From the NCBI GenBank assembly GCA_018242465.1, contig JAFEBY010000057.1, forward strand, positions 1-41,766: DNA of 41,766 nt, read 5' to 3'. Of this stretch, positions 1-41,766 are shown one piece after another; the first letter of the stretch is position 1; each line of letters begins with the position of its first letter. The translations under genes were made by a program, and so were the position numbers. Origin of the DNA: Pseudomonadota bacterium (GTDB lineage Bacteria > Pseudomonadota > Gammaproteobacteria > Xanthomonadales > Xanthomonadaceae). The notes beneath the pieces are model-generated. The model was not told the DNA's origin, made no database searches, and was given only the letters and a program-made list of their open reading frames with translations.

Positions 1-3000
1 GAGTTGTGCGATTGCCTCGCTGGCGGTGGGTGCGCAGCAGCAGTTCACGGTGAACGTGACGCCGCAGGCGGCCGCGGGTGCGAGCGTGACGAATACGGCG
101 CACGTGCAGGGCGGTGGTGATCCGGCCTGCAGCGTGAACTGCGACAGCACGCCGGTGACGACGACGATCAGCGCGCCAGCACTGAAGCTGACCAAGAGTG
201 CTTCTGTAGCGAATGTGACGGTAGGTGTGCCCTACAGCTATACGCTGAAGGTGGACAACGTCGGCACGACGGCCACCACGGCACCGGTGACAGTGACCGA
301 CAACATCCCGACGGGTCTGACGATCAACGGCACGCCTGCGGGCTGCACGGTCGCGGGTCAGGCGGTCACTTGCATGGTGCCCACGGGTCTTGCGACGGGT
401 GGCAGCAGCAGTTTCGTGATCTCGGTGATCCCGACGGCAGCGGCTGTGCCAAGCGTGACCAACACGGCGGTGGCGAATGGCGGTGGCGATCCGGCCTGCA
501 ATGGCGCGGGCAACTGCACCTCGACGGTGACGTTGGGGGTGAGTGCGCCCAAGCTCAAGCTGACCAAGACTGCCTCGGTAGCGACTGCGAGTGTCGGCGT
601 GCCGTTCAACTACACGCTGAAGGTGGAGAACATCGGCAATACCGCTACCACGGCGCAGGTGACTGTGGACGACAACATCGTGCCGAGCTTGATTCTGGGT
701 GCGGTACCTGCTGGTTGCTCGACAACAGGTCAGACGGTGATCTGCACGATTCCGACGGGTCTTGCTGCGGGCGCCAGCGTCAGCTTCGTGATTCCGGTGA
801 CCCCGACGGCGGCGTCCGTACCGAGTGTGACCAACTCGGCGGGGGCGAGCGGTGGTGGTGATCCGACTTGCAATGGCACGGGCAACTGCACCTCGGCTAT
901 CACGATTCCGGTCAATGGACCTGCAATCAAGCTGACCAAGACTGCTTCGGTGACGACTGCGACCGTTGGAGTGCCGTTCAACTACACACTGAAGGTGGAC
1001 AACACTGGCAATTCCGCAACCACGGCTCCTGTGGTGGTGACCGATGCAATCCCGACGGGCTTGATGCTCGGCGCGATGCCTGCGGGCTGCTCGGCGGCAA
1101 GCCAGACGGTTACCTGTACGGTGCCGACGGGCCTTGTCACGGGTGGCAGCACCAGCTTCGTCATCCCGGTGACGGCGACGGCGACGGCGATGCCGACCGT
1201 GACCAACACGGCGGTGGCGAATGGAGGCGGTGATCCGGCCTGTAATGGCGCAGGCAACTGCACCTCCACGGTCACCTTGACGGTGGAAGCAGCCAAACCG
1301 GCAACGATTTCCGGCGTGGCCTTCTACGACATGGACTTGAACGGTGTGCAGGGCGCCGGCGATCGACCGCTGGTGGGCTACACGGTTGAGTTGCTCCAGA
1401 CTGTGGGCGGAACGACCAGTGTGATTGCGACCACGAAGACCGGCAGTGACGGCAGCTATGCCATCACCAACCTGACTCCGGGCGTTGGTTACCAGGTCCG
1501 CTTCCGCGATCCGATCGGCAACCTGATTCTGGGTACGCCGTTCAACCAGGCGGTCAAGACGCAGTTGGGTCATCCGTCCACGGGTACCAATGCGCTGATC
1601 ACGCCGGTTTCGCCGACGACGTCGATGCCGGCTGCCCAGGTGATCACCGGAATCACGCTGTACTCCGGTGACAACACCATCCAGCAGAACTTGCCGCTGG
1701 ATCCGAGTGGTGTGGTTTACGACTCGGTGACACGCCAGCCGCTGGCGGGTGCCACGGTGAAGATCGTTGGCCCAGCAGGCTTCGATCCGGCCAAGCATTT
1801 GGTGAGCGGAAGCGATACCTATGTGACCGACAGCCTCGGCATCTACCAGTTCGTGTTCGTCAACGCGCCACCTGCGGGTACCTATCGCCTGGAAATCACA
1901 CCACCGGCGAACTACGTGCCGCCGCAGGCACAAGCGGGTGGCGTGGCGCCGAGCCAAGGAACTCTGGTCGTTCCGGTGGGCCGCACGTTGGTGCAGCCGC
2001 AGCCGACGGCCCCGGCAACGGGAGTGAACGGCTTGCCGGGCACACGTTACTACTTGGCCTACGACATCGATTTCGCGACGCGTCCGGGCGAGGCGTTGAA
2101 CAACCACATCCCGCTGGATCCGATCGGTGCGCTCAGTGGTCGCATGCGACTGACCAAGACGGCCCAGCCGACCAATGTTCACGTGGGTGACCTGGTGCGC
2201 TACACGATCACCATCGAAAACACGGGAACATCGGCGATCACGGATGTCTCGGTCATCGATACGCCTCCGGCGGGCTTCAGCTACGTCAACAATTCGGTGG
2301 CGGTGGTCGATCGCGACAACAGGGGTGATCTGGTGGCGCTGCGAGCGATCACGGTATCGGGCATCGATATCGATGTCGGCAAGAGCGCAGTGGTGACCTA
2401 TATGCTGCGCGTGGGTGCAGGGGTCCGTCCGGGCACCTACACCAATCAGGCGATCATGCGCGACCGTGGCCACGATGCATCCAACATGGCGACGGCAGAT
2501 GTCCAGGTGGTCGGTGATCCGATGACCGATGACACGCTGATCCTCGGCACCGTGTTCGACGATCGTGATGGCGACGGCTGGCAGGATTCCGCCGATGCCT
2601 CGGGTCTCAAGGTGCAGGGCGGGTTCTCGCCGGCGGCCTATATCGCCAACTCGACCACGGTCGACCATGGCGATGGTCCCAAGCCGGAAGCCGACCACAG
2701 CTCGCCGATGCTGCATGGCATTTCGCTGGGCGAACTCAAGGGTCGCCAGTCGGATGCCGATCCGGTGGCCAAGCACCAGATCGTGATTCGCCAGCACCTG
2801 CGTGAACTCGCCTTCAACGACGACTTTGTGTTGAGCTCGAAGGAAGGGGTCAGCGTGCGCATGGATGCCGCAGGCAAGACGCGTGTCGAGACCAGCGGCG
2901 ATGCTGCCAAGGGCTTGAACGCGGTCGACCTGCGCGTCGAGCGCAAGGTTGCGCAAGTTGCCGATGGCTACGAAGTCGACTATGTGATCAGCAATGCCGG

Positions 3001-3886
3001 TGTTGACGAACGTGGCATTCCGGGCGTGCGCATCGCATCGGTGGAAGGCCTGCTGATCGAAACCGACCAGTTCGGTCGCTACCACGTCGCTGCGGTACCG
3101 GGCGGATCATGGGAGCGCGGGCGCAACTACATCCTCAAGGTCGATCCGTCGACGTTGCCGCCGGGCACCACCTTCACCACCGACAATCCGTTGGTGCGCC
3201 GGGTGACCCCGGGCCTGCCGGTGCGCTTCGACTTCGGCGTGAAATTGCCGCAGGGCGTGATCGAAGGCGGCAAATCAGAGGTTGAGATGGAGCTGGGCGA
3301 AGTGGTCTTCGCCCCGGGTGAGTCCGAGGTGCGCGAGCAGTACCTGCCGACCATCGCGAAGATGGCCGACAAGGCGCGCGAACATGGTGGTGGTGAAGTG
3401 GTGATCCGTGCGAACGGGGAAACCGCTGCACTGGCCTACCGGCGTGCCGAAGCGGTGAAAGCTGCGTTGCTGGGCAAGCTCGACAAGGCTACGGCGGAAG
3501 GGCTGACCGTGAGCGTGCGCACCGATGTCAACAATCCGGCCACGCTGGTTGCAGGCATTGGCGGCAACGGGACGCTGCTGGGGACCGTGCTGTTCGATAC
3601 CGACAAGTCGGCGATTCGTCCGGAGTTCGAAGCATTGCTCGATACCGTTGCGGCAGAGCTGGAGAAACGTGGTGGTGGAGTGATCGCCCTGGTCGGGCAT
3701 ACCGACATCCGCGCATCGCATGCCTACAACACGCAACTCGGCCTGCGCCGCGCTAAGGCGGTATACGAAGCACTGACGAAGCGGATGAAGCCGGAGATGC
3801 GAGCGAAGGTTCGCATCGACATCAACGACGATTCGACGGCCCCCGTCGATGTATCTGTGCCACGCAAGTCGGGGGACGTGCGATGA
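1..3886 (+). CDS. DUF11-repeat / SdrD-B-like / OmpA-like surface protein, 5' partial
   Basis: The frame is open from base 2, so the real start lies upstream of the window; about 1294 residues are visible. In order, counting from the GTG at 26: three near-identical 124-residue DUF11-type repeats (about 54-425, each starting near KLTK and ending near VTNTAVANGGGDPAC); an SdrD-B-like domain (GVAFYDMDLNGVQGAGD); a carboxypeptidase-regulatory-like domain (about 570-640); a fourth DUF11 domain (LTKTAQPTNVHVGD); another SdrD-like stretch (GTVFDDRDGDGWQD); then two OmpA-like modules, the second well conserved (VLFDTDKSAIRPEF ... GHTD near 1224, then LRRAKAVYEAL). DUF11 and SdrD-B modules are known from long surface proteins, and OmpA-like domains usually bind peptidoglycan. 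I infer an extended envelope protein tethered at its C-terminus. The stop overlaps the next gene by 4 bases (ATGA), so the two are probably co-translated. Whether it has a signal peptide cannot be seen. The precise function is unknown. Confidence 0.85.
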   Translation, partial: SCAIASLAVGAQQQFTVNVTPQAAAGASVTNTAHVQGGGDPACSVNCDSTPVTTTISAPALKLTKSASVANVTVGVPYSYTLKVDNVGTTATTAPVTVTDNIPTGLTINGTPAGCTVAGQAVTCMVPTGLATGGSSSFVISVIPTAAAVPSVTNTAVANGGGDPACNGAGNCTSTVTLGVSAPKLKLTKTASVATASVGVPFNYTLKVENIGNTATTAQVTVDDNIVPSLILGAVPAGCSTTGQTVICTIPTGLAAGASVSFVIPVTPTAASVPSVTNSAGASGGGDPTCNGTGNCTSAITIPVNGPAIKLTKTASVTTATVGVPFNYTLKVDNTGNSATTAPVVVTDAIPTGLMLGAMPAGCSAASQTVTCTVPTGLVTGGSTSFVIPVTATATAMPTVTNTAVANGGGDPACNGAGNCTSTVTLTVEAAKPATISGVAFYDMDLNGVQGAGDRPLVGYTVELLQTVGGTTSVIATTKTGSDGSYAITNLTPGVGYQVRFRDPIGNLILGTPFNQAVKTQLGHPSTGTNALITPVSPTTSMPAAQVITGITLYSGDNTIQQNLPLDPSGVVYDSVTRQPLAGATVKIVGPAGFDPAKHLVSGSDTYVTDSLGIYQFVFVNAPPAGTYRLEITPPANYVPPQAQAGGVAPSQGTLVVPVGRTLVQPQPTAPATGVNGLPGTRYYLAYDIDFATRPGEALNNHIPLDPIGALSGRMRLTKTAQPTNVHVGDLVRYTITIENTGTSAITDVSVIDTPPAGFSYVNNSVAVVDRDNRGDLVALRAITVSGIDIDVGKSAVVTYMLRVGAGVRPGTYTNQAIMRDRGHDASNMATADVQVVGDPMTDDTLILGTVFDDRDGDGWQDSADASGLKVQGGFSPAAYIANSTTVDHGDGPKPEADHSSPMLHGISLGELKGRQSDADPVAKHQIVIRQHLRELAFNDDFVLSSKEGVSVRMDAAGKTRVETSGDAAKGLNAVDLRVERKVAQVADGYEVDYVISNAGVDERGIPGVRIASVEGLLIETDQFGRYHVAAVPGGSWERGRNYILKVDPSTLPPGTTFTTDNPLVRRVTPGLPVRFDFGVKLPQGVIEGGKSEVEMELGEVVFAPGESEVREQYLPTIAKMADKAREHGGGEVVIRANGETAALAYRRAEAVKAALLGKLDKATAEGLTVSVRTDVNNPATLVAGIGGNGTLLGTVLFDTDKSAIRPEFEALLDTVAAELEKRGGGVIALVGHTDIRASHAYNTQLGLRRAKAVYEALTKRMKPEMRAKVRIDINDDSTAPVDVSVPRKSGDVR
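185..1300 (+). repeat. Tandem 372-bp coding repeat, three copies
   Basis: The 12-mer aagctgaccaag recurs at 185, 557 and 929, a period of exactly 372 bp (124 codons). The copies agree over most of their length, and part of an earlier diverged copy occupies bases 1-184. Each copy encodes one DUF11 domain, so copy-number change would add or remove whole domains in frame. The similarity also creates matching antisense open frames spaced 372 bp apart, which are artefacts. Confidence 0.9.
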
Positions 3887-6800
3887 AACTGAAGATGAAA
3901 CTGCTGGATTACACGCTGATCTCCCTGCTTGCAGGCATGTCGCCGCTCGTATTCGCGCAGGATGCCGGTGGCGATGGGGTGACGTTCAAGTTGCGCACGC
4001 GCAGCTATGACCAACCAGTGACGCAGGGGACCGACAAGAAGTCGTCATCGCAGGCACTACAACCCGATCGCCGTGTCACCATCGCAACGGATGCGCCGGA
4101 AATGCCTGGCAAGGCTACGGCAGCCGGCAAGTGGTCGGTACAGCTCGCAAATGGCGGCGTGATCTGGGCGACGGAAGATCCCAGCCTCAGCCAGCCCCAG
4201 ATGGCGGTGTCCGCAAGCAATCTGGTGGCCTATGACGGCAGCAAAATCACCAAGCCGGTGAAGTTCTACGGCAGCACCAACTATTCGGCGTTCATGAAGC
4301 ACGCCGAAATCGTGGTGTTCCGCGCCAGCGACAGTGATCTGGTGACGCCGCTGGCGACGGTCCCGCTGAAGATCGGTGCGATCATGGAAGGCGAGTGGGA
4401 CGGCCACATCGATGCCGCCACCGGCGCGCCGTTGCGCGTTGGCGACGAATTGACTTATGTCGTGCGTGCGTGGTCCGACGACAAGACCTACGACGAAACC
4501 TATCCTGCGCGCATGCAACTGGTGCGTCCGGAGGAATTGGAGATCCAGCAACAGCGCACCACCGCACAGGCGGTGCAATCCGGGCAGCGGCCGCTGACCG
4601 ATGCGGCCGCCAGCGAGATGCTGCAGATCCAGCAGGTGTTCGGCCAGAACACCCTGCGCCTGCAGAACATTCCGGTGTATGGATCGCGCGTGCGTATCCA
4701 GGGCCGCAACGTCCCCGATCAGCAAATGGTGACGATCAACGGGCAGGCGATGCCGGTCGATCTCGAACGCAAGTTCGTCTCCGAATATCTGTTGCCGATC
4801 GGCCACTATTCCTTCGATGTGCAGGTCGGCAAAGAAGGCGATGCCGGTACTGCGAACCGCAAGCTCGACATCGACGTGACCGGCAAGTATTTCTTCGGTG
4901 TCGGCATTGCCGACTTCACCCTGTCCGGCAACAGTGTGTCGGGTTCGGTGGAACCGCTGGCCAACCAGCCGCAATTCACCAAGGACAGCTTGCTGGAAGG
5001 TCGCCTGGCGTTCTATCTCAAGGGCAAGGTAAAGGGGAAATACCTGTGGACGGCGCAGGCCGACACCCAGGAGAAGCAGGTTTCACAATTGTTCACCGGC
5101 TTCTGGAAGGCCGATGCAACGGACATCTTCCGTCAGCTTGACCCTGATGCGTACTACCCGGTCTACGGCGACGATTCGACGACCTATCGCGATGTCGACA
5201 CCATGGGCCGTCTCTACCTGCGCGTCGATTGGGACAAGAACCAGGCGCTGTGGGGCAACTACAACACGGGCCTGACTGGCACCCAATACGCACAATACAA
5301 CCGCAGTCTCTACGGTGCGGCAGTGGCATGGCGTTCGCAGGCGACGACAAAATACGCAGAACCGGGAACGCTCGTGCGTGCCTTCGGTTCGCAGGCGCAG
5401 AGTGCGCCCGGCCACAGCGAATTCCTTGGTACGGGCGGCAGCCTGTACTACCTCAAGCACACCGGCATCCTGCCTGGTTCGCAACAGGTGGTGCTGGAAA
5501 TCCGCGACCCCACCACGGGATCGGTGATCAATCGCGTCACCCTCGTCAATGGCGTCGATTATGAGATCGATGCCTACCAGGGCCGGATCCTGCTGACGCG
5601 GCCGTTGTCGCAGGTCGCCAGCGAGAACGTGCACACGCTGACGCGCGATACCCCACTGACTGGCTACACCCAAGTGCTGCTGGTCGACTACGAATATGTG
5701 CCGACTGGCTTCAAGGCCGACGATATCGCCGCCGGTCTGCGCGTCAAGCACTGGTTCGGCGACCACGTCGGAGTCGGTGCGACCTACGTCGACGAGAATC
5801 GCGCCGGCGATGATTACCGCATGGCGGGCGCCGATATCACCCTGCAGGCGGGACGCGGCACCTACCTCAAGGTCGAGCAGACGCATACGCAGGCGACCAG
5901 CGCGCCGATTTTCTATTCAAGCAACGGCGGTCTGAGCTTCACCCAGACCAACGCGGCGCAGCCGACGAATGGCAGCGGCACCGCACGCGCGGTCGAAGCG
6001 CGCATCAACACCAAGGAACTGGGCTGGACCCAGCGCGAATGGCAGGCCGGGGCTTGGTGGCGCGACGTCGATGCCGGCTATTCGGTCTCGCGTTATGACA
6101 TTGGCCAGCCGGTGCATGAAGTCGGCGCCGAAGTGCTGGGCGATGTCAGCGACGTGGTGCGGATGTATGCCCGCGTCAGTCGCGCCGAACGCGGCAGCGA
6201 CTTGCTCGAGCAGGAACAGGTCACCGCCGACTGGCGCTTGAATGAGCGGACGCTGCTGAGCGGAGAACTGCGCCGGGTCGACCAGCGCAACGCCGGCGTT
6301 GAAAGCGTCGGCACCCTGCTGGCTGCCAAATACTCGAAGCACATCGGCACTTCGCTGGATGTCTATGGCATCGGCCAGGTCACGCTCGATGACGATGGCG
6401 GCAAGTACGCGAAGAACAATGCGTTCACCGCAGGCGCCAAATACATTTTCGGCAACCTGTCGAACATCGGCGGCGAAGCGACGGTGGGCGATCGCGGCAA
6501 CGCGGTGAGCGTGAACGGCGAATACCGCGCCAGCCAGAACCACACACTGTACGCCAATTACACGTACTCGACCGACACCACCCAGTACGACCCGTTGTTC
6601 AACCCCAGCGTCACCCCGGGCTGGACCGTGGGGCAGCGCTGGCAGCTCAACAGCAAGGTCAACGTCTTCAATGAAAGCCAGTTCCTGAAGGCGCCGAACC
6701 AGTCCGGCCTCGCCCATACCTTCGGCATGAACTTCTATCCGTCGCAGGGCTGGAACACGGGCTTCACCTTGCAACAGGGGTCGCTGGAACAGGCCGACGG

Positions 6801-7536
6801 CAAGACCGATCGCCAGGCGGTCAGCATCACCGGCGGTTACACCAGCCCGATCGCGCAGTGGCAGAGCAAGCTGGAATGGCGCAAGGACAGTGGTGCCGAA
6901 CGCCGCCGTCAATGGGTGACGACCAACTGGTTCAATTACAAGTGGAACGAGAGCCTGCGTTTCGCCGGACGCCTCAATATGTCCGATACCCTCGACCTGA
7001 CGCAGTCGATCGCTGGCGCGCGTTTCGTCGAAGGCAATGTCGGCTTCGCCTGGCGCCCGTGGAACTCCACCAAGTACGCGTTGCTGGGCAAGTACACCTA
7101 TCTGTACGACGTCTCGGCATTGCCGCAGGTGGGCGACGACACCGCCTATTACGACCAGCAGAGCCGCGTGTTCTCGATCGAAGGTGTCTACCACCCGCTG
7201 CCGCGCTGGGAATTCTCCGGCAAGCTGGCGCGTCGTGATGGCGAAGTGCGCTTCGGCCGCTTCACCGGGGCATGGGAAAGCTCGGCGGCGACATTCGGTG
7301 CGGTGCAGGTGCGCTACGGCCTGATCCACACCGACTGGAACGCCTTGGCCGAATACCGCTGGCTGGGTGTCGACAAGGGTGGCGTGCGCAAGGGCGTGCT
7401 GCTCGGCATCGACCGCAACATCACCAAGGGACTGCGTGTCGGTGTCGGCTACAACTTCACCGATTTCAGCGACAACCTCACCGATTTCAGCTACCGCCAC
7501 CACGGCTGGTTCCTGAATGTCGTGGGCAGCTATTGA
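3883..7536 (+). CDS. Large predicted outer-membrane beta-barrel protein, partner of the DUF11/OmpA protein
   Basis: A 1217-residue protein starting at ATG 3883 inside the stop of the upstream gene. The N-terminus (MKLKMKLLDYTLISLLAGMS, with a likely cut after VFA at residue 25) looks like a Sec signal peptide. Residues about 60-330 look like periplasmic beta-sandwich material, including YGSTNYSAFMKHAEIVVF. From about 340 onward the sequence has the alternating aromatic/polar pattern of transmembrane beta strands (RLYLRVDWDKNQALWGNYN, HTLYANYTYSTD, FAWRPWNSTKYALLGKYTYL). The protein ends FLNVVGSY, with a C-terminal aromatic residue as expected of a BAM-recognised beta-signal. No TonB box or plug-domain motif is obvious, so I do not call it a TonB-dependent receptor. 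The four-base overlap suggests it acts with the upstream protein, perhaps as its export or anchoring barrel; this is inference. No characterised family was recognised. Confidence 0.8.
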   Translation: MKLKMKLLDYTLISLLAGMSPLVFAQDAGGDGVTFKLRTRSYDQPVTQGTDKKSSSQALQPDRRVTIATDAPEMPGKATAAGKWSVQLANGGVIWATEDPSLSQPQMAVSASNLVAYDGSKITKPVKFYGSTNYSAFMKHAEIVVFRASDSDLVTPLATVPLKIGAIMEGEWDGHIDAATGAPLRVGDELTYVVRAWSDDKTYDETYPARMQLVRPEELEIQQQRTTAQAVQSGQRPLTDAAASEMLQIQQVFGQNTLRLQNIPVYGSRVRIQGRNVPDQQMVTINGQAMPVDLERKFVSEYLLPIGHYSFDVQVGKEGDAGTANRKLDIDVTGKYFFGVGIADFTLSGNSVSGSVEPLANQPQFTKDSLLEGRLAFYLKGKVKGKYLWTAQADTQEKQVSQLFTGFWKADATDIFRQLDPDAYYPVYGDDSTTYRDVDTMGRLYLRVDWDKNQALWGNYNTGLTGTQYAQYNRSLYGAAVAWRSQATTKYAEPGTLVRAFGSQAQSAPGHSEFLGTGGSLYYLKHTGILPGSQQVVLEIRDPTTGSVINRVTLVNGVDYEIDAYQGRILLTRPLSQVASENVHTLTRDTPLTGYTQVLLVDYEYVPTGFKADDIAAGLRVKHWFGDHVGVGATYVDENRAGDDYRMAGADITLQAGRGTYLKVEQTHTQATSAPIFYSSNGGLSFTQTNAAQPTNGSGTARAVEARINTKELGWTQREWQAGAWWRDVDAGYSVSRYDIGQPVHEVGAEVLGDVSDVVRMYARVSRAERGSDLLEQEQVTADWRLNERTLLSGELRRVDQRNAGVESVGTLLAAKYSKHIGTSLDVYGIGQVTLDDDGGKYAKNNAFTAGAKYIFGNLSNIGGEATVGDRGNAVSVNGEYRASQNHTLYANYTYSTDTTQYDPLFNPSVTPGWTVGQRWQLNSKVNVFNESQFLKAPNQSGLAHTFGMNFYPSQGWNTGFTLQQGSLEQADGKTDRQAVSITGGYTSPIAQWQSKLEWRKDSGAERRRQWVTTNWFNYKWNESLRFAGRLNMSDTLDLTQSIAGARFVEGNVGFAWRPWNSTKYALLGKYTYLYDVSALPQVGDDTAYYDQQSRVFSIEGVYHPLPRWEFSGKLARRDGEVRFGRFTGAWESSAATFGAVQVRYGLIHTDWNALAEYRWLGVDKGGVRKGVLLGIDRNITKGLRVGVGYNFTDFSDNLTDFSYRHHGWFLNVVGSY

Positions 7537-7585
7537 TAAAGGAAATGGGCACCGTGCGATGCCCATCCGCGATGGAGAAAAGACG

Positions 7586-9331
7586 GTGTTCGTGAAGAAG
7601 CTTGATGTGGTGCGTGCTTGGTCTCTCCGCATTGGCCTGGTGCTTGCGGGGGTATTGCTGGCGGGGCAGGCGATGGCGCAAGGCGTGCGCTGGGAGGATT
7701 ACCGCGGCGACCAGAATGTCGCGCCGGATGCCAACTACAATGGTCCCGCGGGCGCACCCAAGTTCACCAACTATCCCAATTCCGTGGCGATTGCCAATTT
7801 GCGGGCGGTCTCGACGAATATTGGCAACGCCGTGCGCACCGGAACCAGCAGCACCATCGACTTCTCCGGCGGTGCCGCCGATGCCTTATGCGACAATCGC
7901 AACAATACCACCAGCGTGCCGTGCCGCCTCCAGGCGCAAGGCAAGGTCGCCTATGCGCTGGTGCGGTTTCCGCAAGCAGGCACATACAGCATCCTCGCTG
8001 CGCACGATGACAACGTGGTGATCGAGTTGTCTCCTGACTTCACCAACACCAATTACCGCACTGCGAGCTACAGCATTCTGGCGGGTACGGTGTCCGACTG
8101 GAGCAACAGCGAAACCGATTTCCAGACATTCGGATCGTTTACGGCCGCCAGCGCCAATAGTTGCGCATTGCTGCGCATGTATTGGAACAATCAGGCTGGA
8201 CAGAACTTCAACCATTTGCAATGGACAACGCCAGGCGGCGTGACCCAGATCATCCCGGCTACGATGCTTCTAGACCCGGGTGCCGTGAGTAGCTCTACGG
8301 GCTGCAATGGCTCGATCAGTGGCAACCTGGCAGGAATCACCCTGAACAAGGTGATTGGTTCGCCGCGCATCAATGCCGCCGACCAGTTCACCATCGAGAT
8401 CGGTACCACTGCGGGCGGCGGTACTGTCGCCACCGCGACCACCAGCGGTTCCGCCACCGGCCAGCAGGCCAGTACTTCGTTCGCGACGACGACCGGGACC
8501 ACGTACCACGTGCGCGAAATCATGGCGGCGGGCAGCAGTTCCGTCATCACCGCATACACGGCGGCGATCAGCTGTACCAAGAATGGGACTGCATTCACGC
8601 CGACAGCCGAAGGGACTGCCTCGCAGCGGCGCTGGAGTCTCGGGGCAGCCGGGGCTACCGATCAGGTCGTCTGCACCATCACCAATACCAGCAACGCCAA
8701 ACCTACCGTGACCGTCAACAAGGTCAGTATTGGCGGCACCGGCACGTTTGCCTTCTCCGGAAGCAACGGCATCGTCAGCCGTAACATCACCACCACTGGT
8801 GACAGCGTGCCTGCCGCAGGTCCGGCGGACACCCTGACCGCCGCCAGCACGTCGACCACCGTCACCGAAGGCGCACCGCCTGCGGGCTGGACTCTGCAGA
8901 GCATCAGTTGCAGCGGGCTTGGTTCCGGTGGAACGGCGACGCCGAATATTGCCGCGCGCACGGTCACGTTGGATGCCGCCGCCACTGCAAACGGCAGCGC
9001 CATCATTTGCACCTTCACCAACCGCAAGCTCACGGCCGACCTGTCGATCATCAAGACCAACGGGGCCACTTCCGTTGTCTCCGGAAGCACGACGACGTAC
9101 ACGATCCGGGTGACCAACAACAGCGGCGCGGATACGGCAACTGGTGCGATGCTCAGGGATCCGGCTGTTGTCGGATTGACCAAGATCGGTGCCCCCGTCT
9201 GCTCTGCCACGCCGGGGCAATGCACGGCAGGCACCACGCCGACGAACGCGCAGCTGGAAAGCGGCTATGCACTCCCGGCGCTGGCTGCAGGGCAGTTCTA
9301 CGAAATCAAGGTCACCTGCAACGTCAACTGA
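7586..9331 (+). CDS. Secreted PA14-like / prealbumin-like / DUF11 protein
   Basis: About 581 residues from GTG 7586, chosen because GGAGA at 7574 is well spaced and the protein then begins directly with a signal peptide (MFVKKLDVVRAWSLRIGLVL ... cut after AMA). An upstream in-frame ATG at 7559 is the alternative; it lies in the loop of a small hairpin (atgggc 7545 / gcccat 7561). After the signal there is a region of about 200 residues with PA14-like features (VRWEDYRGD, YWNNQAGQNFNHLQWTTPGG), then two prealbumin-like beta domains (ITLNKVIGSP, VTVNKVSIGG, each ending near VCTITNTSN or ICTFTNRK), then a DUF11 domain (LSIIKTNGATSVVSG). That last domain stops at YEIKVTCNVN, before the VTNTA strand present in the DUF11 repeats of the first gene, so the C-terminus may be truncated. 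No sorting or anchor motif is seen. It is read in the same direction 49 bases after the barrel gene. Function unknown; an adhesin-like role is inference. Confidence 0.75.
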   Translation: MFVKKLDVVRAWSLRIGLVLAGVLLAGQAMAQGVRWEDYRGDQNVAPDANYNGPAGAPKFTNYPNSVAIANLRAVSTNIGNAVRTGTSSTIDFSGGAADALCDNRNNTTSVPCRLQAQGKVAYALVRFPQAGTYSILAAHDDNVVIELSPDFTNTNYRTASYSILAGTVSDWSNSETDFQTFGSFTAASANSCALLRMYWNNQAGQNFNHLQWTTPGGVTQIIPATMLLDPGAVSSSTGCNGSISGNLAGITLNKVIGSPRINAADQFTIEIGTTAGGGTVATATTSGSATGQQASTSFATTTGTTYHVREIMAAGSSSVITAYTAAISCTKNGTAFTPTAEGTASQRRWSLGAAGATDQVVCTITNTSNAKPTVTVNKVSIGGTGTFAFSGSNGIVSRNITTTGDSVPAAGPADTLTAASTSTTVTEGAPPAGWTLQSISCSGLGSGGTATPNIAARTVTLDAAATANGSAIICTFTNRKLTADLSIIKTNGATSVVSGSTTTYTIRVTNNSGADTATGAMLRDPAVVGLTKIGAPVCSATPGQCTAGTTPTNAQLESGYALPALAAGQFYEIKVTCNVN

Positions 9332-9340
9332 TCGCCATGA

Positions 9341-10696
9341 TCACCGGTGCAACAGCAAGAGCGTCGCCAGCCCGAGGAAACTCAGGAAGCCCATCACGTC
9401 GGTGATGGTGGTGAGGATGACGCCGCCGGCCAGCGCCGGATCAAAGCCCATCCGCTTCACCATCACCGGTACGAACACGCCGCCCAGCGCGGCGGCGGTG
9501 AAGTTGATGGTCAGCGCCATCGCGATCACCAGCGCCAGCATCGGGTCGCGGAACCAGGCGAGCACGATGAGGGCAAGCAGCAGGCCGATGCCGATGCCAT
9601 TGATGATGGCGATGCGTACTTCCTTCCATACCAACGTCATCACGTTGCTGGCGCCGATCTGGCCCAGCGCAAGGCCACGCACCATCAGCGCGAGCACCTG
9701 TGTTCCGGAATTGCCGCCCATGCCGGCGACGATCGGCATCAGCACCGCCAGCGAAACCAGGTGGGCAATGGTGCCCTGGAACTGACCGACCACCGATGAT
9801 GCCAGGAAGGCGGTGGCGAGATTGATGGTCAGCCACAGCATGCGGCGTCGGAAGGCGCGGCGCACCGGCGAGAACAGATCCTCTTCCTCGTCGAGGCCGG
9901 CGGCCGACAGCACCTGGTGTTCGGCCTGGTTGCGGATGATGTCGACGACGTCGTCGATGGTGATGCGACCGAGCAAGATGTTGTTGTCATCCACCACTGG
10001 CGCCGAGATCCAGTCGTGGTTGGAGAACTGGCGCGCGACTTCATCTGAAGTTTCGTGGACGTCGATGGCCGGCTGCTCGCCGTCCATCAATTCGTTCACG
10101 GACGTGTTGGAATCGTGGGTGAGCAACGCCTGCAGCGCGATTCGCCCGAGGTACTGGTGGCGCTTGCTGACGACGTAGAGATGATCGGTATGTTCCGGAA
10201 GTTCGCCGCGCAGGCGCAGGTAGCGCAGCACGACGTCGACGGTGGTGTCGGTGCGCACCGTGACCACGTCGGGATTCATCAGGCGGCCGGCGGTGTCCTC
10301 CTCGTAGGACAGTACCTGTTCGAGGCGCTCGCGGTTCTCGCGATCCATCGACTTCAGGACTTCATCGACGACCGTGTCTGGCAAATCGTCGGCGAGGTCT
10401 GCAAGGTCGTCGATGTCGAGGTCCTCGACCGCAGCGACCAGTTCGTCGGGATCCATGTCGGCGATCAGGCCTTCGCGGACTTCCTCGCCGACATGCACCA
10501 GCACCTCGCCGTCGTCCTCGGGATCGACCAGCCCCCACACCACGCTGCGCTTGGCCGGCGGCAGCGATTCCAGCAGGTTGCCGATTTCCGCCGGCGACAG
10601 GGTGTTGACCAGCCGGCGCACCGGGCCGAGGCGGCCGCTGTCGAGCGCGTCGCTGAGCAGGCGCAGCTGTCGAGCGGTCTCAGAGCCTATCTGCAT
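9341..10696 (-). CDS. mgtE: Magnesium transporter MgtE
   Basis: A 451-residue MgtE-family Mg2+ channel. In order: a helical MgtE-N domain (about 1-125, rich in acidic residues, ending near SYEEDTAGRLMNPDVVTV), a CBS pair (about 130-250, including LLGRITIDDVVDII), then the hydrophobic channel domain (about 275-451) with GGNSGTQ and TAAALGG in membrane segments. The family gates Mg2+ entry by Mg2+ binding to the N and CBS domains. It is the last gene of the minus-strand block, 167 bases after ptsI, and converges with the plus-strand surface locus 9 bases away. The start is unusual: ATG 10696 is the only plausible start, because an in-frame TAG lies two codons upstream, and it sits within the arm of a perfect inverted repeat, so residues 1-5 (MQIGS) are encoded by that element. 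Confidence 0.95.
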   Translation of the reverse strand: MQIGSETARQLRLLSDALDSGRLGPVRRLVNTLSPAEIGNLLESLPPAKRSVVWGLVDPEDDGEVLVHVGEEVREGLIADMDPDELVAAVEDLDIDDLADLADDLPDTVVDEVLKSMDRENRERLEQVLSYEEDTAGRLMNPDVVTVRTDTTVDVVLRYLRLRGELPEHTDHLYVVSKRHQYLGRIALQALLTHDSNTSVNELMDGEQPAIDVHETSDEVARQFSNHDWISAPVVDDNNILLGRITIDDVVDIIRNQAEHQVLSAAGLDEEEDLFSPVRRAFRRRMLWLTINLATAFLASSVVGQFQGTIAHLVSLAVLMPIVAGMGGNSGTQVLALMVRGLALGQIGASNVMTLVWKEVRIAIINGIGIGLLLALIVLAWFRDPMLALVIAMALTINFTAAALGGVFVPVMVKRMGFDPALAGGVILTTITDVMGFLSFLGLATLLLLHR

Positions 10697-10756
10697 ACGC
10701 TACCTGGCTCGCGCTGGGGCTGTATGCCCATGATGCATGGTATGCAGATAGGCTCT
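10682..10756. repeat. 75-bp element with perfect 17-bp terminal inverted repeats at the mgtE start
   Basis: The left arm 10682-10698 (agagcctatctgcatac) is exactly complementary to the right arm 10740-10756 (gtatgcagataggctct), with a 41-base interior. The left arm contains the mgtE start codon on the minus strand. The size and perfect ends resemble a MITE or solo remnant of a DDE insertion sequence. No target-site duplication is visible (flanks gtctc and tgtgg). As RNA it could fold and hide the mgtE start. Confidence 0.75.
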
Positions 10757-10863
10757 TGTGGCGGAGGATTTCGGCCAAGGCGCGGATTCCGTTGGGCGGC
10801 CACGCCAAGGCGCGGCGGATCAGGCGTTCATGGCACGATTATCGCCCGCGGAGGTTGCCGCCG

Positions 10864-12588
10864 TCACCCCGCGCCAGCGCTGTCCCGCAGCCAGTGTTCG
10901 ATGGCGGCGCGGTCCTGAAGGCGCAGCAGGTGTGGCAGCATCGCACGGCGCGCTTCGTAATCGCAGGCGCGCACGGCCTTGCGTACTTCCAGCAGGCTCG
11001 ACGGATGCATGCTGAATTGCTCGAGGCCGAGCGTGAGCAGCAGCGGGGCGTAGAGTGGATCGGCGGCGAATTCGCCGCACATCGCTACCGCACGGCCGCG
11101 CAGGCGCGCAGTGCGAATGATGTCGGCGAGCACGCGCAACACCGCCGGATGAAGTGGCGTGTAGAGATCGTCCAGCGCGTCGTTGCCGCGGTCGGCGGCG
11201 AGCAGGTATTGCACAAGATCATTGGTGCCGATCGAGACGAAGTCGACCAGGCCGATCCAGCGCGACAGCGACAGTGCCGCCGAGGGCACTTCGATCATCG
11301 CGCCCAGCGGAACCAGCTCGCGGATCGCCGTATGCGTCTTCGACAGTTCGCCATGCAGGCGTTTCAGGCGCAGGCGCACCGATTTGATCTCTTCGCGCCC
11401 CGACACCATCGGCAGCAGGATGCGCACCGGGCCGTAGGCGGAGGCGCGCAGGATCGCGCGCAATTGATCGTCGAACAGGTCGGGGCGACGCAGCGACAGG
11501 CGGATGCCACGCACGCCGAGCGCGGGATTGGGTTCATCGGTCAGTGCGAGTCCGGTGCGATCGGCCTTGTCGGCGCCGATGTCGAGGGTGCGGATGGTGA
11601 CCGGGCGCCCGGCCATGCCGAGCACGGCATCGCGATAGGCGAGGAATTGTTCTTCTTCGCTCGGGACTTCATCGCGCTGCAGGAACAGGAATTCGGTGCG
11701 ATAAAGACCGACGCCATTGGCGCCGAGCATGTGGCCGGTGGCGATGTCTTCGCGCGTTTCCGCATTGATCCACAGTTCGATGTCCTGGCCATCGCGGGTG
11801 CGGGTGCGTTCGCGGCGCAGCTTCTGCAGGGCCTTGCGTTCGCGTTGCTCTTCGCGTGCCTTGACGCGGTGCTGGCGCAGGTCGGCGGCGGAAGGCTCGA
11901 CAATGATCGTGCCGGTATCGCCATCGACGATCAGGACGTCACCATCGTTGATGTCGGCCAGCGCTTCGCTGGAGCCGCTGACCATCGGCAGGTGCAGGCT
12001 GCGCGCGAGGATGGCGCTGTGCGAATAGGCACTGCCGGCGATGGTGACGATGCCGAGCACGCCCTGTGAGGGCAGGCGCGCGAGATCAGCGGGCGCCACG
12101 CTGGGCGTGACCAGGATGTCGCCGGCGGCACCGGCCACTTCGGCATCGCGCTGGTGCAGCGCGCTGTGGATGCGCAGGATGACCTGATCGATGTCCTCCA
12201 TGCGCCCACGGAGGTAGGCATCGTCCATTGCCGCGAAGGCCGCTGCGACGCGATCGCGTTGCAGGCGCAGGGCGTAGTCGGCGCTGCAATGTTCATCCTG
12301 CACCAGTGATTTCAGACCACGGAGCAGTTCGGGGTCGTCCAACACCAGGGTGTGGACATCGATCAGGTCGCGGACTTCCTTGGTCAGGGTGTCCTGCAGC
12401 TTCTCGCGCAGCGCAGCCATCTCGCCGCGAACCACACCGATCGCCGAGCGCAGGCGCGCCAGTTCGCCCGGAACATCGCTGGCACGGATGCGTTCCTCGC
12501 GGATCTGCAGCGGGTGCGTGTGCACCACGCGGGCGCGACCAAGTGCACTGCCGCGTGCGGCCGGTTGTGCCTGGTACACGCGACGCAT
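10864..12588 (-). CDS. ptsI: PTS enzyme I (phosphoenolpyruvate-protein phosphotransferase)
   Basis: A 574-residue enzyme I, about the length of E. coli PtsI and without the N-terminal GAF domain of PtsP. It takes phosphate from PEP and passes it to HPr. The HPr-binding/phosphohistidine domain contains SHSAILARS with the expected active His at 190; the residues just before it are AY where many enzymes I have RT or PT. The PEP-binding barrel carries GVGLYRTEFLF (about 293-303), RTLDIGADK, and the catalytic Cys in VAMCGEFAADP (Cys504). It lies 3 bases after ptsH in the EIIA-HPr-EI order. With no EIIB or EIIC gene here, the phosphorelay is probably regulatory, feeding the mannose-type EIIA and perhaps PtsN. 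Confidence 0.95.
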   Translation of the reverse strand: MRRVYQAQPAARGSALGRARVVHTHPLQIREERIRASDVPGELARLRSAIGVVRGEMAALREKLQDTLTKEVRDLIDVHTLVLDDPELLRGLKSLVQDEHCSADYALRLQRDRVAAAFAAMDDAYLRGRMEDIDQVILRIHSALHQRDAEVAGAAGDILVTPSVAPADLARLPSQGVLGIVTIAGSAYSHSAILARSLHLPMVSGSSEALADINDGDVLIVDGDTGTIIVEPSAADLRQHRVKAREEQRERKALQKLRRERTRTRDGQDIELWINAETREDIATGHMLGANGVGLYRTEFLFLQRDEVPSEEEQFLAYRDAVLGMAGRPVTIRTLDIGADKADRTGLALTDEPNPALGVRGIRLSLRRPDLFDDQLRAILRASAYGPVRILLPMVSGREEIKSVRLRLKRLHGELSKTHTAIRELVPLGAMIEVPSAALSLSRWIGLVDFVSIGTNDLVQYLLAADRGNDALDDLYTPLHPAVLRVLADIIRTARLRGRAVAMCGEFAADPLYAPLLLTLGLEQFSMHPSSLLEVRKAVRACDYEARRAMLPHLLRLQDRAAIEHWLRDSAGAG

Positions 12589-12591
12589 GGG

Positions 12592-12861
12592 TTACTCGCC
12601 CTCGTCGAAACGGCGCGCGAACAGGTCGACGACCGCGGCGACCGCGGCATCGGCATCTTCGCCTTCGGCGCGGACCACTACCGTGGTGCCGACACCGGCG
12701 GCCAGCATCATCACGCCCATGATGCTTTTGGCGTCGACTTCGCGGCCACGCGCGGCAATCATGATCTTCGACTTGAACGATGCAGTGGTCTGCACCAGTT
12801 TTGCGCTGGCCCGGGCATGCAGGCCGAGCTTGTTGATGACGGGGATCTCGCGCTCGATCAT
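12592..12861 (-). CDS. ptsH: HPr-family phosphocarrier protein
   Basis: An 89-residue HPr. His15 is in LGLHARASAKLV, the site phosphorylated by enzyme I, and Ser46 is in AKSIMGVMML, the site phosphorylated by HPr kinase, both at canonical positions. Keeping Ser46 makes sense because hprK lies three genes upstream in the same run. It is separated by 3 bases from the EIIA gene before it and from ptsI after it, so the three form a tight unit. It links the PEP-driven relay to HprK-dependent regulation. Confidence 0.96.
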   Translation of the reverse strand: MIEREIPVINKLGLHARASAKLVQTTASFKSKIMIAARGREVDAKSIMGVMMLAAGVGTTVVVRAEGEDADAAVAAVVDLFARRFDEGE

Positions 12862-12864
12862 CGC

Positions 12865-13257
12865 TCAGCCTTCGTCCAGGACAACACCGTTGCGGCCGCC
12901 CACCGATGCGATCGACTGCAAACCGGCGAGGTCGTGGTCGGCATAGTTCATCACCCGCAACACCATCGGCAGGCTCACGCCCGCCACGCGCTTCGCCGGC
13001 GTGCCCAGACGCACCAGTTGCGCGGCGAGATTACTCGGGCTGGCGCCATAGACATCGGTCAGCACCAGCACGCCTTCGCCGTCGTCGACCTTGCGCAGTT
13101 CGGCGCTCGCCAGCGGCAACGCGGTTTGCGGGTCGAGGTCGAACGGCAATTCGTAGACCCCGGTTTTGAGCGGCAACTGTCGCAACAGGCGTTCGGCCAC
13201 GGTCAGCATTGGCCGGCCGATGCCTTCATGGGTGACGAGGAGGAGTCCGACGCTCAT
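12865..13257 (-). CDS. PTS EIIA component, mannose/fructose (Man) family
   Basis: 130 residues, the size of a single EIIA-Man domain. It begins MSVGLLLVTHEGIG, with His10 as the expected phosphorylation site, and contains VLVLTDVYGASPSNLA, typical of the family. In E. coli this domain is fused to EIIB in ManX; here it stands alone and no EIIB, EIIC or EIID gene is in view. Similar solitary proteins occur beside ptsH-ptsI in other proteobacteria with HPr kinase. It is therefore more likely a phospho-regulated sensor than part of a sugar transporter. It precedes ptsH by 3 bases and follows rapZ by 30. Confidence 0.9.
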   Translation of the reverse strand: MSVGLLLVTHEGIGRPMLTVAERLLRQLPLKTGVYELPFDLDPQTALPLASAELRKVDDGEGVLVLTDVYGASPSNLAAQLVRLGTPAKRVAGVSLPMVLRVMNYADHDLAGLQSIASVGGRNGVVLDEG

Positions 13258-13287
13258 GCCATCAAATTAGCATGAAGACCGCGACGA

Positions 13288-14154
13288 TCACTCGAGTTCG
13301 CGATGGAAGGTGGCGACCTCATCCCAGCCCCGGGCGCGGGCGTGCTCGGCGATCACTTCGGCGAGGTAGACCGAGCGATGGCGGCCGCCGGTGCAACCGA
13401 AGGCGACGGTGACATAGCTGCGGGTTTCACCCTGCAGTTTGGGCAGCCAGGTGTCGAGGAAGTCTGTCACCTGTTTCACATAGGTGGAGACTTCCGGTTC
13501 TCCTTCGAAGTATTCGCGCACTGCCTGGTCGCGCCCGGACAGCGGGCGCAATGCCGGCTCCCAATGCGGGTTGGGCAGCATGCGCGCATCGAGCACGAAG
13601 TCGGCGTCGGCGGGGATGCCGCGCTTGTAGGCGAACGATTCGAACAGCAAGGACAGTTGGTGGTCGGGGGCGACGCCGAGTTCCTTGGTCAGCATGCGCC
13701 GCAGTTGGTGCACGTTGAGTGCGCTGGTATCGATCAAGACGTCGGACAGTGCACGCAAGGGTTTCAACGCCTGGCGCTCAAGGCGCAACGAATCGGCCAG
13801 CGCCAGGCCGAGATGGCTCAGCGGGTGCTTGCTGCGCGATTCCGAATAGCGCTTCATCAGCACTTCGTCGGAGCTCTCGAGGAAGATCAGTTGTGGATCG
13901 AGCCCGATTGCACCGACTTCGCCCAGCCATTCCGGCATCTGCGCGAGATCGCTGCGACTGCGGATGTCGATGCTCGCGGCCATGCGCTCGACCGGGAACC
14001 CGTCGTCGGCGATCATCCGGCGTGCCCATTCCGGCAGCATTTCCGCGGGAAGGTTGTCGACGCAATGGAAGCCGAGGTTTTCCAGTGTGCGCAGCGCCAC
14101 CGATTTGCCGGAACCCGACATGCCCGTGACCAGGATGAGGCGGGGCGTGGTCAT
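13288..14154 (-). CDS. rapZ: RNase adapter / nucleotide-binding protein RapZ
   Basis: A 288-residue RapZ/YvcJ protein. The Walker A motif GMSGSGKS is at residues 11-18, followed by [13 protein letters not shown], and the C-terminal domain has [17 protein letters not shown], the family's conserved ligand-binding motif. In E. coli RapZ senses glucosamine-6-phosphate and steers small RNAs controlling GlmS to RNase E; the role here should be comparable but is not tested. The start overlaps the hprK stop by 4 bases. The rpoN-hpf-ptsN-rapZ association is conserved in gammaproteobacteria, here with hprK inserted between ptsN and rapZ. Confidence 0.96.
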
Positions 14155-15098
14155 GACGAAGGTTCCAGAAAGTGCGAATGGCGAGCCATGAAGGCGGCAG
14201 CGACATCGACGCCCTTGGCCCGCAGGATGTGCTGGCGCGTCGCCGCTTCGGCGAGCACAGCGAGGTTGCGGCCGGGCATCACCGGCAGGGTGATGCGCGG
14301 GACGTCGAGGTCGAGGATCCGCTGCGTGTCGAGGTCGCCGGTGAGGCGATCCATGCCGCCTGGTTTCGGTTCCAGGTGCGGGCGGGTGAGATGCACGATC
14401 AGGCGCAGGTATTTGTTGCGCTTCACCGCAGTGTCGCCGAAGGTCTGGCGCACGTTGAGCACGCCGATGCCGCGCACTTCCAGCATGTCCTGCAGGATTT
14501 CCGGACAGGTGCCGTCGAGCACGTCGGGCGCGATCTGGGTGAACTCTGGCGCATCGTCGGCAACGATGCGATGGCCGCGCGTGATCAGTTCCAGCGCGAG
14601 TTCGCTCTTGCCCGAACCGGATTCGCCGGTGATCAGCACGCCGATCGAATAAATCTCCATGAACACGCCATGCAGCGTGATGCGCGGTGCGAGCCGGCGT
14701 GCGAGGAAATACTGAATGTGGTTGAACAGCTCATGCCCGCGGCGCGGCGATAACCATAACGGCGTGTCGCTTTCCTCGGCGGCCTGCAGCAGGTCGGCCG
14801 GGCAGTCCTGGTTCTTGCTGATCACCAGCGCCAGGGGACGGGCGTCGATCATGCGGCCGATGGCGTCCCAGCGCGGGCGCGCGTCGAGCGAATCCAGCCA
14901 CGCCAGTTCCTCTGCACCGAGGATTTGCACCTTGTTTGGGTAGATGATGTTGAGATAGCCGGCCAGCGACGGACGCCGTGCATTGGTCTCGACCGCTTCG
15001 AGCACCTGCGAATCGCCGTTGCGGCCGGCCAGCCAGCGCAGGTCAAGCCGCGATTGAAGCCCGTCGAAGGTTTCGCGTGCGGTGACCGACAGCGTCAT
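14151..15098 (-). CDS. hprK: HPr kinase/phosphorylase
   Basis: A 315-residue bifunctional HPr(Ser) kinase/phosphorylase. The P-loop GESGSGKS is at 158-165, preceded by [17 protein letters not shown], which contains the conserved catalytic His (143); the C-terminal part carries [18 protein letters not shown], matching the HprK signature. It modifies HPr on Ser46, a residue present in the ptsH product of this cluster. HprK is typical of Firmicutes but also occurs in several proteobacterial lineages, and its place between ptsN and rapZ is a Xanthomonadales-like arrangement. It overlaps ptsN and rapZ by 4 bases each. Confidence 0.96.
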
Positions 15099-15523
15099 GG
15101 CAATTCGCCTCCGGCGAGCAGTCGGAACAACACGTCGTTATCCGCTGCGCTGCGCAAGCGATCACGCAAGTCATCGTCGGAAAACAGTGCGGCGATATCG
15201 GCCAATGCATGCAGGTGCAATTGGGGGTTGTCCGTTGGCATCAGCAAGGCGAACACGAGGTCGACTTGCTGGTCGCCGAATAGGGCTGGTGACGCGAGGC
15301 GCAGGAAGGCGCCCACGGGCACCTTCAAGCCGGCGATGCGACCATGCGGAACCGCGACACCGTGGCCGATCGCGGTGCTGCCCATTTGTTCGCGCTGCAG
15401 CAATGCCTCGAGCGCGCCGGGTTGGCCGAGCAGGTCGGCGACCGCAGCCAGGGCGTCTTGGGGGTCGAGCGCGCGTTCGCTGGTGCTGACGCGTTCGCGA
15501 TTGAGCAATGAGGCAATCGGCAT
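15095..15523 (-). CDS. ptsN: PTS nitrogen regulatory protein EIIA-Ntr
   Basis: 142 residues of the EIIA-Ntr (fructose/mannitol EIIA) fold. The phosphorylatable His60 is in [11 protein letters not shown], preceded by REQMGSTA as in other PtsN proteins. PtsN links the PEP relay to potassium, nitrogen and envelope stress control in other gammaproteobacteria. It overlaps hprK by 4 bases. Upstream, where hpf would normally follow almost directly, there is instead a 264-bp inverted-repeat element whose end lies 5 bases from the ATG. No strong Shine-Dalgarno sequence is visible outside that arm, so the element probably affects ptsN translation or cuts it off from rpoN-hpf transcription. Confidence 0.95.
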
Positions 15524-15528
15524 GGATA

Positions 15529-15792
15529 GGGCCTGTTCGCGCTATCGGGACAGGATCATGTTGCCGTGCGTGGCCGTCAGGTGGTCGCGGGTGGCGCTGC
15601 GACAGGCTGGTTGCCTGTTCAAGCCGCGTGCGGCCGCATGGCGGCCACGCACGGCAACCCGCAGGGCCGCGCCGAGGCGCATGCGCTGCGGCGTCATCAC
15701 TCGCTCATTGATCGACATAAACTCACTCGTTCTTCCTTGCATCGCATGCGCGTCGGCGCGGCATGACCTGTCCCGATAGCGCGAACAGGCCC
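15529..15792. repeat. 264-bp nested inverted-repeat element between hpf and ptsN
   Basis: The outer arms 15529-15554 and 15767-15792 are 26 bp each and exactly complementary (gggcctgttcgc at the left end, gcgaacaggccc at the right), and pairing continues imperfectly for about 5 more bases inward. Inside is a second perfect pair, 15561-15575 (ttgccgtgcgtggcc) with 15643-15657, and a small pair acaggc 15602 / gcctgt 15613. There is no convincing gene inside; a 66-codon antisense frame is rejected. It looks like a non-autonomous mobile palindrome or the remnant of one. Confidence 0.85.
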
Positions 15793-15854
15793 AGGCCGGG
15801 GAGGTGCAGGCCGCAAGGATATCGCAGCCTGCACGCGCGCGTGCCCGGCGCTCC

Positions 15855-16172
15855 TTATACCTGCTGTCGCACCGAATCGCCGCGGCCGTGATCGACCATG
15901 CGGTCTTTCACTTTCATCAACGAACGATCCAGCTTGTCCACCAGCATGTCGATCGCCGCATACATCGTCGGTGCGCTGGCTTCGGCATGCAGGCTGCGGC
16001 CGTTGACGACCACCGTGCCTTCCGCGCAATGGTTCGGCTTGTCGATGGAGAGTTGGATCTTCGAGTCGAACGGGTGCTCGAAGTGGCGGCCGAGTCGCTG
16101 GAACTTTTCGTTCGCATAGCTGCGCAGCGCGTCGGTGACTTCAAGCTGGTGGCCGTGGACTTCGAGATTCAT
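15855..16172 (-). CDS. hpf: Ribosome hibernation promoting factor HPF (short form)
   Basis: 105 residues from ATG 16172, chosen because AGGAG lies 6 bases upstream and homologues start MNLEVHGHQLEVTDALRSY. The sequence matches the short HPF/YfiA fold (NEKFQRLGRHFEHPFDSKIQ, then DMYAAID-like MYAAIDMLVDKLDRSL). The protein binds the 30S decoding region and promotes inactive 70S or 100S ribosomes in stationary phase. It follows rpoN by 84 bases, the conserved rpoN-hpf arrangement. The region before the gene includes an AT-rich patch at 16235-16257. Confidence 0.95.
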   Translation of the reverse strand: MNLEVHGHQLEVTDALRSYANEKFQRLGRHFEHPFDSKIQLSIDKPNHCAEGTVVVNGRSLHAEASAPTMYAAIDMLVDKLDRSLMKVKDRMVDHGRGDSVRQQV

Positions 16173-16256
16173 GGCGGCTCCTGTGTCGCCCGGATGGGCG
16201 CATCCAGCATTGCGCAATCCGCGGCCGTTGGGGTGAAAATTTCGTCAACAAAATCG

Positions 16257-17714
16257 TCAATTCATGCGCACGCGTTCGTTCGACGGTGGAATGCGCAGGA
16301 GGTCACGATATTTCGCGATGGTGCGACGGGCGACCGGGACTCCGGATTGCTTCAGCTTGTCGGCCAGGGCAGCGTCTGACAGCGGTTTGCGCGGATCTTC
16401 GGCAGCGATCAGCTGGCGCAGCATCGACTGGATTGCGCCGCTCGACGCTTCGCCGCCGGCGCCGGTGTCGATGCCGGAAGCGAAGAACGCGCGCAACGGC
16501 AGGGTGCCGCGCGGGGTGCGCACGTGCTTGCGGGCGATGGCTCGGGAAATGGTTGATTCATGCAGCCCGAGTTTCACCGACAGTTCGCGCAGGGTGAGTG
16601 GGCGCAGCGCCTGCTCGCCGAATTCGAGGAAGCCCGATTGTTCGCGCGCCAGGCAGCGCACCACGTTGAGCAGGGTTTCGCCGCGGGCGCGGATGCCCTT
16701 GAGCAACCAGCGCGCTTCCTGCAGCTGGCCGCGCAGATAGCTGGCGTCATCGCGGCTGGCGCGACGAATCATCCGCACATATCCTTCGTGGATGCCGATG
16801 CGCGGCACAGAGTTGCCGGTCAGGGCGACGTTCCAGACGCCGCGGTCGCGCCAGATCACCGCGTCCGGGATCACGTAGGTGTCCTGCTCCAGTGACGCCA
16901 TCGCCGCGCCGGGCTTGGGGTCGAGGCTGCGCAACAGGGTAATCGCCGCGGTGGCGTCCTCGCTGTTGCAGCCGAGCAGGCGGGCGGCGCCATCGATGCC
17001 GAGTTTCGGCAGGCGCTCCAGTTGCGGGCCGCACAGGGCGAGGGCGAAGTCGCGTTCGCGCGAAGGGGGGAGCATCCGCAATTGCAGCGACAGGCATTCG
17101 CCAAGATCGCGGGCGCCGACGCCGGGCGGATCGAAGCGTTGTACCTGCGCCAGTACTGCGGTGATTTCGTCATTGCCGGCCTCGATATCGGGACGCAGGG
17201 CCTCGGCGATGGCGTCGAGTGAATCGCGCAGGTAGCCGTCGTCGTCGATGGCATCGATCAGGGCCACGCCGATCGCCTGGGCGCGGGCGTCGAGCGGGCT
17301 CAGGTGCAGTTGCCAGCGCAGGTGTTCCTGCAGCGATTCCTGCGCGGCGCGATTGAGCCGCGGGTCCTCGTCACCGTCGTCGTTGCCCGGCGTCCACTGG
17401 CCGATGACATCGCCCTCATCGAGCTTCCATTCGACATCGCCGAGGTTGTTGGCTTCGCCGTCTTCGTGTGCAGCCTCGGCCTCACGGGTGTCCCCGCCCA
17501 CATCCCCGTCCTCGTCTGGCTCAAGCGTGTCGCGGCTGTCGCTGGTACCGAGTTCGCCGCCTTCCAACCAGTCGAGCAAGGGATTGTTCTCGATCGCTTG
17601 GGCGACTTCCGCTTCCAGTTCCAGCGCCGAGAGTTGCAACAGGTGCAGCGACTGGCGCAGCTGTGGCGTGAGCGACAGCTGTTGCGACTGCGAAAGATTG
17701 ACCTGCTGCTTCAA
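16257..17714 (-). CDS. rpoN: RNA polymerase sigma-54 factor RpoN
   Basis: 485 residues. The glutamine-rich activator-interaction region begins KQQVNLSQSQQLSLTPQLRQ, followed by an acidic linker (about 60-110), the core-binding region, a helix-turn-helix (LTLRELSVKLGLHESTISRA, about 376-395) and the RpoN box ARRTIAKYRD at 462-471, which reads the -24 promoter element. The start is TTG at 17714, supported by homology (RpoN normally begins MKQ) and by GGAGG 4 bases upstream. The start codon and ribosome-binding site lie in one arm of a hairpin at 17713-17746. It follows lptB by 51 bases. Confidence 0.96.
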   Translation of the reverse strand: MKQQVNLSQSQQLSLTPQLRQSLHLLQLSALELEAEVAQAIENNPLLDWLEGGELGTSDSRDTLEPDEDGDVGGDTREAEAAHEDGEANNLGDVEWKLDEGDVIGQWTPGNDDGDEDPRLNRAAQESLQEHLRWQLHLSPLDARAQAIGVALIDAIDDDGYLRDSLDAIAEALRPDIEAGNDEITAVLAQVQRFDPPGVGARDLGECLSLQLRMLPPSRERDFALALCGPQLERLPKLGIDGAARLLGCNSEDATAAITLLRSLDPKPGAAMASLEQDTYVIPDAVIWRDRGVWNVALTGNSVPRIGIHEGYVRMIRRASRDDASYLRGQLQEARWLLKGIRARGETLLNVVRCLAREQSGFLEFGEQALRPLTLRELSVKLGLHESTISRAIARKHVRTPRGTLPLRAFFASGIDTGAGGEASSGAIQSMLRQLIAAEDPRKPLSDAALADKLKQSGVPVARRTIAKYRDLLRIPPSNERVRMN

Positions 17715-17746
17715 ACCGCCTCCGGGGGGATCGGATCAGGCGGTTT
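17713..17746 (-). promoter_or_regulatory. Hairpin over the rpoN ribosome-binding site and TTG start
   Basis: aaaccgcct (17713-17721) and aggcggttt (17738-17746) form a perfect 9-bp stem with a 16-base loop in the lptB-rpoN leader. On the minus-strand transcript the 3' arm holds the end of the Shine-Dalgarno region and the first bases of the TTG codon. A 12-bp palindrome, ccgtcatgacgg, lies just upstream at 17747-17758. Folding would be expected to restrict rpoN translation; a control role is inference. Confidence 0.5.
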
Positions 17747-17765
17747 CCGTCATGACGGTGTTTTG

Positions 17766-18485
17766 TCAGAGACGGAAGGATTCGCCCAGGTACACGCGGC
17801 GCACATCGGCATTGTCCAGCAGCGCCGCGGGGGCACCCTGGGCCAGTACCGCGCCTTCATTCAGAATATACGCGCGATCGCAGATGCCCAAGGTCTCGCG
17901 GACGTTGTGGTCGGTGATCAGCACGCCGATGCCGCGATCCTTGAGGTGGCGGACGATGCGCTGGATCTCGTTGACCGAAATCGGATCGACGCCAGCGAAC
18001 GGCTCGTCCAACAGCATCAGGCGCGGGCGTGCGGCCAGCGCGCGGGCGATCTCGACGCGGCGGCGCTCGCCGCCGGACAGGCTGGCGCCCATCTGGTCTG
18101 CGACGTGGGCGACCTGCAATTCGTCCATCAGCGATTCCAGTTCGCGACGGCGGCCGTTGGCATCGAGATCGGTGCGCAGCTCCAGCACCAGCCGGATGTT
18201 GTCGGCCACCGACAACTTGCGGAACACCGAGGGTTCCTGCGGCAGGTAGCCGACGCCGCGCTTGGCGCGGGTGTACATCGGCAGCGGGGTGATGTCCTGG
18301 CCGTCCAGGGAGATGTGGCCGGCATCGGCCGGCACCAGCCCGACGATCATGTAGAAGCAGGTGGTCTTGCCGGCACCGTTGGGGCCAAGCAGGCCGACGA
18401 CTTCACCGGCGTCAAGGGTGAGTCCGAAATCACGCACGACCTCGCGCGATTTGTACTTCTTGCGCAGACCTTCCGCGACCAGCAC
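17766..18485 (-). CDS. lptB: LPS export ABC transporter ATP-binding protein LptB
   Basis: A 239-residue ABC ATPase. Walker [10 protein letters not shown] is at 34-42, the signature LSGGE at 136-140 followed by [11 protein letters not shown], Walker [14 protein letters not shown] at 157-168, and the switch His in [10 protein letters not shown]. The first-half sequence [14 protein letters not shown] and the lptA-lptB-rpoN context identify LptB rather than another ABC ATPase. It powers LPS extraction from the inner membrane with LptFG, which are not in this window. Its start is 1 base after the lptA stop. Confidence 0.97.
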
Positions 18486-18486
18486 G

Positions 18487-18984
18487 TCAGGTGCCCTTCG
18501 GCTGCAAGGTCATCTTCACCCGGGTGCCGTCGCCACCCGATTGGACCTGCCCGCTCTTCATGTTGTAGGTGACTTTCTGGCCGGTCATCGAACCCTTCGG
18601 CTGGGTCAGTACGACGTTGCCGGTGAACACCGCGGTTTCGGTATTGAGGTTGTAGTCGACCTGGGCGGCGGTCGCCTTCATCGGCGAACCGTCGTCGAGG
18701 GTTTCGGTGAGCACCACTGGCGATCCGGTCATCAGGATGCGGCTCGTTTTGCCCTTGTTGTCCCACACCGTGGCGTGCGCGCCTTTCGCCGTCATCGTGC
18801 CCTGAACCACCGAAACATTGCCATTGAGGACGCTGGCCGAGCCGGCTTTGGTGTTGTACTCAACGTGATCCGCTTCGATGTTGGTCGGTTGCTTGCGATC
18901 GGAGGTCTTGGCCTGGACAACGACGGACGCAGCGAGGGTGAGCAACAGCGTGGTGATCAGACTGGCGCGCAGCTTAGGGGACAT
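18487..18984 (-). CDS. lptA: LPS transport periplasmic bridge protein LptA
   Basis: 165 residues from ATG 18984. This start gives a clean signal peptide ([20 protein letters not shown], cut after VQA at about 25), whereas the open frame continues 18 codons further upstream without support. The mature part begins [20 protein letters not shown], then [20 protein letters not shown], the OstA/LptA jellyroll repeat, and TVFTGNVVL-like [18 protein letters not shown]. It forms the periplasmic LPS bridge between LptC and LptDE. It overlaps the lptC end by 11 bases. Confidence 0.95.
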
Positions 18985-19531
18985 ACTGGATCCTGACTTC
19001 GTTGTGGAGCACGACGCGATCCTGGTTGAAATCGGCATCCAGACCCCGACCGCGGATTATAGTGCCCGGCTTGGTAATGACGACCGCATCCGGCGTGGTG
19101 GCGCGTTCCTTGCCCTTTTCGGTAAAGACATCGAGCGTCGGGCTGGAAATCCGGCCCTGGTCGGCGTCGCCGGTCGGCGAATCGATCACGGCGTCGCCGC
19201 GCAGCTTCACCTGCTCGCCCTTGGCGCTGACCCATGCAGTCTTCGATGTCGCCCGCCAGCGCCGATTGTTGCGGTCGGGGAACAGAAAGGTCGGGGTATC
19301 GAGGTCCATCGCCTGGGTGTCGGGATTGCGGCGCAACTGCGGCGCCGACACCGTCAACGCTTCCTTGCCCTTCTCGTCGAGCGAGACCATGGTGAAATCG
19401 GTCAGCACATAGTCGGGGCGGTATTCGGCCGCGCCACGGGTCTTGAGGTGGTTGTTCTCGTTCCAGATCGCCAGGCCCGCCAGCACGGCGGCCACGGCCA
19501 GTGCGACGGTCAGCCATGCGCGCCAACTCAT
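18974..19531 (-). CDS. lptC: LPS export protein LptC
   Basis: 185 residues from ATG 19531, which overlaps the kdsC stop by 4 bases (ATGA). A single N-terminal membrane helix (MSWRAWLTVALAVAAVLAGL) anchors the protein, and the periplasmic part has the LptC fold (YVLTDFTMVSLDEKGKEALT, LRGDAVIDSPTG, VVITKPGTIIRGRGLDADF). It receives LPS from LptBFG and hands it to LptA. The open frame upstream of this ATG encodes the end of kdsC in another frame, so the short start is preferred. Confidence 0.93.
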   Translation of the reverse strand: MSWRAWLTVALAVAAVLAGLAIWNENNHLKTRGAAEYRPDYVLTDFTMVSLDEKGKEALTVSAPQLRRNPDTQAMDLDTPTFLFPDRNNRRWRATSKTAWVSAKGEQVKLRGDAVIDSPTGDADQGRISSPTLDVFTEKGKERATTPDAVVITKPGTIIRGRGLDADFNQDRVVLHNEVRIQYVP

Positions 19532-20070
19532 GGATGCTCTCCCAGGGCGAGGATGGCGTCGAGCTTGCCATGCGCGGCCAGCAACAGATCGCAGGCGTCG
19601 CGGGCAGCGCCACGTCCGCCCTTGCGCGGGGTGATCCAGTTCGCTTCGGCGAGAACCCACGGATGGGCGTCGGCGGGCGCGATCGACAGGCCGACGGCGC
19701 GCAGGGTGGCGAGGTCGGGCAGGTCGTCGCCCATGAAGGCGACCTCGTCCATGCCGATGCCCATGTCGGCCGCGATGGCCTGCATGCGCGCCAGCTTGCG
19801 GCGCTCATGGGTGTGGACGTGAGGGACGCCGAGCGATTTGCCGCGCAGTTCCACCAGGTTGCTGACGCGTGCGGTGACGATGGCCATCTCGATCCCGGAT
19901 TCGCGCAGCAGCACCATGCCCATGCCGTCCTGAGAGTGGAAGGTCTTGGACTCGTGGCCGTTGTCGTCGAACTGCAGGCGGCCGTCGGTCAGCGTGCCGT
20001 CGACATCGAAGCCGATCAGGCGGATGCGGGCGGCGCGGGCGAGCAGGTCGGAGGAATAGTCGGGATGCAT
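19528..20070 (-). CDS. kdsC: 3-deoxy-D-manno-octulosonate 8-phosphate phosphatase KdsC
   Basis: 180 residues from ATG 20070 (MHPDYSSDLLARAARIRLIG), 10 bases after the kdsD stop. The open frame extends 19 codons further, into kdsD, but family length favours the shorter form. HAD motif I, FDVDGTLTDG, has catalytic Asp22 and Asp24, and motif III/IV is FMGDDLPDLATL. The enzyme dephosphorylates Kdo-8-phosphate to Kdo, an inner-core sugar of LPS. The neighbours kdsD and lptC place it in the usual Kdo/LPS transport operon. Upstream ribosome-binding signals are weak. Confidence 0.94.
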   Translation of the reverse strand: MHPDYSSDLLARAARIRLIGFDVDGTLTDGRLQFDDNGHESKTFHSQDGMGMVLLRESGIEMAIVTARVSNLVELRGKSLGVPHVHTHERRKLARMQAIAADMGIGMDEVAFMGDDLPDLATLRAVGLSIAPADAHPWVLAEANWITPRKGGRGAARDACDLLLAAHGKLDAILALGEHP

Positions 20071-20080
20071 GAATGGCCGA

Positions 20081-21070
20081 TCACACCACGCGGGCGCGCA
20101 ACAGGTCATGAATATTGAGGGCACCAACCACCCGGCGTTCGCCGTCGACCACGATCAGCGCATTGATCTTGTGCGCTTCCATCAGGCGGGCGGCTTCGAC
20201 AGCGAGGGCATCGGCACTGACGGTGCGCGGCGTCTTCGTCATCAGGCTGGCGATGGGGGTCGCGCGGACGTCGATGCCGGCGTCGTCGAGGGTGCGACGC
20301 AGGTCGCCGTCGGTGAACAGGCCGAGCAGGTGTTGGCCGTCGTCGACCACGGCGGTCATGCCGAGGCGCTTGCGGCTCATCTCCATCAGCGCCTCGCCGA
20401 GGGTGGCGTCCGCAGGCACGGTCGGCACGGCGTCACCGCTGTGCATCACGTCGCGGATGTGCAGCAGCAGGCGGCGGCCGAGGCTGCCGGCCGGATGCGA
20501 GCGCGCGAAATCCTCGGCGGTGAAGCCGCGGGCTTCCAGCAATGCCACGGCCAATGCGTCGCCCATTGCCAATGCGGCGGTGGTGCTGCTGGTCGGCGCG
20601 AGGTCGAGCGGGCAGGCTTCGGCGGGCACGCTGACGTCGAGATGGACGGCGGCTTCGCGGGCGAGGGTGGAGTCGGGGCGGCCGGTCATCGCCACCAGGA
20701 CGTTGCCCTGGCGCGCCAGCACCGGCAGCAGCATCAGCAATTCGTCGGTCTCACCGGAGTTCGACAGCGCCAATACGGTGTCGGCGTCGGTGATCATGCC
20801 GAGGTCGCCGTGGGCCGCTTCGCCGGGATGCACGAAGAATGCCGGGGTGCCGGTCGAGGCCAGGGTGGCGGCGATCTTGCGGGCGATATGGCCGGACTTG
20901 CCCATGCCGACGCAGACCACGCGGCCGCGGGTGGCCAGCAGCACTGCGCAGGCGCGGCTGAAGTCGCCATCGATGCGGGCGCCGACCGCGCGCAAGGCGT
21001 CGGTTTCGACGTCGAGGACGCGTTTTCCGCTGGCGGCGAACGTGGGTGCGGTGGGTCCGGCTCCGGACAT
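20081..21070 (-). CDS. kdsD: D-arabinose 5-phosphate isomerase KdsD
   Basis: 329 residues: an SIS sugar-isomerase domain (about 35-180, with GMGKSGHIARKIAATLASTG, HPGEAAHGDLGM and SNSGETDEL) and two CBS domains (about 205-260 and 270-329). It converts ribulose 5-phosphate to arabinose 5-phosphate, the first committed precursor of Kdo. AAGGA lies about 8 bases before the ATG. It heads the minus-strand block, so the promoter for kdsD-kdsC-lptCAB is probably in the short divergent gap shared with ibaG. Confidence 0.96.
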   Translation of the reverse strand: MSGAGPTAPTFAASGKRVLDVETDALRAVGARIDGDFSRACAVLLATRGRVVCVGMGKSGHIARKIAATLASTGTPAFFVHPGEAAHGDLGMITDADTVLALSNSGETDELLMLLPVLARQGNVLVAMTGRPDSTLAREAAVHLDVSVPAEACPLDLAPTSSTTAALAMGDALAVALLEARGFTAEDFARSHPAGSLGRRLLLHIRDVMHSGDAVPTVPADATLGEALMEMSRKRLGMTAVVDDGQHLLGLFTDGDLRRTLDDAGIDVRATPIASLMTKTPRTVSADALAVEAARLMEAHKINALIVVDGERRVVGALNIHDLLRARVV

Positions 21071-21122
21071 TTCCCCGGGATTCCTTTAATCTTGTGGCCG
21101 TTATTGTAGCCGTGGACCTGTC
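21071..21122. promoter_or_regulatory. Divergent kdsD / ibaG promoter region
   Basis: Only 52 bases separate the two divergent starts. The gap is locally AT-rich (tttaatcttg, ttattgtagc). TACAAT on the minus strand (21103-21108) could be a -10 for kdsD, but no convincing -35 pairs with it. The kdsD ribosome-binding site (aaggaat on the minus strand) lies here too. Confidence 0.35.
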
Positions 21123-22665
<1,543 letters not shown>

Positions 22666-22727
22666 AAGCTCATCGCACGCGCTGGCTGAGCGAAAAGCAT
22701 CGCCCGGCTCTTCGCCTTTAGCGGTTA

Positions 22728-22786
22728 TCCGCAGTGTCCGACACGCCGTGAACCCATCCATGCCTCGCATGGTCGGCCACTGCGGA
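22728..22786. repeat. Palindromic insert within composite repeat copy 1
   Basis: The outer arms of 15 bases (22728-22742, tccgcagtgtccgac; 22772-22786, gtcggccactgcgga) pair with one mismatch. Within them ccatgc and gcatgg form a second hairpin with loop ctc. The second composite copy lacks this segment and reads straight from gtgcggtt into atccgctaaaggcg, so it looks like an insertion of a REP- or MITE-like palindrome. Confidence 0.7.
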
Positions 22787-22887
22787 CGAACCGCACGGCG
22801 CCGCCGGTAGTGGCTTTCAAGCGTTCGGGAAAGCAACAGCTCGCGCGGCAAACGCGCCAGTCCGGTTAATTAAGTGGAGATTTGAGA

Positions 22888-22912
22888 AGCAACAGCACGC
22901 GAGGCTGTTGCT
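22888..22912. repeat. Hairpin agcaacagc / gctgttgct
   Basis: A perfect 9-bp stem (22888-22896 and 22904-22912) with a 7-base loop lies between the two modules of the composite repeat. A related agcaacagctcgcg string lies at 22832. It could terminate transcription of murA or of the DUF3108 genes, but no clean T-run follows on either strand. Confidence 0.45.
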
Positions 22913-23088
22913 CTTACTCACGCACCCAGAAAGTCGCAACACGCGCGCGGCGGCGGGTGTGCCAGTCCGGTGCGCGGGCGTTGCGCCGCATGGATGCGGC
23001 GCACGAGCCTACATGGAAGTACTTGCGGCGTCCCGCGCTCTGGAGCTGGTCACCCGCCAAGCCAGCGCGTGCAATGCGCTTTCAACCC

Positions 23089-23745
23089 TCAATCAATGCT
23101 CTGCAGCTTGAGATCGATGTTGTCCTGGTTCTTGTGGATGCGCACCGGCACCGGATAACCGCTTGCTACCCACAGCACCAGGTCTTCGCCGGTCACTTTC
23201 GTCGCCTGCACCTGCTTGCCGCCAATGCTCAGCATTTCCTTGCCGGAGATAGCGAAGCTCACCATCTTGGCCTTGCCGTTGTCGACTAGGCGGTAATGCA
23301 GCGGCTTACCGGCCTCGACGTCACGGACGATCGCCAGGTTCATCAGCATCGCATCGACGTCGCCGGATTGCAGCGCGATCGGGCCACGACGATCAGGCTT
23401 GACCTTGCCCGACCACGTCGCTTCGCGCTTGCCCCAATCGTAATTGGCGTTGCGCAGATCCGACCGGAACAGCACGTTGGTCGCATCCTGCCCGCTAAGC
23501 GGGCGCCAGATGCCCCCGACATCCTCGAACGTCGTGCTCTGCTTCGCGGATCCGACCTTGGCTGCGATCGACATGCTGTATTTCCACTGGCTGCCGCCCT
23601 GCGACACCAGGCTCATCTTGCCGACCGCGTCCATGCCCATGTAGGTGGCTTGGTAGGTCGCGCTGAAGGGCTTGAGCGCAGCCTGTGCGGACAGGCTGGC
23701 GGAGAGCAGGCCAGCAGCCAGCAAGGCATTGAAGATCGGTTTCAT
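23089..23745 (-). CDS. DUF3108 domain-containing periplasmic protein
   Basis: 218 residues with a signal peptide (MKPIFNALLAAGLLSASLSA, cut after AQA at about 22). The mature part is a single DUF3108 domain: KPFSATYQATYMGMDAVGKM, then DVDAMLMNLAIVRDVEAGKP and LHYRLVDNGKAK. DUF3108 proteins are beta-rich envelope proteins of unknown function. It is clearly paralogous to the gene before it (shared G-D-x-x-A-L/M-L-x-N-L-A-x-V-R-D and GKPLHYRxVDNG) and overlaps it by 4 bases. The last codons run into the edge of the composite repeat. Confidence 0.9.
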   Translation of the reverse strand: MKPIFNALLAAGLLSASLSAQAALKPFSATYQATYMGMDAVGKMSLVSQGGSQWKYSMSIAAKVGSAKQSTTFEDVGGIWRPLSGQDATNVLFRSDLRNANYDWGKREATWSGKVKPDRRGPIALQSGDVDAMLMNLAIVRDVEAGKPLHYRLVDNGKAKMVSFAISGKEMLSIGGKQVQATKVTGEDLVLWVASGYPVPVRIHKNQDNIDLKLQSID

Positions 23746-24557
23746 TTCACGGGTCCCTTGTAATCGGTCAGCAGCAATTCGAGTGTGCCGGTATCGCTGT
23801 CCTTCTGCAGGATGCGTACCGGCGTCGGCACATTGTCCGATACCCAGGCGTCCATGCCGTCATTGCCGGCATTGGTGCGACTGACATGCCAGGCATCGTA
23901 AGAGAGGTCGCCGACGGTGACGACTTCCTTCGCGGCGGACGTCGTGAAGGTTTGCAGGCGTGCGCGGCCGTTGTCGACCACGCGGTAGTGCAGGGGCTTG
24001 CCGGCATCGGCATCACGCACCACGGCGAGATTCACCAGCAATGCGTTCATGTCACCGGCTTGCAATGGCACAGCCGCGCGGCGCTTGGAGCTGACATCAC
24101 CAGTCCAATGCGCGGAATTGCGCGACCAGTCGTAGGTGCCGGTGATGCGCTTGTTGCTCAGCAACAGATGCTTGATCGTCGCTTGGCTGATCGGACGAAA
24201 AGTATCGCCGATGCGTTCGAACACCGTGCTTTGCTGGAGGTTCAATCCGGCGAGGCCAGCCAGGCCTTGCGTGCCGCGGATCCCGAGATCGAGCCGCCAG
24301 CGTCCGCCACCGAGATCGACCACCTGCATCGACGCGACGCCGGCAGGACTGCCGTTGCGGGCGACGGAATAGGTGGCGCGGAAGGGCACCAGCACCTTGC
24401 GCACCAGCGGCGGCAACGCGGCATCCGGCGCGACCGCTGAGGCCGGCGTGGCGGGCGTCGTCGTCTGCGCGATCGCCAAGGGCGACAACAGGCAGGCGAA
24501 GCCGGCAATGGTGCCGACGGCGACTGGTTTCACGACGGAAAGACCCGTATTCATCAT
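23742..24557 (-). CDS. DUF3108 domain-containing protein, larger paralogue
   Basis: 271 residues. An N-terminal hydrophobic stretch (VGTIAGFACLLSPLAIAQ, about 17-34) is a likely signal peptide, followed by an Ala/Pro-rich linker and a DUF3108 domain (VPFRATYSVARNGSPAGVAS, GDMNALLVNLAVVRDADAGK, then PLHYRVVDNGRAR). It overlaps the purN stop and the next DUF3108 gene by 4 bases each, so all are probably translated from one purM-purN-DUF3108-DUF3108 message. Function unknown; link to purine synthesis is positional only. Confidence 0.9.
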   Translation of the reverse strand: MMNTGLSVVKPVAVGTIAGFACLLSPLAIAQTTTPATPASAVAPDAALPPLVRKVLVPFRATYSVARNGSPAGVASMQVVDLGGGRWRLDLGIRGTQGLAGLAGLNLQQSTVFERIGDTFRPISQATIKHLLLSNKRITGTYDWSRNSAHWTGDVSSKRRAAVPLQAGDMNALLVNLAVVRDADAGKPLHYRVVDNGRARLQTFTTSAAKEVVTVGDLSYDAWHVSRTNAGNDGMDAWVSDNVPTPVRILQKDSDTGTLELLLTDYKGPVK

Positions 24558-25210
24558 TCGGCGAACTCTAGCCGTCGCGGTGTAAACAGCGTATGACCGT
24601 CGAGCACCGCGGTGGCATCGCGTTCATGCAATCGCCCGGCCACCGCCCAGCGCAGGACTTCCGGATACAGGCGGTGTTCCCGTGCCTGCACGCGGTGTGC
24701 GAGGGATTCCGGTGTCTCGCCTGGCTGCACCGGAACCATGACCTGGGCGATCACCGCGCCGGCATCGAGCTCGGGGATGACGAAGTGGACGCTGGCGCCG
24801 TGTTCGTGGTCACCGGCTTCCAGCGCGCGCCGGTGGGTGTCGAGCCCGCGATGGCGTGGCAGCAGCGAGGGATGGATGTTCAGTACCCGTCCGCGGAAAC
24901 GTTCGACGAAAGCGGTGTCGAGGATGCGCATGTAGCCGGCGCAGGCGATCCAGTCCGGGCGTGCAGCGGCGATGGCATCGCCCATGGTCTGGTCGAAATC
25001 GCCGCGGTCGGCGAAGTCGTGCGGTTTCGCACTCCAGCGCAATGCGGCGGGCACGAGGTGCAGTGCTCCGCATTCGGGCTTGTCGGAGAACACGCCGGCG
25101 ATCTCCGCATCCAGCGTCCCTGCATCGATGGCGGCGAGGATCGCGGCGAGGTTGCTGCCGCGTCCCGAGCACAGCACCGCGAGGCGCGGCAAGGGCGCGC
25201 GATCGCTCAC
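24554..25210 (-). CDS. purN: Phosphoribosylglycinamide formyltransferase PurN
   Basis: 218 residues from GTG 25210, 4 bases after the purM stop. The frame is open further into purM but lacks family support there. The nucleotide-binding start VLCSGRGSNLAAI, the formyl-transfer motif NIHPSLLPRHRG and GASVHFVIPELDAG (catalytic Asp) are intact. It adds the first formyl group to GAR from 10-formyl-tetrahydrofolate in purine synthesis. The purM-purN order is standard. Confidence 0.95.
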   Translation of the reverse strand: MSDRAPLPRLAVLCSGRGSNLAAILAAIDAGTLDAEIAGVFSDKPECGALHLVPAALRWSAKPHDFADRGDFDQTMGDAIAAARPDWIACAGYMRILDTAFVERFRGRVLNIHPSLLPRHRGLDTHRRALEAGDHEHGASVHFVIPELDAGAVIAQVMVPVQPGETPESLAHRVQAREHRLYPEVLRWAVAGRLHERDATAVLDGHTLFTPRRLEFAE

Positions 25211-25214
25211 GACA

Positions 25215-26252
25215 TCAACGGATATGCAGGCGGTCGTCGCCGTGGGCGGGCGTGACTTCGCCGATGCGCCAGTGGGCGAGGCCCCGGCCATCGAGGCTGG
25301 CTTCGATCGCGGCGACAGCGCCGGGCGCGGCCATCAGCACGAAACCGATGCCGCAGTTGAAAGTGCGCCACATTTCCGCGCGCGGCACGTTGCCTTCGCG
25401 CTGCAGCCAGTCGAACACCGCCGGCAGTGGCCATGCTGAAGTATCAATTTCGAGACCGAATTCCCTGGGCACGACGCGGATGATCTTTTCCACCAGCGCG
25501 CCGCCGGTGACGTGGGCCATGGCGTGGATATCGTGCTTCGCCAGCAGTTCCAGCACGGGTTTGACGTAAATGCGCGTCGGTTCCATCAGCGCATCGGCGA
25601 GTTTGGCGCCGCCGACATCGAGATCGAGGGGGTTGCCGGCACGCTGCAGGATCTTGCGCACCAGCGAATAGCCATTGGAATGCGGGCCGCTGGAGGCGAT
25701 GCCGATCAGTACGTCGCCGACGCGGACTTTGCTGGAATCGATCAGTTTAGATTTTTCCACGGCGCCGACGGTGAAGCCGGCGAGATCGTATTCGCCCGGC
25801 GGGTACATGTCGGGCATCTCGGCGGTCTCGCCGCCGATCAGCGCACAACCGGCGATCTCACATCCCTTGGCGATGCCGGCGACCACGTTCACGGTGGTGT
25901 CGACGTCGAGCTTGCCGGTGGCGAAATAGTCGAGGAAGAACAAGGGTTCGGCACCCTGGACCAGCACATCGTTCACGCACATCGCCACCAGGTCCTGGCC
26001 GATGGTGTCGTGGCGATTGAGCTGCTTGGCGAGGATCAGCTTGGTGCCGACGCCATCGGTACCGGAGACCAGCACCGGTTCCTGGTAGCGGCCGGCAAGA
26101 TCGAACAGCCCACCGAACAGGCCGACGCCCCCAAGCACCTCCGGGCGCATGGTGCGGCGGACCAGCGGTTTGATCCGTTCGACCACTTCGTTGCCCGCAT
26201 CGATGTCAACCCCGGCGTCGCGATAGGTCAGGGGCGTCGGGGTCTGGGACAC
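25215..26252 (-). CDS. purM: Phosphoribosylformylglycinamidine cyclo-ligase PurM
   Basis: 345 residues from GTG 26252 ([20 protein letters not shown]), exactly the E. coli PurM length, with GGAA about 9 bases upstream. Longer forms starting up to 26615 have low-complexity N-termini and are rejected. Family motifs are intact: [30 protein letters not shown] and [14 protein letters not shown]. It closes the imidazole ring to make AIR from FGAM with ATP. It is divergent from the DUF2066 gene across a 112-base gap that should hold both promoters; no confident boxes were seen. Confidence 0.97.
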
Positions 26253-26364
26253 GGTGGAAATTCCGGGAAAACGGGCTGTGAGTTTAGCCGGGATGGACGC
26301 ATCACGCCCCGTGCGGCACCATTCGTAGGTGTGCGTGCCTTGTGATGGGCCGCAAGGAGTCCTG

Positions 26365-27516
26365 ATGCGAGCGTTCAAACTGTTCTGCTGCGCGTGCCTG
26401 CTGGCATTGGCGATGCCGGTGCTGGCCCAGCGCGTGGAAGGCGATCGTGCCGTGGCGGAAGGCCAGTACGCGACCGAAGTGCCGGTGCGCAACCAGTCCG
26501 AAGCGGAACGCAACAATGGGTTTTCGCGCGCGCTGCTCAAGGTGCTGGCCAATCTTTCCGGCGAACGCAACCCGATCGCCCGGCCCGGCGTGGCCGATGA
26601 AATTCGCAACGCCAAGGCCTACGTCACCAGTTTCGATTTCCGCCAGGACGAAGGGGTCTCGAGGACCGGGGCGCCGTCGTTCAAGACCATGCTGGTGGTG
26701 CGCTTCAATCCGGCCAAGGTGACCGAGCTGGTCGGCAAGACCGGCTTTGCAAGCTGGCCGGAACCACGCCCGAAGCCGGTGCTGTGGCTGGCCATCGATG
26801 ACGGCAGTGGTCCACGCTTGGTCGGGCTGGCGCAGGCCAACGCCGCGCGGCCCGTACTGGATCGCGCCAAGGTGCGTGGTTACCGGCTTGGCCTGCCCAC
26901 GGGCAACGCCTCCGAACAGGTGATGGCCGCTTCGATCTGGCGCAGCGATGTTGCCGCGGTGGCGCGTGCGTCGGCTGCCTATGATCCGCCGATGCAGCTG
27001 GTCGGCAAGCTCTATCGCGCCGGCACTGCCTGGCGCGGCGACTGGATTTTCGTCGACAAGGGCAAGGTGTTGGCGCGCTCGTCCACCAGCAATGCGGACG
27101 CACGCACCGCGATGGCCGGTGGCGCCGACATCGCCGCCGATGCGTTGATCCGCAAGTACGCACGCCCGGGCAAGCCGGTGCCGAAGCAGAACAATGGCGA
27201 GGTTTCCGATTTCACCATCCAGCTGGTTGGCATCGGTTCCAGCGAGGATTACCTGCGCGCGATGGCGTGGCTGGAAGGCCAGCCGCAGATCAAGCGCGTG
27301 GTGCCGGTGGATGCGACCGCAGACAGCATGCATCTGCGCATCTCGGTTGCGGGCGGTGGCGCTGGCCTTGCGACCATTGCGGCCAATGGTGGCGTGGTGG
27401 TGCCTGAAGCCGTGTCGGCACCAGTCGTCGATGCCAATGCGAACGGCGACAAAAAGACGTCCACCGATGCCGACAAGACGCCGGCACCTGTGCCGACCGT
27501 CTATCGGGTGCGATGA
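26365..27516 (+). CDS. DUF2066 domain-containing secreted protein
   Basis: 383 residues from ATG 26365, supported by AAGGAG 6 bases upstream and an immediate signal peptide ([20 protein letters not shown], cut after AQ). The mature N-terminus [20 protein letters not shown] and the pattern R[13 protein letters not shown] are typical of DUF2066. The C-terminal 35 residues are Ala/Asp/Lys-rich and probably disordered. The purM | DUF2066 - permease - hda order is conserved in many gammaproteobacteria. Function unknown. It overlaps the next gene by 4 bases. Confidence 0.9.
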
Positions 27517-28682
27517 ATACCGGTTCGCCGCGGGCGTCGCTGGCAGGCATCGCTGCGTTCTTCCAGCGCGTGCAATTCGCGGCGATCGCGCTTGCTGCGC
27601 TATGGCTGCTGGCGCATCTCGCTTCGGTGTTGGTGCCGTTTGCGGTTGCCTTGCTGCTGGCATGGCTGGGCGATCCCTTCGTGCGCCGGCTGCAGGGATA
27701 CAAATTGTCGCGCAACCTTGCCGTCGTGGTGGTCTACCTGGTGATGTTGCTGATCGTCGCGATCGCGGCACTGGTGCTGGTGCCGCTGATTGAACGCCAG
27801 ATCACCACGCTGATCGCGGCTTTTCCGCGTTATCGCGACTGGTTCCTGGCGACCGCGATTCCGAGGATCGAAGGCCATTTCAACGTTCGCATCGCCGAAT
27901 GGCTGGACACCGGGCGCATCACCGCCTGGATTGAAGAACACTGGAATCAGGCCGGGGGTTACGCCACCACCGTGCTCGGCGTGGTGTCGCGCTCCGGATT
28001 TCGTGTGCTTGGCTGGGCGGTCAATCTTGTCCTGATTCCGATCCTCACGTTCTTCTTCCTGCGCGACTGGGACGACGTCGTGCGTCGTGTCGCCAGCCTG
28101 GTGCCGCGCGATCACACAGATCTGGTGCATCGCCTGGCCAAGGAATCCAGCGAAGTGCTGCGATCGTTCCTGCGCGGCCAGTTGCTGGTGATGCTGATCC
28201 TCGCCGTGCTCTACGCGGTCGGCCTACGCTTGGCCGGGCTCGAACTCGGCATTCTCATCGGCCTGCTCGCGGGCGTGTGTTCGTTCGTGCCCTACCTCGG
28301 CCCGATCGTCCTGCTCACCCTCGGCTGCGGCGCGGCGCTGGCGCAGTACGGAGACTGGCATTATCTGGTCGGCGTATTCATCGTGTACGGCATTGGCCAG
28401 CTGCTGGAGAGCTACGTGCTCACGCCGAAACTGGTCGGCAAGAGCATTGGCCTCGGCGAGGTCTCGGTGATCTTCGCGGTGATGGCGGGCGAGGCGTTGT
28501 TCGGCTTCCTCGGCATGCTGCTGGCGTTGCCGGTGGCGGCAGTGGCCAATGTGCTGATGCGGCACATCCACCAAACCTATATGTCCAGCAAGCTGTATCG
28601 CGGCGACGAACCCGCGCAGTCGCACATCATCGTGCCCGACAGCATCGGCGAAGCGCTGAACGACATCGACATCCCCGAGTGA
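27513..28682 (+). CDS. AI-2E family transporter (PerM-like permease)
   Basis: A 389-residue polytopic inner-membrane protein. There are hydrophobic segments near 30-55 and 70-95, a long soluble stretch, then several more helices from about 165 to 360. Family motifs include LNLVLIPILTFFFLRDW-like VNLVLIPILTFFFLRDWD, FVPYLGPI and GEVSVIFAVMAGEALFGFLG. Members range from AI-2 exporters to sodium/proton antiporters, so the substrate is not assigned. The C-terminal tail (about 365-389) is hydrophilic. The ATG overlaps the DUF2066 stop, and hda follows after 1 base. Confidence 0.93.
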   Translation: MNTGSPRASLAGIAAFFQRVQFAAIALAALWLLAHLASVLVPFAVALLLAWLGDPFVRRLQGYKLSRNLAVVVVYLVMLLIVAIAALVLVPLIERQITTLIAAFPRYRDWFLATAIPRIEGHFNVRIAEWLDTGRITAWIEEHWNQAGGYATTVLGVVSRSGFRVLGWAVNLVLIPILTFFFLRDWDDVVRRVASLVPRDHTDLVHRLAKESSEVLRSFLRGQLLVMLILAVLYAVGLRLAGLELGILIGLLAGVCSFVPYLGPIVLLTLGCGAALAQYGDWHYLVGVFIVYGIGQLLESYVLTPKLVGKSIGLGEVSVIFAVMAGEALFGFLGMLLALPVAAVANVLMRHIHQTYMSSKLYRGDEPAQSHIIVPDSIGEALNDIDIPE

Positions 28683-28683
28683 A

Positions 28684-29373
28684 GTGAGCCGGCACCGCAT
28701 CCAATTGCCATTGGCGCTGGCAACGCGCGCCGACCGTCGCTTCGACAATTTCGTTGGCGCGGCTGCGCAAGTGCTCGCGGATGGCGTTGGTGAGGGGCAT
28801 CGCGCCTGGTTGTTGACGGGACCTGCGGGCGTCGGCAAGACCCATCTGTTGATGGCAGCGCATGCGGCGAGTGGCGGCGAATCGGCCTATCTCGCCCTGC
28901 CGCAGGTGGCGGGCAGCCTCGCCGATGTCGCGCCGATGTTCGAACGCCATCGACTGCTCGCGCTTGATGGCCTCGAAGCGATCGTCGGCAATCGTGACGA
29001 CGAACTGGCACTGTTCGACCTGCATAATCGCGTTCTCGATCATGGCGGCCGCCTGTTGTACGCCGCACGATCAACTCCAGAGCAACTGTCGTTCGCATTG
29101 CCCGACCTGCGTTCGCGCCTGGCGCAGGCGACGCGCCTGCCGTTGCCGGCGCTCGATGAGGCGCAGCGTCTCGAGTTGTTGCAGTCGCGCGCGGCGCAGC
29201 GTGGTCTGGTGCTGGATGATGCGTCCGCGGAGTGGTTGATGCGACGCTGCGATCGTGATCTCGGTAGCCTGATGGACGTACTCGATCAGCTCGATCGCGC
29301 GTCGTTGGCGGCGCAGCGGCGGCTCACCTTGCCGTTCTTGCGCGAGGTGCTTGGCGGTTCTTCGGCGAGTTGA
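28684..29373 (+). CDS. hda: DnaA regulatory inactivator Hda
   Basis: 229 residues from GTG 28684, one base after the permease stop. It is a DnaA-like AAA+ protein without the DnaA DNA-binding domain: QLPLALATRADRRFDNFVGA, Walker A GPAGVGKTHLL at 46-56, LLALDGLEAIVG as Walker B, and sensor 2 in RRCDRDLGSLMDVLDQLDR. With the DNA-loaded clamp, Hda stimulates DnaA-ATP hydrolysis and prevents re-initiation. The clamp-binding motif near the N-terminus would be QLPLAL. Its position after the permease is conserved. Confidence 0.93.
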   Translation: MSRHRIQLPLALATRADRRFDNFVGAAAQVLADGVGEGHRAWLLTGPAGVGKTHLLMAAHAASGGESAYLALPQVAGSLADVAPMFERHRLLALDGLEAIVGNRDDELALFDLHNRVLDHGGRLLYAARSTPEQLSFALPDLRSRLAQATRLPLPALDEAQRLELLQSRAAQRGLVLDDASAEWLMRRCDRDLGSLMDVLDQLDRASLAAQRRLTLPFLREVLGGSSAS

Positions 29374-29680
29374 GTGTGGGCGGCATGGCACGCGCTGTCT
29401 CAGCGGGTGGCCAGTCCGGTGCGCGTCAATGCACGCGCTGGTGGCGTGGGTCACCACTCCGCTGTGCGGGACGCCAGCAAGTACGTCCATGTATGGCTCA
29501 TGCTCGCCATCCATGGCTCGCAATGCCCGCACATCGGAGCAGCGACCCACTTCCGCGCGCGTGTTGTGGCTTTCTCGAAGAGCGATAAGCCCGCCACTGG
29601 CGGCGCCGTGCGGTTATCCGCTAAAGGCGCTCAGCCGGGCGATACTGTTCGCGACTACGTCAACCCAGCGCGTGCGATCA
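29374..29680 (+). repeat. Composite intergenic repeat, copy 2
   Basis: This 300-base gap between hda and murU has no credible gene. Bases 29430-29574 are the reverse complement of the module at 22928-23092 (shared agaaag-c-caacacgcgcgcgg and catggaagtactt-type blocks), and 29591-29678 match the module at 22666-22818 without the palindromic insert (ggcggcgccgtgcggtt at 29599-29615; ccgctaaaggcg at 29618-29629). The right edge touches the murU stop codon. Confidence 0.8.
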
Positions 29681-30379
29681 AGCGCGCAATTCCGCGTCCA
29701 ACGCCGCCAATCGCTGTGGCGTGCCGACATCGGTCCAGCGGCCACGATGATGCGTCGCAGTCATCGCGTCGCGCGCGATCGCGGCCTTCATCAACGGCAG
29801 CAAACGGAAGCGCGGTGGCGTTTCATCCGAGCCCGGTGCATCGCCGATGCGCGCGCGCCAATCATCGAGAAAATGCGGGCGATAAACGCCGATGCCGGAA
29901 TAGGTGAGCTTGTCGTCGCCATCCAGATGGACATGGCCATCTGCCGCCAATGCGAAATCGCCCTGCGGATGTTGTGGTGGATTGTCGACCAGCACCAAAT
30001 GTGCGTCGCCGGCAGGTTCGCGCGGCAGTCGTGCGAAGTCGAAGTCGGTCCAGATGTCGCCATTGACCACCAGGAACGGTGCCTCGCCGAGCAGCGTGCG
30101 TGCGTTCCACATGCCGCCACCGGTTTCCAGCGGTTGCGGGCCTTCGTATATGAAGTGGAGCTGCAATCCCCAGCGCGAACCATCGCCGAGGCGTTCCGGG
30201 AATTGTTGCGCCAGCCATGAGGTGTTGACCACCACCTCGCTGATGCCGAACCCGGAGAGCTTCTCCAGATGCCACTCGATCAGCGATTTCCCGCCCGCCT
30301 GCAACAGCGGTTTCGGGGTGTGTTCGGTGAGCGGGCGCATGCGTTCGCCGAAGCCGGCGGCAAAGATCAGCGCCTTCAT
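29678..30379 (-). CDS. murU: N-acetylmuramate alpha-1-phosphate uridylyltransferase MurU
   Basis: A 233-residue nucleotidyltransferase. The N-terminal signature AAGFGERMRPLTEHTPKPLL (7-26) binds UTP, and FLVVNGDIWTDFDF carries the metal-binding Asp. Together with the overlapping amgK gene (4 bases) it makes the cell-wall recycling shunt that turns MurNAc into UDP-MurNAc and bypasses de novo MurA/MurB synthesis. The amgK-murU pairing is what separates it from generic sugar nucleotidyltransferases. The gene ends within the composite repeat. Confidence 0.93.
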   Translation of the reverse strand: MKALIFAAGFGERMRPLTEHTPKPLLQAGGKSLIEWHLEKLSGFGISEVVVNTSWLAQQFPERLGDGSRWGLQLHFIYEGPQPLETGGGMWNARTLLGEAPFLVVNGDIWTDFDFARLPREPAGDAHLVLVDNPPQHPQGDFALAADGHVHLDGDDKLTYSGIGVYRPHFLDDWRARIGDAPGSDETPPRFRLLPLMKAAIARDAMTATHHRGRWTDVGTPQRLAALDAELRA

Positions 30380-31389
30380 CGTGCAGCGTTCCCGTGTGCG
30401 GCCATTGCCGGTTTCACCCGATGCTGGATGAAGTCGTGCAGGTCGGCGAGTTTCGGGTGACGCGGCAGTACGGCATCGAGGTAGGCGATGAAGCGTGGCG
30501 CGTCTTCGAGATATTTCGGCTTGCCGTCGCGATAGTTCAGGCGCGCGAAGATGCCGAGCACCTTCAGGTGGCGATGCACGCCCATCAGGTCGACATCGTG
30601 GAGGAATCGTTCGATCGGCGGAAGCGGCAAACCAACGGCGATCGCGCGGCGATGGTAATCATGCAGCCACGCCTGCACGCGGTCTTCCGGCCAGCTGATG
30701 AAGGCATCCTTGAACAGCGAGGCGGGGTCGTAGGCGATCGGTCCGGTGACGGCGCCCTGGAAATCGATCACTGCAGGCGACTCGCCGGTCGACGTGCGCA
30801 TCAGGTTGCGCGGCATGAAGTCGCGATGCACCAGGACTTGCGGTTGCGCCAATGCTGCGTTGACCAGGTGCAGGCAGGCGGCATCCAGCATCTCCGCCTC
30901 GCTGCAGTCCAGGGCCATTCCGAGATGGCGGACGCAGAACCATTCGTCGAACAACCGCGGTTCCATCGACAGGCGGGCATGGTCGTAGCGTGGGAAGTCG
31001 GTCGGCGGCACGATGGCCTGGAGTTTTGCGAGCTGCGCGAATGCGCCATCGAACAAGGCATCGGCAGTGCCGGCATCGAGGTCGTGCAGGTAGGTATTGA
31101 CGCCGAGATCTTCCAGCAACAGGAATCCATGCTCGATGTCGGCAGCCAGTACGTGCGGCACGCGCACGCCGCCACGTTCGAGCAGGTCGCAGATCTCCAG
31201 CCACGGCGCCACGTCTTCCAGTCCCGGTGGCGAATCCATCACGATGCGGGTGGGCGAGGAGTCGGTGCGCCAATAGCTGCGGAAGCCGGCGTCAAACGAG
31301 GCGCGGTGTTGCGCGGTCCCGGCGCCGAGGACCCGTGAGGTCCATGCAATGCGCTCGTGATCGCGCGGAGTGAGTGTTTCGAGGGGCAT
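30376..31389 (-). CDS. amgK: N-acetylmuramate/N-acetylglucosamine anomeric kinase AmgK
   Basis: A 337-residue aminoglycoside-phosphotransferase-fold kinase. The catalytic loop HRDFMPRN is at 188-195 and the metal-binding DFQGA near 209, with FLLLEDLG at about 89-96 at the nucleotide hinge. AmgK phosphorylates the anomeric carbon of MurNAc and GlcNAc, and MurU then uridylylates the product. It starts just downstream of the glsB terminator, so it has its own promoter somewhere in 31390-31428. Confidence 0.92.
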   Translation of the reverse strand: MPLETLTPRDHERIAWTSRVLGAGTAQHRASFDAGFRSYWRTDSSPTRIVMDSPPGLEDVAPWLEICDLLERGGVRVPHVLAADIEHGFLLLEDLGVNTYLHDLDAGTADALFDGAFAQLAKLQAIVPPTDFPRYDHARLSMEPRLFDEWFCVRHLGMALDCSEAEMLDAACLHLVNAALAQPQVLVHRDFMPRNLMRTSTGESPAVIDFQGAVTGPIAYDPASLFKDAFISWPEDRVQAWLHDYHRRAIAVGLPLPPIERFLHDVDLMGVHRHLKVLGIFARLNYRDGKPKYLEDAPRFIAYLDAVLPRHPKLADLHDFIQHRVKPAMAAHGNAAR

Positions 31390-31428
31390 TCGCCCAGCTT
31401 ACCGTGCGCATTGGGCGTCGGAAAGAAC

Positions 31429-31452
31429 AACGCCCCGGCTGGCCGGGGCGTT
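31429..31452 (-). terminator. Rho-independent terminator after glsB
   Basis: aacgccccgg (31429-31438) and ccggggcgtt (31443-31452) make a perfect 10-bp GC-rich stem with a 4-base loop. Read on the minus strand it is followed by gttctttc, a T-rich tail, so it fits termination of glsB transcription 27 bases after its stop. Confidence 0.85.
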
Positions 31453-31479
31453 GGTGTCGTGCATCGTTGCGGATGGAGG

Positions 31480-31728
31480 TCAGCTGTTGCTGCTGGCCAT
31501 TTTGCCGCGGACGAATTCGTAGATGAAAAGCAGGATGATGGCGCAGACGATGGAGATCGCGAAACCGACGAAGCCGCCGCCGTGGTACAGCAGGCTGCCG
31601 ACATACGCGCCGACGATGCCGAGGACGATCGTCAGGATCCAACCCATCGGATCCGCGCCGGGCTTGAAGAAGCGCGCGAGGATGCCGATGACTGCGCCGA
31701 TGATGATGGTGTACAGGATGCCGCCCAT
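31480..31728 (-). CDS. GlsB/YeaQ/YmgE family stress-response membrane protein
   Basis: 82 residues from ATG 31728 (MGGILYTIIIGAVIGILARF), with AGAGGGA about 9 bases upstream; the open frame extends further but those residues lack family support. Three hydrophobic segments (about 3-20, 32-49 and 55-73) and the motif ILARFFKPGADPMGWILTIV match the transglycosylase-associated family, whose GxxGxxxG-type helices pack in the inner membrane. Such proteins are often stress-induced; their activity is unknown. It appears monocistronic, with its own terminator. Confidence 0.9.
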   Translation of the reverse strand: MGGILYTIIIGAVIGILARFFKPGADPMGWILTIVLGIVGAYVGSLLYHGGGFVGFAISIVCAIILLFIYEFVRGKMASSNS

Positions 31729-31840
31729 ATTTCTGAGTCCCTCTTGAGGGTGTGTGGGAGTGTTGCCGGCCGATCCTAGCAAGGTCCGGGTGTCGGCGCT
31801 GTTGCCCTGCGGCATGATCGGTCAGGAGGGGCGGATCGGG

Positions 31841-33286
31841 TCAGGCCGCGCGGGCCAGTGTCGCGCCCCGCGCAGATGCGGGAAACCCCAGTAGCGGAGC
31901 GGCGCCGAACCAGTGCAGGCGTGTCGCCAGTGCTGCCACTTCGCCGACGAAGAGGATGGCTGGCGCTGAAACCCGGTGCGCCGCCGCGAGCTCCGGAAGC
32001 TCGGCCAGGGTGCCAATGACCACGCGTTGTCCGGAGCGTGTGCCGTTTTCGACCAGCGCGACTGGTGTGTTCGGGCAACGTCCGCACGCAACCAGACGAT
32101 CGCGGATGCGCTCGAGCCCGGACACGCCCATGTAGAAGGCGAGTGTCTGGCGATCCTGAGCCAGTGCGTGCCAGTCGATCCCGTCGTCGTCACTCTTGGT
32201 CTGTGCGGTGACAAAGCGGACGGATTGCGCATGTTCGCGATGGGTGAGCGGGATGCCGGCGTAGGCACCGCAGGCGACCGCCGCGGTGATGCCGGGGACC
32301 ACTTCGAAATCGATGCCGTGCGATTGCAGTACTTCCAGTTCTTCGCCACCGCGGCCAAAGACGAAGGGATCCCCACCCTTGAGACGGACCACGCGCTTGC
32401 CGGATTTGGCGTGTTCCACCAGCAGGCGATGGATGGAAGATTGGGTGGCGTGATGATCGCCGCCGACGTGCTTTCCGACCTCGATCAACTCGGCATCGCG
32501 TCGCGCAAGCGCCAGCACGCCGTCACTGACGAGACGGTCGTGGAGGATGACATCGGCTTCGTTGAGCAGACGCAATGCGCGCAATGTCAGTAGGCCGGGG
32601 TCGCCGGGGCCGGCGCCAACCAGGGCGACGCGGCCGACGGGTTGGGGCGATGCGGTATCGATGTTCGCCTGCAGGGTACGTTCTGCACTGGTCGTGTCGC
32701 CCCGCCGCAGCAGCGCCGGGATCGGTCCGGCAAGCACGCGATCATAAAAGCGACGTCGTGCGGGAAGATCTGCCAGTTTTGCGCGGATCCGCGCGCGTGA
32801 TTTCTGCAGCAATTCGGCCAACGCGCCCAGCGAGTCGTCGAACTGGATCTCCAGGTGTTCACGGATGTGGCGCGCCAGCATCGGTGCGCCGCCGCCGCTG
32901 GAAATGGCGATCTGCAGCGGCCCGCGTTCGACGCGCGCGGGCAGGTGGATGGTCGACAATTCCGCGTCGTCGACCACGTTGGCGAAGATGCGCCGTGACT
33001 CGGCCGCGGCGGCGATCGCGCGATTGACGGCAGCATCGTCGGTGGCGGCGATCACCAGCCAGACATCATCCAGCCATGCATCCACGAAGTCGCCCATGAT
33101 CGTCTCGATCCGGTCTTCGGCAGCCCATGCTTCCAGCTCCCGGTCCAGCACAGGGGCGCCGACGACGATACGGGCGCCGGTCTGGAGGAGGGCTGCGACC
33201 TTGCGTCGGGCCACGGTGCCGCCACCGGCCACCAGCACGGTGCGGTCGCGGAGATCGGCAAACACGGGGAACAGCCGGGTGGTCAT
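31841..33286 (-). CDS. cysG: Siroheme synthase CysG (trifunctional)
   Basis: 481 residues from ATG 33286 ([20 protein letters not shown]); a longer form from 33379 is not supported by homology. The N-terminal precorrin-2 dehydrogenase/ferrochelatase has the NAD-binding GGGTVARRK (21-29), FANVVDDAE with the catalytic Asp, and [16 protein letters not shown]. The C-terminal uroporphyrinogen-III methyltransferase starts near [20 protein letters not shown] and has [16 protein letters not shown]. It makes the siroheme needed by CysI, which explains its place beside cysB and the cys genes. It is divergent from cysB across 205 bases. Confidence 0.96.
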
Positions 33287-33361
33287 GGATTGGGTGGGCA
33301 AGAGAGGCGTATCCACCTTGCAGGGACGCATGCGCGGACGGAAATAGCACGCTGGGCTTGA

Positions 33362-33383
33362 CTTATGCTGGAAAGGCATAAGC
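33362..33383. promoter_or_regulatory. Candidate CysB operator between cysG and cysB
   Basis: cttatgc (33362-33368) and gcataag (33376-33382) form an inverted repeat with a 7-base spacer. The same ends, TTATGC then GGA and finally GCATAAGC, appear in the cysJ/cysD gap at 38843-38872. The gap also holds an AT-rich stretch (33410-33445) and ccatc-t-gatgg (33446-33456). A role as a LysR-type site is inference. Confidence 0.45.
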
Positions 33384-33491
33384 CACGCTGGACATGGGTG
33401 CGATCGAGGTTGTAGATTTATCGCTTTATACGAATAAAGAGATATCCATCTGATGGTATTGCGGATGGCCTGATCTCTGCCGGCTTACGTC

Positions 33492-34481
33492 ATGACCCTT
33501 ACCCAGCTCCGCTATCTCGTTGCCATCGCCGATTCCGGCCTCAACATCACCGTGGCCGCCGAACGCGTGCACGCGACGCAGCCGGGCATGTCGAAACAGC
33601 TGAAGCAGCTCGAGGATGAGCTCGGCTTCCTGCTGTTCTCGCGCAAGGGCCGCAGTCTCGACGGCATCACCAGCGGCGGCATGCAAGTGCTGGTGCACGC
33701 CCGTCGCCTGCTCGCAGAAGCCGCCAACATCCGCGCCTATGCCGCCAACCAGCGCAGCGATGCCAATGGTCGCCTGGTGCTGGCGACCACGCACACGCAG
33801 GCGCGTTTCGTGCTGCCTCAGGCGGTGGCGCGCCTGAAGCGTGCGTATCCGCAGGTGAGCGTGCACCTGATGCCAACCTCCGACAGCGAGGTGCTGAACA
33901 TGCTGGCCAGCGGTGAGGCCGATTTCGCGTTGATCAGCACCGCTGGCCACATGCCGGATGGCGGCATCGCGGTACCGCTGTTCCGCTGGCAGCGCAAGGT
34001 GCTGGTGCCGCGCGAGCATGCGTTGGCATCGAGCGGAGCACCGACGCTGGCACAACTCGCCGCATACCCGCTGGTCAGTTACGAATCATCGATCCGCGCC
34101 GATTCCTCGCTGCGGCGTGCGTTCGCGGCGGAAGGGTTGGAACCACAGCTGGCAATGACCGCGCGCGATGCCGATCTCATCAAGACCTATGTGCGTGCTG
34201 GCCTCGGTGTCGGGCTGCTGGCCGAGATGGCGTTGACGGCGGAGGATTCCGATCTGGTCGCGCTGGCGGCGCCGGCGTCGATTCCCGAATGTATCGCTTG
34301 GGCAGTGTTGCCCCGTGAGCGCGTGCTGCGCGATTACGCCACGGAATTGCTGCATGCGGTGGCACCACAGCTCGATCGTCGCGATGTCCGTCGCGTACTG
34401 GAAGGCAATGTCGAAGCGGATTGGCCGGCTCCGCCGACGTGGGCGGAACTCAGCGAGACCATTGCGACTTACGTGATCTAG
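33492..34481 (+). CDS. cysB: LysR-type regulator CysB (or Cbl-like)
   Basis: A 329-residue LysR regulator. The winged helix-turn-helix covers about 1-60 (MTLTQLRYLVAIADSGLNIT, then HATQPGMSKQLKQLEDELGF), followed by the cofactor-binding domain with TTHTQARFVLPQAV, the CysB/Cbl signature. Family members activate sulfate assimilation genes when N-acetylserine or O-acetylserine is present. Its position between cysG and cysH favours CysB, although Cbl cannot be excluded from sequence alone. It is divergent from cysG and convergent with cysH, 12 bases apart. Confidence 0.9.
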   Translation: MTLTQLRYLVAIADSGLNITVAAERVHATQPGMSKQLKQLEDELGFLLFSRKGRSLDGITSGGMQVLVHARRLLAEAANIRAYAANQRSDANGRLVLATTHTQARFVLPQAVARLKRAYPQVSVHLMPTSDSEVLNMLASGEADFALISTAGHMPDGGIAVPLFRWQRKVLVPREHALASSGAPTLAQLAAYPLVSYESSIRADSSLRRAFAAEGLEPQLAMTARDADLIKTYVRAGLGVGLLAEMALTAEDSDLVALAAPASIPECIAWAVLPRERVLRDYATELLHAVAPQLDRRDVRRVLEGNVEADWPAPPTWAELSETIATYVI

Positions 34482-34493
34482 CGTTCCGCACGA

Positions 34494-35240
34494 TCAAGCC
34501 GCGGCCTGGTCGTGGTCGTTCCACTCTTCGTGCAGTCCACACTCGCGCTTGAGGCCGAAGAAGCGCGTGTCTTCAACACTCATGCCGTCCTCGAGGCGGT
34601 GCGTGGTGTGGATGTCGCCGATCGAGACATAGCCGTCGTGCCACAGTGGGTGATAGGGCAGTTCGTGGCGCTGGAGATAATTCCAGACATCGCGATCGCT
34701 CCAGTCTGCAAGCGGATGCAGTTTCCAGCAGCCATCGCGGTGCTGAAGGATATCGGTAGCGGTGCGGCTGTGCGATTGACTGCGGCGGATGCCGGAGATC
34801 CAGGTGCCTGCACCAAGTTCGGCGAGTGCGCGCTGCATCGGCTCGACCTTGCGAATGCGGTTGTAGCGTTCGATCCCGTCGATGCCTTGCTCCCACAATT
34901 TTCCGAAGCGCGCCTCCATCCATGCGATGCCGATGTGCGGACGATAGACCTTGAGGTTGAGCGACAGGCGTTCGCTGAGTTCGTCGATGAAGCGATAGGT
35001 TTCCGGGAACAGGTAGCCGGTATCGACCAGCACCACCGGGATGTCCGGTTGTTCGCGCGTGGCCATGTGCAGAGACACTGCGGCCTGTGCACCGAAGCTC
35101 GATGACAAGACGTGGGTGCCGGGAAGTTCCGCGAGCGCCCAAGCGACGCGTTCATCGGCCGTGCGCAGTTCAAGCCAGCGGTTGAGGGATGCCAATGCAT
35201 GTGGCGAATGAGCGAGCGCAGCAGGGTCAGGAGGGATCAT
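34494..35240 (-). CDS. cysH: Phosphoadenylylsulfate (PAPS) reductase CysH
   Basis: 248 residues. The PP-loop-type N-terminal half has [16 protein letters not shown] and [16 protein letters not shown]; the C-terminal redox motif KRECGLH holds the catalytic Cys234. It lacks the extra CC...CxxC cysteines of iron-sulfur APS reductases, so PAPS is the expected substrate, consistent with the APS kinase domain in the cysNC product. It reduces PAPS to sulfite using thioredoxin. It overlaps the cysI stop by 14 bases and is the last gene of cysJIH. Confidence 0.95.
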
Positions 35241-36939
35241 GCGCGAGTTCCAGATGCAGGGCGCGGGCGACGACGACGCCGGAGCGCACGAGGAAATCGC
35301 CGAAATATTCGTCGTCCCTGCGCTCGCTGGCGTAGTGCTTCAGCAGTTGATCGAGTTCGGCGAGGATCGCGGCTTCGTCGATGTTCTCGCGATGAAGCAC
35401 ATTGAGGCGCTCGCCGCGATGGTCGCCGCCGAGCATCAGGTTGTAGCGGCCGGGCGCCTTGCCGATCAGTGCGACTTCGCCAAGATATGGACGCGAGCAG
35501 CCGTTGGGGCAACCGCTGATGCGGAAATGGATCGGTTGTCCGGAGAGACTATGCTTGGCGAGCAGTGCCTCGAAGCAGGCGAGGATATCGGGCAGGTAGC
35601 GTTCTGCTTCGGCCATCGCCAGTCCGCAAGTCGGCAGTGCGACGCAGGCGATGGCGTTCTGCCGCAGTGGCGATGCAGCCTCGTGGATGGCGAGCCCGTG
35701 CGTGGCGACAAGGGCGTCGATGTGCGTGCGTTCGCCGTCCGGGATGTTGGCAATCACCAGGTTCTGGTTCGGCGTCATCCGGAATTCCGGCGTTGCCGTG
35801 GCGGGATCGATGGCGAGCAGATGCGTGGCGATGGCGCGCAGGCCGCTGAGATGCGGTTGTTCGTTGTCGAGGATGCGTCCGGACACGATGCGCAGTGTGA
35901 GGTGCCACAGGCCGTTTTCGCCCTGTGCCCAACCGAAGCGGTCGCCGTTGTGAATGAATCGGTAATCGCGTGCTTCCGCGAAGGGGATGCCGGCGCGCGA
36001 TTCGACTTCACGCTTGAAGGCGTCGACGCCGCGATCATCGATGGTGTATTTCAGGCGTGCGTGCTTGCGCAACACGCGGTCGCCCCAGTCGCGCTGGGTG
36101 GTGATGGCCGCTTCGGCGATGGCGGTGACCTGGTCGGGCGCGATCGAGCCGAGCAGGCTGCCGAGACGCGGATAGGTGAGGGGGTCGCCGTGGGTCGCGC
36201 CCATGCCGCCGCCGGCGGTGACGTTGTAGGCGACCACTTCGCCATCCTCGATGATGGCGATGAAGCCGAGATCCTGCGCGAACACGTCGATATCGTTGTA
36301 CGGGAGGATCGCGAAGCCGATCTTGAACTTGCGCGGCAGATAGGTTGCACCATAGATCGGCTCGTCTTCCTCGCCACTACCGGCGACGCGTTCCTCGTCC
36401 AGCCAGATTTCGTAATAGGCACGACTGCGCGGGGCGAGGTGCTTCGACAATGCGGCTGCCTGGGCATGGATGCCGGCGTAGGCGCGCGATTCGTGCGGAT
36501 TGGCCGCGACCATGATGCCGCGGTTGACGTCGCCGCAAGCCGCGACGGTGTCGATCATCGCGGCGTTGATCGCCTGCATGGTCGCCTTGAGTTCGTGCTT
36601 GATCACGCCATGGAATTGGAAGGCCTGGCGGGTGGTGATGCGCAGACCGCGTTCGGCATAGGTGGTGGCGACATGGTCGAGTTTCAGCCATTGTTCCGGC
36701 GACACCACGCCGCCCGGCGTGCGCGTGCGGATCATGAAGCCGTAGGCGGGCTCGAGCTTCTGCTTGCGGCGCTCCTCGCGAATGTCGCGATCATCCTGCA
36801 AATAACTGCCGTGGAACTTGATCAGGCGTTCGTCGTCGTGGGGAAACGCGCCGGTGACCTGGTCGTGCAGGGATTCCGTGATCGTGCCGCGCAGCCGCTG
36901 GCTGTCGCGCTTGATCTCTTCGACGGTATGCGTACCCAT
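35227..36939 (-). CDS. cysI: Sulfite reductase hemoprotein beta subunit CysI
   Basis: 570 residues, the usual length. The four Cys ligands of the [4Fe-4S]/siroheme centre are present at 432, 438, 477 and 481 (CVALPTC and CPNGC), in the expected CX5C...CX3C pattern. The N-terminal half has [13 protein letters not shown] and the ferredoxin-like repeats, with [17 protein letters not shown] in the middle. It reduces sulfite to sulfide with electrons from CysJ. The ATG shares one base with the cysJ stop. Confidence 0.97.
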
Positions 36940-38771
36940 CAGTAGATGTCCCGTGCGTAACGACCTTGCGCCTGCAGTTCGTTGAGGTATTCATTGGCCT
37001 CGTCGGCCGACTTGCCGCCATGGCTGGCGATGATGTGGAGCAAGGTTGCGTGCACGTCCTTCGCCATGCGGGTGGCGTCGCCGCAAACATACAGGTGCGC
37101 ACCAGATTGCAGCCATTGATAGACATCGGCGCCGCGTTCGCGCAGTCGGTCCTGCACGTAGATCTTGTGCGCCTGGTCGCGCGAGAAGGCGAGGTCAAGG
37201 CGATGCAGTGCGCCCGACTTCAGCGCATCCTGCCATTCCAGCTGGTAGAGGAAATCACTGTGTGCGTGTGGATTGCCGAAGAACAGCCAGTTGCGTCCGT
37301 TCGCGCCGGTTTCCGTGCGGTCCTGAACGAAGGCGCGGAACGGCGCGACACCGGTGCCGGGACCGATCAGGATGATGTCGCTGTTCCCGTCATGCGGCAG
37401 ACGGAAGCGCTCGTTGCGTTCGATGAAGACCGGAATCGTCACGCCTTCGCCGCTGCGCGCGAGGAAATTCGAGGCAGTGCCCCAACGCGGATCGGAATCG
37501 CCTTCCGCCGCATATTCGACATGGGCGACGGTGAGGTGCGCTTCCTCGCCAACGGCACGCGGGCTCGACGCGATCGAATACAACCGCGGCACCAATGGAC
37601 GCAGCACGGTGACGAACTCGTCGGCATTCCATGTCGCCGGATAGTCGCGCAGCAAGTCGATCAACTGGCGATTGGCAAGAAGGTCGGCCAGCGCAGCCGT
37701 GTCGTTCGCCGCGAGGATGGCGTCGAGCGCGGCGGCGCCGGCACGTTCTGCATGACGGATGAGGAACGGGCGCGACAGGCGGGTGATTTCGCGTTTCGTC
37801 GACAACCATTCGCGTAGCGGCAGCGTGTGCCCGTCGTGGACAATGCTGGCATGGCCATCAAGGTGCAATGTCGTCAGGATTGCATCGACCACGCGCGGAG
37901 GATTGACCGGCCACACGCCGAGCGCGTCGCCCGGTTCGTACTTGAGGCCGGAACCCTCCAGGGACAGCTCGACATGGCGGACATCCTTGTCCAATGTCGT
38001 CCTGCGGTTTCCGCGCCCGGTGATGCGCTGATTGACCAGCACCTCGGCATTGAATGGATGGTCGCGCGTATAGATGCTGGCAGCCGTTTGCGCATGGGGA
38101 CGCAGCGGCGTGACGGTGGCCAGCGGCACCTGTGGCTTCAGCGCCTCCCTCGCTGCAGCCAGTGCCGTCGCCATCCATGGCGAGGCGACGGTTTCAATAT
38201 CGAGATCGGCATCGCCACGTGCAAACCAGCGCTTCGCGCCGAGTTCGGCAAGGCGTTCGTCGAGCTGGCGCCCGATCGCGCAGAATTGTGGATAGCTGGA
38301 ATCGCCGAGTGCAAGCACCGAAAAGTGGAGGTCGGGCAGTTTAGGCGCGCGCTTTCCAGCAATGAATTCGACGAAGGCACGGGCGTCATCGGGAGGGTCG
38401 CCATCCCCTTGTGTGCTGACGACGATGATGAGGTGGCGCTCATCCTTCAGTTCGCGCAGGGGGTAGGCATCCGCGCGCAGTAGCCGCACGCTGAATCCCG
38501 CCGCCTCGACTTGTGCCGACAAGGATTCGGCCTGGCGCTTGGCGTTCCCGGTCTGGCTGCCATAGACGATGGTGAGCCGTGCTGCAGTCAGTATTCCGCT
38601 GGCCACGGTGGCCAGAGATGTGCCGGAACCACTGCGTCCGCGGGCGAGGCCGGCGGCGTAACCGGACAGCCACCACAGTCCGCTGGGCTCCAGGGCATCG
38701 GTCAATCGCGCGACCAGGGCGGCCTGTTCGTCGGTGATTGGCTGGAAGTGCGAGGGCAGGGCGGCGGACAT
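36939..38771 (-). CDS. cysJ: Sulfite reductase [NADPH] flavoprotein alpha subunit CysJ
   Basis: 610 residues: a flavodoxin domain (about 66-210, with [18 protein letters not shown] and [14 protein letters not shown]), a cytochrome-P450-reductase-like FAD domain ([11 protein letters not shown], about 395) and an NADPH-binding domain ([17 protein letters not shown] and [13 protein letters not shown]). It ends GRYARDIY, like other CysJ proteins. It passes electrons from NADPH through FAD and FMN to CysI. It heads the minus-strand cysJIH operon, divergent from cysD. Confidence 0.96.
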
Positions 38772-38842
38772 GCACGGGTGGGCCTGGATTGCGACAACGC
38801 AAAGACTAGGGAAACGGGCCGCTGGCCGAAAAGGACGGATGG

Positions 38843-38872
38843 TTATGCGGATATGCCTGTCCTCGCATAAGC
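38843..38872. promoter_or_regulatory. Candidate CysB operator between cysJ and cysD
   Basis: ttatgc (38843-38848) and gcataagc (38865-38872) form an inverted repeat, with a further tatgc half-site at 38852. The ends match those of the motif at 33362-33383, but the spacer is 9 bases longer, close to one helical turn. It sits about 70 bases before the cysJ start and about 115 bases before the preferred cysD start, where a divergent operator would be expected. Confidence 0.45.
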
Positions 38873-38987
38873 ATCTACGGTCATGTCGTCATGCATTGTG
38901 CGTATTTCCTGCAGGAGACGACGCTGTCGATACTCGATGGCGTCCGCAGACATGCGGCCATCCACATGCCCGTACCGGATCATTGCA

Positions 38988-39950
38988 GTGTCTTCGCTCC
39001 CCATCGCCACACCATCCTGCTTCGACACCACTGCAGCGCGGACACCCGTCGCAGGGCTCGGGCATCTTGATCGCCTCGAGGCCGAGAGCATCCACATCCT
39101 GCGCGAGGTCGTGGCCGAATTCCGCAATCCGGTGCTGCTGTATTCGATCGGCAAGGACAGTTCGGTCCTGCTGCATCTGTTGTTGAAGGCATTCGCGCCG
39201 GGGCGTCCACCGATTCCGCTGCTGCACGTCGATACCGGCTGGAAATTCCGCGAGATGATCGCCTTCCGCGATCGCCGTGCTGCTGAAACAGGGATCGAGT
39301 TGCGTGTGCACAGCAATCCCGATGGCCTCGCGCGCGGCATCGGCCCGATCACGCATGGCGCCTCCGTCCACACCGACGTGATGAAGACGCAGGCGTTGAA
39401 GCAGGCACTGGATGCCCATGGCTTCGATGCCGCGATCGGTGGCGCTCGTCGCGACGAGGAGAAGTCGCGCGCCAAGGAACGCATCTTCTCCTTCCGCAAT
39501 GCACAGCATCGATGGGATCCGAAGCAGCAGCGCCCGGAACTGTGGTCGCTGTACAACACGCGGATTTCCGCTGGAGAATCGGTGCGGGTGTTTCCGCTAT
39601 CGAACTGGACCGAACTCGACATCTGGCTCTACATCTATCGTGAGGGCATCGAGGTGCCTTCGCTCTACCTCGCCGACGAACGCCCGGTGGTGGAGCGCGA
39701 CGGTGCATTGATCATGGTCGACGACGACCGCTTGCCGTTGCGTGATGGCGAAACGCCATTGTTGCGTCGCGTGCGCTTCCGTACGCTCGGCTGTTATCCG
39801 CTGACTGGCGCGGTCGAATCCGATGCCGACACGCTGGAAAAGGTGATCGGCGAAATGTTGATCGCGACGACTTCGGAACGCCAAGGTCGGATGATCGACC
39901 ACGATCCTTCCGCGTCGATGGAGCAGAAGAAGCGGGAGGGCTATTTCTGA
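38988..39950 (+). CDS. cysD: Sulfate adenylyltransferase subunit 2 CysD
   Basis: The ATP-pyrophosphatase subunit of ATP sulfurylase: [20 protein letters not shown], the PP-loop [54 protein letters not shown] and the terminal EQKKREGYF are all family-typical. With CysN it converts sulfate and ATP to APS. The start is uncertain. Family members begin 10-15 residues before LEAES, but no ATG, GTG or TTG lies there; the nearest in-frame choice is GTG 38988 (320 residues), with GGAT 7 bases upstream, and ATGs at 38952, 38937 and 38883 give longer, Arg/Cys-rich N-termini unlike homologues. The end is certain; the stop shares a base with the cysNC ATG. Confidence 0.92.
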
Positions 39951-41766
39951 TGGGCGTCGCCGACTATCTCCGCCATCACGAAGCCAACACGCTGCTGCGC
40001 TTCATCACCTGCGGCAGCGTCGACGACGGCAAGAGCACGCTGATCGGACGCCTGCTCCACGACAGCAAGGGCCTGTTCGCCGACCAACTCGACGCGCTCG
40101 CACAGGACAGCCGCCGCCACGGTACCCAGGGCGATGACATCGACTACGCCTTGCTGCTCGACGGCCTCGCAGCGGAACGCGAACAGGGCATCACCATCGA
40201 TGTCGCCTACCGCTTCTTCGGCAGCGGAAAACGCAAGTTCATCGTCGCGGACTGCCCCGGTCATGAGCAGTACACCCGCAACATGGCGACTGGCGCATCC
40301 ACCGCCGATGCCGCCGTGGTGCTGGTCGATGCCCGCAAGGGACTGTTGCAACAGACGCGTCGCCACAGCTATATCCTGGCGCTGTTCGGCATCCGTCATG
40401 TGGTGCTCGCAGTCAACAAGCTCGATCTGGTTGGGTACGATCAGGTTTTGTTCGAACGAATTGAACGCGAGTATCGCGATCTGGCGGCGCAGCTCGGTAT
40501 CGCCAACGTGCAGGCGGTGCCGCTTTCGGCGCTGAAGGGCGACAACCTGTTGCAGCGATCGACGGCGACACCGTGGTATCACGGCCCGACCTTGCTGGAA
40601 TGGCTGGAGAACGTTGATATCGAAGATGCGCGCGACGATGCCAGCATGCGCTTCCCGGTGCAGTGGGTGAATCGTCCGCACCAGGATTTCCGCGGGTTCT
40701 CCGGCACGATCGCTTCCGGCCGCATGCGTCCCGGCGACGAGGTGGTGGTGTTGCCTTCGGGGCAGAGAACGCAGGTCGCGCGCATCGTCACTTCAGATGG
40801 CGATCTCGCCGTGGCGATGGCTGGGCAGGCGGTGACGCTCACGCTGGCTGATGAAGTGGACGCCAGTCGCGGCGACGTGATTGCTGCCGCCAGCCAGCTG
40901 CCGCAGGTCGCCGACCAGTTCGCCGCGCACGTGTTGTGGATGAATGAATCGCCGCTGCTGCCCGGGCGCGCCTACCTGCTCAAGTCGGGTACGCGTACCG
41001 TCAACGCCACAGTCACCGAGATCAAGCACCGCATTGACGTCAATACCCAGGCGCAACTGGCGGCGCGCCAGCTCGACCTCAACGAAGTTGGTGTCTGCAA
41101 CCTCTCGCTGGACCAGCCGATTGCGTTCGACAGCTACGAAGATGATCGCACGCTCGGCAGCTTCATCCTGATCGATCGCATTGACAACGCCACCGTCGCC
41201 GCCGGCACCTTTGATTTCGCCCTGCGTCGCGCCGGAAACATCCACTGGCAGCACCTCGACGTCGACAAATCCGCGCGCGCGCGCAGCAAGGGGCAGACAC
41301 CCCGTTGCGTGTGGTTCACCGGATTGTCGGGCGCAGGCAAATCGGCGATCGCCAATCTCGTCGACAAACGCCTGCACGCGCTCGGCCTCCATGCCTTCGT
41401 GCTCGATGGTGACAACGTTCGCCACGGACTCAATCGCGATCTTGGCTTCACCGATGCCGATCGCGTCGAGAACCTGCGCCGCGTCGCCGAAGTTGCGAAG
41501 TTGATGACCGATGCCGGACTGATCGTGTTGGTCAGCTTCATCTCGCCGTTCCGCACGGAACGCAAGGCCGCGCGCGACCTGTTCGACAGTGGTGATTTCA
41601 TCGAAGTCTTCGTCGACACGCCGTTGCAGGTTGCAGAAGATCGTGACGTGAAAGGCCTGTATGCCAAGGCGCGTCGCGGCGAGCTCCCCAATTTCACCGG
41701 CATCGATTCGCCCTACGAGGCGCCGGAATCCGCGGACATCGTGCTCGATACCACCAGCGCATCCGC
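39950..41766 (+). CDS. cysNC: Bifunctional sulfate adenylyltransferase subunit 1 / adenylylsulfate kinase (CysN-CysC fusion), 3' partial
   Basis: The frame is open from ATG 39950 to the window end, giving 605 residues. The CysN GTPase occupies about 1-430: G1 [22 protein letters not shown]3 [13 protein letters not shown]4 NKLDLV, then the beta-barrel domains. The APS kinase follows from about 445: P-loop [32 protein letters not shown] and [16 protein letters not shown]. The fused enzyme makes APS and phosphorylates it to PAPS, matching a PAPS-type CysH. Such fusions are common in Xanthomonas-like bacteria. Only the last few tens of residues should be missing. Confidence 0.95.

Follow-up and report, generated by a model that had tools for sequence, protein, structure and literature searches.

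The first three genes of the window, the 41,766-nucleotide stretch of DNA analysed here, probably encode a modular surface fibre joined by donor strands, in which gene 3 provides the tip, gene 1 the stalk and gene 2 a dedicated barrel. This reading is built by comparison of sequences, from a conserved stalk–barrel pair, fusions of modules, complementary ends on gene 3 and the stalk, and the co-occurrence of these ends; from it we infer physical docking, a covalent lock, the place of the VEG module and export through the barrel. The three-gene layout described in the earlier note, a DUF11/OmpA protein overlapping by 4 bases a 1217-residue barrel and followed by a secreted protein, was confirmed by open reading frames and Pfam. 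The features are as follows.

2..3886, + strand: gene 1, giant DUF11/OmpA stalk protein (1294-residue open frame; Pfam; orthologue is the parent of 9IFR)
182..526, + strand: DUF11 repeat with K, D and N of the isopeptide triad (own DUF11 profile)
554..895, + strand: DUF11 repeat with K, D and N (own DUF11 profile)
926..1270, + strand: DUF11 repeat with K, D and N (own DUF11 profile)
2144..2506, + strand: final DUF11 repeat of gene 1, with K, D and N (Pfam and own DUF11 profile)
2531..2983, + strand: MID (our name), conserved middle region (own profile)
2987..3259, + strand: VEG module (our name), SdrD_B/prealbumin-like, with ...ETDQFGRYH..., marker of the system (own profile)
3266..3853, + strand: two OmpA-like modules, the second with the pattern GHTD...R (Pfam and own profile)
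3883..7536, + strand: gene 2, outer-membrane barrel of 1217 residues, translationally coupled (ATGA) (ORF, conservation, AF2)
3955..4995, + strand: BN and BJ (our names), N-terminal Ig-like domains of the barrel protein (own profiles, AF2)
4996..7533, + strand: BC (our name), barrel region (own profile, AF2)
5152..5271, + strand: highly conserved stretch of gene 2, YYPVYGDDSTTYRDVDTMGRLYLRVDWDKNQALWGNYNTG (comparison of relatives)
within 7517..9331, + strand, start codon uncertain: gene 3, secreted SpaA/DUF11 protein, proposed tip subunit (ORF, Pfam)
7679..8326, + strand: gene 3 head, differing between relatives (5 of 41 match at the N-terminus)
8336..9028, + strand: SpaA_3 and SpaA_4 domains of gene 3 (Pfam)
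9038..9328, + strand: terminal DUF11 of gene 3 without its last strand, the proposed acceptor (Pfam, own DUF11 profile)

The 5′ end of gene 1 is lost because the window is the entire contig C92 of its genome (G000). A 5′ fragment on contig C85 is assigned to gene 1 because of synteny; considering its best matches only, it resembles the stalk N-termini of L050, L088 and L077. A Pfam search of gene 1 returns DUF11 repeats, SdrD_B and SpaA, with an OmpA domain (E 1e-11) at the C-terminus, and our own reading of the sequence suggests a degenerate OmpA-like module ahead of the last. Four repeats inside the window retain the Lys, Asp and Asn according to our DUF11 profile. Tandem DUF11 domains, the Lys-Asp-Asn triad and an anchoring domain, the marks of a CLIPPER fibrillar adhesin, are all present in gene 1. 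Its orthologue B9T28_05395 of Acinetobacter silvestris (PDB 9IFR), the 2129-residue upstream ORF of L091 with 9IFR at 708-828, has been described as a putative fibrillar adhesin with an isopeptide-stapled stalk (PMC12617251). The word 'barrel' is absent from the main text of that paper, and its sections 8 and 9 describe neither a barrel nor a tip subunit. The filament half of the system that the earlier note took for uncharacterised is therefore already in the literature. The conserved Asp is residue 749 in our count and Asp748 in PMC12617251.

Gene 2 carries a signal peptide, judged by eye, and its BN and BJ domains are presumably periplasmic. Neither Pfam nor NCBIfam gives a match at E ≤ 1, POTRA and autotransporter barrel domains included, and no PDB entry matches by sequence; the profile search links gene 2 to no known secretion or TonB family. 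No usher relation was found by hhalign against three ushers, nor any Usher match in Pfam. The usher and two-partner secretion readings were dropped since sequence support is absent, the latter as the earlier note had anticipated. A T11SS reading of the locus was dropped for the same lack of sequence support; the DUF11 matches in the text of a T11SS paper appear to be mostly DUF1194 (PMC12282271). Two AF2 models of modest quality (pLDDT 66.6 and 69.2, pTM 0.54), too low to reveal a pore, contain 34 consecutive strands and three more ahead of a poorly modelled insert, and predict a very large barrel. Fold searches with the barrel model return generic outer-membrane barrels only; SprA is among the matches at low TM, with no PDB sequence match. 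Among the papers listed in a literature search, none was seen to report the barrel.

A DUF11/VEG/OmpA protein adjoins the barrel in all 78 testable loci of close relatives (L053 and L105 lie outside these), upstream in 77 and downstream in L072. The two genes overlap by ATGA in 53 of the 77. Among 299 genomes, strong barrel matches (E<1e-100) occur in 14, and strong VEG matches (E<1e-25) in the same 14 and in G262, which has a barrel fragment, both cut-offs being chosen by eye. OmpA modules of relatives stand alone or form part of the stalk or the barrel protein, and in distant relatives modules are split or fused, stalk and barrel sometimes forming one chain. No DUF11 shows in three of 20 distant barrel stretches, L152 (at a contig edge), L158 and L160. 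An apparent barrel–DUF11 fusion in L087 proved to be a frame change at the barrel end, running into the next gene. The pairing is not due to chance, since it is conserved across genera; the stalk and barrel trees match, as is also expected from co-inheritance. Of the matched display or export pair first suggested, the pairing is strongly supported by these loci, genomes, fusions and splits, and display is supported, whilst export would be through the barrel.

The link between stalk and tip is suggested by their ends. The third protein was upheld as secreted and as containing DUF11, whilst its supposed PA14-like head found no Pfam support at E ≤ 1. Its DUF11 match stops at position 83 of the 114 in the Pfam profile. 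In gene 3-type proteins the terminal DUF11 retains the Lys and Asp columns in 40 of 40 cases, with Asn at the Asn column in none; the profile match reaches this column in 0/33 terminal domains versus 16/17 internal domains of the same proteins. The DUF11 profile runs to the very end in just 23 of the 40; in 15 its alignment stops 21-40 residues before that end, and 2 give no match. Against a missing strand, MAFFT can align the final strand of gene 3 with the Asn column, putting a Cys there (40/40), whereas the profile assigns it to the preceding strand. DUF11 proteins from genomes lacking the barrel have complete terminal domains in all eight usable control ORFs of ten, one of the others being interrupted and one running off its contig. 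G035 has two terminal acceptors yet no barrel match; G057, considered as a similar case, was rejected when its domain proved internal.

Many stalks, meanwhile, start with an orphan Asn strand immediately after the signal peptide. The latter was judged by eye, and the donor pattern itself includes the Asn; a profile made for the strand is weak, the best of 720 shuffles being exceeded by 10 of 23 donor starts. The N-terminus was read in 42 of the 77 upstream frames, the other 35 being open at the stretch start or masked, and L048, L049, L075, L081, L084 and L103 were dropped from the 42 as showing no clear signal peptide. In tables entered by hand, gene 3 is adjacent in 21 of 24 orphan-strand loci and in none of 15 loci with other stalk starts (Fisher p 3e-8); counted by genus, in 9/9 and 0/6. 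The rule holds for three loci within one genome. The genomes of the three donor loci without an adjacent gene 3 show acceptor matches elsewhere, one a 117-residue frame. Gene 3 assignments from the pattern only are unsafe for L071, where the profile confirmed it, and for L098, where gene 3 sits about 3 kb past the barrel on the opposite strand. Furthermore, 8 of 11 heads tested are common to cis (on the stalk) and trans (on gene 3), a comparison leaving out L069, L070, L099 and L102 (4 of 15 headed stalks) and 18 of 24 orphan-strand stalks. A CshA_NR2 head, for example, is found in relatives on the stalk or on gene 3; the corresponding 5′ end of the window stalk is missing. Judged by sequence, a C-terminal domain without its strand would be matched by a complementary N-terminal strand in its partner; the two halves of a split domain seem to be shared out between gene 3 and the stalk.

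Variants of this arrangement occur. In G145 the layout is tip, shaft, base and barrel, and the shaft is a single protein with an orphan strand at one end and a truncated domain at the other. In a distant branch, judged by eye, all 16 testable loci have a similar truncated-looking end ahead of the base, and all 14 visible starts look donor-like; the DUF11 profile is indecisive here, weak matches reaching columns 98 (L248), 105 (L256) and 110 (L259).

The terminal DUF11 of gene 3 might instead be a sorting domain read by the barrel, with no docking on the stalk, just as an Ig-like CTD serves as sorting domain in type IX secretion. It is a conserved subtype, which a crude pattern finds only at C-termini (29 cases, none internal) and which different heads carry, and gene 3 is encoded beside a very large barrel. 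We nevertheless consider this unlikely, as the barrel is equally conserved without gene 3, gene 3 tracks the orphan strand even within one genome, and the G145 shaft bears both kinds of end. Less probable again is completion of the gene 3 end by itself or by another copy of gene 3, the orphan strand of the stalk being a spacer: the repeats are alike and other Asn strands might fit, but the co-occurrence of orphan strand and gene 3 and the heads common to cis and trans speak against it.

For the barrel, it is quite possible, if somewhat doubtful, that it is only an anchor or porin tethering the outer membrane to peptidoglycan, the adhesin surfacing by another route. The OmpA modules, whether in cis or part of the barrel protein, favour this, as does the presence among the general outer-membrane barrels in the fold matches of SlpA of Deinococcus, which has a tethering role. 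Against it, though not decisively, the conserved pair includes no other exporter, the barrel is dedicated to the stalk, and at least 34 strands exceed the needs of a tether. That the barrel is a divergent TonB-dependent receptor with the DUF11 protein as its partner is highly improbable. Some records, several of them from plasmids, annotate barrel relatives in this way, and TonB receptors occur among the many barrels in the fold matches; however, a Pfam search detects neither plug nor TonB barrel at E ≤ 1 in the window barrel, in agreement with the earlier note, and the same holds at E ≤ 0.1 for the distant relatives L141, L143, L145, L151 and L153; the strands of the window barrel also outnumber the 22 of TonB-dependent receptors.

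In the preferred reading, that of a donor-strand-joined fibre, the stalk would be exported by Sec with its N-terminus distal, each of its DUF11 domains stapled by a Lys-Asn bond. At its C-terminus the VEG module would secure it to the barrel and the OmpA modules to peptidoglycan, whilst the gene 2 barrel would hold, and probably pass, the stalk. Gene 3 would form the tip, its terminal DUF11 having Lys and Asp without the last strand; the free N-terminus of the stalk would supply this strand by donor-strand complementation, after which a Lys-Asn bond might link the two chains.

In chaperone-usher pili each protein fills an incomplete Ig-like domain of its neighbour with its own N-terminal strand. 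Such strand completion and a large outer-membrane barrel would be shared features, but the window stalk is one giant chain and its barrel shows no relation to ushers in Pfam or by hhalign. Of 14 genomes selected among those with the system, 7 yield no PapD-like chaperone at E ≤ 1e-5, and none was found in the window genome (87% complete) or in G007. G004, by contrast, encodes a chaperone and an usher within a few kb of the distant barrel on contig C9. Inverse autotransporters (intimin, YeeJ), as far as their descriptions go, have an Ig-like stalk, a barrel and peptidoglycan binding in common with the locus, whereas the window has separate chains and the barrel is C-terminal to the stalk in fusions; the window barrel is also far larger than theirs. 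SpyTag/SpyCatcher is an engineered split isopeptide domain which re-forms its bond between chains; here the split would be natural. Archaeal threads and type V pili likewise join by donor strands without chaperone and usher, but have no barrel. The bond proposed between thread subunits links, in the text of PMC9715654, the N-terminal amine to an Asn two subunits on, whereas a Lys-Asn bond is expected here.

More tentatively, with somewhat less than an even chance of being right, these loci would represent an undescribed class of Gram-negative fibre: Ig-like subunits whose split isopeptide (CLIPPER) domains join by donor-strand exchange and acquire an enzyme-free covalent lock, a very large non-usher barrel exporting them and anchoring the base, and OmpA ties to peptidoglycan. 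Its variants would be a tip on a giant stalk (the window), tip, shaft and base (G145), and pilin-like subunits on a barrel-fused base. The elements that appear new are the complementary ends of gene 3 and stalk and their co-occurrence. Such a class would account for the anchoring and tipping of Gram-negative CLIPPER/OmpA adhesins, would assign a function to a barrel family annotated as hypothetical or as TonB receptor, and would yield natural candidates, in dozens of pairs, for a split isopeptide domain. It makes the assembly of giant isopeptide-stapled adhesins on Gram-negative cells directly testable.

The locus at the start of the window belongs to a Lysobacter-like genome (2.5 Mb, 139 contigs, completeness 87%) and comprises three genes.

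2..3886, plus strand: gene 1, the stalk, entering from the contig edge; DUF11 repeats, SdrD_B/SpaA, a conserved middle, a VEG region (our name for a conserved SdrD_B/prealbumin-like module) and OmpA-like modules
3883..7536, plus strand: gene 2, the outer-membrane barrel, with an ATGA overlap with gene 1
within 7517..9331, plus strand: gene 3, the secreted protein proposed as a tip; signal peptide (by eye), head, SpaA_3, SpaA_4 and DUF11

By sequence gene 2 has no match in Pfam or NCBIfam (E ≤ 1) or in the PDB, in keeping with the earlier note, to which the barrel resembled neither a TonB receptor with plug nor two-partner secretion. In plasmid records its relatives are labelled TonB-dependent receptor, OmpA family protein or hypothetical protein. 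The head of gene 3, previously described as PA14-like, turns out to have no Pfam match, and the DUF11 of this protein is matched by Pfam up to profile position 83 of 114. After the locus, on the minus strand at 9341..14154 of the window, lie MgtE-like, PtsI-like and RapZ-like genes (named by eye).

The pairing of stalk and barrel is real and conserved. The best 80 of 101 barrel relatives among genome contigs were retained; they belong to Xanthomonadaceae, Comamonadaceae, Acinetobacter, Microbulbifer and a small number of other groups. Apart from two at contig ends, every one of these loci (78 of 78 testable) has a VEG/OmpA frame adjoining the barrel, directly upstream in 77 and directly downstream in one (L072). 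DUF11 is present in all of these frames except L056, which the contig cuts, and Pfam finds DUF11 in 76 and OmpA in 76 of the 78 stalk tails, the window included (L049 was read in the wrong frame). The two genes meet in an ATGA overlap in 53 of 77 loci, another overlap in 5 and a gap of 0–20 bases in 19. With cut-offs chosen after inspection of the lists, strong barrel matches (E < 1e-100) occur in 14 of 299 Pseudomonadota genomes, and strong VEG matches (E < 1e-25) in the same 14 plus G262, a genome with VEG at the ends of two contigs and a barrel fragment on a third. Matching trees (correlation 0.70 over 74 loci) add no weight to this, being explained by co-inheritance of neighbours.

Distant relatives vary this arrangement. 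DUF11 lies beside the barrel in 17 of 20 stretches, and was not found there in L152 (contig edge), L158 and L160. OmpA is a separate gene in L141, L142, L154 and L157–L160, and is fused to the barrel N-terminus in L143 and, weakly, in L146; DUF11 and barrel form one chain in L145, L151, L153 and L155. A further three-gene version, only distantly related to the first, is also present in Xanthomonadaceae (L154, L157, L159, L228, L232) and consists of a DUF11/VEG protein, a barrel of about 1000–1180 residues and a separate OmpA protein. The barrel match is split over two adjacent frames in L241 (genome G013) and in genome G140. A barrel at 63% identity on a 'viral' IMG/VR contig (L191) is more likely host sequence than virus.

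The adhesin half of the pair is already known. In Acinetobacter silvestris ANC 4999 (L091) the stalk upstream of the barrel is the 2129-residue parent protein of 9IFR, the structure of a CLIPPER domain, a DUF11 with a Lys-Asp-Asn isopeptide triad. The main text on 9IFR shows the Lys715–Asn806 bond and describes the parent as a putative fibrillar adhesin whose anchor is OmpA-like (PMC12617251); Proteobacteria CshA_NR2-like proteins with DUF11 repeats and OmpA anchors are noted in another (PMC10952558). The word 'barrel' is absent from the main text of either paper. Among the literature matches listed (open-licence papers) none was seen to describe the barrel or a split DUF11 domain, and in the literature searched both the barrel half and the proposed split-domain joint at the tip appear to be undescribed.

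Where the sequence extends 2.5 kb or more past the barrel (79 loci), a gene 3-type protein comes next in 41. In L072 this is the relocated stalk; the other 40 are gene 3 proteins with a stop codon. Our own DUF11 profile (115 columns, Asn at column 94) finds a terminal domain, here called the acceptor, in 38 of the 40 (none was detected in L041 and L043) and in no case extends as far as the Asn column. The alignment runs to within 4 residues of the protein end in 23, and halts 21–40 residues before it in 15, where a common ending, C-x-V, served as guide. At a stricter cut-off the Asn column is reached by 0 of 33 terminal domains and by 16 of 17 internal domains of the same proteins, and the internal domains that reach it all carry Asn. 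In barrel-less genomes, DUF11 proteins end in complete domains plus other tails in all eight usable cases of ten. In a MAFFT alignment to 9IFR all 40 gene 3 ends keep Lys in the Lys column and Asp in the Asp column, and have Cys in the Asn column; this alternative placement of the last strand counts against truncation. Other kinds of DUF11 protein in the order (L261–L263, L266, L267) end in a VPTLD/VPTM-like transmembrane tail (named by eye), which is a different anchoring solution. In L033 four tandem DUF11 tip-type frames lie downstream of the barrel, as if they were alternative tips.

A candidate donor for the truncated domain lies at the stalk N-terminus. Among 42 readable stalk starts, 36 have a clear signal peptide (by eye); 23 of these open with an orphan Asn strand (QTVTNTATVTPPSG is one example), and the remaining 13, the headed stalks, begin otherwise. 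The pattern used for this sorting includes Asn, whose presence therefore carries no independent weight. On a profile built from internal last strands, the 23 orphan starts score 3.2–14.9 bits and the others 1.9 bits or less. The best of 720 shuffles reaches 8.4 bits; single orphan starts are therefore weak evidence, and it is the overall pattern that counts.

The missing 5' part of gene 1 is probably on another contig of the same genome, C85. The end of C85 (L238:2307-6773) is collinear, at 83% identity, with L034:9-4503, the 4.5 kb immediately upstream of the Lysobacter silvestris stalk gene. Beyond the collinear part come a gene 3-type protein (439 residues) and a DUF11 frame leaving the contig, whose mature start is QTTVSNAATVAPPSGG. 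Because of this synteny, one DUF11 gene is probably split between C85 and C92, the contig that makes up the whole window; the link rests on synteny, the DUF11 repeats themselves being no proof of it. The operon order would therefore be gene 3', stalk, barrel, gene 3. Contigs of many relatives likewise begin within these repeats. L034, L094 and L100 have a Pal-like gene upstream of the stalk gene, at a distance of several kb.

Donor stalk and gene 3 occur together. Judged by homology, gene 3 directly follows the barrel at 19 of 23 orphan-strand loci versus 0 of 13 others. With L071 counted as having gene 3 and L225, L227 and L233 added, the figures are 21 of 24 versus 0 of 15 (Fisher p 3e-8), in hand-compiled tables whose rows are not independent, five being near-identical Stenotrophomonas. 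By genus the association is 9 of 9 versus 0 of 6, a genus being scored positive when any of its orphan-strand loci has gene 3; Stenotrophomonas, Luteimonas and Microbulbifer appear on both sides. Genome-wide, a domain match reaching the acceptor profile end was found in one of 13 genomes with headed stalks, in all four orphan-strand genomes apparently without gene 3 and in all five positive controls. The single headed-stalk genome with such a match, G354, carries three close stalks: L055 and L227 are headed and without gene 3, and L225 has the orphan strand and gene 3. Of 11 headed stalks tested, 8 share their head with gene 3 proteins encoded at other loci, as does none of 6 orphan starts tested; some heads therefore occur either in cis, as part of the stalk, or in trans, as part of gene 3. 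The gene 3 protein of L097 matches CshA_NR2 at E 1.4e-44.

An acceptor-profile match at E ≤ 1e-18 occurs in 17 of 60 relatives, 12 of which also have the close barrel. Of the remaining five, G037, G046, G048 and G057 have internal domains, and the acceptors of G035 are terminal. Several cases count against the association. G035 has no barrel match, although it carries two terminal acceptors, one of them close to a Pal-like gene, an arrangement also seen at this locus in relatives. G021, G024 and G030 have the barrel and no acceptor match at E ≤ 1e-18. Gene 3 is not adjacent at the orphan-strand loci L050, L066 and L098, and what lies near L066 as an acceptor is only a 117-residue frame.

Wider layouts extend the pattern. 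G145, from another class, has three genes ahead of its barrel, encoding a headed protein whose end is truncated, a protein with an orphan-strand start and truncated end, and a VEG protein with an orphan strand. In a distant single-chain branch 16 of 23 loci could be tested, the bases of 7 leaving the contig; the upstream frame closes with a similar strand (for example ...G...VTFQVTVD) in 16 of 16 and has a donor-like start strand in 14 of 14 visible cases (both by eye). If correctly read from sequence, this layout would be that of a pilin that joins to itself and stands on a base fused with the barrel. The DUF11 profile is not decisive here, weak matches reaching columns 98, 105 and 110 in L248, L256 and L259. 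For that reason the boldest reading, an undescribed Gram-negative fibre class of covalently locked, donor-strand-joined split CLIPPER domains with a dedicated barrel for export and anchoring, is held slightly more tentatively than before, at somewhat under an even chance.

In the proposed mechanism, all parts would be exported by Sec. The C-terminal VEG module of the stalk would remain at the barrel and the OmpA modules grip peptidoglycan, while the distal N-terminus would offer its free strand to complete the unfinished tip domain. By analogy with 9IFR, an interchain Lys–Asn bond is expected, since Lys and Asp are retained in the acceptor and Asn would come from the donor. That the barrel is the exit route is inferred from size, exclusivity and coupling only; barrel models are poor and fold matches generic. 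Chaperone-usher pili differ in that their ushers (three were compared) are unrelated by sequence to the barrel, and a PapD-like chaperone was not detected in 7 of the 14 system-bearing genomes chosen, the window genome among them. In G004, chaperone and usher genes are located within a few kb of the distant barrel of L160 (contig C9), which has no DUF11 neighbour within the stretch. We regard the system as a putative donor-strand-joined fibre, with a fair possibility of being a class of its own.
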